The notes beneath the pieces are model-generated. The model worked only from the letters and a program-made list of their open reading frames with translations. It was not told where the DNA came from and did no database searches. 64,000 bases of DNA from Protonemura montana (Eukaryota; Arthropoda; Insecta; Plecoptera; Nemouridae), in assembly GCA_947568835.1 (NCBI GenBank), contig OX387603.1:5740701-5804700 (forward strand). The letters are read 5' to 3'. Positions 1 through 64,000 of this stretch are shown here, in pieces (positions within the stretch are counted from its first letter, which is position 1; each line of letters opens with the position of its first letter). The translations under genes were made by a program, and so were the position numbers.

Positions 1-147
1 CACTTATATTGTAAAATCACTTATATTGTAAAAACATTTATCAATTAAAAATGTAGCACCTCTGCATCCTCTGCAGTACCAGCAGAGGATGACATATTCG
101 TTTGAGAAGTCACAGTTGCGCTAACCGTTTTTTTTTTTTTTTTTCAG
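1..147 (+). other. 3' part of an upstream intron of the KMT2E-like gene
   Basis: AT-rich non-coding sequence that ends in a long T tract (about 129-144) and an AG acceptor at 146-147. The following exon begins in phase 2 of a codon, so at least one more coding exon must lie left of the window. Confidence 0.6.
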
Positions 148-3100
148 GGTGCAAGTGGGTGCTCCCTAATCTGGAGCTCCAATCGCTCGGGGCGACGGAG
201 GGAGCCGCGCTGGCCGCCACCAGGGAGCAGCATGCGCGTGCCGCCTCCGTGGCCGACCCCAAGCTGGCCGACCTCAACGTCATCATACAGGTAGCTGGCG
301 TGAAGTCCTTGCATAGCCAAACCCCTTTGAGATGGCATTATTTGCTAAATAATTTAGTCTTGTCTCACTCATGCTGCTGATCGTTGAAACGGTTTAATTA
401 GTCAAACCCTCTCTCTAATTCTGTTTATTATAATTTGTTCCCACAGAATATTTCTTAATTGCTAGCAACAATTTATTTCACCTAACTGTACCCTCACAAA
501 GGCAGTATATCAATGCAAGTTCTGGTCTTGTCAGAAATCAATTATCCTCGAATATTTAAAATTCCAGGATGGTCTCCGAAGGGGTTGGTCGATTTTTGAA
601 AGAAGATCATTTTTAATTGGCATAAAAGGCAGGGATTTTTCAACCCATTGAATTGAGGTAGCTGAGTTTGGGTGCTGTGGCAGGCTTCTTTCCAGGCAAC
701 TCTTCCACTTTGCTTTATCTTCCTGCACTTGTTGTTGACCATGCCTAACCGTCCCCGACTGCCTGCAGGTTGGCGAGGCGCGCACCCTTACGACGGCCGA
801 GCTGATCGAACAGTTAGAGGGGCGCGAAGACAGCCCGGATCCGGAACAGGATCTAGTGGAAGACACAACGCGGTGCCCGGCGCGGGCGCCGGCGCCGTGT
901 GGGCTAGCCACGCGTCTGGCCGAGCCGCGGACGTACCCACCTGACGCATCACGGCTCAACAACCTCCACGAGTCCACCCCAAAACTGCGGTCCGAGTCGA
1001 AACCGGAGCCGAGAACCGAGCCAAAGGTCAAGGTGCGAAACGTCGATTTCAAGATGGTGCGTTCTTACGGGAAAGTAGACGGTGCGGAAGCCCGTAGGGT
1101 CAGCGTAGAACCCGAGACGAACAGTTTGGGACAAGCGAATCACGTGCAAGACGGAGTTGTCGTAAAAACAATTCGATTGGTGAACGACGTTGCTTCGAAT
1201 CTGAAAGTGCTGCTGCCGCAGACAAAGGCGTGCGTGGCTGCTGCTGTTCCGCCGCCAGCTGTTGCCAAGGTTCTAGACGCCATAGCTGATGCAAAAACGG
1301 TACGAGTCGAGACCGCTGCGACAAAGACGGTGTTGACTTTGGTTCCTGAAACCAAGGTGGTAAAGTTCGAAATGCCGGTGGCAATAAAAACGGTCGATCC
1401 GTCTTCAATACGTATCCTATCGCCGCCAATCGTGGAGAATCCCATAGCAGCGAAGCTCGAGCCAAAATACGAGCAGCCACAGTCGATAAAAACTCTGCTA
1501 GCCGCTATTTCTGACCGGATATCAGAACCTAAATTGCCGACGCAAGAGACCAAAACCTTTCTTCCAGTGAAGGTAGAAACTCCTGCAAAAATGCTTGTGC
1601 CCTTGGCTGAACACAAGCCTACGATCAAAACGTTAATGCCCGTGGCCATTGAGCACTCGACATCCGTGAAGATCGTGCCGTTAAAGACGGAGTCTGCGAT
1701 AAAGACTCTAATGCCACTGAAAGCTGAGCCTGTACTGAAAACTCTGGTTCCTCTTCGGTCTGAGCCGGGGATCAAGACTTTGATGCCTTTGAAGACGGAG
1801 TCAGGCGTGAAGACGCTGATGCCGCTCAAGTCTGAGCCGGGAATCAAGACTCTGATGCCGGTTACAAAGGAATGCGTTGGTCTGGCGATGGCAAAAGCTG
1901 GGAAACCCCCAACGACCCTGGGGATGCGGCCGGGGTCTCCCGGTAGGAAACGAGATAACAGGTAAGTGCTGGCGTTTTTAAGTTTTTGGGTCGTCACTCG
2001 TCACTCATATTTAAGTTTCACAAGCTACTTCTTGCCACTTAGCAAAAAATGTAAACTAGCAAAGGAAAGTGTATAGGTACTCAAATTATGAACTGTTAAG
2101 AATAACTACTACTTACAAATAATTATTTAATTCTTAACCTACATGCTTATTATCTTAAGAATCCTACTGAATATAGTTTTGGATAGCTTAGCAAAAATGT
2201 TGTCTACATTTTCCAAGTCGAAGTGAAGCACTATTCATTTTGGTGAAGACTTGCTTCTTAAACTGTCCCATGTGAAACTAAAACACCTTGGCATATGCGC
2301 TAGTAATAGTAAAGTGTCATGTGTTAATTCCGATCTCCTTGTTTTGCAGGATGGTGCCAAAGGTGCCAGCCACACTCAATAAAGGGCAGAACAGGTAACT
2401 AACTGGCACTTAATTATCAGCGGTGATCATGCCCCTGCAATGGAATTTGTACCCTCATTGTAATTTTATGTAACGACTAAAAAATGAATACTAGCAAGAA
2501 AGAGGTTTCATCCTGTTTACGTGATATGTAGCATAACAATGCCCATTGATTTGTTCATCAATGAAATGTGATTATAAATTACTTAACATATTTTTTATTT
2601 AATTAATTTCTTTTAACCAGTCATTTCTTCTAAGGTTCAGTTGACCAAGAGGAAACAATGACTAAGAAACTAATGTTCCATTTACCTGGGACTTAGTGAA
2701 CATATAATATGCATTCAAATACAGATTATTATCGATAACAGCCCACTTTCCCCTCTTTATCCTTGAATTGCAAAATCCATTGGGACTGGGACAGGTCGTG
2801 CCATCTGTGTGCCATAGAAACATGTCTAAAGATTGGTTCATGTTGACAGCAGGCCGGTCGGTCCAGTGCAGGGACCAGGGCAACGGAGACACGTGCCAGT
2901 AGCCGAGGTTCCCAAACCACCTCCGTCGCAACCCAAGAGGGAGCCACCACGGTGAGTAAACACTCACGTTTGGCTAGGACCCGAATAGATTGCCCGGCCA
3001 GCAGAACCAGCTGCCATGTTTCAAACTAACTGCTAACTGCATTTTGCCAGTTTTTGGGACTTGTTGCCTTACTGTCACTAGGAGCATGCAACACGTGTAG

Positions 3101-3393
3101 ACTTGACATGATAAATAAAAACATTGCTGCTCTGCTAATTCATGAATGGACCCCAAAGTGAGAGGGTTGTTTATTGTTTCTCGAGTTAATTGATTGTGGA
3201 ATCATTGCTAATTTTGCTGTTGTATTTTGAAATGAGTAATGTATTCAGCTAAGATGCGTAAGGACATATCAGGGAGTAGGCGGCTAACGTTTTGCGGTAC
3301 CTTCTGTGCTTGCAGGATGCCGCACACTTCATCGATCACGCTGAACGAGTCTCCAGCGATGCAGTCGGCCGCCAGCCGTCTCAAGACTAATCG
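148..3393 (+). CDS. KMT2E: KMT2E N-terminal exons: unrecognised start, KTLMP repeats, mini-exons
   Basis: Five exons (148-290, 769-1961, 2350-2394, 2850-2951, 3316-3393). The first two join in phase 0 and read through LNVIIQ into [18 protein letters not shown], which I cannot match to a known domain. The 1.2-kb second exon is basic and low in complexity and carries tandem repeats. The next three are 45, 102 and 78 nt, all phase 2-2, so each can be skipped without shifting the frame. At 2850 the chosen acceptor keeps the frame open, whereas a downstream acceptor near 2880 would run into TAG. Cassette use of these mini-exons is inference. Confidence 0.72.
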
Positions 3394-6300
3394 GTGAGTC
3401 GATGTTACGCCGCCATGTCCAATCAGAGCATAGTCACAAATTAATATCTCGTTTCTGTTATGTAGTAAATGGATTGGAGGTAAAAATCCATTCCAATTTT
3501 ATTAGCTTCATTTTACTTCAACAGTGACATAGCAATCTTTCTGCTGTAATCTTATTAACTAAAAATCAGCAATTTGAACAATGCTTATCAAAAAAATCCA
3601 AATCTGCTTATTGCCACCAAGTATAAAATAGAATTAGCTCCGTAAATCTATCCATCATATAACAAGAAGTGACTAAACTACAAAAGCGATGCCGTCAACA
3701 TCTCGTACGTTATCTCGGAAATATACTCCTAAACGGTAAAACTAGGAAAGTGAAAACTACATGTAACGCCATCTCTTGCCTCATCTCTAGGCCCGACTGC
3801 AGCGATGCGACTCTCCAGAGCGTCATCCTCGACCACAACTACTCGACGTGTCGCCGGCCCTCGTCGCCGCCCCCGCCACCTCCTGCCCCTGTCCCCGCGC
3901 CGCTGTCAACGTCTCCGTATGCTTACGGCTCTGCATTGCTGTCTCTGCGGTGCTTGCGCCGCGATGAGGATGCGGGCTCCGCGCTGAGCTCGGAGCAACG
4001 TGAGCCGGCTGGTGCTGACGGCGAGGAAACGGAGACTGCCCCCGAGGGGGACAACGATGACGACAGTGTCACACGGTGCATTTGGTGAGTCGGCCGGTGG
4101 GATTACATGCATTTCCTGTACAGGAATCCGCGGTGATCATGGCTTATCTTGGAGAGAGTCCTTCTTTGTCAAGAGCTAATAATAATGTTTTATTTGTTAA
4201 TGCTTCATGTGTTTACGGGAATTTCACTAACACGATTTACACCGTAGTTCTGTTTAAGAACTTGTCAATTGTGCTTGAAAGTTTTTAATAAATGATAGGA
4301 GTTAAAATTGTCACAATAATTTAAAAGCCCATCTGCTGTCATGCTATTCAATAAACTATCACTTTCAAACTGTTCTGACATGTCTTTTCTGCTTGCAGTG
4401 ACTTTGTCCATGATGACGGCTACATGATCTGCTGCGACAAATGCTTGTAAGTGTTCCTTTCTATTCCTTATACTTATTTCAACATATATGTCTGTACTTT
4501 GGCTCTCCATTTGAAGATGCTCACCCAGCACTTTTCGTAGTAATACTTGTATCATATTCATATTTGCCCTCAGCAAACTTTCCTTGCTACCAATTGCGTA
4601 GCCAAACAATACCAACTCCTTTCCCCCGTGGAGACAAACCTCTAAACCGCCCCGAATTGCAACCAATTTCGTCTACAGCGTTTGGCAGCACGTGGACTGC
4701 ATGGCCATCGACCGGCAGCGAATTCCGGATGACTACCTGTGCGAGCGTTGCCGGCCGCGGCCAGTGGACCGGGCGCGAGCCAGAGCGTTGCAGACACGCA
4801 AGCGAGAGGAGCTAACACGCTCCGACTCGAGCTCCGACTCAGAGCCGCCCCACCGGGCCCAACAACAGCACCGTGAGTCTGATTAAAGGTTTACCAAAAT
4901 AGGTGCGGTCTTGTGTACAGCCGTGTTTTGGTAGATCTTCACACTCTGTTGGATTTGGCTGCTAGCGTTACTTTGTAGGCGTGATCTTAATTCTAACCTC
5001 ACAACTTCTTTGTACGACCATGTTTTCTTTCAGTCATGTTAGAATATATTTGAAAGAAATCTAGATGAAGATATTTTTAGTATTCCAGGATAAGCACTAT
5101 AGTAATAATGGCTGACTCACAGCTTACCTGCAACATTCACTTATACAAGCTAAGAGGTTGGATGGCTGTGTATTGGCCATTATTACTAGCGATATTACTA
5201 GGGCTGGAAGCCCTTCAATCTACCACCAATCATTGGATGACCCCCCCCCCCCTCTCTTGCTTTGAAAATTTTCCATTATAAAGAAAACTTATCACATTAA
5301 AACATTTAGACTTTTAAGAATGCATTTTTAATGGTTTAACTTATCCGCATATCAACGGGTCCACAAATTCTTACATCTACTGATAAATATGAATGCTTTT
5401 CCCAAAGGCACGCTCGTAACCGCCGGTCCTTCAAAGCCTGCCGTTGCCAGCACTTCCGGTGCTGGCAAGAAGCGCGGTGCAACTGGCCGGCGCAAGTCGG
5501 AGCCGGTCGCTAGCAAGCGCATGCGCAGGGAGAGCCAGCGCGAGCCGGCGCAGGCCGCCCCTCTGCCGGCCAAGGAGCGCAGGCTCAGTGCAGCCAGTGC
5601 GGTCGCCGGCAAGAAAGGGACAAAGCGCGTGGTGCAGCGCAGAAAGGTGAGTTTTTGTGCCACAGCAAAAAAGAACTGCGTTACATTCATATAGTTGGTT
5701 CTCAGTAATTGTGTTATTTTCTGATAACTAAGTAGCTTCCATCTTTAATATCAATTATAGTTAATCCATGGTTTTGCTTTGTTCTAACTGCTTTTTAATC
5801 TTTAAAAGGGTAATTACAACAGATTCTGTTGCCTTTGTAAGATCAAAAAGCAATTTGACACATTAAAAAGGCAAATGGCCTGATCCTTACTGACTTCTTC
5901 GATCCTCCCGCAGAGCAAATCGATTGGCACTTGTCCATCTACCCCCGCCGCCGCCTCTGGTGACTCTGACGAGTGGTCACGCCCGGTGACGCAGCTGCGC
6001 CACTGGATTGACAACTACGAGGAGGCGGTCACCAACCACTACTCGCCCGAGCTTCGTGCCCGGGTCACCAGCCTCAAGGCTAACGGGCTCCACCACAACC
6101 CTGGGCCCAACGCACAGGGCACTCGATGCAGAGTGGCCATGGTCCAGCCTGGCGTCAAGGTAGGTCAACGTTTTGCAGATGTCAAAATCTTGGGTGTATA
6201 CAGGTTCCAAACCAATGTAGGGTCTTTAAGAACATCTAAATCTGATATCGTGCCCATTTAACTTGTTGCCTAAAATGGCGTTTATAAAAAAAGAATAGGT

Positions 6301-9300
6301 GAAGGTGGCCATTTTTAACTGGTGTCAATCTAGTGCAGTTGAGTTTTCAGCAAAACAGATAGGTAAAGTTATTAAAATAGTTGTTGTCTTCGAGGTAAAA
6401 AAATCCAACATGTTTTGAAACATATAATCACTTATCACTCCAAACGCAATTTTCTTTGCTGGCTCTGAAGCAGCAAAACCTTATGTCCAAATCAGGTAGT
6501 GGTCTCTAATGTCAATCGTCTCAGGTGCTGGTTGCGACGACGGCCATCGCCACGAACCAGGCGGTGGTCGAGTTGCGAGGCAAGCACATGCTGGCCACAC
6601 AACAACGGCCGGCGACTCTCAACGCTGTGGGCAAGCGGCGGCCGCCGACGCCGTTTATCTTCTTCTATGTCCTACCGAAGGACGGCACTGAGGTCTGCGT
6701 CGACGCCAGGACCTATGGCAACGACGCTAGGTATGTGACGATCATTGGTGCATGCCTCTCGGATGAGTCGGTTGGTGGATCATTCGCATGTCGGTGTCCA
6801 GGATTGTGTACAAATTGTCGGGAAGTTGTCACTTGCTATGGTTATCAATGGGCTACACATTGGGAATGCAATCCATAAAGCGTAAAAACTCATTCAACAT
6901 CTTTGCACAGTCTATCCCCAGAGAATCCCATCGCATCCATTTGTGGATTGTTGGGGAAAATGGATAGTTTCTTTGATACATTTTTGTAGACTTATTTCAT
7001 ATCAGTGCTTGCCCTTAATTCCTTGAAGCGAGAGTTATGAGAAATACTCCTTCTGAGTAACTTCTTTATTAATCACCTTTTAATTACTTAGTTCCCAAAT
7101 CGGTTCACTCCAAATTCGTCTGAATCTTGTCAAGTACTGCTGCTAATTAAAAACATGTCTAGCGCTCCGTACCTAGCAGCTTTTGCAGCATTAGACTCAG
7201 CCTAATATATGGCCTAATTTACAAGCTAATATATAGCTGTCACTATTTACAAAGTCTCCAGAATAGTGTTTATTTATTTTTATTTTTTAGAAGATAGAAA
7301 TGTTGATTACATTAAAATTTCCCCTGCCACACATATCCAAAATATCTCTTCAAGGAACGCTGGCTATCTTACCTTACTCTTTTCCATCACGACTGTTGAA
7401 AGCAACTGCCAGTAACAATCTTATCGGTTGTCGTCTACGAAGCTTGTTGGTCGCAATGCTTGACTGCGCTGTGTTTCCGCAGGTTTGTGCGACGGTCCTG
7501 CCGCCCAAACTCGCACCTGTGGCATTACGTGGAGAAAGGCACTCTGCACCTCTACGTCCTGACGAAGCGGGCGGTGGAGAAAGGTGCAGAGTTGACTATC
7601 CCGCACGACAAGGATGCCGAGCCCTGTGCGTGTGCGTGCGGTGACCCGCGCACCTGCACGCAGGGACGAGCCAACGGACAGAAGCCATCCAGGGAGTGAG
7701 TGCACAACTAGGGGTTTCCTGGGCTTTCCTTTTATTACAGTAGCAAAAAATGCACTGCTTTTTATTGAATTATTTTTGTGCAGAACATAGTTGCAAACTG
7801 AAATTCCTAGCAATATTTGCCCTGAGAAGCTCCGCAGGAACATTGGAAGAATCTTTTGTATTGTTACTACTTGGTAGGATTTCAACTCTGATGAAATACG
7901 TTAAATCTTCCACTGAACTTTTTAAGAACTTCCAGATCCATTCCAGCTTGCCATTTTGCCTGTATGAAAATTACCCAGATGGCAATCAGTATTGACCTGC
8001 TAACCTGCCATTAAATCATCGTTAACGGCCCTGTTTTCTGTGGTTGCAGCCGTCCCGAGCGGAGAGTGCGAACGCGCCGGCCGCTGCCGACGCCACCTCT
8101 CCCATCACCTCCGCCCCCCGCTCCCGCCGAGCCCGCGCCACCCTCGCCACCCACCCCACCCCCAGCGGCCCCTCGGCCAGCCACACCCCCCGCACTGCCC
8201 CCGCCTCCCGCACCACGCAGAGCCTCCACCAATCACAAGACACCTGCCAAGGCGGCGGCACCACCCAAAGCAGCGACTCCACTCAAAGCAGCGACTCCAC
8301 TCAAAGCAACACCTGCGCCCAAGGTAAGATAAGACTAGTGTCTTCACAAACGTCAGACAATCTGTGGGGTGGGTTTTTTTTAGCGATATTGTCTGAAAAT
8401 CGCGTAATTTCAGCACCCTTTATGATGAATAAATTGCTCTTAAACTGGCAACTTTCCTCACAGGTGGTTTTATTATGATACTTGTCATGAAGATTTATCA
8501 CGAAGACGAGACATAAACAACGGTTAACTAACTACATTTCCCAATTTTTCTTCGGAACATTAGTTCATAATTATTTGTTTATTCTTGTGAGATAACAAAC
8601 TGAATTCCTTTGTATGCCGTGGATCTAGGACGTTGTCTATCAACTGAGAATCTCACAAAAAGTAACATTAACAAACAGAACGTCTTTAAACGAGACACAT
8701 ATTCCTGGAAAACCACTATGTCTGACGGCCACCTACTCGTTTGCAGGCGGCCGCGGTGGTGGCTCCAAAGTCTCCGCCTCCCAGCAAGGCGCCGCCCCCG
8801 GGAAAGGTTACGCCCCCCATCACAAGAGACGTTGATTCCGAAGACGGCGAGAGCCCGACCAAAGCCAGTCGTAACGATGAAGACGCCAACCAGAAGAACA
8901 AGGTGAGTTGCCAGTGACCAACACACTACGGAGTTTGTCGGCAAATCGGGCCCCTTGTCTTTTATCTATCGGACTGATTGTTAATCGAATTCAACCTGCT
9001 TTATTTAACCGTAGAAGTTATAATACCGGAATACACCTGTTTGCGTCATTTTTCTTAGTTTTTTGTGAGTGAATGATTTGTTTGTTTGTGATTTGGTAGT
9101 AAAAGAGGTCTTTGATTTGGCAGTGATATGAATCATTTGCCTGTCAACAGGTTTAGTTTTCAGCCTTTTTATTTACTGACCATGGCCGTACCTGCTACTT
9201 TTTTCATTTAATCTAATTTCTAATTGGGACAAAGAGTACATGTCTTCTCGCTATTAGTTGTTCTTCACTTTCATGTGGTGAGTCACCGAGCTGTGAGCAT

Positions 9301-12300
9301 GGTCTTCGGTTTTGTTTGTTTATTCCAGTGAGTTCAGCTGAACTATATATTGAGAATGTTCCAACTCACAGTTCAATAACTTCTAGTTTTCTAGCAGTTA
9401 TTTGGTAGCTGTTACTGATAACACCCTCAATTTGGCTACCCCTCTATTCAAGATTCGTTCAGCCAAATTCTGGGCAGCGAGAATGCAAAATTGCCACTGG
9501 AAGTCTGCTTATTGTTTTTAGCATAACGCTCAATCCGATAAATCAGGGGTGGAAACTTTACATAACTGCTTCCAGGGTTTGAGTCCCTTGCTTTCTAAAC
9601 TCTTCATTAATTACTAGACTGTCTTTTTTTTTTTTTTTTTTACTCTGGTTTAAGTAAAAAAGTAGAAGGTTCTTTCTGTTGCTGGAAAATAACCTCAAAA
9701 TATTTTTGGGCAACCGAGATTTTCTGGTGTAGGTGAAAAATGAAATTCTAAAAATTTTGTCTGCTCTTGGTCATTATTTAACCCTGCCAAAAGGTCAGAG
9801 TGGAAATGAGTTATATAAGGAGGCTGCTTTACAAAAACAAAAGTTTAGGAAGATTTAACTCTACTTATTTTACAAACAAAATTGTTTGAAACCAGTGAGT
9901 TGAATCACTTGCTTTGTGGGATTTGGTGGTATGCTGCTGGAGGATAAATTCCTTCCCAAAGACTGTTGTGAAAGCAGACTGCAGTTTCTGCCGCTCGGAG
10001 AAAAACCAAATCTTTTTCCGGTAATTTGGTGATAAGCTTTCATTGCTAAGTTTGGGGAACAACCTAATCCAAGCCCATCGATAGGCATATCTTAGGGCTC
10101 TCAAATCAATTACAAAACATCATTGACAATCCATTGTATTGTTTAATATTGCTAGTGTATAATGTTTTTTATTTTGCAAAACTGTTAGTAGCAAAATATT
10201 TGGATAACTACAATGTTGTGTAACTTTAACCCATAAGATTGTGGTTATTTTCAAGCTCCATTATGAAAGTGCTTATAAGTTATAATGAAAAAATTGGTTC
10301 AGCCTTTGTTTGCAATTTTAGCCTTTGCTGCAGTGTCCTCAATGCCGAAACATATTTTAACGTGTAGTGAAAGGGTGTAACAAATTCTGAGACAAATCAC
10401 AGTACTGAATCTTACCCCTGTTTGCTAGACTCGGGAAGAGCGCAAGCTGGAGGCCATCATGAAGGCGTTTGACCGGCTTGATCGCGACCGTGCACGGAAG
10501 GAGGAGAACCAGACGCGACAGCGGCGTAAAACACCACGCAAGGAGCCACCGCTTGGAGCTGGTACGGAACGACCGGCACCAGCGCAGTCTGATGATCCCA
10601 GCACAGGCGAGAAGCAGCCCAAGCGCCGACGGTGAGTACTGGCAAATCTCATTTGTTTGGTGTTTTATTTGTGGAGTAGGCACAATAAGCTATGAAAAAA
10701 AGTACCTAAAAAGCATTTTCCCACTCCTCGTTTCCATTTAATTTGAAGACTTTCCTGTGGTAAATAGTGTTCTTATTCCCTATAACAAAACTCCAGGACC
10801 TTGACAATACCTGCATGCCATCCTCTTAAGCCAATTAAATTTCCAACTCTGTTTGAAGCCAGTTTCCCTGTAACCCATTCCAAACCAAGCATGCTTTCAC
10901 ATTTTCACCCGCACGCTCCCAATGCCATCCAGCCGTCAAAAGCGCCGCTCGTTCCGTGAAAAGTGGTCCAACCGTCGCAAGGATGAGTCCGCGTCGGAGG
11001 ACGAGCCTGTGATACGAGAGGGCAAGGTCCGCGCTCCCTTCGCATTCTACAAGCACCAGTAAGACCCAACCCACAAGGGATGACCATGCCAAGAATGCAT
11101 TGCTTACATCAATTCTCTCCTGCTATTTGACTCACAATCTCTATCTATTGTTCTATAGTCTTCATGCTGTTTTTGGGAAACCAAATGTGCCCAACTTTGT
11201 AGCCATGCAAAGATAAGGGTTTCCATAGTTTAATAGCCTGGTCAGACCAGAGGTAAACCATGCACGTGGCCACTTCATCGCTGATTGAAGTTAAATAAGT
11301 GTTAGGATGAGAGTATGATGAGAGTAGAGTTTGCTCTTTCCATGACGCATATCCAGTCTTTTGGAACACAACGTGTTTGTTCAATCTAGTCTTCACGTTT
11401 CTGGGTGTTTGTTTGACCACCAGGAACGGTTACCATCATGTTATAAACTAGAAATTAAGATCCATCTGAACGAGGAAACCGAATGCGCTACTGAGACAGA
11501 AGCGTGGCAGATTTTAAAATGATGGATCAAATCGACTTGTTAGGCTTCTTGTTCCGATTATGGTAAAAACTGGATTGAATTAACATGAATTTAAAACTGA
11601 AATAAGGAAGTAGAATTAAATTAAATTAAAAGCTAATTAGTTGAGTAACTTTGCCATACCTGGATGGTTGTAAGAAGTGTCAACTTACCTGAAAAATATC
11701 TTGTCATTTCCTATAAATGTTTGATCTTAGATTCCTGAAATTCAACAAACAAGTTGGGTGACTGAGCAAAATCTGTTAAAGAATGATCTTTGCCAAGAAG
11801 CAAGGGATTACCTACGTGAGACCCCACAATTTTGTAACTATTTCTTACTGTCTTGTGACGTCACAACGAAAGCAAATCTAGTTTAAACTAGTAAACTGGA
11901 CAAACAAGCAAAGGTTAGGCTTGCTTCTATCAGTCTAGAGTGAGCCTCTAGTGTGGACTGACTGTCTTAGCCTCTATGATATGTAAAAAAATGTTCTCCT
12001 TACAAAACTTGTTGATAAAAATGGAAGAATTTTGTATAAGCTTGTAGGTTTGGTCTGAAGGACATTGTTCACTTTTTGAAAAGAACCAGTCTAATAAAAT
12101 TCTGCTACGTATTAAAACCATTGATATTTGGTAATATAAATGTTAGCTATTGCAAACTCACATACTTTTTAGGGGAGGAAAAAGAGTAACATTATAAGTA
12201 TTTCGAAATTGCAATGTAAAAAAGGAGTAATTCCTTGCATTTTCTGGGCAGTGACTAATTAGAATAGACATAGAGTCTCTTTGTTGACCATTTCACTATT

Positions 12301-15300
12301 CTCCTGCTTACCTTTTTGTAGGCAAGGTACTGCAAAACGTTACTTAAACAGCAATTATGAATGTATTTTGCAAGCAAGTTCTGAAAGAATTTCGTAGGCC
12401 AACAAGACTTGGTGGAAGTACCATAATGTTGTCATTTGTATTGACTGGTTAAGCATTGTCATCTGCAACAACAGAAAAATTACTGAGAGGAACCAATAAC
12501 AAAAGACATAAGTCATCTAGAGGTGAAAACAGATTAATATATGTGTTGAGACTTAACCTTGGCAAAAAAGCTATGGTGAAAATAAATTGCATCTTTTATA
12601 GGATTTCCCTAAAATAGCTGATCATAGCTTGAATGGAGATTTGCAAGGAACGTCCAGGTCATGTAAATGCAATTAATTATACGTAAATGATGTACTGGAT
12701 GTGATAGGCCAGGGGATAGCCCAGGATATAAGGTATAATGCCCAACCTTAACTAACTCCTATCCTCCCTCTGCTCAGACCGATTGAATCCCTTCAACGCA
12801 GAAAACACACAAACAACAATATCGTCAAAATTGGCTGTGAACATCTCACGCTTGTCAACGATCATGCCGATGGTGATTACAAAGATAACCGATCCCTCTG
12901 CAGTCAACCCTTTGAGGGAAAAGTGGACGAAGCAGTAACTAGCAAGATTGACAAGTGCAACGATAACCTTGATGCAAAACATGCATTTGAGGAAGACGAT
13001 TACGAAGATGAGCGCATCGTTTATTTTCAAAATGAATATAGTGTGGGCACCTTAAATGGCTTCATTTTGGATGACTCGGCCGATGCCGATGATGAAGCTA
13101 CTACTGACAAAGATGATGGCGACTGTACCGTAACTTCGTGGCTGACAGGATCTAAAGAGAAACTGAAAGGAGGACCATCGCGCACAAACGATGGATGGAG
13201 CTCATTGCGATACTGTTGCCTGGCCGAGAAGACTGTTAAAGAACAACGATGGCCCAACACAAGCGACACTGCTCACAATTCCAGGGATAATATGTCGGAT
13301 GTCTGGAGCTCGGACCGTTTGGCAGCTGCCATTCGCAATAGCACAATGGATTCGACAACCTTTCAGTCGCGTATGGCTGAATGTGGGCGAGAGGTTTCCG
13401 GGGTGGTTGCAAAGCTTTTGAGGCAACCAGAAGTGGACCGGGACGATCGCGAGGCATTGGCTGTGTTTGGAGAGGAATTGGCAGAAATGGACATGGACAA
13501 GCCTCGAGAGGTTGTTTCTGGCGGTGTTTGTTTTAAAGCAAGAAATCACCACTCTATAGAGGCTTTTGAACTAGAAGAAGACTATCGTGATGAGACCTCG
13601 GCGACTGAAATGCATCGATTTGAGCAGGTGTGGTTGAAATCACCTGATGCTGAGATCACGCTGAGAGATTGTGTCGCAGGAGTTGACTCGCAGGCCCAAA
13701 AGGACAATGAAAATGTCTTAGGAAGTCCAGACTTACTGCAAATGGAAGATAAGTCTCGAGAGTTTCAGGCGTGCTCTGAAGAAAATAATCAAGGAAGAAA
13801 TGAAGAATCTGTTTCCTCTGATGATCACTGTTCAGAGCAACTGACTGAGAAGATGTCTGATAGGAGAGACGAAAACGACGAAGTAGAAATCCAAAAGAGT
13901 TGCATTGAGCACTTTGATGCAATATCTTTCAATACCAAGAAGCTGCAAAGTTCCTCTGAAAAGAGTCTGTCGAGGAAACCCTCTGAAAATTCTTATCGAT
14001 GTATGCCTAAAAGAAAATGGAAATGCTCTGTAAAAGCACATCAAAGCGGATCTTCGAAGCCTTTTCTGAGAAGTGCCCTTGGTAATCTTAACTGTTCTTT
14101 CTGCGTCGATGAAATGATCTTAAAAAATAATGATCACAACTTGCAAGAAAGAGTTCCAAAAGAAGTGATAACAAATCTACAGACACTCCGCCGCGGTATT
14201 GCTTCGAAACCGTTAGGAAACATTCGTACTCGAATGTATTTTGACTGCACAGACAATGCAATGCAAGAAATACTGCCAAATGTCTTGGAAGAAAACAGTA
14301 TGGCTGGGATTCAGACTTTTTGCAAACGCAACTTTTTGAGGACACATCAAAAATTTACCGAGGCCACAGCACACGCCAGAAATTCTTCGAAATCTCGCCA
14401 AAGCATTTCTGAATTGACAGATTTAAAATTATTTGATGGTGCAAGAAATAATCTATCTCAACAGTTCAACCGAGTTCATAATGATCACAGCTATTCAAAG
14501 AAATCCATTGAAGACCAGATCAAAACAAATTGTTTACCTTTCAAGAATTATCAATGGAGCCATCTTAGCAACAGAAGAGTCACAGAAACCAAACCTGCTG
14601 GTTCTTTCCCTTGTAGACCATTTCCATGTAAATTGATTTCAACGAAAGAATTGATATCTTCTTACCAGCTTACTGGAGACAATGAAGAATCAATCACAAT
14701 AACTCCAAACATCCAAAGTTCTCCGCTTTAACCCACGTTCCTTCACAATCTTCACATCCTAAACACTTTGAAGTGTATCTTTCAATACAGCTATGGTTTA
14801 AACTACATATACATGTTTTGAGTATGATTTTGATGTAGTAAGCAACTTTCATAGCTGAAATATACAACTCTATTACTTTTTGAAGTAAACTGAAATTTGA
14901 TGTGGTTAATAAATTAAACATTTCTTTTCTGAGTGAGTAATCGCTGGCAGTGTGCAAATGTTAGCGATAAATTGCGTTAATTTGTCAGCTGGACTTCGAT
15001 TTGAGTGTGATTCAATTTTACACGGTACTAAAATATGATTTTGTTGCGGTGAATGTACGTATCCCTTGGATTACATTTTGTTGTGGAAAATTGTTTTAAC
15101 TTTTGGATGGCATTACTTCATGTATACACATGTCAATTAGTTGTTATTTTTGTATTTAAGAAGTTAATTATTTGGTGTGACCTTTCGAGTTATTTTGATT
15201 CAAATAGTGATGGCAACAATTGATGGCAACAAGCTTTACCTGCACTAACGATTTGTCGATTTGGTCAAAAAAATATAATGTTAATAATTTAAATAATGTA

Positions 15301-18300
15301 ATGTTAATTCAAATATGCACAGTATATTTCTCTGTCAATTTTTGACATTTTTTAATTAGACACATTGCCGGTAAACTCAATCTGAAGTGAACAATGTTTT
15401 GCAGGTGAATTTCACTTACTGCTTTACTAGAATTGACGCAAGAATACCAATTATGAAAGTATCTGCAAACCTCATCAAGGAAGAAAAACAAAATGCGTTC
15501 CTCTTTATTGCAATATCACAAGTGCAGTAATTTTTGACAGAGACATTAGGGCAGATAACAAACGTGATTTTGAAAACATGGTCAACCACACTGATTTTCA
15601 GTAACTTGTTGAAAACATGAGGCATAACTCAATACTAAATGCTCAATTCTGATTTGGTTGGTTTTGGTTTCTTGCAGACGGAAAGGAAGGGGACGAGCCA
15701 ACAGTGCAGCCAACCCGCTGCCTTCTCGGCGAACGAGACAGAGCTCGGAAAATGCCTCTTCAAACGAGGAGGAGGCGGGAGGAAAGGAGCGAAACATGGG
15801 ACCGCCCAACAACATAAATGCCAGCTACTTCCGGTAAGTACAGGACAAGGTCCATGGGAAACTAACTTCCAGTAGCAGGCTTTGTGCTGCTAATAAGTTT
15901 AACTAGACTAGACGCCAGTAATTCTTATGATATGCCCTGCGGCCTAAATGCCACAGAATATCACGAGGAAAAGGTAAAAGTGTTAAAAGAGTTGAAACAG
16001 TCAACAGTTTGAAAGAGCAAGGTTCCCTTAATGTCGCCTTATGTGTCACTTATGTGGCCAACTGTCCCCTTCAATGATAGAGTGTCTTGACCATAAAGGT
16101 TAAGTTGTAGCCCAGTCCATTGTGCAGCTGGCCAGGGGCAAGCTACTGAATCCTCAGTGGATTTTTATAGAAGCATGATTTTCAACCGTTCATTCATTAA
16201 CAGCCTACAACTCAGAGGACTCATCCTAAGATTCCAGTCGTCTTCACCCATTTTCAAGACCCGATTGCCTCTGAATTTCGTAATGCTAGTGAACACTTAA
16301 AAAAACAGCAAATACCATAGCAAACATTTCAGACAATTCTAGAATCATCTTTGGAGTTACGATTATGATGTAAAATTACATTAATCCGAGCACAGTCTAT
16401 TTTAAGTAATTTTCGTACTATTTCTTACACTTGGTTCAAGATCTAGGCATTTGGGGATCCATTCTAAAAGATAAAATTTTCTTTTTTGGAAAAATACTTC
16501 AATGTTTTAGAGGATGTTCATCTAATGTATCACTATTTTTTCTCTTCATTTAATTACTGTCAACGTCATTTGTACAGCCCTGCTCCGTATAGAAAGGCTC
16601 ACCGTCTGTCACAACTGTTGCAATTTAGCAATCCTTAAATTAGTTCCCTAAGAATAAGAATTATCGTAAGAGTCTGACGATTGCCCCCATTGCAGGCGCA
16701 AGGGGCGAGGCCGGCTACTAAGCACAGCGTCTGCTCCTGCACCGCGCCGTCGCACACGCTTCAACTCTGCGTACTCGGACTCGGAGGACTCGTGCGACGC
16801 GACGGGGCCGGCCGAGTGCGCTGGGTCGAGCGCAGCTGCCACCGCCGCCGGCATCTTGGTGGGCCTCACCGGGGCCGGGGCCGGGCAAGGGAATAACGGG
16901 CACTGCTACACTCCCCCACCCACGTTGGACAAGGTATGTGGTTGACAACTCATTATTTTTGCCTTGATGCGACGGGTAGTTTTTTTTAAATCAAGTCGAA
17001 ATCAAGCCTACATTACAATAATTTTCGAACGATTAGTTAAGTGAACTTTAATTGAATAACTTTATTTTGTCGTATCATTTGAACTCGTAACAGCAATGGT
17101 GAAATATACTGGCCAGGTGGTCATTATCAAAACAAAATAATAACCTTTCTGGCTTTAAAAATGCTAGGAGTGTAGGCGATTTAAATGAACAGACTAAAGA
17201 ATAAATTGAGGCAAATGTGAGCAGGGAAAAATGAGTGAGGGAACTTGTAAAATGGGAGCGAAATAAGTAAGTGAAAGAGGCAGATGTTAAGAGATGAAAG
17301 AGGAAAGGGCGGAATTACTGCAGAAGATGAAACATTTTACAATTAAATTTATTCTTTGATCTCTAAATCGATATACGATAAGGTGCCTTAGGCACTTAGC
17401 CTTTTTTAAAACATCAGTGATCCTGTTTAACCTCTCGTTACTTGGAAGAATCTAACACCTCACCCTGCGTGTTTTTTTTGACAGCGAGGGCCGATGGCTG
17501 GGGGTGGCGTAAACCCTACGCTTTTTGGCCCGGCTGCCCCCGTGGGCGTCGGAGTCGGGAACTCCGTGCCGCTGAGTTCGGCCTGCCTCCTCGTGGCAGC
17601 CGCAGTGGGACCGCTGGCGCCGGGATTCAAGTTCCCGAAGACCAAGAAAGGTGAGCGAATAAATGAGATAATGGACGAACACTGTTAGAAAAATAAACTA
17701 ATTATATTTTTAAACCATTCTCGAGTGGTGAGACTTAACTAACCGTGTCAGCAAAAAATGCATCAACATGTTTAGATTGTCTGCCAGGGCATCCTGTATT
17801 GCAGAGAGCTTTCTTATTTTACTGGGGGTATACCTGCATGTCGATATTAATTTTATTATACAGTTCTGACAAGGTTAGTTGGTCCAATCGTTATAGTATG
17901 AAAGAAGTAAAGATATGCCTATTGTCCCTTTATCATAGTCCCTTGAATACCGTTTCTGCACTTAGCCTCTATTGCAAGCAAATAACTTTGTGGTTCACCT
18001 AACCTGTCACTTGTGTTTGCCAGGCATGATGAACGAGTGGCTGAACAAGTCCCCGGACTTCCCTCCAACGCCCGCAGGGCTGGCCCTAGACGAGCCCGTG
18101 CGAGCAGAGCGTGGTCGCACCGCGAGTGCCGCAGGTCCGCGCGACCGTCCCGGGCCAACACGCGAGCCCGGTTCCGCCAAGAAGCGCTGGCTTAGGTGAG
18201 TGCCACACGACCGTACTCGCCACACATTTGGGTCTTCATCGTTTGTAAGACAATGACGCAGCAAGCTGCTCAAAGGTCTCCAGCAATGTTGGCTGAATGC

Positions 18301-21300
18301 TAAAAAATTTTTGAAAGTCTTAGTGAGTGGTTTTGTGGAAGGTTGTCTGAATGTACTTTTCGTGGAATGGTGAAATGCTGGAAGCTAGGGCTCAATTAGA
18401 TGAAAGAGGTAGATGAATCTAGTTTTGTGGTTAAGATTTAGTTTCATCATGTCCTTTGCTGTCCTTTACTTGTCCTGTATGTCCTTCATAATGTCCTTTA
18501 CTAGCCTGTATAAATCTAATCTTTACCGTTAAGGTTTGCAGACCTACCTGAAAAGAGTTGTATCAATTTTGACCATTTTGGGTTGAAGGTGGGTGAGGTT
18601 GCCAGGAAAGTAACAGTAGCATGCAGTGATCACTTTGTCTCTATCAATTTTGAGGTCTACACTGACTGTATTGTTTAAGCTCACCATCTTGACAAGTTGG
18701 GATGAGGATTAGGTCTGGAAAAAGCATTACGGGAACTGGAACACGAGCAAACAAATGAAGTTAACGAGTTTAATTTTTTGCGAGCGTTTCTAATTACTAC
18801 CGAATGGTCGTTACTTGTTGAATTGTTACCTTGGCTTACTATTTGGCTTGGCCAAAATATTTTCAAGAACTATTTAATTTTGTGCAAGTTTCATGAGTCA
18901 ACCATTTTTTCATGAAAATTTTTGTCAGTGTACAATCAGTTTGGCATCTCAAGGCCTAGATTTATTGCAGTTAATAGAGCTGAACTTAGCGTTTATGAGA
19001 ACTAAAATGCTGTGGTACCAGTATTCAATGTAAAAACATTAGGCTAGAAATCAAGTAACTTACTTCAAAGATCTTAAGCTTGAATTAACATCTTTTGCAT
19101 CAATACGGCTTGATATGCTCAAAGATTATGGATTTCTGATCTGAACTAAATAACGTTATCGATGAAAGGCTTACCGTTGACGAACACTGCCATGTATCTC
19201 TCTGTCCAGCCACCTTTAATGTCCCTAACCTGGCACAACCTGGCACCCGACCACATATCTTCCCGCTACTACATAGACCAGCCGGATGTCGCATTAGACA
19301 ATTCTGTGCCGTGGTTTTCCACCTCGTATAGCTTCGATACATGTTCGCGACCGTCCACCATTATTTTTGTGGTAGGAATTTGTCCTTTGAAGCCCAAGAC
19401 GGGACTGTCGTTGCTGTGAAGTGTGTTGTTAGATATTGTAAAACTATGTATCTTGAATTCGCAACTTGTCAATATATTAGAGGATGAACACATTATGTCG
19501 AGGCTGGAATTACTCTTGATACCAGCTTTTGTTGGTTGCATTGTGTAAGGTTTATAGGCAGCCTTTGTGCTGTAAAGAAACACGCAAATGAATCAAAAAC
19601 CAAATGTGAAAAAGATAAGTATGTTTGTCTATTTGAGGAGTCACACCCTGCTTTGGTTTTTCTTGTGACTAAATGATTGTTTCATTTCCAAGAGATAGGC
19701 AGAGTGGAATCATTAATATGCAATTAATTGCTTGCAGTTAGTGGTACATTTTTATTATACTCTTTAAGTGCAATCCAATTTCCTTACTAAAATGTCTGGC
19801 ACGGGCTTAGTTTTGTGCACGGACACTTCTCAATGGCATTTGCAATGGTATGGTGTGGTTATTTGCTTTAACTCCTTGGGAACCCTGAACCGAGCATTCT
19901 AAACTTCTCTGAGTGCTATGTTGGAACCACATACAGATGCAATGTTAGAAATATTTGATCTATTTTGATCCTTTTAACAGTAAATTTATACTTTTAAGTT
20001 TTAACCAAACAGATATGAAAGAAAATTTAACGGCTTATGAATAACTGATGTCAACTTTGGGAAATACCTTGTTTTGGTAGAGGTCCTTTTTTTATAATTT
20101 ACCTGCTGATAATTTCAAAACAATGGCAACCAGCGAGAATGCCACCCAAACGTTGTTTGTCATAGGAAACGTGTGAATGTTTCCCGAACGTCACGCTTTT
20201 ATTTCAAACACTTGCCATTGTCTTCTTTTTTGTAATAAAAATATCCGTTTTATTTTCAACTAAAAACCAAGGACGGCGTTTGGATTGTTGACTAAGAAAT
20301 TCTGATAGGCAATGGTGCCTTTGTCAAGAAAATGTGATCCCTTGTATAAAGTGTCTGTTATTGCTTGGGCAGTGAGCTTTGGCGTTATGAGGAAAACAAG
20401 CTAACCACGACATCCTGAATCACGACCAAATCCGACAATATCTATCACAAAATCTGCTATTAAGAACTCCTAAGCACATAATATTTAAGAGATTGCAGAA
20501 TTTGTTTTCTGCTATCTGTTTTCTTTTGCTTTGAGAGTATGACTTTGCGGAATAGTAAGGCAGTAGTAATCTAGATGCTAAGATTCTAGGCACACTTTAT
20601 GGGGAAAATATTTATTTTGTGTAAATCACTATGATTATTAATTTATGCATACATTTTATTGTAGCAAGATTGATACAGGCATTTAAGTAAATACAAATAT
20701 TGTTTTTATAAACATTAAAATCAGTAATTTTTTCCTAAGATTAAAAAAATACATAATCAAGTAGTTCTAGCAAAAACGTATTAATATATGTCATATGTCT
20801 ACTGCTAACCACATCCTTGTTTTAACATTCTGGACGATAATGCTTAATTTATTTTGTAATTTTGTTCAATGTGAATTAATGGCACAATTCACTGGTTAAC
20901 TTTTCAATACATATTTATAACCTCGATAATAATGTAAGGAAATACAAAAGAAATGCATATCCTGTTACTTGGATCACATCCAATTATTATCTTTTTATTC
21001 TATTAATACTATATTTTTTGCAAATTTAATTATAATTAATATATTAGCAAATTTGATTAATGCATAGCTTACTGGTGTGTTGTGTATTTCACACTATCAA
21101 TACTTTGAACGTTCGACTAGACATGAAGATATCTTTTGACACAACTCACTAGAAGCTGAGTTCAGCATAGATTGTTTCCTCGGTCACTGTGTACTTTGTC
21201 TCGTTGCTCGGGACTGCTGGCGTTCCCACTATCTCTGCATAGACAATTTCCTCTTCTGCGGGGTATTTGTTTGGCACCTCGATGTTTGATGCAGCGTTTG

Positions 21301-24300
21301 GCAGGGGCCATTCTGGTGTCTTGGCCAGTTCTTTTGCTGAAAATTACCAGAGCAATGAGAAGGCCCCTTGAAAGATTATAGACAAATTTTTACCATGCTT
21401 TTGTGTTATTATTATGCGTGCTACCTGCATGTTCTTGTGGTCTTGCAGTTTTAGCCACATTCAGTTCTTTCTGAGGCCATTCGGCTGTCGGCATTTCTTC
21501 GAAGTTGTTGTCTAATACATATCACAGTTTTATCAACATTTTAGTTAAAAAGTAAATATTATCAAAGACACTTGCAAAATAGTCGAGTACCTGTTGGCTT
21601 GAAGCAGCACTTGCGTGCCCATCGGGCGTAGATTATTACGGCCACAGTTCCTAGTGCCAGGATGACGCACGATGACACCAATAGTTCTGCTGGGACTTGG
21701 ATGTTATCGGGTGTGGGGTCTTTCTGCTGAGGACTTCCTGTAATCGCATTTGGAACGTATGTAAATGAGGTTGTGCTCTCTTCAATGGCCAACTCAGTAC
21801 TCAGTGTTGGTACTGAGTTGTGTGGTTGTGATTTCTAAAAGTAAGTGTAATAACAGAAAAATTCTGCATTTTTCGAGTGAGTAAAAATGATATTGGTGCT
21901 GAAGTTATTTCGATGTGTTATCAAGAAATCAACTTTGATTATTGCTTTTCTTGTCTCCTACCTACTCTGAAACAATTTCATAATTATTACCTATCTGTAA
22001 GAGTTTTTCTGTTTTTTTTGTCTCCGTCGTAAGATTTCCATAGGAGTTGATGTACCGACCGGTACATCGGAGGGTCGTCCCATTGTCCGCTGAAACCAGT
22101 GTCTTGAAAATGGTCTGCTTAATGATCTTTGTTTCCCATGGCCATGTCCATGAATCGGAGTTGTTTATTGTGTCTTTCACAGCCCATCCATGGGAGCTGG
22201 TGTTGAGCGTTTCATTTCCAACCGTCCAATCGATATTTGCGCTGTGTCTGCTCCCGTAGACACTACAGGTAGCATTAATTTTCTCTTTTTCATTGTAGGT
22301 ATATGTTCCGTTCTCAGCACCCTCTGCTACAGGAGGTAGCTCCAGGCATACGTTTGCTTGTTCTGTAACATCATTTCAGTGTATTGTATTGGAAATGCTT
22401 TGGTCTGCAGATTTAGCCAAAAAGAGAAAATTTTCTCTGAAACATTTTTAAATTAGGAAAGGACTGGAAAAATGGGCAACCGAACTAAGATACGAACCCG
22501 GGACCTCCCAATTGCCGGTCGGGTGCTCTTCCAAGTTGTTTCTCTGCATTGACTCATCGTGTCACAATCAATTAGAAACAGTTTGCTTTATACAACAAAC
22601 AAAATAATAATAACTGACTGGAAGACATCAATACAAACTATTTACAGCTAATTAAAATGATTATGAACAAAATTATGCATATTTTTTCTGCAGTTCTTGA
22701 ACATGTTGGCATGTTCAATGAACATATCGGCTGTACAGCGATACAATTTTTACATTTTCATATGATCATTCATTTGGCTTTCCTAACTTCCACTGCTCTT
22801 GCAACCTACCTTCCACTGCAAAAATTCTAATTGCAATGCAAATAATTTCATGAAATTTGCATTAGTTTTATTGGTTTTAACTTAACAATTAATTGTCAAT
22901 TAATTAAAAAATAATTATTGTTAATAATTATTTATAATAGTTATTTATTATACAGTAAATTAGTAATTTGTTATTATTAGACTCAAGCAAGCAAGCATCA
23001 GCCCTATATGCCTATATAAGAGCCCTTACATTTGGGAATTAGTTTGCAGTTTTAGTGCTCTGTTGGTAATAATACTGACATTAATGTGGCTGGGATGACA
23101 AGCTATAAAATCAACATAGACTCTCAACTCACTTTTAGCAATAATAATTTTCATGAAATGCCATGTGTTCTTTTTGCCGTTATTTTCATATGCTGCTTTG
23201 ACCCAAAGCGGCCCTTGTGTCGTTTCATTTCCGACAATCGCGAAAGTGCATGTGTTATTAGTCTCCAGACTTGCAATGTTCTGTAGTTTGTTCACACTCT
23301 CTTCGCCATCGAGCTCACACGGTCTAGTGAAATAGTTAGAAAACTTTAATTTTAACTTGATTTCAGCACTATTATTTGTGAACGACACTTCCATAATCAT
23401 GCCGTCTTCTTCATTGTTACTTGTAAAATCTGTTCTGTCTGAAAGTTTAAAGATAGGCAAAGTTATTAATATGCAACGTAAACAAAATGTCTCGAATAAC
23501 TCCGCATACTGCGGGCTGCATGCTGTACGATTTTTATTGAATTTCTTTTTAAACGATTGGGGGCTTCAAAATCTGTGTTGCATTAATGCAAACATGCGTT
23601 GGCAAATCAGTCTAGTTTGTTTTCATTTTGAACATGTTTTAGAACAAGTGTGGGCACTTGTGAGGTTAATCCGAGCCATATTCTAGGTTTACATTTGCCT
23701 TAAAGACCATGGTAGTGTAGTTTTAAAATTGAAATTAAATTGTTTTAAATTTAAGTAATGAGAAGAATCTTCACTAGTCCTTTGAGCGCAAAGGTGAAAT
23801 TTAATTGTGTGAAAAAAAATACGAGATATTATTTTCATAATAAAAGTAGCTACCACGTACGGCTTGAACTACAAGAAGTAGATGTAACCCATTTTTGTTG
23901 TAGAATCTCGATCAGTTTCTTGTCATATTTGAACTTAGGAATTAAAGGATGCTTAACTAGGTATTCATTCAATAAAATCGTCACTGTTTAAACTGCTTTT
24001 AACTTTGGCAATCAAATCCATATTTGGTGTACAAAAAAATTACAAAATCGACCATTCAAATTCATTACCAAACAAAATACAAAGGAGTGAACACTTACTA
24101 TCAACATATAATGCCATGTATCTCTCAGCCCAGTCTTTGTTTTCAATCAACGCTCGGCATCCAACCAAATATTTCCCCTTACGGCGTGGTGTAAGCTGGA
24201 TGCGACATTCATTCTTAGCTGATCCATTGAATTCAATTTTGTACCAGTCTGAAATTGTATCGGATTCATCGCCCTGTGCCGTTGCCATACTTGTTGAATT

Positions 24301-27300
24301 GCAGTTAAAAATAGACGATTCCCGTATCTGACCTTCGTGCTGAAAGCGCAACCGGAAATAGGATTCACTCAAAGTTTTGTTGGATCCACATGTGAGATTG
24401 ATAGTTGTGTTGGCTTTTATTGCAGCTTTCCTTGGATATATATGTAGATTTTCATTTCCTGCTGAAACTAAGATTAAAACATCTTATATTAGTCCATACA
24501 TTGCCAACAACTAAGTATTGGTAGATAAAAAAATATAATTCAATTCTCGTCCTTGCTTTTAAGGGAGAGTGTATCTATTGTGAGTTTTGACAGTTCTTAG
24601 GTTCTTAGCTTTTTTAATAATTTACCCCGTGTGTTTTAAACTTAACTCAGCCATAGCACCATGTTGACGGCACATGTTTCGCCCAATTTCAAATTCCCCA
24701 TCCAAATACACATTTTTCTCAAAAAAGTACCTAGAACAGGTATCTCCTCTGCTTTATGGCTAAGATTTGTGGAAGTGTCGAAACACTATATTATTAGAGA
24801 TCTCAAGTCACTTACTTTTTGTCAATCCACCAAGCATTACTGCCAGGCACCAAAAAGCTGACAGCATTGTTGTCCGATTTGATAGAAATTACACTTCTCT
24901 GTCAGATATCTGACATCATTTTGATCTGCATTTGTGATAACACAGCTGCATTTTTGCCCTTGTTATTGTGTTCCCAAACTTTATGTACGTCTAAAAAGGC
25001 CGGGGTTTTTGAAACAAACTTGCTTGACAGACAACACCCAAGTAACTGTAATTTTTCCTCTTGGAATTCCTGTTATCTAGCTATTTCCTGTTGAAAGAAA
25101 TAACCTGCGCAGGAAACGGGCATGCTGCCTTGTCGATATCAGAGGCTCCGATTTCGCTTTGAATGCCATATAAATGGTGTTTTCAAAAGTGAGAACATTT
25201 GTTAATAATAAGAACTATCTTTTATTGTCTTAACATCTATAAATAGGTACAGACATTTTATATTATGGCCAAAACCAATCAAAGCCGACCAGCCACGCCT
25301 GACAATCCGTATCTCCTGCATCTTTCATGCTCTGTTGTTGTCTTCCACCTCGAATTTCTCAGTGACCATCGTCCACAACTACTTCTCGTCCCACAAATTA
25401 TTTTTTTCCACTTCCTTCCAGTCAATATTTCTCTCCTCTAGATCACCTTTAACCAATCCACTCCATTTTGCTCTCGGTCTCCCCACTCTTCTTCGACTCC
25501 CAACCGATGCTTCAAATTCCCGTCTTAGAATTCAATTCTGCCAATTAATTACCAACTAATTCACCTTAATTCACTTCCAGAATTTAGATGCACTTGGTTA
25601 CACTCTTTTTTTAGATAAGTGTGAAAGTATGTAAGTTAGTAAGTAAATGAAATGATAGCGCTTAAAAAATATGTAGGTATGCAATAATATATATTTATTT
25701 ATTCATTTCAAACCCAGGACAATTACATAGTAACTGTTTAGGTTCCGTCAGTTGTCTAGCCAAGATGAACAGTAATATTTGCATAAGATGTAGATACATA
25801 TTTTTGATGATTATAGTTAGAAAATGAGAGAATAGCTATACAAATAGTATATGTGATTCTATGTGGGATTGGTCTTGGAGGATAGGGTGGTAACATGAAA
25901 ATAATGTTTCTAGTACATATTTGTTCAGTTTTTAGAAAAACCCATTATCTAGCACTTACAGTCTGAATTCAGGTTCAAGACCGCTTGGCTCTTATCCGAC
26001 CACCGTATCCTGTCTTTCAGGTCGTGGTAGATTCTTCTGGCAAGCAATTTCGTGGCGGCGACTAAATATATCCACAGATAAAACCTTATTTTGTTATTTT
26101 TCCTTATACTTTGTTTCCAACCACAACCTAAATATTGCAATAGCCAAGATATTTTTTTATTTAGAGTGTGGTAATTAGTAATTACACTTTATAAAAAGTG
26201 TTTAACATTTTAAAAATGTAATAACTTCAGTAATTAAATTTTTTGGGAAAAAATTAAGTGAACCAATCACATTCCCCAGGACTGTTTTAGTTAGAATTGT
26301 ATAACTCAACTTAACATACAATTCTGCAATTTAATTACAATGTGGTTGCGAAACGTCGTATGCTACCGCTGCTGGCACTACAAGGCACCGGGAAACTCTT
26401 GGAAGTCCTTCATTGTCTGCTGGTTGCAATGCATGGTGACTCTTACGTAAAAACAAAACAGTACGTTGCATCGATGCCCAGAGTACCTATCCTAACCGAA
26501 GAAAATGTCTCTGTCTAAAGTATTTAGATGCACGACAATTTGTCAAAAAACTGCGCTCTGAGTCGAAAATGTTATTGAGAGAGATTTAAATTGATTGTCA
26601 TTATTGGCTGCTGAGTGGACACTTAATGTAATCTTTCTATTTGTTTCTCTCAGGAGATTTCCTTGAATAGATCTCCATAAGTCCTTTTCAACATTGCTGA
26701 CTCAAATTAGTAGTTTAATTAGTGGAAGTACTATGGACCTTCCTTTGTCCTCTTGTTAGGAGAGTAGCAATACCGATCTTAGGTGACAACTTACTGATAG
26801 TTTATCGGCATAAGTGTACTGGAAATATTGCTTATTGCTCGACTTTTCCGTATTGCTATTTTCAAAAGCAATAAGATTATCCTATAACATTGAAATCCAA
26901 AAGTCTCCCTGCTGCCTGTCATGTTCCTGATCTCTTTTGATAAGAGTAATCTGTTTGTTAGATTGCAGCATTCCAGCTGAACCTTTTAGGTTTCACCAGC
27001 AAACTTGCATGATTAACAACACCCAAATTTATTTGGAGTCTAATCTTTATTCTTGGCTCTGTCTGTGTCTCTGATATCTGGCTATTTCCTGTCTCAGTAA
27101 ACAACTTTAATAGGAAACCAGTTCACAAACTTGCTGCACCGTCCTTAATTTCATGTCCACAGGTCGGTTTTGTTTTTAAATTTCAAAACATGTGACCTAA
27201 CCCCTACGTTTCCTCTTTGCAGGCAAGCAATCAGCGAGGAGTGCGGCGGCGACTCGCCCCCTGGAGATGCGGCTGCGCCACCCAAGAAGCGGCGAGTTCT

Positions 27301-30300
27301 CCGCCAGTCGGTTAACTCAGATGAGGGCTTCACGCCCCCAACCACGCCCACCACACCCACTGAAGGGGGCGGCGACGAGGGCGGGGGTGGCGAGTGCGAG
27401 ATCGTTTCGCAGCTCAACACGCCCAAGTATGGCATGGACGACTCGCCACAGTCGGTGGCCGAACTCGAGTCAGAGCTGTCTATACGCGAGCGGGTGGACG
27501 TGATGAAGCGGGAGTTCCTCGGAGCAGACGACAAGGCAAAGGTGATCTTCGCCGATGATGGTAGTGGTTGTTAGAGGACACTTGGGTTGTAAACACAATG
27601 CATGTCCCTATTTGGCAATAAACAAATCCAAGTGAAGCTTCTTGCATGATGTCCTTCCTCATTTGCAAAGCAATGCAATGCAATTACAGGGTAAATGTAT
27701 CTTGCATGCCTTTCAGAATCAATGCACAAGGCAAACTGAAGGGGCACATGCATATTATTATCTTAAGCATGCTTGACATGTTTGCCTGAGGCAAGGCGTA
27801 GCCTACAACATTTCATAACGAGCTTTCTTCTTGCATCAGATTGCGGCTGCGCTGAAAGCAGAAGACTCGGATGCGCGGCTTGACTTTGAGCCGAAGTCGG
27901 AGCCGGTTCACAATGACGAGCTCAAGGAACTCGAGCCTAAGGAAGAGCCCAAGGAAGAGGCGAACGAAGCCAAAGAGGAGGAGGAGCGAAGGGAGGAGGA
28001 GGCAAAGAGCGCCAAGCGCAAGGTTAGATCGGTAATACTTGGCGCCCCGCGAAAAACCAGCAAGTTCCGTTGCTGTGGAGACTGCACCTAAACCTGTAGC
28101 TACAATCACAATTCAAAGCCTTGATTCTTACCTACAACTTTCTCTGCTATTTTTTGTCAATCAGCATCCAACCCCTTTAAAGCTGTAAACTTGAGCATCA
28201 AAGTATGTCTGTTCTAAATGTCAATATAAAAACAGAAACAGGTTGAAAACATGTCAACCTGGTCAAAACATGCCTTGTCTTTGTCGCTAGTAACTTTGTT
28301 GAGAGTACCACCAAGTACTGATACTCCAAACGCTCGCCTAATGATCTTCCATCCTGTAGCTCTCGATCTCGGAGTACCGCCAACGCAAGCAGCTGACGTG
28401 GACAGAGCACTCGACGGGCGCCGGTGGGGGCATCGAGGATGCGCCGTCGCCGAGAAGACGCTCGCGCTCGTCCAGCTCGAGCTCTTCTCTGTCAACCGAC
28501 GACGACGTGGTCGGCGTGATCGACGTGCCACCCGGTGCTCCCTTGCTGCCGATGCCCAGCTTGGTGGCCGGGTCCGTGCGGCCAGGTGTGTACTCGTATA
28601 TCCTTGGCTCTGAAATGATGTGGCCACTGCTGCTGCCATTAAATGTCGTTTTTCAGGATTGGGTTTGGAGTTGGAATTATTTGATTTGAATTGGGCACAT
28701 TGCAAGCTTCATATTTTCTTTTGTGCTTTGTCTACTCTTGACCCCTGCTTAATGGCTTAGAGAAGTATATTTTCCTGACGTTTCGAAGCTTTTGTCAAGT
28801 CATTAAGCTTAAATGATTTGAGTTGTATAAAAAGAAACACCTTCTGTGTGAAGACATCCTTAACGTCTCTAGCTCAAAGATTCAAAATCAATCATGTGTA
28901 AAAACCACCTCCCTAGTACCACCATGTTCGCTGATTTTTACTGCACTGCACATTTCTGCAAAACTGTCCATGTATGTCCCCGGATATTAACACCGCTCGC
29001 GTTTCATTAGGCAAGGCGGCATGGAGCGCGGCACCCACTTTAGTGGAACGGCAGCGTGAGAACCTCACCGAGCGACTCAAGCGCGAATTCGGCTTGTGCC
29101 TCGGCGACGCAGAGGCGCGACCAGGTACGCCCGACGACGACGTCTCTGAACCACCTGCAGCCGATCAACCTGCCCCAGAGTAACCCCGTCCTGGCCTCAG
29201 GAGACCCTCTCTCTCCGCTTTGCAATGCCTCACAAATGCAGTTCTATTCGTCTCATGCATGGATAGCGTATCCAGTGGACTGATTTCGTAGAGTGAGAAG
29301 ATTGGTTCTGTCAAACGTACTTTAGTGGAAAGACCGTCTTATCTACCTCTGTTAACATGGAATTCCATTGGATTCTGTTTCTTGATCCACTGACATCCGT
29401 CATCCATGACTGTGTTTAAATATCAACATGTAAAACCCATGTCAGAAATTGCCTCGTGCCTTTTGAAGCTTGCAAAGCGCTGAATGGGGCATCGCCGAAG
29501 CCCCACCTAGGAATGTCCTTCGTTTCTGCTTACCGTCTCTGGCTTGGCTCTCTCGCTTTTTGCCTAATCCTTGCTAGCTGGGTGGTGGAAATATGTTGTG
29601 GGTTTCACTTCGAAAGAATGTTTCTCTTGATAGTGAGATGAAAATCGCCGCTTCTTTCGCTCCTGATCAAGTGGGAGAGGATAGACGTTATTTTCCCTAC
29701 CACTAGCTGAGAAAATTGTAGCTGAGAAATGCTTAAAACAAAACAGGACTTTCTGGTATCTGAAGATTGTCTGCTGCTTTTTGGCAAGTGAAGCAAGTGT
29801 ATTTTAGAATTCTTTGGTCTCGGCCTTTCCTTTCTTTCTGCGGTGCTGTTGATTGCTGCAAACTGATGATACCATGAAAAGTAAAGTGTTCAATGAAAGA
29901 ACTTAATTCGTGAAAGTTTTCAAACGTAAAATAACTGTGCGTCAAACTTTGGCTCTCCGGGTATCGTTTATCTTTTTAGACTGTTTTATTTTGTCTCCTG
30001 CTTTAACGTTCCATGGCTCCTTCTCAAACCATTTTCACTCTTAAGTTTGTAGTTCTTTTTCTTATTTCTTTCCTTGGCAAGACCTGACCTGCTGTATTGT
30101 TTAAATTGCATTTATTTGTTTATCTTTTTGGGCACTCACAGTATCATTTTCACTCTTCTAAACATCTCATCTTGATCACCTGATAAATCATTTAGCTGTA
30201 TCCTGGCTTGCTTATCATTTTTATTTTACAACTGGCTTTATCTTGGTATCATTTTATCACTAATTATCACATTGAAACAATTTTTAATTGAGGCAATAGT

Positions 30301-30831
30301 TGTAGAGGAACACCAGTGTTAATGTCAAACTTTCTTGAACATGCTGGCCTTTGTTGCCCCGGCTGTGAACCGGATTGCACTGTATTTGCACTTAAAATTA
30401 AAAAGTGGAATAACTTCAGGTAAAACAATGCTAGCAGCATTATTTGCAATACTGACCAAAATAAAGAGATCATTTAACATTTCACTGTTTCTCTGCAAGC
30501 TTAAACAACCTTTTGAGATCTGAATGCTTCATCATTGCTTCTTATCTGCTTAAAAATTGGCTTCTATCATGTATCATTTATATTTTGCGTTGTATCGTTT
30601 TTCGACATCTCGGACCCACAGATTGTTGCATCGCTGACCCCGATTCTTTTTCCAGGCGTGGTCGACGGTGGCCGCATGCCTCCCCCCGATCCGAACAATT
30701 ACAAGTCGGCGATCCCCGGCGTGCTGCCGCCTCGGCCCAATGGCAACGCACGGCCCTCGCATTCCCATCTGGGGCCATCGGCGCCGTTCCAAACGGTAGC
30801 CGCCGCCAAGGCCTATTACCCGCAGCCTTAA
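148..30831 (+). CDS. KMT2E: KMT2E/SETD5-family (UpSET-like) PHD-SET chromatin protein, 5' partial
   Basis: Nuclear chromatin regulator of the MLL5/SETD5/UpSET family, which binds H3K4-methylated nucleosomes through its PHD finger and modulates histone-modifying complexes. Exons joined in continuous phase: 148-290, 769-1961, 2350-2394, 2850-2951, 3316-3393, 3791-4084, 4399-4446, 4679-4872, 5408-5646, 5914-6159, 6525-6730, 7483-7695, 8050-8323, 8747-8902, 10429-10631, 10933-11058, 15678-15833, 16696-16933, 17485-17650, 18024-18195, 27223-27541, 27840-28022, 28360-28585, 29011-29124 and 30656-30831 (TAA). This gives about 1,835 residues. The order is a repeat-rich N-terminus, PHD finger, degenerate SET, proline-rich linker, conserved [14 protein letters not shown] coiled coil, then a long disordered tail. 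Family landmarks are TRCIC...[26 protein letters not shown], the block ending KKRWLR, and [16 protein letters not shown]. One invertebrate gene probably corresponds to both vertebrate paralogues. Membership of the first exon is the weakest part, because I do not recognise its sequence. Confidence 0.9.
1621..1866 (+). repeat. Tandem KTLMPLK(S/T)EP repeats within the KMT2E coding exon
   Basis: Coding tandem repeat with a period near 13-14 residues. Successive units read [65 protein letters not shown] and [10 protein letters not shown]. Many units contain hydrophobic-Lys-x-Glu, the core SUMO-attachment consensus, often followed by proline. Degenerate units extend upstream to about 1140 (VKTIRLV, VKVETP). 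The array is visible in the translation; modification is inference. Confidence 0.8.
3791..4872 (+). CDS. KMT2E: KMT2E PHD-finger exons
   Basis: Three exons (3791-4084, 4399-4446, 4679-4872) encode an acidic lead-in and one PHD finger. Its C4HC3 zinc ligands are split by two introns: TRCIC at the first junction, then [11 protein letters not shown] in a 48-nt exon, then VWQHVDCM and LCERC. The tryptophan of VWQH and the aspartates before GYM sit where the vertebrate KMT2E/SETD5 finger reads H3K4me3. The first exon also holds a proline run and an acidic stretch ending DNDDDSV. After the finger comes a basic [15 protein letters not shown] segment, like the family's DKERAVLLQRRKRE. This is the strongest family diagnostic in the window. 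Confidence 0.95.
5408..7695 (+). CDS. KMT2E: KMT2E degenerate SET-domain exons
   Basis: Exons 5408-5646 (Lys/Arg-rich linker), 5914-6159, 6525-6730 and 7483-7695. The pre-SET helix [18 protein letters not shown] matches the family's AWMDRYEEA-NNQYS block. The SET body reads [47 protein letters not shown] (two blocks), [21 protein letters not shown], and then a short Cys-rich post-SET. The usual NH(S/C) catalytic motif is replaced by RPNS. The tyrosine expected in ELTxDY is replaced in LTIPHD, and the segment between it and the cysteines is short. This agrees with the family being catalytically silent. The exon breaks (DAR|F) keep frame exactly. Confidence 0.92.
8050..8902 (+). CDS. KMT2E: KMT2E proline/alanine-rich linker exons
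   Basis: Exons 8050-8323 and 8747-8902, joined in phase 0. The first is a proline-rich stretch followed by tandem KAATPLKA units, with an 18-bp DNA unit repeated at about 8268-8306. The second begins [17 protein letters not shown] and ends acidic ([12 protein letters not shown]). The sequence is intrinsically disordered in character. The retained frame and clean splice sites support coding, and there is no recognisable domain. Confidence 0.82.
8903..10428 (+). other. KMT2E intron without recognisable content
   Basis: A 1.5-kb AT-rich intron between clean GTGAGT and CTAG splice sites. It contains a T tract near 9624-9642. I see no gene, RNA or repeat family I can name. Confidence 0.6.
10429..11058 (+). 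CDS. KMT2E: KMT2E coiled-coil exons and branch point of two isoforms
   Basis: Exons 10429-10631 and 10933-11058. [28 protein letters not shown] (two adjacent blocks) is the conserved post-SET coiled coil of KMT2E/SETD5, rich in Glu/Arg/Lys. The second exon is basic ([19 protein letters not shown]) and ends APFAFYKHQ. Its donor lies inside a CAGTAAG context, so reading through would hit TAA at once (CAG TAA). Splicing leaves CA, which joins in frame to either of two acceptors: 12778 (alternative last exon) or 15678 (long isoform). Confidence 0.88.
11059..12777 (+). other. KMT2E intron preceding the alternative last exon
   Basis: 1.7 kb of AT-rich sequence. It carries an isolated TGACGTCA palindrome near 11856-11863. 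No coding or RNA gene was recognised. Confidence 0.55.
12778..14731 (+). CDS. KMT2E: Alternative terminal coding exon of the KMT2E-like gene
   Basis: A single 1,954-nt exon behind a good acceptor (ctctgctcag). It is open in the one phase that fits the 11058 donor (CA|A) and ends in TAA at 14729-14731. Joined to the upstream exons it would give a 1,903-residue isoform with a 650-residue unique tail ([18 protein letters not shown]...TPNIQSSPL). The tail is acidic at first, with blocks such as [14 protein letters not shown] and [15 protein letters not shown], then Ser/Lys/Asn-rich. I recognise no domain in it. It is less GC-rich than the neighbouring KMT2E exons. An AATAAA lies 177 bp after the stop. 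It could instead be an independent gene, but there is no obvious start Met at the acceptor and the splice phase fits. Confidence 0.7.
14908..14913 (+). terminator. AATAAA polyadenylation signal for the short KMT2E isoform
   Basis: AATAAA in GGTTAATAAATTAAAC, 177 bp downstream of the alternative stop codon. Its position suits intronic polyadenylation of the short isoform. Confidence 0.5.
15678..18195 (+). CDS. KMT2E: KMT2E middle exons of the long isoform
   Basis: Exons 15678-15833, 16696-16933, 17485-17650 and 18024-18195. The first continues codon CA|A as [10 protein letters not shown] and ends NINASYFR. The second begins RRKGRGR and has an acidic Ser patch (YSDSEDS) and a Gly/Ala-rich stretch ending YTPPPTLDK. 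The third is hydrophobic and Gly/Pro-rich and ends FKFPKTKK. The fourth reads [17 protein letters not shown] and ends KKRWLR, a conserved family element just before the C-terminal tail. All phases join without a stop. Confidence 0.83.
19175..19569 (-). pseudogene. Decayed duplicate of the nested receptor's first Ig exon
   Basis: Read on the minus strand, this has an acceptor (tctttacag) and a donor (AACG|GTAAGC), like exon 2 of the nested receptor (24099-24467). Similar blocks appear in the same order: [16 protein letters not shown] against [26 protein letters not shown] against [10 protein letters not shown], and [13 protein letters not shown] against [13 protein letters not shown]. The blocks lie in different frames. 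In-frame stops follow GWSM, and the exon is 395 nt rather than a multiple of three, so the phase-1/phase-1 symmetry is lost. I see no further exons of this copy beside it. Confidence 0.75.
19570..21148. other. AT-rich stretch downstream of the nested receptor gene
   Basis: No coding potential or named repeat is visible. The right part, up to 21148, probably includes the 3' UTR of the minus-strand receptor. Confidence 0.45.
21149..24867 (-). CDS. Nested Ig-superfamily type I receptor with ITIM/ITSM-like tail
   Basis: Putative cell-surface receptor, 531 residues. Exons in transcript order: 24867-24816, 24467-24099, 23438-23133, 22362-21991, 21812-21591, 21511-21425 and 21336-21149 (TAG). Every intron is phase 1, typical of Ig-domain genes. 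The start at 24867 opens a signal peptide ([17 protein letters not shown]). Residues 18-140 form an Ig-like domain (INLTC...KYLVGC). Residues 141-242 form a divergent second unit. Residues 243-366 form a clear Ig domain (INATC...ADNGTTLRC). A Ser/Thr/Pro stalk precedes one span at about 409-429 ([13 protein letters not shown]), then RWARKCC, a possible palmitoylation site. The tail has IVYAEI (Tyr502), TKYTVT (Tyr518) and TIYAEL (Tyr526), which resemble ITIM/ITSM docking sites for SH2 phosphatases or adaptors. More than ten N-glycosylation sequons are present. The gene is not assigned to any named family; the ligand is unknown and an immune role is inference. Confidence 0.85.
22470..22560 (-). 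repeat. tRNA-like SINE head in a receptor intron
   Basis: On the minus strand, TTGGAAGAGCACCCGACCGG (A-box-like) is followed about 20 bp later by GGTCCCGGGTTCGTATC (B-box-like). This is the layout of the Pol III promoter of a tRNA-derived SINE. It lies between exons 4 and 3 of the nested receptor. It is too degenerate to be a functional tRNA gene. Confidence 0.55.
25010..25135 (-). promoter_or_regulatory. Putative promoter of the nested receptor, with GGAA motifs
   Basis: Lies about 145-270 bp upstream of the receptor start codon. It holds several GGAA cores in ETS/PU.1-like contexts (CAGGAAAT, CAGGAATT, GAGGAAAA, and CAGGAAAC, which occurs on both strands around GTTTCCTGCGCAGG). A second copy of the block sits at about 26995-27125 and keeps the CTATTTCCTGT and AGGAAAC elements. 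No clear TATA box is visible. The regulatory role is inferred from position and conservation between the copies. Confidence 0.4.
25205..25545 (-). mobile_element. 3' remnant of a non-LTR retrotransposon (endonuclease-RT C-terminus)
   Basis: The minus-strand translation of 25521-25379 reads [30 protein letters not shown] and [12 protein letters not shown], ending in TAG. The GRPR-x-KW...DL...DW pattern is the familiar C-terminal block of many LINE ORF2 proteins. It is followed by a short degenerate 3' region towards 25205. This is a dead fragment. It lies just upstream of the receptor's promoter block. Confidence 0.5.
25685..25735 (-). repeat. Retroposon 3' tail with AAATA repeats, antisense in the KMT2E intron
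   Basis: On the minus strand GTCCTGGGTTTGAAAT runs into AATAAATAAATATAT. Related tails occur at 40745-40790 and 48298-48345, also on the minus strand of introns. Confidence 0.45.
26995..27125 (-). repeat. Second copy of the receptor's upstream block
   Basis: Shares with 25010-25135, in the same order and orientation, CAAACTTGC-TGA, ACAACACCCAA, TATCT-GCTATTTCCTGT, AGGAAAC and TGCTGC. The homology breaks down between blocks. No intact receptor exon follows it on the minus strand. An ATG near 26915 opens only a short frame without a convincing signal peptide. Confidence 0.6.
27223..30831 (+). CDS. KMT2E: KMT2E C-terminal exons
   Basis: Exons 27223-27541, 27840-28022, 28360-28585, 29011-29124 and 30656-30831. 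Content in order: a basic PPKKRRVLR (nuclear-localisation-like), the [17 protein letters not shown] block, [18 protein letters not shown], a highly charged Glu/Lys run, [10 protein letters not shown] followed by a Ser/Arg stretch, [16 protein letters not shown], and a Pro-rich end finishing [15 protein letters not shown] and [11 protein letters not shown] match conserved C-terminal elements of KMT2E. Reading through the 29124 donor would instead stop at 29183 (19 extra residues), which could be a minor isoform. Confidence 0.87.
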
Positions 30832-33800
30832 GCCCGCAGCTTTAAACCCCAGCGTTGAGATTCCACAACCCTAAAACACACACAAACAGCAGCATCCTTA
30901 AAAGCCCGGCAACAGAAATACCTCGCCCCTAAGCCCAGAAAGTGGCCATCTAGAAGACGGCACAAATAAGCGATGGCATCGGACTAAGTATCTGCTGACT
31001 CTTGGTTGCAAGAGGACGCCCACCGGTCAATGCCAAATGTTACCAACACGCAATTGGTCTTTATTTAAACACGAGTGTTGTAAATCCAGCCAAAAGTTCT
31101 ACTTAGTTTCTCGGTGACCTAAATCCGCAATCACCGCCACAGCACCAACATCACAACTGGAGCGCACCACTTGTTTGCCCCCACCTCGGGAAAGGTGTCA
31201 CTGTTAACCTTGATGTCTTGCAAAGACATTCACCGCACCGGCCTACATAAGTCGAGCATCAGCCACATCAATTGAACCGAAGAGTGCTGCTCCGTTATGC
31301 CACATATCCTACCCCACAGACACTGATGCATTTGAACGACAATGCCTCCCCCCCCCCCCCCATCATCTACCCCATCTTTCCGAGCACCAACGACGCTACA
31401 GTTTCGGCTTGGGTTAATGGAGCTTGTCGTGTCCAGAAGTCGACGGCCACCTCGTGTGCCCTTGGGTTTTTGTTTTTTTTTGTTTGTCCTAACAAACCCC
31501 GACAAAAGGCCTAGAGTTATACGCAGACTGGAGTGGAGAGCCGCTGAGTTTTGCAGCAGGAGTGAAACTTTTCGCGATGCAGATAGCAAAACAGTCGGGC
31601 TTTGACCACCGACCGTTGCATGTATATTTTTCTTCCCCAATGAACAATAGCGAAGTTGTTCATGCCCTTTTGTACATTGTAGAGTTTGAACGGGCCATTG
31701 TAAAGTAAGACACAGGAGTACTTTGGTTTGCCAGTTATGTCGATTTTGTACATTTAAATTTCATCCCAGTGACAGTTTTTTTTTTCTTTTTTTAATAGAA
31801 ACGTGTTCTTTCGCTGTATGTTAACATGCCCTAGGATAAGTTGTGCATCGTTAATTAGTTAGTTGGTTAGTTAGGCCATAGGGTTTAAGATGAAATGTTT
31901 CGTTGTGCAGTCCATTAGCTAGCGAGTTCGAAATGTTGAGTGATGCTATGATTGTGCAAAGTTTTGTCTGTAGTTGGCAGCAACAAATTTAATATAATTG
32001 AAATCAAATGTATGGGGATGAAAATCTAATCGAAACAAGCCGGCGCAATATCTCAGATTTTTGAGAATCGATTTGTGTTAATTGACATGCAAGTCTGAGA
32101 GATATGGATGGGTGTGAAATCGTACACCGATGACACTTTTGTAAATAGTAATTTTAGATGAAATAAATAAGTTTGCATTTATTTGTATATTTGAAGTTAT
32201 AAGAAAAACGAGAATTAAATGTAAAGGCAACGCTTTGCGAATGCTCACGGCGGCTTTCGGAAAAAGCGCGAGTAGATTGTTATTTTTAAACGCCGGTTGG
32301 TTTTCGGCACTCAAACAAGTACAAAGCAGAGAATTTATTGATTATAAACTCGCCAGAGGGCATGACGTGAACTAACTTACACAACGATGGTTATTGTATA
32401 AAAAAAAATATTACATACTACGTAAAAAGAGATATTCGCGTGAGAAATGCTTTATTGTAGAAGTATATTGTAATAATTAAAACATCTAAGAGATACAGAT
32501 GAATGTACATAGCTATATAATTATTTCTTAAGCTTTATTAATGAAAATAAAAATAAAAAAATAACGATAATAATTATGTAGTCTGTGTCGTCAGCTATGC
32601 TGACTCTTGATGACTCAAGTCGATTTTGGCCGCTGCTTTGCCTTAACTCTAAAATGCCTGATGCGAGGTTTTGATGTGGGATTCCCGTCAAAGTAATACG
32701 CCATTCACTTTTCGAAGAATGTTATCAGTTTTCCAAACAAAATGCATTCTGTAAAATATTTCCCGTTTCAACTCGTCACTCTTAAAAGAAGACTCAATGG
32801 ATTGAATCAATTGCATTGTCAATTCGTATGATTTTATAGGCTGTCTGTAAGCCAGTCGGCAATATACAACACTTTTAAGTACACTAGGTCCGAGCAAGCT
32901 GACAATTCATTGCGTGTTTTGGCAAGTGGTTATAAATTAGTGCTTACAAAGTAAAGCTTCTAGGTTTTCTAGGGACTTAATGTGGGGTTAACGTCGCTTG
33001 GCAAACGTTGTATCGGCCATTCTGAGATTACGTCGAAGTTCGGCCAAAAATGTATTGTGACTTTTGAGTATCAAACGACACACTAACTGACGACAGACTT
33101 AATAGATACTCTCTCGTTACTTCGCTAACTTTAATCATAAGTGGATTTTTTTATTGTATCACAGGTTGTTAATGTGTTGGCAGTCTTATCTATTCGACTA
33201 TGTAGCAAGCGATTAATTTCGATAGCGCTGCCGCGAACGAAGTTGGAACGTTGTGCTTTTCGACTTCGTTCGTGGGGACGCTTTTGTTTCCGGGCCGTAC
33301 GCGTTGTCAAATAGCCGTCCGTTTTATACAAAGTGTTTTTTTTTTTCAACATGGTCACTTGTTGGCATAGCTATGTTTTTAAATCCAGAATTAAATTAAT
33401 AGTTTAGCAAGATGCTGACTGAAACATAATTATTTGTAAGCTGCGGCATCAGCGCTGTTAAATGATTTTTACTGCAAATTTTAAGGGTTGCAACGTATCC
33501 TGCGCCCAAACGCTTATTTGTAGACTTTTGTTTGTTATGCCAAAATCCCGCCTTTGTTTGGTGACAATACTTTGAAGGCACGTTGCAAATCGGTCAGATG
33601 TTTGGCAACGCTGGCGGCCACAAGGTTGCGGCCCCAACGATCTCTCCGTCTCTCTATCAGCTGTCTCTGTGTTTTTTTACCGCCCTAAACGGAAAGAGAT
33701 CCTCCCTCCCCATGCGAATCATTCACTTTTCGTACATAAGAGTGTAAATAAGGATTATATTATATAGAAATCGTATGAATTGTGTCGATAAGTTTCACAA

Positions 33801-34060
33801 TACATTGTTTTTAAATTCCCAACATGTTCAAATGAATTCTCATAACCTAACAAGAATGAAAAACACAAATTATTATATTGTATAAAAAACTTCTTGCTCG
33901 GAAAAAATGTACTTTATTTAGGAGCGATTCACTTCTAAATAAAAACATCAATATTAATTGTCACTTTTTTTTAACCCCTATATCATATCCTTTCCTGCAC
34001 TTCTCAGTTTTCAGCGTTGATAATTGTTTTCGGAAACAGTGATGGGTCTAAATAAAGTAC
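30832..34060 (+). other. KMT2E 3' UTR and intergenic spacer with candidate poly(A) signals
   Basis: No coding sequence. AATAAA occurs at about 32162, 33938 and 34051, so the 3' UTR could be 1.3 to 3.2 kb long. A C homopolymer lies at about 31348-31361. Which signal is used cannot be told from sequence. Confidence 0.5.
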
Positions 34061-34439
34061 TGCGTATTAGATTGCTTGTCTTCAAAAACCAGAGGAGACA
34101 CATGGCAGTTTCGCTCCATTTAAGCGGAAGGATCTAACTTTAAGGTAAGAAATGTTTTGATTATTAATTAGCCACCTGAAATTAATAATGGTTTGATAGT
34201 ACTTAGCAATCCAATTTTCTTCACACTTCAGGAAATAGTTATATTGTAGGAATAGGAGCAAAGCTGGAAACATGTGCATCTAAACTGCAATATTGGAATT
34301 GAGAGGATTTGATCCAATGGCTTGATCCTGGGTGTATATCCTAGTTAGGTTGAACATCTTTCCATTTTTGCTCCCCTTCCAAAACTTCAGTTGCTGGTTG
34401 AAGCTCTTATGTGTAAACGCAAAGTTGGAATACAGTATG

Positions 34440-34500
34440 ATTCTAGTTCATCGTCGGCGGAATTGCAAGTAGGAGGTCGTGGGTTTGATGAGATATTGGC
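34440..34500 (+). repeat. Degenerate tRNA-like SINE fragment
   Basis: TAGTTCATCGTCGGCGG (A-box-like) is followed by GGAGGTCGTGGGTTTGAT (B-box-like). This resembles tRNA-derived SINE heads. It lies in the spacer upstream of OXCT1 and is strongly decayed. Confidence 0.35.
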
Positions 34501-34867
34501 CTCATTTGTCTTGAGTAATTTGATCGCTAATATCGTATCTGGTTGTTAGATATTAGAACAAAATCGAGTTGTAAATATCTATGTTATCTAAACTTCTAAA
34601 GTTTATGAAAAATTTTACTTCCGATTTTATGGCAGTCACATGTTGTGATTCGCTACAAATTTAATTTATTTGCAAACTATTTTATTCTATGGGTATAGCA
34701 TGGCATACTTTGATAGATACTCATGTCCTTCTGTGACATATTCACGTAAATTATAAGACTTTTTGAGTATAGTTCAGTAGCCTATATATAAAATACTAGT
34801 ATAACCTTCGGCTATATGAAAAAACCTTGACGTAGTTTTTATCTTTGTACAGCCCTATATTTTAAAC

Positions 34868-37800
34868 ATGGCTTCGATGCGTGGTGTGATCGTGAAGTCG
34901 CTGAGCAATTTTAGACCGAATTTTCAATCATTTGTTGGAGTCAAGGTAAAATTTTAGATTCATGTCTTTCAGTTATCCTCTCGAACAGTTTGAAATTGTT
35001 AAAATCATCAAATGACAACGTTTTTATACCGTATCCAATTTAAAGCACATTTCAAGGTTATGGTATCTGAGTTTTATTGTTTGTGTGTTTGCAAGCTTAT
35101 TTCATTATTTAAACAGGTTCTTATTCTTTTAGGTCTTATCATGCTCATATTCAGTGAATTCTACAACAAGAAGTAAAGCCGACAAAATATATGCCACCTC
35201 AGCTGAGGCTGTAGCAGACATTGCTGATGGATCCAAGCTACTTGTTGGAGGCAAGTTGTTGACAAACTTCAATATATTTTAACAAGTCCTTTAATTTTAG
35301 GCTGCATTCACTTGCAGTCTGCAGCGAATTTTTTGTACCCATTTCACTTGCGAAAAAAATTATGCATGCAATATGCAACTTGAGAGTAGCTACAACCAGA
35401 GCTACAACTGCACATTGAAAATTCAATGATCTTATAATAAATTATACGAATTGTACCTATCGCACAATGAAATCTGGGTTCGCTGATGCATCACTAGAAA
35501 TTTCTTACTTTACTCTGAGATATCAAGCCGATTCAAGTTCTTTAATAACATGAACATTTTAGTCATACACAAATATTTTGTGTACCCCATCGAAAGATTA
35601 CCCTGCATTGCCCTTTGCATTGTCATTGCGTTTGCATTGTTATTTACCTTGCATGTCATCAGTAGGTATATTTGAAAATTTGCTTGCAACGTTTTGGGAC
35701 TAATGGGTATTGAGGATAGGCATTTAGGTTTATTTTATTTATATTTCGATGTGTCTCTATAAAATTACACATCACCAGAGAACCTTGATTCCTCTTGATA
35801 AGGTAGATTTGGGCAAGTCATTGCATAATCTCTTATCTTCTCTTATTAATTAACCAAATAATATTTTACAATTGAGTCTAATGACCATGCTGCAAATGTC
35901 AAGTATGGTTGTATACATTTATTTGTACAAATATGTGCAGAGACATCACTTAAAAGTGTACAATTTTGGACCATTAAAGGATCCACTCAAAAATGTTTGA
36001 GATGGTTGTATTGCCAACAAAGTATAGGGCAGACAGGAAGGTAGCAAGGCTTCAGCCCATGAACTATTGCATGTTGTAAAAGACTAGTCTAAATGACAAA
36101 CCAGTCATTTCATTTCATCAAAGTGATCATGTTTCAACAACCAAACCCACTTCGACCAAAATTTTGCTCTCTCTCTCGAAGCACTGTTGGTTGCAATAGT
36201 AGCAAATCACTTTGGCTGTTGATTTGTCTAACTAGGCTTACAGTCACAACAGCCTCCAGCTTTATAAGGTTCAACTTTTTTTGAAATGCATTTTGATTGG
36301 AGAACATAAAAGTAGTACCTAGTAACTTTGCCAAAAGACATCAAAACTTGAGCCGCTGAAAAAAAAATTATATATATATATATCCTAGGCAAGCACCTCG
36401 TAGGGAAAATAGTCCAACTTATAATAAATGTATGACAGTAAATTCTATTTTGTTGCAATATTGAAAACTTTGAATAGTCTAAAGCATTTCCTTGCCTATT
36501 GACAGGACCACTTAATCTTTTGAGTAAGATATCAATTACCTCGTCCCTCTGAGCGCAAAAAGCCGAGCTGAGCCCGACCTATGTTTACACAGGTTTTGGT
36601 CTGTGTGGTATCCCCGAAACGCTGATTGCGGCAGTGCTGGCTGGCGGCGCAAAGGACCTCACTGTCGTCTCGAACAATGCGGGCGTAGACGACTTTGGCC
36701 TTGGGCTGCTGCTCAAGGTCAGTTTGGAGACAATCACAATTGTCATAGGTGCAAGCCAGATTTGGCAAAATTGCATAATTTATCTGAGGCATATAACTTT
36801 TATTTGTGGCTACTGGCTAGCATGACCTAGGCTTTTGTCGTCATGCCATTAAGAGAGTTCAACCTTAAGTGACCTATTGGCTATTAGTTAATTATTTTAG
36901 TTAATCCATCCTCAGTTCTCCTTAATAGTTCAAGTACTTGGTTTTGAGAAGAGGTATAGTTTAAGCCTCATGCCCAACAACTATCATTCCAATCTTTATT
37001 GTGACTTCATATTATTTTGTTTCTGCCTCAGGGTCGTCGCGTAAAGCGCATGATATCATCATATGTCGGGGAGAATGCGGAGTTTGCCCGACAATATCTG
37101 TCCGGGGAGCTGGAGCTAGAGCTGACACCACAAGGAACGCTGGCAGAAAGACTTCGGGCCGGGGGTGCTGGCATCCCGGCATTTTACACCCCTACTGCAT
37201 ATGGTAGGGCCCTTGGATATCCTTGACCCTGTCGCACAATTCTCGTTAGATGCAGTTTGAGATAAACCTACGTAGTTGTGTTGGCCCGTGCCTTTTCCCT
37301 GACTTTGTGTTGTCCTTGGATTCTCTTTAAAAGTGCCGATCAAGCCATATATAGGTGTGTATCGTGGTTAATAATGCACAGCTAAAATCCCTGGCCTCTG
37401 GCTACTGCCACACATGACCCTGCCATAGCCAAAAGTATAGAAAGCATGTGTCTGTCTTTGTTTTGAATTTGATCCAGCCTTTCATGTCCCTGTAGGCACG
37501 CTGGTCCACGAAGGCGGTGCGCCGATCAAGTACACGGCTGACGGCAAAGTGGCGGTGGCGAGCAGAAAGCGCGACAGCGAGGACTTCAACGGAAAGCCCT
37601 ACATCCTGGAGAAGGCCATCACTGGTGACTTTGGTCTCATCAAGGCGTGGAAGGGAGACCCTGCCGGCAATCTAGTTTTCAGGTACGATAGTCTCATAAA
37701 CAGCTGATAGAATAGAGCATGGGTGTGAAAATTTCTGATCACTCAATGAATTTGATCTATCTTACAAAAAAAAAAAAAAAAAAAATGCTTAAGATTAAAA

Positions 37801-40800
37801 ATAGCTAAATATTTGAGCCTGCTTAAAAACAATGGCATTATTAATGGCAAGGAAGCCTGTTTCAAAACCACTCGAGTGATATGTCTTTTAGATTCATGTC
37901 TACCAGTCTACAGTAATAAGTTGGTATCAAAAATGGTTGCAAAAGTAGAAATTCATCCATGCAGAGGCACCACTCGTGAACGGAAATTGTAAGCTAGGTG
38001 ATTCTATGCCATGTCGTAAGTTTTGTAACACATGATTCTTGTCTTTTGTGTGAACGACCTCTTTTTTGTGTTTCTTGGCTGCTTAGGTAGTGGGTTAATT
38101 AATTAAAATCATGTATAAAGAAATAAGACAGAGATAGTTTGGTGACCGTTGATACCCGGTTGCAGACAGTCTGCAATGAATTTCAACCCGGCGTGCATCA
38201 AGGCTGCACGAATCGGCATTGCAGAGGTGGAGGAGATCGTGCCTCTCGGTTCCATCGACCCAGAACACGTGCACGTACCTGGCATCTTTGTGCAGCGCCT
38301 CGTACAGGGTGACAAGTACGAGAAGCGCATTGAGGTACGATTTTATTATCAAACACAGTACACACCTTGTGCCTTTTATATGTTGTTTTTTTGTTATTTA
38401 ATTTCAATTTATCTGTTCAATTTATCTTCCTACCTCTGGAATTTATGTACAGAAGCAACAATTTAACATGCTGTGAATAGCCTGCGGCTGGTATTTCATT
38501 ATTGTCCAATTCAAGCATTTGCAATTAAAATAAGATTATCCTGCCTATGGTTGGTGTTTTTAGTGACTAAATATAGAACCAATTATTGAGTGGTCATTCA
38601 TATATTCACTTTTCTAGCAAAACTTTTGTAATATGGAATGCAATTTCAAGATCTCCCTTGTGTTTGGAGGAAATTCAATCGTATTATATCATGAGATTTA
38701 CACAGACTGTCCTTGGATGTGTCAGGTTTATGTAAATTAGAACGAAATATTTGTGACGCAATTTGACGTTGCCTTTGGGAAACTTAGATATTTTTTCCTT
38801 GCTCTCCTTGCAAGATTTATCAATCCAACATATGTCTGCTCTTCCTAACTCGGGTATTTTTCTTCTAGCGGCTGATGATCCAAAAGGCGTCGGACCCCGA
38901 CTCAGCTGCATCCCACACGCCAGCCGCACTCATACGGGAACGCATTGCACGTCGCGTCGCTCTCGAGTTCGAGGACGGCATGTACGGTATCCTTTGTCTG
39001 CGAATTGTCTTCCAGGATGGGCCCAAAACAGCCCATACCAGTATTATGTTTGTGTCGGAGTGATCTCAGGATTAAACCTGATGTCCAGCTATCCAGACTG
39101 TATATCTTACTATGGCACAATTAGTGATCTAAGTTCTGCTAGGTGAAGTTAGAAGTAGGCATAACTGCCCATTTTTTCCTAGAGCTTCCTCTTTGATTTC
39201 TGATGTCCTCCTGTCAAATTTAATCTGTTCTTAGGAAGGTTAGTGTTAATTTACATGACACGCAGTCGCAGGTAAACTATCCTAATGGGAAACAGCTACA
39301 GGAAATAAATAGCTGGTTGCAAATTATAAATCTGCTGCAGGAGAGTGTTAGCATCGCAATTGTAGGGTAGAGAGAAAATTCTGTGAAGGAAAACTGTTTC
39401 AATCAGGAATACGTTTAGGGCAAGACTAAATGGCAAGTTTTGCCATCTGCTGTAGTAGTTGGTACCTCTTTTAGCTTGTGTATAAGGGGAATGATGAGAG
39501 GCCTTTCCTAAAGTATCCTCCACAATTTTAGCACAGGTGTATGCATTATATATGTGGTCATTAATCTAATAGTGGGCTCAACCTTTTACAATTTGTGAGA
39601 TTAATCTTGCATCATTCAGTAAAATTTCGTACTTGATATCGTTATTTTTCCAGCAAGAAAAATATTGTTTTTGCTTCCATCAGGAGTTTTGCTTAAAGGC
39701 TAAAGCGGTGTGTCTTCTTCTGACCTTTATTACCGTCATAATGATAACGTCGTCAGCTACTCCAGCCAAAAAACAAATTACTTTTCTTCTAACTTCAAAA
39801 AACTGGTTTTAGTGTAGAATGAATGCAGAACACCAAACAAAAAATTGCTTTTGATCTGCAACTGCTGTGAAGCTATGGTTCCTTGACTGCCTAGCGCAGT
39901 GAACTTGGGCATTGGTATGCCAGTACTGGCTAGCAGCTACATTCCTAGCGGCATGCGCGTCCTGCTCCAATCGGAGAACGGCGTGCTTGGCCTGGGTCCT
40001 TATCCGGCGTCTCGCGCACTCGCCGATCCCGATCTCATCAACGCCGGAAAGCAGACCGTCACTGTCGTACCGGGCTCGTCGTTCTTCTCCTCGGACGAGA
40101 GCTTCGCCATGATTCGCGGGTGAGTTGGCTTGTCGGAGACGAGGCGGATTTTTAATTACCCTTTTTCTTTACGCAGTTAGTAGGTATTTTGTAATTGTAT
40201 TTTTCAGTTTGCCTACATAGTTCATAGCTTCCAAATGCGTACAGATGACCAGATTAAACAAGAGTTACATTAATTAAACCTTTTAACAGTTAAATTAAAA
40301 ATAATATTCAAACTGGTTTAATACAGTATTATTGTTCATTTATTTCATTGATGTTTTTTTACTTAGCATCAAGATTGAAATGCAGTCACATTTGTTTCCA
40401 AACTTGTTTAAGGATCCCATTAGGTAGTTGAAAAAGCAGTTAGATGCTTTAAAGTTTCAAACACACAGGATCTCACCTTGACAGTTAATTGATACCTTTG
40501 CCTATGCAGTAAAATTATTCCGAGTTTCAAACTGGTCCAATGATCTACATTGCAGCGGACACATGGACTTGACCATCCTTGGCGGCATGGAGGTCTCACA
40601 GTACGGCGACCTTGCAAACTGGATGATTCCCGTGAGTCTGCATTCACCACTTGAAGCGATGTTACTCAAAGGAAGGAAGATTTAGTGTATGCTCCATAAT
40701 GGACAGTCAATTGCGGATTTTGAGAGGTTGTATTTGTATTGTATTTGTATTTATTTATTTCTGTCTCAGGACACATACATGGTATACGTAAAAGACAAGT

Positions 40801-41881
40801 CAATCATTATAACTGGTTACTAATAATAATAATAATAACTAATAATAATCATTTACTCAATTGATAATAATTAGAAATTAATGGTTAATGGTTCACAGTG
40901 GATCATTTATACTTATTCTCAATTCCATGGGCTGTATTTTCCTGGCAATAAGACCAACACAACCAAACACCAAATTCTAGTCTTAAGAGATACTAGTTCT
41001 TCTAAATTTGTTAAAAATTATACATTTAATGAAGTTCAATGTTTTTTCAATGCTGCCCAGTGTGTGATGCTCGACACTTGACGTTTTTGACACACTTTTT
41101 GACTGCATGTTCAAGTCTTGTTATGTGTCTACGAAGTAGTGTCCCTTCTTTACCCACATCGAACTCTTGTTGAATGTGAATGAAGTCGTATTGTGTTCCC
41201 AGGGCAAGCTGGTCAAGGGCATGGGCGGTGCAATGGACCTGGTCTCTGCGCCCGGTACCAAGGTGATCGTAACGATGGAGCACACGTCCAAGGGCGGAGG
41301 ACACAAGATCCTGTCCAAATGTTCGCTGCCGGTCACCGGCCGCAACTGCGTTGACATGATCGTCACGGAGATGGTGAGTTTGTCAACATCAACATTAAGT
41401 TTTGTAATGCAGGTGTTCCAGATAAGCTCAGATAAGCTATGGAAAAAGCCTCTATAAAATCACAGTTCGAAATTTGATCTTTAGTGGATCTTCTCTTGAC
41501 AGATAACTCTGGGGGTTGAGTTTCTCACTCTAATACTCTGTAAAATGTAAAGTGGGTTTGTAAATTTCAGTTTTATGAGACTCTGCTAGTTGGATGGGGT
41601 AACGTGAGTCCTAGTTGCCGGAATATATCTATTTTTTCTGTGATTAACACATTCTACCTAGTATACATATCTTATTAATCTTGATCCTCACTTCTTGTTC
41701 CAAACCAAAGTTGACGTCATTTCGTGCATTTCAGGCGGTGTTCACTGTGGACAAGGAAGCGGGTCTTACGCTGACGGAACTAGCTGAGGGCGTGACTGTT
41801 CCTGATGTGATCCAGGCCACTGGCTGCGAGTTCCAGGTGGCAGACCAACTCCTGCCCATGGGCCAGGCTGCCGAAGAGTGA
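34868..41881 (+). CDS. OXCT1: Succinyl-CoA:3-ketoacid CoA-transferase, mitochondrial (SCOT)
   Basis: Transfers CoA from succinyl-CoA to acetoacetate in the mitochondrial matrix, the key step of ketone-body use. Exons: 34868-34945, 35133-35250, 36593-36717, 37032-37203, 37496-37682, 38166-38334, 38869-38986, 39900-40119, 40556-40631, 41203-41373 and 41735-41881 (TGA). These give 526 residues against about 520 in the vertebrate enzyme. The N-terminus is basic and Ser-rich with few acids, as expected for a transit peptide. The alpha subunit-like half has [22 protein letters not shown] and HEGGAPIKY. The beta half has [16 protein letters not shown] and [13 protein letters not shown], whose Glu (about 348) is the catalytic residue that forms the enzyme-CoA thioester. 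[11 protein letters not shown]-like and [11 protein letters not shown] blocks follow. It is intact. Larger introns show no other genes. Confidence 0.97.
35251..35256 (+). other. Non-canonical GC splice donor of OXCT1 intron 2
   Basis: Exon 2 ends GTTGGAG and the intron begins GCAAGT, not GT. Joining to the acceptor at 36593 restores the highly conserved [10 protein letters not shown], so no GT donor fits. GC-AG introns are a known minor class with otherwise strong consensus, as here. Confidence 0.8.
40745..40870 (-). repeat. Retroposon 3' tail and AAT microsatellite in an OXCT1 intron
   Basis: On the minus strand GTGTCCTGAGACAGAAAT runs into AAATAAATACAAATAC, matching the tails at 25685 and 48298. 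A short AAT/ACT microsatellite follows at about 40822-40850. No further body of the element is recognisable. Confidence 0.4.
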
Positions 41882-43599
41882 GACCTTGTCGAGAAATTCA
41901 TGCGGTTATCGCAGGAAGTGAGGAAAATTTCTGCAAGGGACGGTTGTGCTTGGCTGTGTCCAACGTCTTCTGTAGCCGATACACACTTTGCAATGCCAAT
42001 CCTTTGATTAGAACCTTTGCCAATCCGTCTTGATTGTCCAAGGCTGTCAATAGATCGTTCGGCAATACTCACATAGCTGGCAGTGCTACGGATCCCATCT
42101 ATACATAGCCAACACATTGTTTGAATCGGCTTGTAATTGTTGAGGAGTATGAAAACAAGGCCCAGTTGGGCACAGCCTTCGTAATGATGATTTAACGCTT
42201 ACCTAATCTGGGTAACAAGCTTTATAAACAGTAATCAACATCGTGCTATCGCCCTTATATGAAACGGCCAAAAATGTAGAATGTTTGAGGCTTTCATGCC
42301 CAATTGGAAACTGATACAGACCCAGTGGCTAGCTATATATGTACTAATTGATAGTTTTCCTTGAAATATTTTGCATTGCATTTATCTCAAGCAAAATTGC
42401 CAAGTGTTACATTTATTTTCTTCTTGCTCCCTATTCTGTCACATCTTGGTCAGCATCGTGGCTATTTTAGTGTCGTTACACATACAGGGATCAACGATTC
42501 CTTCAAGACCCAATTGCGTGTTTGGTCCAGATGCATTGTACCACTTATGCTGGTGAGGTATCGAATAGAGCTTACGATTTTTTGGAATGCCTTGCAATTC
42601 CCATGGTTTTTACACTTAACCCTAGGATTTGAATAAAAACCCTTGCGGCCTAATTGAGACACGCATCAAATCAAATGGGATGGTCTATTGGTGAACGAAA
42701 ACACCGACTTTAGGTCTTATAGATCTTCCTCCAGTCCCTAGGTATACAGCCCTTCACAGAACGTGCCAAGCTTGGGGATAATGTCCTACTTTGAGAATAG
42801 GATACACCACGCAATTTACCAGAACCACTCTCTTCGAAACTCGACCAGATAAAACCTGAGAATGGTAGATATTATCTAGCCTGATATTGCTGAGTGTCTC
42901 ATTTGGTTGCTGCTTCTAATTACATGTATTTAACTTGGTATATCTTCAAAGTGCTCAACAAGGACAAGTTTCCGAATGATACAGTATGAACTGAATTACT
43001 TTTATTAGGAGGTTTTTGTTATCTGAATTCATCTGCTAAACGTTCATTCAGATTTCAAAATATGTGGTCTGAGTTAGGTTTGGTGTTTTACTCAATTTAC
43101 ACAATGAGCTCCTCCATCTCATGTTGAAAGTGATTCCTGCCAATCCAGGAATTTGCTTGTATAATTTATCTTGGTTGAATTATGAAATATGTAAGTATTG
43201 CCAGCTATCTGCATTAACCTACCTACATAACCTAAAACTATGCTTTAAATATTATGAACTAAGTCATACCTCCAAGAGTCGATGTTAAGGTTTTTATAAG
43301 TGTATGTTATAATTAAATATGTTCCATTGTTTTTACATTTTTCTGTTGCCTTGCAAAATCTAACCTTTCCTTATTTCCACAAATGCAATAATGAAATAAA
43401 TGTCCTACAAATGCAACGAGTTGTCATTACAACATGGCATCATAGATGGTATTCATTAATACATGTGGGCAAAAACTAAAACGATAATGTGGGCTAGTAA
43501 ATGAATAGGGATAGAGAAAAGAAAATCTTCTCCAAATTGTTTCATTTTTGTAATCTCATGCCTTAGCTCATGCTCTTGTGGTTATTCTTGGTTAACCGT
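41882..43599 (+). other. OXCT1 3' UTR and OXCT1-ARIH2 spacer
   Basis: Candidate poly(A) signals AATAAA lie at 42632 and 43395. Otherwise this is AT-rich sequence with no gene, RNA or repeat I can name. Confidence 0.5.
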
Positions 43600-43775
43600 T
43601 TGCCTTCCCCCGCATTTTTAGGGCGCTCCAGTAGAAATGAAGCACCTCTCCCATTGGTTGAATCGAAATGATTTAAAGATGGCTGAAACGGGAGATTGGG
43701 AGTTGTGATCAAGGCTTTTAGCTTGCCTTATATCTGTCGTAATTGTTGGAAGAAGTCCCTGAAAGTTAACAAAAG
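43600..43775 (+). promoter_or_regulatory. Probable ARIH2 promoter and 5' non-coding exon
   Basis: The first coding exon of ARIH2 begins exactly at an acceptor (CTTAG|ATG), so a non-coding exon must lie upstream. A good candidate ends AACAAAAG|GTGAGA at 43775. The sequence before it carries an inverted CCAAT box (CCCATTGGTTG). The transcription start cannot be placed. Confidence 0.4.
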
Positions 43776-44065
43776 GTGAGATTCAAATTTAAAATTCCAA
43801 TGCACACCTATTTTCATTATTTTATTGTACATATTCTTTGCCTGAAGCCTTTTTCACGAGTTTTTCTCTATGTTTCTCTTCGCCTTGCCCTTTTGTTTTT
43901 AGTATTTTCCAGTAGTCAAGGCTAGGCTTGTATACATAATTCAGTAACTGTAGGATACACATACCATCAGCAGAACAGCGTTAAATAATCAATTATAAAT
44001 GAGCAATTCTTCTTTTTCTCTATGGTCTGCACCTTCGTTAATTGTTTCTCTCTTGCTTTTCTTAG

Positions 44066-47000
44066 ATGTCAGACGAGGAATATGACTCCGACATGGATGT
44101 GTCGGAAGACGATGCTAATTACGCAGAGTACTACGACAACACAGAAGGCGATATTGAGACTGTTGACCCAAGTAAAACAGATCCCGAGTTCTTTGCCCAC
44201 GACTGTTTAGATTGCGATCAAGTTCGGCACATGCTTGCGATTGCTGTCGACAACCTCAGCAATAACCTTCAAGTAAGGAACAAACAGGTCGATTGCAACA
44301 GCACTTTTCTCTGGCAGAAGTATTTTTAGCTTAAGGGTATCTTGGATCAACATGATGACTCACGAAGCAAAGAATTCAGGTTAATTAATAATTGTGAAAT
44401 CATAGATTGACGATTGATTGATGATTTGTTTGACAGATAACACCATCACTGGCAAAAATTCTCCTACAAACTCATGACTGGGCAATACCCACCATCATCC
44501 TCAAATACAAGGTAAGAACCTAACAAATTAGTAGTTAATTTGCCTGGTCTTGACTTGCAATGAGTCATTGACCTGTAAGAATGATGTTTTTTTGTCTTAT
44601 CTATTAACTGATAATTTTAGAAACCTACCTAGGTATTCACAGTGGGTAATTACAAGTTGTTAAAATGTTTCAGTATCTTTGGAAAAGAGTGAATGGACTT
44701 AATCCAGTAATTTGGTATAGAATATCAAGCCACATAGCAGCTGTTTAAGATTGTCCTACAAGCTCCACCAAAAAGTCGGTCTCTTTGGCTTGAATTCATT
44801 TTCAAACCTGGCCCCTACATCAGTAAAGAATCAAGTTGGCCATTGAGAATGTGACCGAAACTTGATGTGTTTAATGACTTTGATAACTAGACTGAACATT
44901 GAAGGCTGGTGGATTAACCGTACAAAGGCTATTCCTTGAGATACTAATGATTCCCATAGAAATAATGCATGTACATGTATCATACTTAGATACTTCATAT
45001 TACATATTCTAGCAGAAAATAAGCTATTTAACATGCCATAACTGTTCATCACCATTTTGCTACTTTCAAGCTGTAGTCTCACCTCAAAGCCCCATTTTAT
45101 AATTCAAAATGAGAGAGGATGTGTTGATTGTAACACAAGCAGCAAAAGCTGTAGAACTTGGATTCGAATCCCAGAGCGACAAAAGAACTGATTCCACTCG
45201 AGACGAAGCTCTCGCTATAACAGAACAAGCTCAGCAATATCGACCACCCTGTTTGCCAACAGGACGAAGGCGCTCGGGCGGCAATGGTGGCACGCATGGA
45301 GCCTCGCTCCGCTCCCTTTGCCGCGGACCAATCACAGCGCGCTTGCCGAGTGTGCACTGCCTTCCTACTCGGCGACCAGTTCCACAGCCTGGCGTGCGGC
45401 CACCCGTTCTGCAAAGAGTGCTGGACGAGTCATTTTGAGGTCAAAATCTGTCAGGGAGTAGCCACTGGTGAGTGCTATGCATCTTCAAAGTTAGAGGACT
45501 TAATTAGTGACAACTTCATGGTGACTTGCCTGGCTACAAACCATGGCATTGAATTTGATTGAACATTCTTAGAGTGAAACTAGAGAATTATCTTCTAAAA
45601 GAATATCATAGAATCATTAGTCTTTTCTATTCCTTTATTGTGAATTCTTTATTCCAACATTTTTAATGCCTAACCCTCCAATAAATCCTAATTATCAGAT
45701 AACCCCTTCAGCCAAGGTAAACACAGCTTTGCAAAGAAAAGTATTTTTCTAGAGACACTGCAAAATTGTTTGTTAATTTACTTATATTTATAGCAGAATT
45801 ATTCATCTTAATCTTATTCATCTTATTCATCTTGATTGCACTTCTTTGTAATCAAGACATTTTCACGTTGGATTATGAATGTCGATGAAATGATTTACTT
45901 TAGATGGAATCAAATATCACCATGTATTAAATACCAAATAATTTCTTTAGTCTAAATATTTTTTTATTTTTATTAAAAACTCAATCCAGCATTTATAAAA
46001 GAACACTCTAAGAAGTTTGGGTAGTCAACATAAGCACACTCAGCCAATAGATACATGTTTATTGCTTAAAGCGACTGCCGTTCCGATCTCGCTTTCAAAA
46101 GATAGGATAGCAGAATACAAGTGAGCGCTTTTGCGTCGAAAAATTTTACTGCGTAGCAAACATGGCGGGACTTTGCTTTGTGGAAGCGATGTTCTATCTT
46201 TGGGCGAGAAAAATGCTACTGCATAGACCCCCAGGCATCATCTCTGTTATGGTCAAAATGCTGGCCACAAAACTAAAATGTCTGGGTAGTTCCATTCCTT
46301 TTGCATGCAGACAGTTGGGATGGAGTTAATGCACCCAAGTCTAATGCAAGGTTGTTTTTCTCGTGATTGTCAGGCATCAGCTGTATGGCTCAGGACTGCG
46401 AAGTGCCGGCGCCCGAAGACTTTGTTCTGCGCCTTGTAAAGCCCGTGCTGCGCGACAAGTACACAGCGTTTGCGTTTCGAGACTGCGTTCGCTCACACCC
46501 GCAGCTGCGCTTCTGTCCAGGCGCTAACTGCGCCGTCGTCGTCAGCGCCAAGGAGCCTCGCGCCAAGCGCGCCGTGTGCGCCCAGTGTGCAGCCATCTTC
46601 TGGTACGTTATTTGTCTGCTTTTGATACGGACGCTCGGCTCCTAATCTGCCCCTTAACTATGTTTCAAAATCATGTTCTTCCTTTAAAAGATACAATCTT
46701 GCTAAACTTTGGTTTTCACAGCTCAAAGTTTGAGCTGGCATTCCTTGTCTTAAGCTGGATAAAATAACTTAGAACTTGTGGCATCTGTGCCTCATCATAA
46801 CATTAGAATTTCTGTAAATAAATTTCCCAAGGTTAATTTTGAAGGGAATCTTTGCTGAGAGCAAATCTAGCAAACTGACAACTATATAAATCCCAGATTT
46901 ATGCCGAACAGAACCATGATAATGACATGAATTTCTGCAGCTTTAAATGCGGCACAGACTACCATGCCCCCACCGACTGCGCCACCATCAAGCGCTGGCT

Positions 47001-50000
47001 GACAAAATGTGCCGACGACAGCGAGACGGCCAATTACATCTCCGCACACACCAAAGACGTGAGTACAACTCGTGCTGAAAGAACCCATAAGTCCATGCCC
47101 GACAACTAAACGTTACCATTGTGTCCACCTACCAGCATAAAAGAAGAAGGCTTTGCCTTAACTTGATTTTGCTCCTTGCTGTTATTCCTCAAATCACTAG
47201 CTGGTAACTGAGTTTTGGTTTAATTTCTTTATTGTTGTCATTACTGAATCAGTCTGATGTGGTGCAAGTCTGTAGCCACTTAAGAAACCGTCAAAGCACA
47301 TCCTATACTCGAAGAACTTCAATATCATGGTTCACTATCATGGTTTTTAGACTCGTGTGACTTTATCGTGTGGACTAGATTTGGCAAAAACTATTTGAAC
47401 TTGGTTTTAATGCTAAGTTTTTTATTTTAATATTTGATTTTAATTCGATAAAATATTAGCAACTGATGTCGGTCCAAGCTAATAATAAATTCCATTAACT
47501 AAAATAAAAAATCAGATCCTCGATGTGCAGTCGAGGTGCAGCCTAATCCTTAAGCTCCGACCCGAGAGTATCAAATGTACATGGACTCTGTTTGTGTCCC
47601 CACACAGTGCCCCAAGTGCTCAATCTGCATCGAGAAGAACGGCGGGTGCAACCACATGCAATGCTACGCATGCAAGTTTGACTTCTGCTGGATGTGCCTC
47701 GGGGACTGGAAGACACACGGCTCTGAATACTACGAGTGCTCACGCTACAAGGACAACCCCGGCGTGGCCACCCAGTCAGCACATGCACAGGCTCGGGAGG
47801 CGCTCAAGAAGTACCTGCACTACTACGAGAGGGTGAGCGCAGCCAATGTGTCGCATTGGACGTCCATATTCATGCCCTAGTAAAGTTATCAATCTTGTGA
47901 ATACGTCTGGAATGATCTTAATGGGTTTGGCTTAAATATCTAGTGCTTGTCTTCTTAAAATCACATTTTACAGACTTACTAAAAATATATATTTTAATTT
48001 TTGGTCAAAAGTTTAGCTAAGGACTTGAAGCGCAGTCAGCAAGCCCCAAAGATCAGGGGTCCCTGGAGATTCATACACATTTAAAAAAAAAAAAACTATT
48101 CTGCATGGCAAGCTCAGCTTTGCTTAAAACATCCTCTCTGTGGTGTGAGGATGGCCAAGGCCAAGATCGACAACTAAACCAAAAGCTGGAAGTCTTACTG
48201 TTGCACATTTCAACATATATGAGGAGAATAAGTAAAAGAAGATAAATGGAATGTCTGCAATCCAGGTGAAATGCGTTATAGCTGTCCATGGGTAGTTTTT
48301 TATTTATTTATCTATTCAATTTCAGACCGATTATAAATACAAGTATATATATAGTCAATGTCAATACATAGTATGTTTAAAGTAAGACTCTTTCAGAAGC
48401 TTGACGTTTACAAGCAGCTTGGTTTAATATTACATTCTATGAACTCTTTTATTGTGTAGAATTCCCCGTTAATTAGGAATTTCTTTAGCGCTCATGCGAA
48501 TTTGATTCTGCACTCTTCAGTCTTTACGTTCACTCTTCAGTATAAAATTACGCCACACGTTTTAGCTGTGTGTTAATAACCTCCGCTTTGTGCTTTCTAG
48601 TGGGAGAACCACTCGAAGAGCTTGGCGCTGGAGCAGGAGACGTTGCAGAAGATCCGAGCACGCATCGAGACCAAGGTGATGTCTGCGAGCGGAACGTGGA
48701 TCGACTGGCAGTACCTTCTAGACGCGGCGACGTTGCTGGTCAAGTGCCGGTATACCCTGCAGTATACATACCCATTTGCCTACTACCTCGAGCAAGGTCG
48801 CAAAAGTCTGGTGAGTTGCCAAATTGATTGTGGGTGCCATCATTCTGGGCCTCTGTTTTGTCGGCCCGAGTAAAGTCGGCCTCTGTATTCTGGGCCTCAA
48901 ATGTTTAAACCTGCCGAAAATGTAAACTGGGCTCCTACACAACCTCTGGCATTTGTGAACTACATTAAGAACAATACATTCTGCTACATTCTTGTCATAA
49001 ATTGGCAGGTTGAGTTTGTATACTCTAGGGCATAAAAAAATGAACAAGAAAAAAAAATGCTGCACCGAAGTGTGTGAAGATTGACCGAAAGACACGGGAT
49101 AAAAATAAAAAAATCCGCTGAGAGGAATACCAAAATTGAAAATACGTGATGCCTATTGAGATAAATATAATAAATAAGCCCTCTTTACGTGGTTAGTCAT
49201 TTTCAGACAGGAGAGGAATACCAATACACCAATACAAGACGATCATTTGACACCTTTTTTATTTTTCAAAGTTGAAAAATGAAGACACTATGATCTGAAA
49301 CGTTTTATTTTAGCTTTTAGCAAATTTTTTTTGATTATTCTTTTAACCAACTTCCAAAAAGAAACTTTCAGAAAATTTTTAGTAGTAGTTGCTCAACATA
49401 TTTTGAAAATGTCAGCTTGTTATTGAACATGTGTAACAAATTTTTAAAATTGATCCGTTATCCGTGCCGATAGATTTGGCTGCCCTCTAGTCGTGTCAAT
49501 AGGCAGTACCTAGTATTTTTTTTCTCGGCCCGTGTACGTGAGTGGTCGTTTCGGGGCCCAGTTTGCTGCTTTGTGACATGTAAACTCAGGCTGAGTTTAC
49601 ACTTTTTGAGGCCGAGAATACAGAAGTCCACTTTATGCGCTCCCCTCAAAGTTACCAAGATTTTCAGGAAAACTGATATTATATTAATCAAATTAAAGAG
49701 TAAAGCCACTTTTAAAGCCAATGTTAAAATCAGCAGAAGGGGAAATTTATCGCATTATAATACCATTTGAGTATGCTGCATTAATTCAAATATTCTGCAA
49801 AAATTCTGCAATGATCTCTTTGCAAATAAAATTACATCAACTCAAAGCTAATTTTCTGTTCGCAAAAGTCCCAGGACTCTAGAGCTGGTTGGTTATGTTA
49901 CAGTTTGAGTACCAGCAAACGCGGCTTGAGGCTGAAATCGAGAACCTCTCGTGGAAGATCGAGCGGGCCGAGACGACCGATCGAGCGGACCTGGAGAACC

Positions 50001-50059
50001 AGATGGACATTGCTGAGAAGCGGCGTACAACGCTGCTCAAAGAATTCCTCGTCATCTAG
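44066..50059 (+). CDS. ARIH2: E3 ubiquitin-protein ligase ARIH2 (Ariadne-2, RBR type)
   Basis: RING-between-RING ligase that takes ubiquitin from an E2 onto its own catalytic cysteine and works with neddylated cullin-5 complexes. Exons: 44066-44272, 44437-44511, 45263-45467, 46374-46602, 46941-47058, 47608-47832, 48601-48810 and 49904-50059 (TAG). These give 474 residues against about 493 in vertebrates. Order: acidic N-terminus ([15 protein letters not shown]), UBA-like segment (about 70-94), RING1 from Cys122 (CRVC...[10 protein letters not shown]), IBR ([20 protein letters not shown]), RING2 from Cys279 ([19 protein letters not shown]) with the catalytic Cys at about 292, then the Ariadne domain ([16 protein letters not shown]...[14 protein letters not shown]). 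REALKKYL and [16 protein letters not shown] match ARIH2 rather than ARIH1. The gene appears intact. Confidence 0.97.
48298..48345 (-). repeat. Retroposon 3' tail, antisense in an ARIH2 intron
   Basis: On the minus strand GGTCTGAAATTGAATAG runs into ATAAATAAATAAAAAA. It belongs to the same tail family as 25685-25735 and 40745-40790. Confidence 0.4.
48840..49625. mobile_element. Possible MITE-like element in the last ARIH2 intron
   Basis: The left end carries CTGTATTCTGGGCCTCAAAT followed by TTTAAAC and GTAAACTGGGC. The reverse complement of the right end (about 49560-49620) carries CTGTATTCTCGGCCTCAAAA, then GTGTAAACT and CAAACTGGGCCCC. These inverted ends are about 0.7 kb apart and enclose AT-rich, non-coding sequence. 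A nearby palindrome, GTAAACTCA-GGC-TGAGTTTAC, lies in the right end. No target-site duplication was identified. Confidence 0.35.
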
Positions 50060-52042
50060 GCGCTGATTTGCTTCGAGGCGGGTGCTGCGCTTTGCATGCT
50101 CAAAGACCCGATGATGCTAGGCTTCATGCTTTGAAAGTACAGCTTCGGCAATCGTATAGCCTATATCTTATTTGCATGTTTTGAAACTGCAAAGCAAAGA
50201 AGTGGCATTTAGAAGCAATAATGTGTTCATATGTTGGTTGTGAAACTTGTGGCAACCCAGGTTTTGAGCTAGACAACCGTGTTTTTTAAGGCATCGGAGC
50301 TTGAGCATCATGGCTCCTTGAGTGTACAAAACTAGCCTTCGGCTCATGGCAATACCCAGTTAGCCGGGCAACAGCGATAAAAAACTTTGTGCATGTGCGA
50401 CGTCTTGAAGGTCAACTGTTGGGAGAAATCAGGCGGAGAACAAAACACGACCAACATTTGGGTTTGCGAATGCAGTCTCTCGGGACTGATCTTTTATTCT
50501 GATGTGCAACTGTGGAACAAGTTCAGACCGTTGTGTTCGAGATGAAAATGCAAATTCCTTGTTCGCAGCAGCCCTATCTTTAGTGTTCAGTGCCATACGA
50601 AAAGTTATCGACTGTTTGGAGATTGTTCTCTGTTTCATGATAGGTTTTCAAAGACTGATTGAGCCAATAATTTTAATCATTTTGCTGATCTTATCCCCCT
50701 TTCTCTCTCTTCCCACCACCGAGAATTTTGGCCATTGTCATTAGTTGTTAAAGACTTACGGGATTTTTAAAGACTATTTATTTTATACTTAATATCAACC
50801 TGTACCAACATTTTTCAACTGCAAAAAGAATTTTGGGTTTTGGTTTCGATGTAGAGGAAATGTGTCCAAATTTTGACATTGGTGCTTAGTTGCTGATCTT
50901 TCACTTGATCTTTGATCTTCTGATTTCTAAAATGGAGCAAATTTTAGATGACTGGTGGTGTTTTTGACTGACTGATCCTTTGCGTACGGGGAGTACTAGA
51001 TTGCACCACGCTGTTACATTTACATCTTCGGCTGGTAGAGTTGTTCGTACTTGGGTCACTCGCTGTGTCTACTTCTTGCTTAAAAATTAACAGTGTGGTG
51101 TAACCAAATGATAAGCTATGTATACACTGCTAGCATGATTGTGTGGGAGTACTCCCTCATGGAACCAGTGTAGACCTGGTTGTGGATCATTACATATAGA
51201 ACAAGTTTCAAACTCGCAGTGGTGTAGGCCAGCCGAAAACACGAATAGGAAAAACAAAAATATTGCACTTTTGGGATGACAAAAACATTTTACCTAACAA
51301 ATATATCATACAGTTTTCCACAAACAGTTTTAAATTGGGGTGTCCAATATCGACACACGCTCATTGATGAAAATTTATTTCAACTTGGGAAACAAGAAAA
51401 ATAAAAAGGTTTTCTAATTTTTTTATTGACCTCAAAGAAAATTAAAATTCAGTTAAGAAATGCTAGAACTTAATGTCATTAATGCAGTAATGTTGCAGAC
51501 ATTTTTGTATTTCTTCCGATAAAAATTGAAATAATCAATGTTGAAAAGCAATTGTGATTTTGGAATACTGTCTCCATTATTATTTACTGCTCTGTTTCTG
51601 TTTCTTTGTAATTATCAGGTTTGCAAATTATGTCACATTTAGAGAAGTGCATTGGATGGCTTAGAAATCAATTTCTCATCATTTATACATAGTAAAATTT
51701 AATTTCAGACAATTAAAAAATGTGGACATTTTAGGCTGGCTTTTCTCTGTTTGTTTGATTTTTTCATGTAACGAAGAGGGCTCATCTCCCATTATATTTT
51801 ATTGTTTGGCTTTATTTTGATTGAACAAAGAATTGACCAAACTACTGCTTATCTTGCAATCTGCAGAAGGTGTAAATGAGCAGTGGTTATGGTTCATCTA
51901 AGTACCGATGTAAATATACTTTTCGATGCAACTGTTCTTCCCAATGTTGCTGCCGAATGCAGAGTGTGTGTGCTTGTTTGTTGGGTCGCCTTACGTCGGG
52001 AGGCTATCTATCTATTTAGGCTATGTTACATAAGTGAATAAA
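50060..52042 (+). other. ARIH2 3' UTR up to a candidate poly(A) signal
   Basis: About 2 kb without a convincing open frame. It ends in AATAAA at 52037-52042 (AAGTGAATAAAGTGTAC). The true cleavage site is not determinable from sequence. Confidence 0.5.
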
Positions 52043-52677
52043 GTGTACAGTTACGTCCTAAAAAAATAATGTAAAAAAGTATCTATTCCTGTTGACATCC
52101 TGGCATCCATTCCTGACGTAGGATTGAGAAAGTAGCGCTATTCACTTACATCTCTATTACATCTCTTTTAATAATATTAAACTATTTCAGGTCCACGCGT
52201 GATATCACATAATTCACTTAAAATATTTTAAGTAAATGTTATGGTTTCACAAGTGAATCTGAGTAATGCTTATTGTTTTTATGCCTGCAAAATTTGTTAT
52301 TTTTTTAAAATTGTATCAAAAGAAGTTATTTATTTATTTTAGCAGAAAGATGAAGCACCAGATGAAGGGAAATGGGAAATCTCTAAAAATAATTTCAAGC
52401 AATGTAACGAATTTAATCAACGTTTTTCAAAATTAAACGATGAAACGAAAATCGAACAGTTCGATCATAGCCGTGACTAAAGATAGGGAAACCAATTTTT
52501 TACATGTCTATGTCAACACTTTTCTCAAAAATGTCTCTCTTGAGTTCGAAGGCAACTCATTGTGATCTAAAGGCTTTTATCGGGATTTTTTTTCGTCTGA
52601 TAGAGTACGTGACAAGTAATCGATCCGTGCAGTGATAGTCTTCATTTTTGGCCCAGACCGGGACAAAAAAAGGCTAA

Positions 52678-52986
52678 TGCTTATCAACCTCTCGGCAGCA
52701 TGGATTTGTGAAGGAATCCAGTGGTTTGAGTTGTACCGTCCTTCAATTTTTTCAATTGCTGTCTATTGTTCAATTGCGGAGGGGACGTCAAGCCAGTGGT
52801 CCCATTGGTGCTCGTCGACAGGAGTAGGCCACGTGCACCGGGTTTCCCCTCCTCCCTTCTTAATTAGGAAGATAAATCTTTATTCTCATCATCACTTACT
52901 CAGTTACCGGCACTATTAGACCAGTGCCACATTGTCTGTTGTCAAAACAGTGCGTCGTTAAACGTCACTAATCAATCAATCAATCT
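52678..52986 (+). repeat. SINE-like element with conserved core and AATC tail
   Basis: The core (52678-52746) reads TGCTTATCAA...GCATGGATTTGTG...AATCC...GAGTTGTACC and is about 80% identical to 54336-54404. Downstream the element ends in GCGTCGTTAAACGTCACT followed by AATCAATCAATCAATC, a tail type common in invertebrate SINEs. No clear Pol III head is visible immediately upstream. Confidence 0.55.
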
Positions 52987-53699
52987 GCTCTTATGATCCA
53001 CATCGCTGGTTCCTGCGATGTGAGCAAGGACTTGTCGGGAGAGCAAGGATTTCACGGGTCATGAAAATAAAAAATCCGCGCACAAGGGATTGGGCGCGTC
53101 TTTAGGCAAGACAAGAAAAATATCTGCATTTAAATTGCAATACATTCGCAAGAAACCAGTTCTGGGTCGCTAAGAAGAAACGGCAGTACAAGATTAGGCA
53201 GTGCGTGAATGGGCCGCCAAGCAAGTCGTCTCTGACTGGTCATTTTGGTCCAAACACAGGTTCTAGTAAAACAGGTAAGAAATGAGCGACTGGAGCAGAT
53301 CTTTTTGAGAATTGCTTGACCTCTCAAAATAAGATTTTTGTGTGAGCATACTCGGTTTTGTGTATGACATTGCTTGGTTGATATTGTGAATGCGGACCCT
53401 TGATTCACTGATGGTAAAGGCTCTAAGGTATATTAGGCATATTTACTTCCGGTCCGTTGTCACTGTCATTAAGTTGCGCTGGTAAGATCGCACTACAACG
53501 CAGAAAATATCGTATCTTATAAAGGTTTGCAACATGTTTTGCAACAAAAGTCAGAATATTACATATTTTTATCTTTCGATCGGTCCTATTTTGAGGCGTT
53601 GCCTATGCCTAAAATTCAAAGTAATATTTCATAAAATTGTGTCAAGTAGCTTGGAACGAATGACGTTGTCAGGAAATTTAGTTTGCCTGTGAAAACTTT
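52987..53699. other. Intergenic stretch, nothing recognised
   Basis: No conserved coding frame, RNA or repeat was identified on either strand. Confidence 0.45.
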
Positions 53700-53960
53700 G
53701 AAGCAACTCGTGGTACGCGTGAGTGGCACGGGACTGCCTATACGTACGGTTAATCCAACCATGACAAGTTTCAACTGAAATAATCGTCTAAAACGAGGCG
53801 AAAATTTGTCTCTTCGTACCAGGCGAGTAGCCGACAGAAGAGTATCGCCTGAAACCTACTGCATCGCTGTTCAAGTGACGTCACAACACGTGCTCGATCG
53901 ACCCAGCCTCCTACTTTTAATCGACTGAAGCTCGGCTCCCATTAGCTGACCGGTTTTCGA
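53700..53960 (+). promoter_or_regulatory. Promoter-like patch with CRE and E-box palindromes
   Basis: Locally GC- and CpG-richer than its surroundings. A full CRE palindrome TGACGTCA (53876-53883) is followed after 3 bp by the E-box CACGTG (53887-53892). A short open frame follows at 53966. Nothing recognisable as a gene lies downstream in the window, so this is a candidate only. Confidence 0.3.
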
Positions 53961-53965
53961 AGTGG

Positions 53966-54082
53966 ATGGAGGTGATAACAGCAATGGCGTCCACGGCTGC
54001 TGTCACAGACGAAATGTTTTCCAGGCATGCAGATGCTAAACAACTGCAAATTCTCGTACTTAAATTGCAGATTTCTAATTAG
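53966..54082 (+). CDS. Doubtful 38-codon open frame after the promoter-like patch
   Basis: Opens with MEVITAMASTAAVTDEMF and stops at TAG 54080-54082. It has no family resemblance. It could be the start of a first exon spliced at a weak GTACTT donor near 54055, a small ORF, or chance. Its only support is position, 74 bp after the E-box. Confidence 0.15.
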   Translation: MEVITAMASTAAVTDEMFSRHADAKQLQILVLKLQISN

Positions 54083-54157
54083 ATTAATTTCAACTATGTT
54101 AGCATTTGTTAGATGTGAGTGTTCTTTATCAAATCAAGTCACACAGCGGGTCCAATT

Positions 54158-54404
54158 GCTTACGAGCTCTCCTCGAATCGTCACACCGAACGTTATGGCG
54201 TGATGGAACACCGGTTCTCGTGGGATCACCCTGCGCTGGGTCAGGTATTGGATGGGTGACCATCATACACATGATCAGTTATGTTCGGGAGAGAGGTTGG
54301 AAGAATGCAAGTTAGTACAGCAACTTCATTAGCCTTGCTTATCAAACACTCGACTGCATGGATTTGTGGAGAAATCCTGCTGTTCGAGTTGTACCTTCCT
54401 AAAA
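54158..54404 (+). repeat. SINE with a 5S rRNA-like head (SINE3 type)
   Basis: 54158-54265 resembles 5S rRNA: it begins GCTTACG and contains ACACCGGTTCTCGT-GGATCACC and the internal control block TTGGATGGGTGACC. The middle is too diverged for a working 5S gene. About 70 bp downstream it carries the TGCTTATCAA...GCATGGATTTGTG...GAGTTGTACC core (54336-54404) shared with 52678-52746. A 5S-derived promoter joined to a conserved core is the SINE3 arrangement. Confidence 0.6.
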
Positions 54405-55553
54405 GCCTTCCTGGAAAATACCTAAATTTCAGCCAAACTTCTCCATTTCTATTCTCACCGTTTTCACAATGCTAAATGCCAGTTAAATAAGCAGGTTAAG
54501 ATGAAAACAGACGTATCTGATTAGGTGTAACCATGGGGATGAGTCTCATAAATTAAGTTGGACATATTAAAACTGCCCGTTGGAAGAAATATTGCCCAAA
54601 GTTGTAAATGCACTCCCAAGTAAAGGTCATAAAGGAAAGAAATTAGATTCACAGTTTTGTCAAAGGTTGACAAATGTACCGTTTCTAAACTTTTAACTCT
54701 TGTTTATTTTTATCTTTTTTAGTTGATGGGTTTAATGCTTATTGAATGGCAAACACTAAAATACGTGAAGGCAATTTTGATCACCAACTCTCCCATCTCT
54801 ATAGGGCATGGTAATATGATACTACCTGATACTACCATGTAGCAAACGCGGTTTACCTTATTCAATGCGAAAAGATAAGATATTCCTCAAAAATCATTAA
54901 TGACGGAAAAATATTAGATACAATAATTTAAAATCATTATGAACATAATATAAAACTCTTATAGACATAAATAAACAAAATAAAATAACGACGGGTCGTC
55001 TTCTGGACGATACGTCGTTATCAGTGCGCGATTAAAGTGCTCAATTACACAAGTTTACCCCGAAGTTCTTAATTCACTGAGGTCTGCCACCCATTTTGCT
55101 TGTATTTATAGCAAAATTACATTGTTTCATCATCAAAAGTCATCTTGAAATTCACTGCCATCCAAAAATGAACCGTCGTCAGAAGGAATTTCTGTTCATT
55201 TGGTTTTATCAAGTGTGGCTTTAGCACCTGGTCACTGACAGGCCCATTGGGTGAGACATCTCAGACACAAACATGAAAATAATTCTCATAATGCTTCACT
55301 TTTTAAAACTACTTTCAGCCCTCGTACTAGACCATGCAGTACTCACAGTGCATGGTGGTATAAGGGCAAATTACCACCCGTTTTTATGACTAGAACTCGT
55401 TATAATTATGAAAATACTGTTTGAAAGCTCAGAAATGGTATGTAGATATATCAGCTTATCTAGAAATTCGTTTGTATTTAAAAATTAAAGCGCACATGCA
55501 TCGGTATGCCCTTTAAGACAGCGAGCGAGCGAACTGACTATTGTGGTGATTAT
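54405..55553. other. Intergenic stretch, nothing recognised
   Basis: AT-rich sequence with no coding frame of note and no named repeat. Confidence 0.45.
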
Positions 55554-55633
55554 TGTAATTTTGTAGTAAATCTACACCCTTCAAACAAACATTTGAAACT
55601 ATTTGAACTCGTACACAAATAAACAAATAAATG
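55554..55633 (+). repeat. Retroposon 3' end, copy 1 of an inverted pair
   Basis: Contains GTAAATCTACAC, AAACAAACATTTGAAACTAT and TTGAACTCGTACACAAATAA, then an AAATAA-type tail. The reverse complement recurs almost identically at 59959-60030, 4.4 kb away. Confidence 0.6.
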
Positions 55634-57749
55634 TCAAGAATTTTCGACATTTTCTTTGGTTGTTTGCTAGAACTACTGATTGGATTTAATACGCTAATTT
55701 CTCAAAATTTCTTGCAAGCATGCAAGAAAAAGCAAGAAGTTTGAAGAGCAGAAGTTTGTGTGCACCCTGTAGTTAATTTCAGGGTGAAAGCGAGTGGACG
55801 CCGTCCACACACCTAATTATTTTCGAAATGGCTTTTATTCTTCCTTGTCAATGCGCTGTTCTAATTTACTTAAAGTGCAGACGATACACCATTTTATTTT
55901 GTACAAACTTGCGATTTATAAGTTGGAGAGAATTCCTTCCGATCCCGTTGTTTCGGGCAAATGTTTTTGTCAAAAGATGTAATCAGGATTGCCTTGGAAT
56001 TCCAACCCCCAACTCCTCGTGCGAGCAGAGGTAAGCAACTTTAGTTGATCGATCTTTTCAACAATTCGTTTCCAGGAAGAATTCCAGGCACTAGCAGGGA
56101 AATTTAGGATGACTGAGGTAACCCACGCGCACAATCTTTCCGTGAATTACCATTTCCTATCCTTTGTCCTCCCGGAATGTGCCATATTGTTTTAAAAACC
56201 CCGTCAGTCACTTGCACTGTTTGCCTCTCAGTTCTTTAGACATTTCCACAAATTGGAGGGTAATTATTTTACTGTATTTTACAAGTATTTTACTGAAACA
56301 AATAAAATTTGTTGGATTCAAATTCATGTAGGATGGTCACGTCCTCTTCGGGTAAGTCTCATTTGAGTTACACAAAGTCTTTATACCGACAATAAACCAC
56401 AACTATCAACCAATGATTCCACTATATACTTACAGAAAACAAGAAGAGCTGACCCCCCCCCCCCCCCCCTCCTCCCACCACACAAAAAAAAGATGATAGT
56501 CAAGCGTTCACCACATTTTTTTTAGAAATTAACCACTGCTTTAGACTGACTAAATGGCTTGTTGGCATAGTATTCGCTTGGTTAATTTACGTGTCATCTT
56601 ACGTGTGTGTACCCAGAGATGATAAGTATCTGTGGTACATATCTCTAGATACAAAAGTATCTCGAGGATGCAAAAGTATCTTGAGATGCAAAAACATTGA
56701 AATGCAGGAAATACCAAATGCAGAGGAGTGCACAGCAATTGGTATTATCTGAATTAAATTTTCAGTGCACTGCACTACAGGAAATGAGTAGTGGGACTGG
56801 GAGGGGTATTTAAGTAAATGTGTAGATTATGTGAGAAATGTACAGGTTTCACAGTTGTTGCCATTGCCATTATGAACTGTTTCCAGCATCCAACTTCTAC
56901 GTACATGTGTTTAGCAGATTCAGTTACCAGTTGAGCTTCGTCTTGGGAAGAACTACACCAGTAAGTATCTGAGACACTCCAATAATTGCTTTGCTTGTTC
57001 CAATTGCTAGTTAAATTGTGTAATTGTTCAGTTGTTTAGTTTGCTAGTGCAGTGTTTATTGTGCGTGTTCATGTGATTGTACGATATGTAAAAAATTGTC
57101 TCAACTCTCAAAGGCGGTGTATACAATTATAATTCGTAAAAGTGATTGAGCTTTCCATTATTTCCCAAAATTATTTCCCAAATAACGAATGTAACCATAA
57201 AAAAAATATTATTCGTTTGAAAACTTTGAAGTATTTTCTGAATTACGAAAAATTTACTTGATAAAGGGTTGAACAAATAATTACCTATGTCTACCCCCAC
57301 ACCCCTTTCAATGAAGACGCCGACGAAGAAAATATGAGTACAACGAACTAAATTAATCAGGGTATGATCGAACAGCTCAAGAAATATATACTTATTCTGC
57401 GCGAGTTACTCTGAAGTTTTACGGTCACACGTTAAATACTTCATTATTGCTTCATAATTGTTCGGTGTCCCAAGCCAATGGGGTTATCGGAAGGGGTTGG
57501 GGATGGACTTATATGTTATGATTACCTTCTTTAAGCCAAATTTTGTTTTTGTTTTTTAATTCAGAAAATACCTGGAAGTTTATAAACGAAGGATGAATTC
57601 GTTTTTTAATGATTTTCATATGAACCAAAAGCCAATTCATGTGGTCATGTCCACGTGCAGCAGGTATCGAGTTTCTCCCCGTTCAAGGAGGGAATTTTTG
57701 TTATCAACTCCAGGCATACGTTGGAAGATTCGAACTGCGTTCTTCGAAG
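55634..57749. other. Intergenic stretch with a C homopolymer
   Basis: No gene was recognised. A run of about 16 C lies near 56453-56468 and is a likely sequencing or assembly weak point. Confidence 0.45.
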
Positions 57750-58345
57750 TCGATTGATTGATTGATTTCCTTTAATGGCTTAAACTAAAAAAAAACATTT
57801 ACAAGCCATGAATCCCGTTAGGGTTCGTCAGGATAGTAAATAAAAGAAATATTAATAATATATGAATATACATTATAATATATATATAAATAAGATAAAT
57901 AATGAGATGTAGGTAATATGAGATGTGAGAGATGAGGTGAGAGAGATGGGTGTGTGAGATGTGAGAGATGGGTATGAGATGTGAGATGAGATGTAATGAG
58001 ATGAGATAATTAGATGTTAATAAGATATACAATTATAATAATGATGATATTAACCATTCTGATGGTACAGTGGTAATTCTAGTGTGGTAGGAACATAACT
58101 ATACAAACTATGATACTAATATAGTAACAATACAATTATGATGAAATGACTTTATAATAATGGTATTAATAGGAAATAAATTGTTTGGTGATAAAAGTAA
58201 TTAATGTAACCATTTATGAAGAGTCGGCATATACTTAAAAAAAATCATAACGGCCAGTAAAGTATCTCCGGATTCGAACCTGGTCTGTTGAGTACACGAC
58301 TACATCGACACGATAACTAAACCATTCAGCCACGAGGACGGTGGC
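57750..58345 (-). mobile_element. Probable minus-strand tRNA-derived SINE, expanded by a minisatellite
   Basis: The left end starts with GATTGATTGATTGATT, the reverse complement of an AATC tail. The right end (58268-58343) is a tRNA-like head on the minus strand: TGGCTGAATGGTTTAG (A box), then GACCAGGTTCGAATCCGG (B box). Between them lie AT-rich sequence and a GAGATG-type minisatellite (57895-58015). One element with an inserted repeat expansion is the simplest reading; two independent fragments are possible. Confidence 0.4.
57895..58015. repeat. GAGATG-type minisatellite
   Basis: Irregular tandem copies of GAGATG, GTGAGA and GAGATGTGAGA units. It also opens a meaningless frame on the other strand. 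Confidence 0.8.
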
Positions 58346-58545
58346 GAAATTAAGAAACAAAATTGATATCTATTACAGTCAAATATTAACATGTGATTAA
58401 AAGCAAAGGATCTGATTGCAGAGTTGATTTTTGCCCTTCTTTTGGGCGTATGATTTAGACTGTATAAAATTGCAAAGCGGACTATTTATTAGCTAGTTGT
58501 TACCATTTTGCTACATTGATTAGCTGTCGTAACAAAAGTATTTCT

Positions 58546-58744
58546 TGCCCCGTTATTGCCGCGGCATGTTGAACTGGTGCTATTTCAATTTCTTCGATGC
58601 TTCGTCACGGCAAGAACATGTTCACATCCATGTTAAAAATCATTTTTACCAATTTTGTGCACGGTGTGAACATGTTCCTGCCGTGACTTAGCATCGAATA
58701 AATTGACCTATCACCAATTCAACATACCACAGCAAAAATGTTGC
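58546..58744. repeat. Long fold-back inverted repeat
   Basis: Two arms of about 80 bp (58546-58630 and 58662-58744) separated by about 31 bp. The left arm reads GCGGCATGTTGAACTGGTG, TTCGATGC and GTCACGGCAAGAACATGTTC. The right arm, reverse-complemented, reads GTGGTATGTTGAATTGGTG, TTCGATGC and GTCACGGCAGGAACATGTTC. The transcript would fold into one long stem. A fold-back MITE is likely and a small-RNA hairpin is possible. Confidence 0.8.
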
Positions 58745-58937
58745 ATGACATAATATTAAAGATAAATTAAGACGTTCTGTCGTAAACCGTACGCTAAAAA
58801 AAAAGGAAACGTGTCCCTCGCGGACACTCAAACCAGGTGCTTAAAGTTTTGACTTCCCTTTGTAACGAAGCATTGCATCTTCTTTCGAAAAAAAAATCTT
58901 GATTGTACATCTGGGACGCGAAATAAAAATTCTCAGG

Positions 58938-59010
58938 TGTAGGATTTGATCTCGAGCCCCCATGGATACCGACCAGCTAGCTTTGCCACTCGACCACGGA
59001 GGCGACGTTC
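58938..59010 (-). repeat. tRNA-like sequence, degenerate
   Basis: On the minus strand GCCTCCGTGGTCGAGTGGC (like the start of a Ser/Leu tRNA) is followed by GGGGGCTCGAGATCAAATCC in B-box position. It is probably a SINE head or tRNA relic. Confidence 0.4.
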
Positions 59011-59475
59011 ATGATGAGAATGTTTTTGTGATATATACATTGCCTAATTACGACAACAAACGGAGAATTATTTTACATTATCTTCTTCCCAAGATTTCAA
59101 GCTGTATCCGATCCACAGGGTATGAATATTAAGCATTATTTCGGGCGGACCACTCCCGGCGCATGACTTTGACTGCATGCCCTGAGCGCCAGAAGCGCTC
59201 GGCATTGCCGAGGGTCTTTCCCACAAACTCACACCTATCTCCGTTCGCGGCGCATGGGTAAAGCATGCGTATAGGAAGAGTTTGAGTGAGACCAATCGTA
59301 CACGCTTGCTTCAATCAGCACCATTAGGCATAATCTGATATCTGCAAAAGTTTCCCTCGCAGTTGGTGACTGGGTTCGAAGCCGGTACCTCAGATTTTGT
59401 TAACCAGGTTATGCATGAGTCTCCATGCGATTATCATGATCGTTTCTACACTTTCCAGTTGTAAAAATTTCCGAT

Positions 59476-59557
59476 GTGCAGCGGACTCGAACCCGGTCCG
59501 TAGAGTTCACATTCTCACGAACGCAGTGACTGAACCATTGAGCCACAAGGACAATCA
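59476..59557 (-). repeat. tRNA-like SINE head, second family copy
   Basis: On the minus strand GTCCTTGTGGCTCAATGGTT (A box) is followed by GACCGGGTTCGAGTCCGC (B box). It aligns well with 58268-58343 over both boxes, including the unusually long spacing between them, so these are two copies of one family. Confidence 0.55.
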
Positions 59558-59958
59558 TGGAAGCGTGGGACAAAATTAACATATTTAAATTATTGATAGA
59601 GCTTTTTATTTCGGTAATTAGATACAAGGCTTCAATTATCCTCTACAAATTTTATGATTAGGAACACTTGTAATGAAATACTCTGCCCAATGCAAGCACG
59701 TGTACTACAACATCGCTTCCATCTTTCCACCAATCATCCATTTTCCATCCAGTTCCACCTTAGATTCATTCATATTATACGTCGGTCGCTAGAGCTTTTT
59801 TGACTTTAAAACTAGAATAGCATATTTTGTCTTAGAACAGGGGTGTCCATAAAACTCCCCTAAAAAATCTTTCCCAATTGACACTCCTCAAGTGTCACAC
59901 GATATATAAAAAATACGTGAAGAGAATAAAGTTGAAGAAATCGTGGGTTAAGTTGAAG

Positions 59959-60030
59959 TTTTATTTGTGTACGAGTTCAAATAGTTTCAAATGTTTGTTT
60001 TAAATGTGTAGATTTACTCCAAAATTACAC
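59959..60030 (-). repeat. Retroposon 3' end, copy 2 of the inverted pair
   Basis: Reverse complement of 55554-55633 with few differences. The tail end points left. Confidence 0.6.
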
Positions 60031-60485
60031 CTCGATTGAAATGTATCCCCCTGCTTTTATTTTTTGATGTGTCTCGGACTGTGTGGTCAAACTCAATCGG
60101 GACAGGTACAAAATATATATATCTATTAGTACAATTAACATTTGGCGTGTTGAAATTGGGCAGTCCGCATGATGTAGGTACGTAGTAATGAAGACTTCTA
60201 TGAAGTATGAATATTCCATGTCAGTGGTGGCTGCAAGCATAAAAAAGAAACTGTCTCCTAGATAAATGAAGTATTTCACTAATTCACTTATCATTTCGCT
60301 GCAAGCTATCACCAAAAATGAACAATGTTCTGCAAATGTGTAAAATCTGGTGTCAATATATCTAACCTTTTGGTTACCCTGCCCATGGGCATCCGCAGGA
60401 TTTCTTCCAGGGGGGTGCAAATGCTTCCAAGGATATCGACAATAGGGCTTCAACTTGGGGGGGGGGGGGGGGGGGGGGGGGGGAA

Positions 60486-60817
60486 GAAGAATCGCTCGTT
60501 TTCAATATGTTGAATGAAAAGTAGTCTGGGCGAAACACTCGCCAACCGCCACTGTAGACGTCAGCTTTATAATCATATGCACTCGGAGGCCATGGTTTTG
60601 TCACCAGCGTGTGTCTCAGTTCGTCGGTTAGGGATGAGGTTGAGTCCTGATTCACGAAGTGGCCAATATCCAAAGCAGCTTGAGGATCATAGATCACATT
60701 CAGTTTCAAAGGCTGGTATTTGATTTTCGGAATCCGCCGTCGTCGATGTAGATGCACATGCACTTTCAAAACTGCGATCGCTGTTGCCATGGCTGTCCGA
60801 AATTTCACGTGCGTCAT
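60486..60817 (-). CDS. Minus-strand ORF fragment resembling the N-terminus of a TTF/ZMYM-hAT protein
   Basis: The open frame from ATG 60817 runs MTHVKFRTAMATAIAVLKVH, then DPALDIGHFV-like and KPWPPSAYDY, to about residue 110. It then passes into proline coded by the G homopolymer, so it is broken at its C-terminal side. The DIG-x(n)-DE-R-LV-x-WPPSAY pattern is reminiscent of the region before the TTF zinc finger in ZMYM1-like hAT transposases. This is a weak resemblance from memory. It could be a chance ORF. Confidence 0.25.
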
Positions 60818-61109
60818 CGTTCGCCTTTCTCTTCACACTCGCACTAAATAATTTGGCTAACAAGCCACCCTACTCGAGTCGCTACCGACACATAATTGAC
60901 TTACGTAAAGTTGGGTTCGACCGGTAGGAAAACTAAACCTTCATTAAGTGTAAAATTCTGTTCGCGGAATCGGAATCACGAGGGAGTATTTTGGGGAAGT
61001 AGGTTCTTCCTGCAAAGTTCAACTCTTGTAGGATCACAGTTTCATAGAATTACGCCGCAATTGTTTCGCCGGAAAGGTTGGATGGTCACTCACCTTTCCT
61101 CTCTACAAT

Positions 61110-63600
61110 TTTTTATTTATTTACTTTTTATTGTCCCTCTGATCCGAAGATATAAGACAGTCAAACAATCTCTTTACAGATATAAAAAAGCATATGAAAC
61201 AACAGATGACACTCACGAAGTAATTTTTTTACAAATCAGATTAAACTCGTCAGTAGAATAAAAACAGTGTTGCAACATGAATCGTTTTAAAGTACATTTA
61301 AATGAGTTAAAACTTGTAGTCTTTACAAAATCTGGTAACGCATTAAAAAATTTTCGACCAGCATACCTTGGTCCTTTGGTCAGTAAATTAAGATTGTGTT
61401 TAGGCAGTGGTAGGTCGTTCCTCTTTCTGATATTATGATGGGTTTGCACAGGGGTCAAATTATCAAGACAGTAATCAAACATGATGCAGCAGTAAATGTA
61501 AGTACAGGGAAGGGGCATGATTTAAAAATTTTTAAAGAGCGGTCGGCATGAATCCTTGTAGTAAATGACGCTGCATGGGTCGTAACTAGCTCGAGCCATG
61601 ATTCTTACGGCTTTCTTCTGTAGTTTGAAGATTCTTGACGCGCAGGATGAATGTCCCCACAGTATGATGCCGAATTGTATGTGCGAGTGCATGTGGGCAA
61701 AATAGACTAATTTAACCGTCTCAATATTAGCGACTTTCATAAGCCTCCTTATTAAATAGCAGCCCGATGCTATTTTAGGGGCGATATAATTCACGTGGCT
61801 TTCCCATTTCATATTGCTGGTCAGTATCACGCCCAGTCGTTTTATTTCGTAGACCTCTTTAATGGATGAGCCTTCTAGACGAATGAGTGGGCTGCTGAGG
61901 GGCGCTTTCCTGGAGGCTCTGAAGTGAATGAAGAAAGTTTTTTTAGGATTGAGAAAGAGGTCTTTGTTGTTGCTAAAAGTAGCAACTTCTCTGGCTGCTT
62001 GGATGGCTGTTTTGGAGACATCTGTCTTCTTGCTGATAACCTGAGAAATGTCATCCGCATACATCGTAATCTTGCCTGAGTTGGTTGCTTGAGGTAGAAA
62101 ATTGGTTAATATGATGAAAAACAGCGGCGAGAGCGTACAGCCTTGAGGTACACCTATATTTACGATTGTTTCTTCTGATTTATGAGTTACTGATTTTCCC
62201 CTAATGTAAACCATTCGTTTCCGATCTTTCAGGAAGGACTTTATCCAGTTGTTTGCAACTCCCGAGCTACCAAGTTTATCCAGCGTCTTCAAGAGAGTGA
62301 TATGATTCACTGTATCAAAGACTTTACTGTAATCGTACAGCAGACCCACGGTGTCTTCCTTTCTATCCAGGGCTTCTAGGACGTCCGAGACAAGATTAGA
62401 GAGTGCTGTTGTTGATGACCTATTTTTTAAGAAACCATGTTGCGACTTTGTTAGCAGCTCATTATCATGCAGGAATGACATCATCCTAGCCGCGAATGTC
62501 AGTTCCCATAATTTGGATAGAGAGGAAACAATCGAGCTTGGACGGTAGTTTTCCATGTTGCTTTTCTCTCCGCTTTTGTGGAGAGGAATTAATTTGCTGA
62601 TTTTCAGAGCTTCGGGAAAAAGGCCATTTGACAAGGATTCATTAATCATGTGCAAAATTGGTATCCTTATGTAGGGGCCCGCAATCTTCAGAATGTGGCC
62701 CGGGATTTCGTCTATTCCTGCAGACTTCTTTTTTCCTATTTTCATAAAAAGTTCAAAATATTCGTTGGATAGGAGAGGAGCCAGTGATATTACCTTCTTA
62801 TTCATGGAATTGTTCGTCGAACCAATCGTCCTCTTGTTCTGATCGTCATCTTGATCGTCATCTTGATTCGCCTGACCACCGCCGCCCTTCCTTGCGTTGA
62901 CCAGGTTGGTAACTGCCTCAGTAAAATATACATTGAATTTTTTTTGCCACAAGCGTTTGGCAGGTTAACACCTCATCTCTTTCCTTTAGAGTGATTTCCA
63001 CATTGGATTCCCTTTTTCCTGAGGTTCGATTTTTCTCGATGATCTTCCATGCAGCTTTGTGTTTGTTCGAAGCATTCGCAATTTCACGAGCATTTCTGTC
63101 TCTCTTAGCAGAGTCAAGAGCCGTGACATACTTCCGCTTTGACTTTTTGTATTTCTCAAATTCGACCACGTTAAACCCGGTACGTTTCATTTCATCATAG
63201 TGTTGATGCACTCGTAGAGCCTGTTCATATAGTTCGGGAGTGAGCCATGAGGGGTATCTACGGCTACCTGCTTTATGGTTGACTTTGACCAAAGGAAACG
63301 CATGATCAAAAGCACCCTTAAATGTACGAAAGAATACGTCATATTTATTGTCGATTGTATCCACGCTAAAAACACTGTCCCAGCAACATGTGCTAAGGTG
63401 CAACTTAAACGATTCAATATTTTTATCGCTGAAAATACGTCTCAAGAACGTCGTTTTGAGATTCCTTCTCTTTTGGCGTTTTACAGTGACACTGAAAATT
63501 AAACTACAGTGGTCTGAGAGATCCCAGTCAACAACCGCAGACGAAGTCTTTTCTAGTTCAATGCAATACAAATTCAGCGTTTTCCGTTTAAATGGCACTA
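61110..63600 (-). mobile_element. Non-LTR retrotransposon (jockey-like LINE), 5'-truncated and damaged
   Basis: Minus-strand ORF2 remnant. From 63598 it holds the end of the endonuclease domain (DWDLSDHCSLIFS), then a linker rich in Lys/Arg. From about 62800 it holds a reverse transcriptase with the fingers block KKKSAGIDEIPGHILK, GVPQGCTLSPLFFIIL and the catalytic YADDIS. The C-terminus continues with RLGVILTSNMKWESHV and YAGRKFFNALPDFV to about 61216. Two lesions disable it: a frameshift in an A8 tract near 62940, and an in-frame TAA at 61522-61524 after LFKNF. The 5' end is lost at about 63600. The 3' end is an A-rich AAATAAATAAAAAA tail near 61110. It is clearly a genomic parasite, recently inserted to judge by so few lesions. 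Confidence 0.88.
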
Positions 63601-63671
63601 TTTTAATAAATTAATTGAGAGAATATGTTTAACTTGCCCTTTGAATGATGAAATAACAAAGCTTTTATCCT

Positions 63672-63693
63672 GGGGGGTGCAAGAGCACCCCCC
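63672..63693. repeat. Perfect 9-bp stem hairpin in the transposon-like right end
   Basis: GGGGGGTGC, loop AAGA, GCACCCCCC. It lies beside the right inverted end. G/C-rich subterminal hairpins of this kind are common in hAT-type MITEs. Confidence 0.7.
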
Positions 63694-63721
63694 TTTGCAC
63701 CCCCCTTCGGACGCCCATGGC

Positions 63722-64000
63722 TGCAAGTGTTATCGTGTAGCACCTGCCGTTACCACGTGTTGCCGGCTCGTTTGCTCAGCAGACAGTGCAGACGTTTGCT
63801 CAGCAGGCTCTGACTATGTAGAGCTATGCTATCATATGAATCTACTTTATGAATATATCCTATGACTCTTCAATATAAGAGCCGATTTTTCAGTGTTCCG
63901 TTACAAACCTAACAGTCATTCAAATTGTGTTTTTTTTTTGTTGCTTGGCAACGGCCAATAACAAAATGTCTTTTGTTTGTTAACTCTAAGAGGCATGGTG
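63722..64000. other. Window end, nothing recognised
   Basis: No feature is visible beyond short CAGCAGAC/GCTCAGCAG direct repeats near 63775-63810. Confidence 0.4.

Follow-up and report, generated by a model that had tools for sequence, protein, structure and literature searches.

A candidate ITIM-bearing immunoglobulin receptor with Fasciclin-3-like relatives, nested antisense in an intron of Protonemura montana

Does a minus-strand gene lying inside a plus-strand intron of Protonemura montana encode an inhibitory immunoglobulin (Ig) receptor of the kind carried by vertebrate immune cells? Inhibitory Ig receptors with paired tyrosines are known best from vertebrates. In the tails of Siglecs, KIRs, CEACAMs and PD-1, two such motifs lie roughly 20-30 residues from each other, as they do in the receptor described here. 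The window (the whole stretch of DNA that was analysed, 64 kb) was examined for the structure of this gene, its relatives in the same genome and the likely partners of its tail. With moderate confidence, the gene product is interpreted as a functional type I receptor whose tail would recruit a phosphatase of the SHP-2/Corkscrew type, and which belongs to a pancrustacean family of Fasciclin-3-like Ig proteins that has expanded and diverges fast. The mitochondrial genetic code and gene order indicate a member of the Pancrustacea.

Gene model and host intron

The receptor gene consists of seven exons with GT/AG borders, all junctions being in phase 1 and the frame remaining open over 3.7 kb (Table 1), and this seven-exon model is confirmed. 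The encoded receptor has 529 residues, a hydrophobic N-terminus, one transmembrane span (TM) and 16 extracellular N-glycosylation sequons. An earlier note on this DNA had described the same seven phase-1 exons, which the borders and open frames bear out, as well as a signal peptide, Ig-like domains and one membrane span, which correspond to the hydrophobic N-terminus, three Ig-type exons and single TM of the model; its length of 531 residues and its numbering of the tyrosines as 502 and 526 are corrected here to 529, Y500 and Y524.

Table 1. Coordinates of the features, given as positions within the 64-kb window except those prefixed C2:
Feature	Position	Strand	Remarks
Host intron, 9,027 bp	18196..27222	+	GT/AG borders; flanking plus-strand frames join in phase
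Decayed family copy	18537..20163	-	Exon resembling a signal peptide, stop-bearing D1 exon, D2-like fragment (by eye)
Candidate poly(A) signals ATTAAA and AATAAA	20994..21030	-	3' of stop
Exon 7	21149..21336	-	Cytoplasmic tail, both tyrosine motifs, stop; 29/54 identical in C1b
TIYAEL, ITIM-like, Y524	21158..21175	-	T at -2; TTYAEL at counterpart in C1b
IVYAEI, ITIM, Y500	21230..21247	-	VVYAEI at counterpart in C1b
Exon 6	21425..21511	-	Cytoplasmic linker, residues 439-467; not conserved (2/15 identical in C1b)
Exon 5	21591..21812	-	Stalk, transmembrane span at about residues 406-428 (hydropathy), 10-residue juxtamembrane stretch
Exon 4	21991..22362	-	Ig domain D3, residues 241-364; C2-set_2 type, WxWPW motif
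Exon 3	23133..23438	-	Divergent Ig-like domain D2, residues 139-240; alignable with paralogue D2 exons
Exon 2	24099..24461	-	Ig-type domain D1, residues 18-138
Exon 1	24816..24867	-	Start codon and signal peptide (17 residues), hydrophobic N-terminus; donor gtaagt, phase 1
SH2 exon match, two pieces	C2:26466915-26467264	Same as next two	Profile match
Second SH2 exon match	C2:26474673-26474840	Same	Profile match
Y_phosphatase exon matches, three pieces	C2:26478638-26480569	Same	Profile match, part of profile

The weak junction of the model is the exon 5 acceptor (AG at 21813-21814). Splicing at the most convincing acceptor (...cttttag, which would start the exon at 21834) loses the frame, so that an AG 22 bases further on is needed, with the exon starting at 21812. 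Exon 5 of C1b, a modelled paralogue, was also started at VPT (VPTPSAV, against VPTLSTE in the window gene), which supports the junction only weakly because several alternative candidate acceptors are in frame in C1b and because the global alignment left the VPT stretches unpaired.

The nesting antisense in an intron was borne out, the plus-strand intron enclosing the receptor gene. Judging from strand and order, this intron probably belongs to a PHD/SET gene that begins upstream, where a SET exon scored 26.2 bits against a cut-off of 22.4 and a PHD exon stayed below threshold (4.6-7.7 kb). A chromatin gene, presumably comparable to KMT2E/UpSET, is a plausible host.

A neighbouring copy of the family is broken: no TM or tail was recognised in it, and its D1 match (C2:5759870-5760268, E 0.0747) contains two TAG stops. 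The receptor gene could likewise be a decaying or non-expressed duplicate, its open frame a recent relic like this neighbour at 18.5-20.2 kb, and the loss of the tail in another copy (C1a) and the weak exon 5 acceptor point in the same direction. This explanation is very improbable, however, given an in-phase frame that stays open through all seven exons (3.7 kb), poly(A) signals following the stop, and a tail exon more alike to that of C1b than the Ig exons are.

Tyrosine motifs of the tail and their conservation among paralogues

The tail carries IVYAEI and TIYAEL, as had been claimed, with Y500 and Y524 separated by 24 residues. When the strict residue set is applied at -2 (S/I/V/L), each tail has one ITIM: IVYAEI alone conforms in the window gene, TIYAEL and its counterpart TTYAEL having T at this position. 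At least one [SIVL]xYxx[ILV] motif is present in the window tail (IVYAEI) and in one paralogue, C1b (VVYAEI). When the 101-residue tail was shuffled 200,000 times, two or more [SIVLT]xYxx[ILV] motifs arose in 0.59% of cases. Since translating the 64-kb window in all six frames yields 9 such pairs, 8 of them elsewhere, the pair alone proves little, and the weight rests on the gene model and the paralogue. TKYTVT, which the earlier note had read as ITSM-like, was rejected, as T at +3 fails TxYxx[VI] and Arg replaces Tyr in C1b.

The genome holds a large family of relatives of the window receptor. C1b was modelled with seven phase-1 exons encoding 550 aa, and has VVYAEI and TTYAEL 23 residues apart. 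The tail exon is the best-conserved part between the two genes (29/54 identical), the motif residues being identical at 10/12 positions compared to 19/42 for the other residues of this exon (Fisher p 0.024, for one gene pair). The Ig exons are 20-42% identical (D1 32/121, D2 18/90, D3 43/103), and exon 5 shares 24/72 residues, with approximate borders. The earlier note had made its reading depend on the conservation of the two tyrosine motifs; checked on paralogues in the same genome, both are kept in C1b, and this pair, together with the gene model, supports the proposal of an Ig receptor that crosses the membrane once and bears paired motifs of the ITIM type.

Across the family the tails vary widely, and both motifs in the form of the window gene were found in 1 of the 13 other loci whose 3' part was examined. 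In C1a, a near-identical copy, a stop stands where the first ITIM tyrosine would be. The C12a tail carries VQYAEV and CVYAEV, 26 residues apart, and others contain NPxY-like and YxxPhi motifs (NPAYEGL, NPYEEL, NPYEEV). An open-frame scan for TM and Y-motif content supplied C12a as well as the tails in L048, L050, L052, L042 and L039/L047, so that these are biased toward motifs, and some of their exon borders are provisional.

These tails bear on a second explanation, in which the receptor is an adhesion molecule of the Fasciclin-3 kind whose YxxI/L motifs act as endocytic sorting signals or as sites for other SH2 adaptors, with no inhibitory or immune role. YAEI and YAEL fit YxxPhi sorting signals, the Ig exons of the family are Fas3-like, and NPxY-like and YxxPhi motifs occur in its other tails. 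Sorting signals would work without any paired spacing, whereas three genes show spacings of 24, 23 and 26, and the glutamate at +2 is kept in 6/6 motifs of these genes. An adhesion role of this kind is possible, though on balance unlikely.

Several further observations were made on the paralogues. Between C1a and C1b, D2 shows 19 nonsynonymous and 2 synonymous changes, and positive selection is not claimed (Fisher p 0.27 for D2, 0.14 for D1+D2). The C12 copy at 5.6 Mb may be broken, as its D2 exon is truncated. In C1b, the Ser/Thr/Pro-rich stalk matched Pfam Alpha_GJ above the cut-off (26.1 bits against 21), which was taken as a match of composition.

Kinship of the Ig domains

In an alignment of 10 family sequences, C24, G63, C85 and G95 of D1 are invariant; two family D1 features, the second cysteine and a GxGLxxGxCG motif, are absent from D1 of the window gene. 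Its D3 reached 17.3 bits against Pfam C2-set_2 (E 0.005), below the 21-bit cut-off, the D3 of C1b reached 37.3 bits, above it, and neither D1 nor D2 of the window gene had a Pfam match.

The earlier note could not assign the protein to any named family, a statement that may now be revised, as the family Ig exons match a provisional sequence of Drosophila Fasciclin-3 (Fas3) domain by domain. The family D1 profile matched the first Ig domain of Fas3 (E 1e-7) and the family D3 profile the second (E 1.2e-10), each finding its own partner only; in both cases the profile was compared, not the window protein alone. Eight I-set stretches of the same genome, used as a control, reached E 0.0025-0.88. 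By this resemblance the family looks related to Fas3, from which it differs in a further D1-type domain between the matching ones, an ITIM-type tail and a large multigene family.

The likeness to Siglec, KIR and SLAM receptors suggested earlier held for the paired tail motifs and for nothing beyond the tail: neither Pfam nor a sequence-only comparison with solved structures revealed ectodomain homology, and membership of these groups was rejected. The window ectodomain likewise had no sequence match to those of CEACAM or PD-1. Among solved structures, the family profile matched CADM4 best (D3, E 0.0048), followed by an antibody light chain (E 0.0095) and by CD200 receptor 4 (D3, E 0.0099); all such matches were weak, and one list of 49 consisted mostly of antibody chains (best E 0.016). 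A protein database yielded no match at E<=10 for the single sequence among 4821 candidates, and none at E<=1 for a 4-sequence alignment among 5313 candidates, which is no proof of uniqueness since the collection is suspected to be animal-poor. Three pattern matches in viral contigs were not confirmed, and Rfam gave no match at gathering score on the 64-kb window.

A more far-reaching possibility is that in an arthropod a Fasciclin-3-type adhesion module evolved into a diversified repertoire working like vertebrate paired receptors, comprising long-tailed ITIM receptors (window gene, C1b, C12a), near-identical ectodomains with a tail that ends exactly at the ITIM (C1a) or with another tail in its place (C12, 5.6 Mb), and soluble proteins that combine the three Ig domains with a sushi domain and a trypsin-like protease; we regard it as doubtful.

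Candidate partner, proposed mechanism and significance

Exon matches to SH2, SH2 and Y_phosphatase lie on one strand at C2:26.467-26.481 Mb, in the order of SHP-2/Corkscrew, and form an unassembled candidate gene. In the proposed mechanism, the three Ig domains would bind ligand at the cell surface, and on engagement, if the gene is transcribed, a Src-type kinase would phosphorylate Y500 and Y524. The 24-residue spacing could then let the tandem SH2 domains of the SHP-2/Corkscrew-type phosphatase bind, and the recruited enzyme might damp or retune signalling by neighbouring receptors, possibly on haemocytes or other cells of the immune system.

A receptor with an activating or bidirectional role is also conceivable: its paired YxE[VIL] motifs would recruit another SH2 protein (Src-type, Shark/Syk-type, PI3K or an adaptor), or the enzyme of the SHP-2 type would itself act positively, as SHP-2/Corkscrew does in many receptor pathways; the 35 SH2 exon matches in the genome are consistent with this. 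ITAM tyrosines stand closer together than those of ITIM pairs, however, and an ITIM pair agrees better with the 23-26 spacing and with the residues at -2, making such a receptor improbable.

Such architecture had been called poorly described in invertebrates, which is too strong, as invertebrate ITIM receptors are already known. Among the arthropod examples, Draper is not an Ig receptor and Dscam is a very long Ig/FNIII protein, in which they differ from the window receptor. The following comparisons are by description. The Drosophila Draper-II ITIM, present in one splice form, is bound by the SHP-2 orthologue Corkscrew (PMC9008705, PMC8092387), and the Daphnia Dscam tail can include or exclude an ITIM, shrimp and crab Dscam being described without one (PMC6851185). 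The Botryllus fester co-receptors (FcoR) are, like the window receptor, multigene type I Ig receptors (520-610 aa) with ITIM, or hemITAM, tails; they differ in having a sushi domain and in sitting in a chordate allorecognition locus (PMC12065747). The Alr candidate allorecognition genes of Hydractinia, a cnidarian, also carry ITIM as well as ITAM motifs (as cited in PMC12065747). According to a review, paired-tyrosine inhibitory Ig receptors are also known from colonial animals with allorecognition. No link between fasciclin-3 and an ITIM was found in the literature searched, subscription papers being mostly outside its scope.

The window receptor may be an arthropod version of vertebrate inhibitory immune receptors, an immune function being proposed for it. 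If true, Ig-ITIM-phosphatase control would extend to arthropods through a pancrustacean multigene family that is Fasciclin-3-like and whose ITIM pairs are conserved. Arthropods offer genetics and a known Corkscrew/ITIM precedent, and whether the system arose independently would become directly testable.

Gene model and genomic setting

The gene model of the minus-strand Ig receptor was well supported. Seven exons with GT/AG borders and phase 1 at every junction bore out the structure proposed in the earlier note, and a recount changed the protein from 531 to 529 residues and placed the tail tyrosines, given there as 502 and 526, at positions 500 and 524. The protein possessed a hydrophobic N-terminus, 16 N-glycosylation sequons in its extracellular part and a predicted transmembrane (TM) segment at about 406-428, and poly(A) signals lay 119, 150 and 296 bases past the stop codon. 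The acceptor of exon 5 was the one weak junction: the strongest-looking acceptor (exon from 21834) shifted the reading frame, and the exon was modelled from an AG lying 22 bases downstream (exon from 21812). For C1b, a paralogue, exon 5 was likewise begun at VPT; that gene offered other in-frame acceptors, and its VPT stretch was left unpaired with the window's in the global alignment.

The antisense nesting in an intron also held, as the flanking plus-strand frames joined in phase. Same-strand exons at least 10 kb upstream of the intron encoded a SET domain that scored 26.2 bits against a cut-off of 22.4, together with a PHD finger below threshold; the presumed identity is KMT2E/UpSET, and we infer that these exons form one gene with the intron-flanking ones. 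Elsewhere in the window, a reverse transcriptase frame was taken to be of non-LTR type, and CoA-transferase (PF01144) and RING-between-RING (IBR domain) sequences were assumed to be OXCT1-like and ARIH2-like, respectively.

Features of the window and related loci in the same genome
Feature	Location	Strand	Description
Receptor gene	window 21149-24867	minus	seven exons
Host intron	window 18196-27222	plus	9,027 bp
Decayed receptor-gene copy	window 18537-20163	minus	adjoins receptor; stops in D1 exon; signal-peptide-like exon still open
CoA-transferase exons and RING-between-RING gene	window 36.5-42 kb and 44-49 kb	plus	
Reverse transcriptase frame	window 61525-62964	minus	480 codons; PF00078, 95.4 bits
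C1b (L041)	C1, 29.64 Mb		550 aa; seven phase-1 exons as in the window gene
C1a (L040)	C1, 28.92 Mb		near-identical to C1b; ectodomain exons open
C12a (L043)	C12, 6.08 Mb		510 aa; D1 and D2 share one exon
L042	C12, 5.6 Mb		D2 exon truncated
L053	C8:117500-124600	minus	three family Ig exons, then same-strand sushi and trypsin exons
L054	C14:664800-671000	plus	three family Ig exons, then same-strand sushi and trypsin exons
Tandem array	L039, about 4838-6103		intron of C11 member; open over 422 codons
SH2, SH2, tyrosine-phosphatase matches	C2:26,466,915-26,480,569	one strand	exon matches, unassembled
COX1 copies	C4:5760925-5762262; C4:5776811-5777755		

Paralogues and conservation of the tail motifs

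The receptor belongs to a genuine gene family. Across the genome (258,480,905 bases, 34 contigs), a search with the receptor protein recovered 55 hits at E ≤ 10, seven being its own exons and one the adjoining relic. At E ≤ 0.01, a D1 exon (first Ig-type exon) of another member gave 55 matches on 11 contigs and a D3 exon (third Ig-type exon) 30 on six, these being exon matches rather than gene counts. Besides the window, the 3' parts of 13 of the 14 fetched family loci were examined (L055 was left out), and two of the 13, C1b and C12a, yielded complete models, the latter omitting a small exon present twice in its intron.

The receptor tail carried IVYAEI (Y500) and TIYAEL (Y524), with TKYTVT between them. 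Shuffling the 101-residue tail produced at least two [SIVLT]xYxx[ILV] motifs in 0.59% of cases. The pair alone was not strong evidence, because eight of the nine pairs 10-40 residues apart in a six-frame scan of the window were unrelated to the receptor gene. The tyrosine pair is conserved in one diverged paralogue: C1b possessed VVYAEI and TTYAEL, 23 residues apart, a pairing found in 0.11% of shuffles of its tail. In exon 7 (tail), 29 of 54 residues were identical between the two, comprising 10 of 12 motif residues and 19 of the remaining 42 (Fisher p = 0.024), compared with 2/15 in exon 6 (cytoplasmic linker), 32/121 in D1, 18/90 in D2 and 43/103 in D3, all segment borders being approximate; TKYTVT was TKRSVL in C1b. 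The window tail exon matched only itself and C1b at E ≤ 10. The C12a tail, with VQYAEV and CVYAEV 26 residues apart plus NPYEEL, held a single motif under [SIVLT]xYxx[ILV] and matched itself and one further sequence (E = 1.36).

Both motifs were kept in one of the 13 loci (C1b) and two YAEV in another (C12a). Two loci had one canonical ITIM and another YxxV (L048: VEYSEV, NPYEEV; L050: VIYDEI, RVYQEV), three had non-ITIM YxxV/I motifs (L039/L047 PQYEEI, L042 MHYEDV, L052 HIYDDV), and C1a, read by eye, had a stop codon at the first ITIM tyrosine. Sushi and protease exons replaced the tail in two (L053, L054), and no tail was recognised within the fetched stretch in three (L044, L049, L051). Tails other than those of C1b and C1a were located by scanning for a TM segment and tyrosine motifs, which biases this list toward motif-bearing tails.

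Several loci showed further features. C1a appeared by eye to have lost its exon-6 acceptor, and its D2 differed from that of C1b by 19 nonsynonymous versus 2 synonymous changes (not significant). L042 shared 97% identity with L043 in D3, its TM and tail differing and lacking a canonical ITIM. The tandem array in L039 (repeat LGAMVVLVSTVLLTVIPGS) is probably a minisatellite.

In the mitochondrial contig (C34), COX1 was open under code 5, and the frames on one strand were taken to be ND2, COX1, COX2 and ATP6. A stretch in the COX1-COX2 interval folded into a cloverleaf whose anticodon loop carries TAA. By visual inspection it was assigned to tRNA-Leu(UUR), whose position there is a pancrustacean gene order, and the source is accordingly a probable hexapod or crustacean; the cloverleaf was absent from the ARAGORN output (bacterial code used). 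Two COX1 copies in a chromosome contig, one scoring the same as C34, represent either a nuclear mitochondrial insertion or an assembly error.

Ectodomain identity and Ig-sushi-protease relatives

Pfam assigned D3 only, as C2-set_2, at a sub-threshold 17.3 bits in the window gene; C1b (37.3 bits) and L053 (29.6 bits) exceeded the cut-off. Among ten aligned D1/D2-type domains, two cysteines were invariant, a third was present in nine, and G-x-G-L-x-x-G-x-C-G in seven; window D1 had neither the third cysteine nor this motif. Drosophila Fasciclin-3 (Fas3) was compared using a partial, provisional sequence, with E-values for one comparison. Fas3 D1 was matched by the family D1 profile (E = 1e-7) and Fas3 D2 by the D3 profile (E = 1.2e-10), each by its own partner only; eight I-set stretches of this genome gave 0.0025-0.73 (D1 profile) and 0.074-0.88 (D3 profile). 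Relatedness to Fasciclin-3 is therefore a strong lead rather than proof, the Fas3 sequence being provisional. Among solved structures, the family profile scored best against CADM4 and CD200 receptor 4, both through D3 (E = 0.0048 and 0.0099), and an antibody chain (0.0095), with Beat-Vc at 0.8.

The sushi exons of L053 and L054 scored 21.9 and 22.0 bits (PF00084, cut-off 20.7), and their trypsin exons 19.5, 30.9 and 42.1 bits in L053 and 31.9 in L054 (PF00089, cut-off 20.6), with AAHC, ESDI and GGDSGGG in the former and GGYSGGG in the latter. In L053, candidate phase-1 borders were seen for D1-D3, the sushi exon and the first of the protease exons. This type appears to be a secreted protein of Ig-Ig-Ig-sushi-serine protease layout, possibly present in many copies (cf. 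D1 frames of about 160 aa, a class among the D1-exon matches).

Putative signalling role

Invertebrate ITIM receptors, including Ig-type ones, are already known. A Botryllus review describes FcoR, Ig receptors of 520-610 aa bearing ITIMs and hemITAMs, and cites these motifs in Hydractinia Alr candidates (PMC12065747). Daphnia Dscam can include or exclude an ITIM, which shrimp and crab Dscam lack (PMC6851185); the amphioxus LRR receptor BbLcLRR is of ITIM type (PMC8211107), and oyster CgIgIT2 has an ITAM (PMC11999971). No arthropod Fasciclin-3-like ITIM family was found in the open-licence papers searched, where a single query paired the two terms.

The SH2, SH2 and tyrosine-phosphatase exon matches on C2 follow the layout of SHP-2/Corkscrew, and in Drosophila the ITIM of Draper-II is bound by Corkscrew (PMC9008705, PMC8092387). 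The 23-26-residue motif spacing in three genes would suit a tandem-SH2 partner. The main rival is a role in adhesion, with the tail motifs serving as sorting motifs. Exon order, precedent and spacing together argue for phosphatase recruitment: at the cell surface, both tail tyrosines would be phosphorylated, and the receptor would then most likely recruit an SHP-2/Corkscrew-type phosphatase. Inhibition, cell type and ligand are what we infer from this reading, and the proposed function of the receptor is a well-founded guess.
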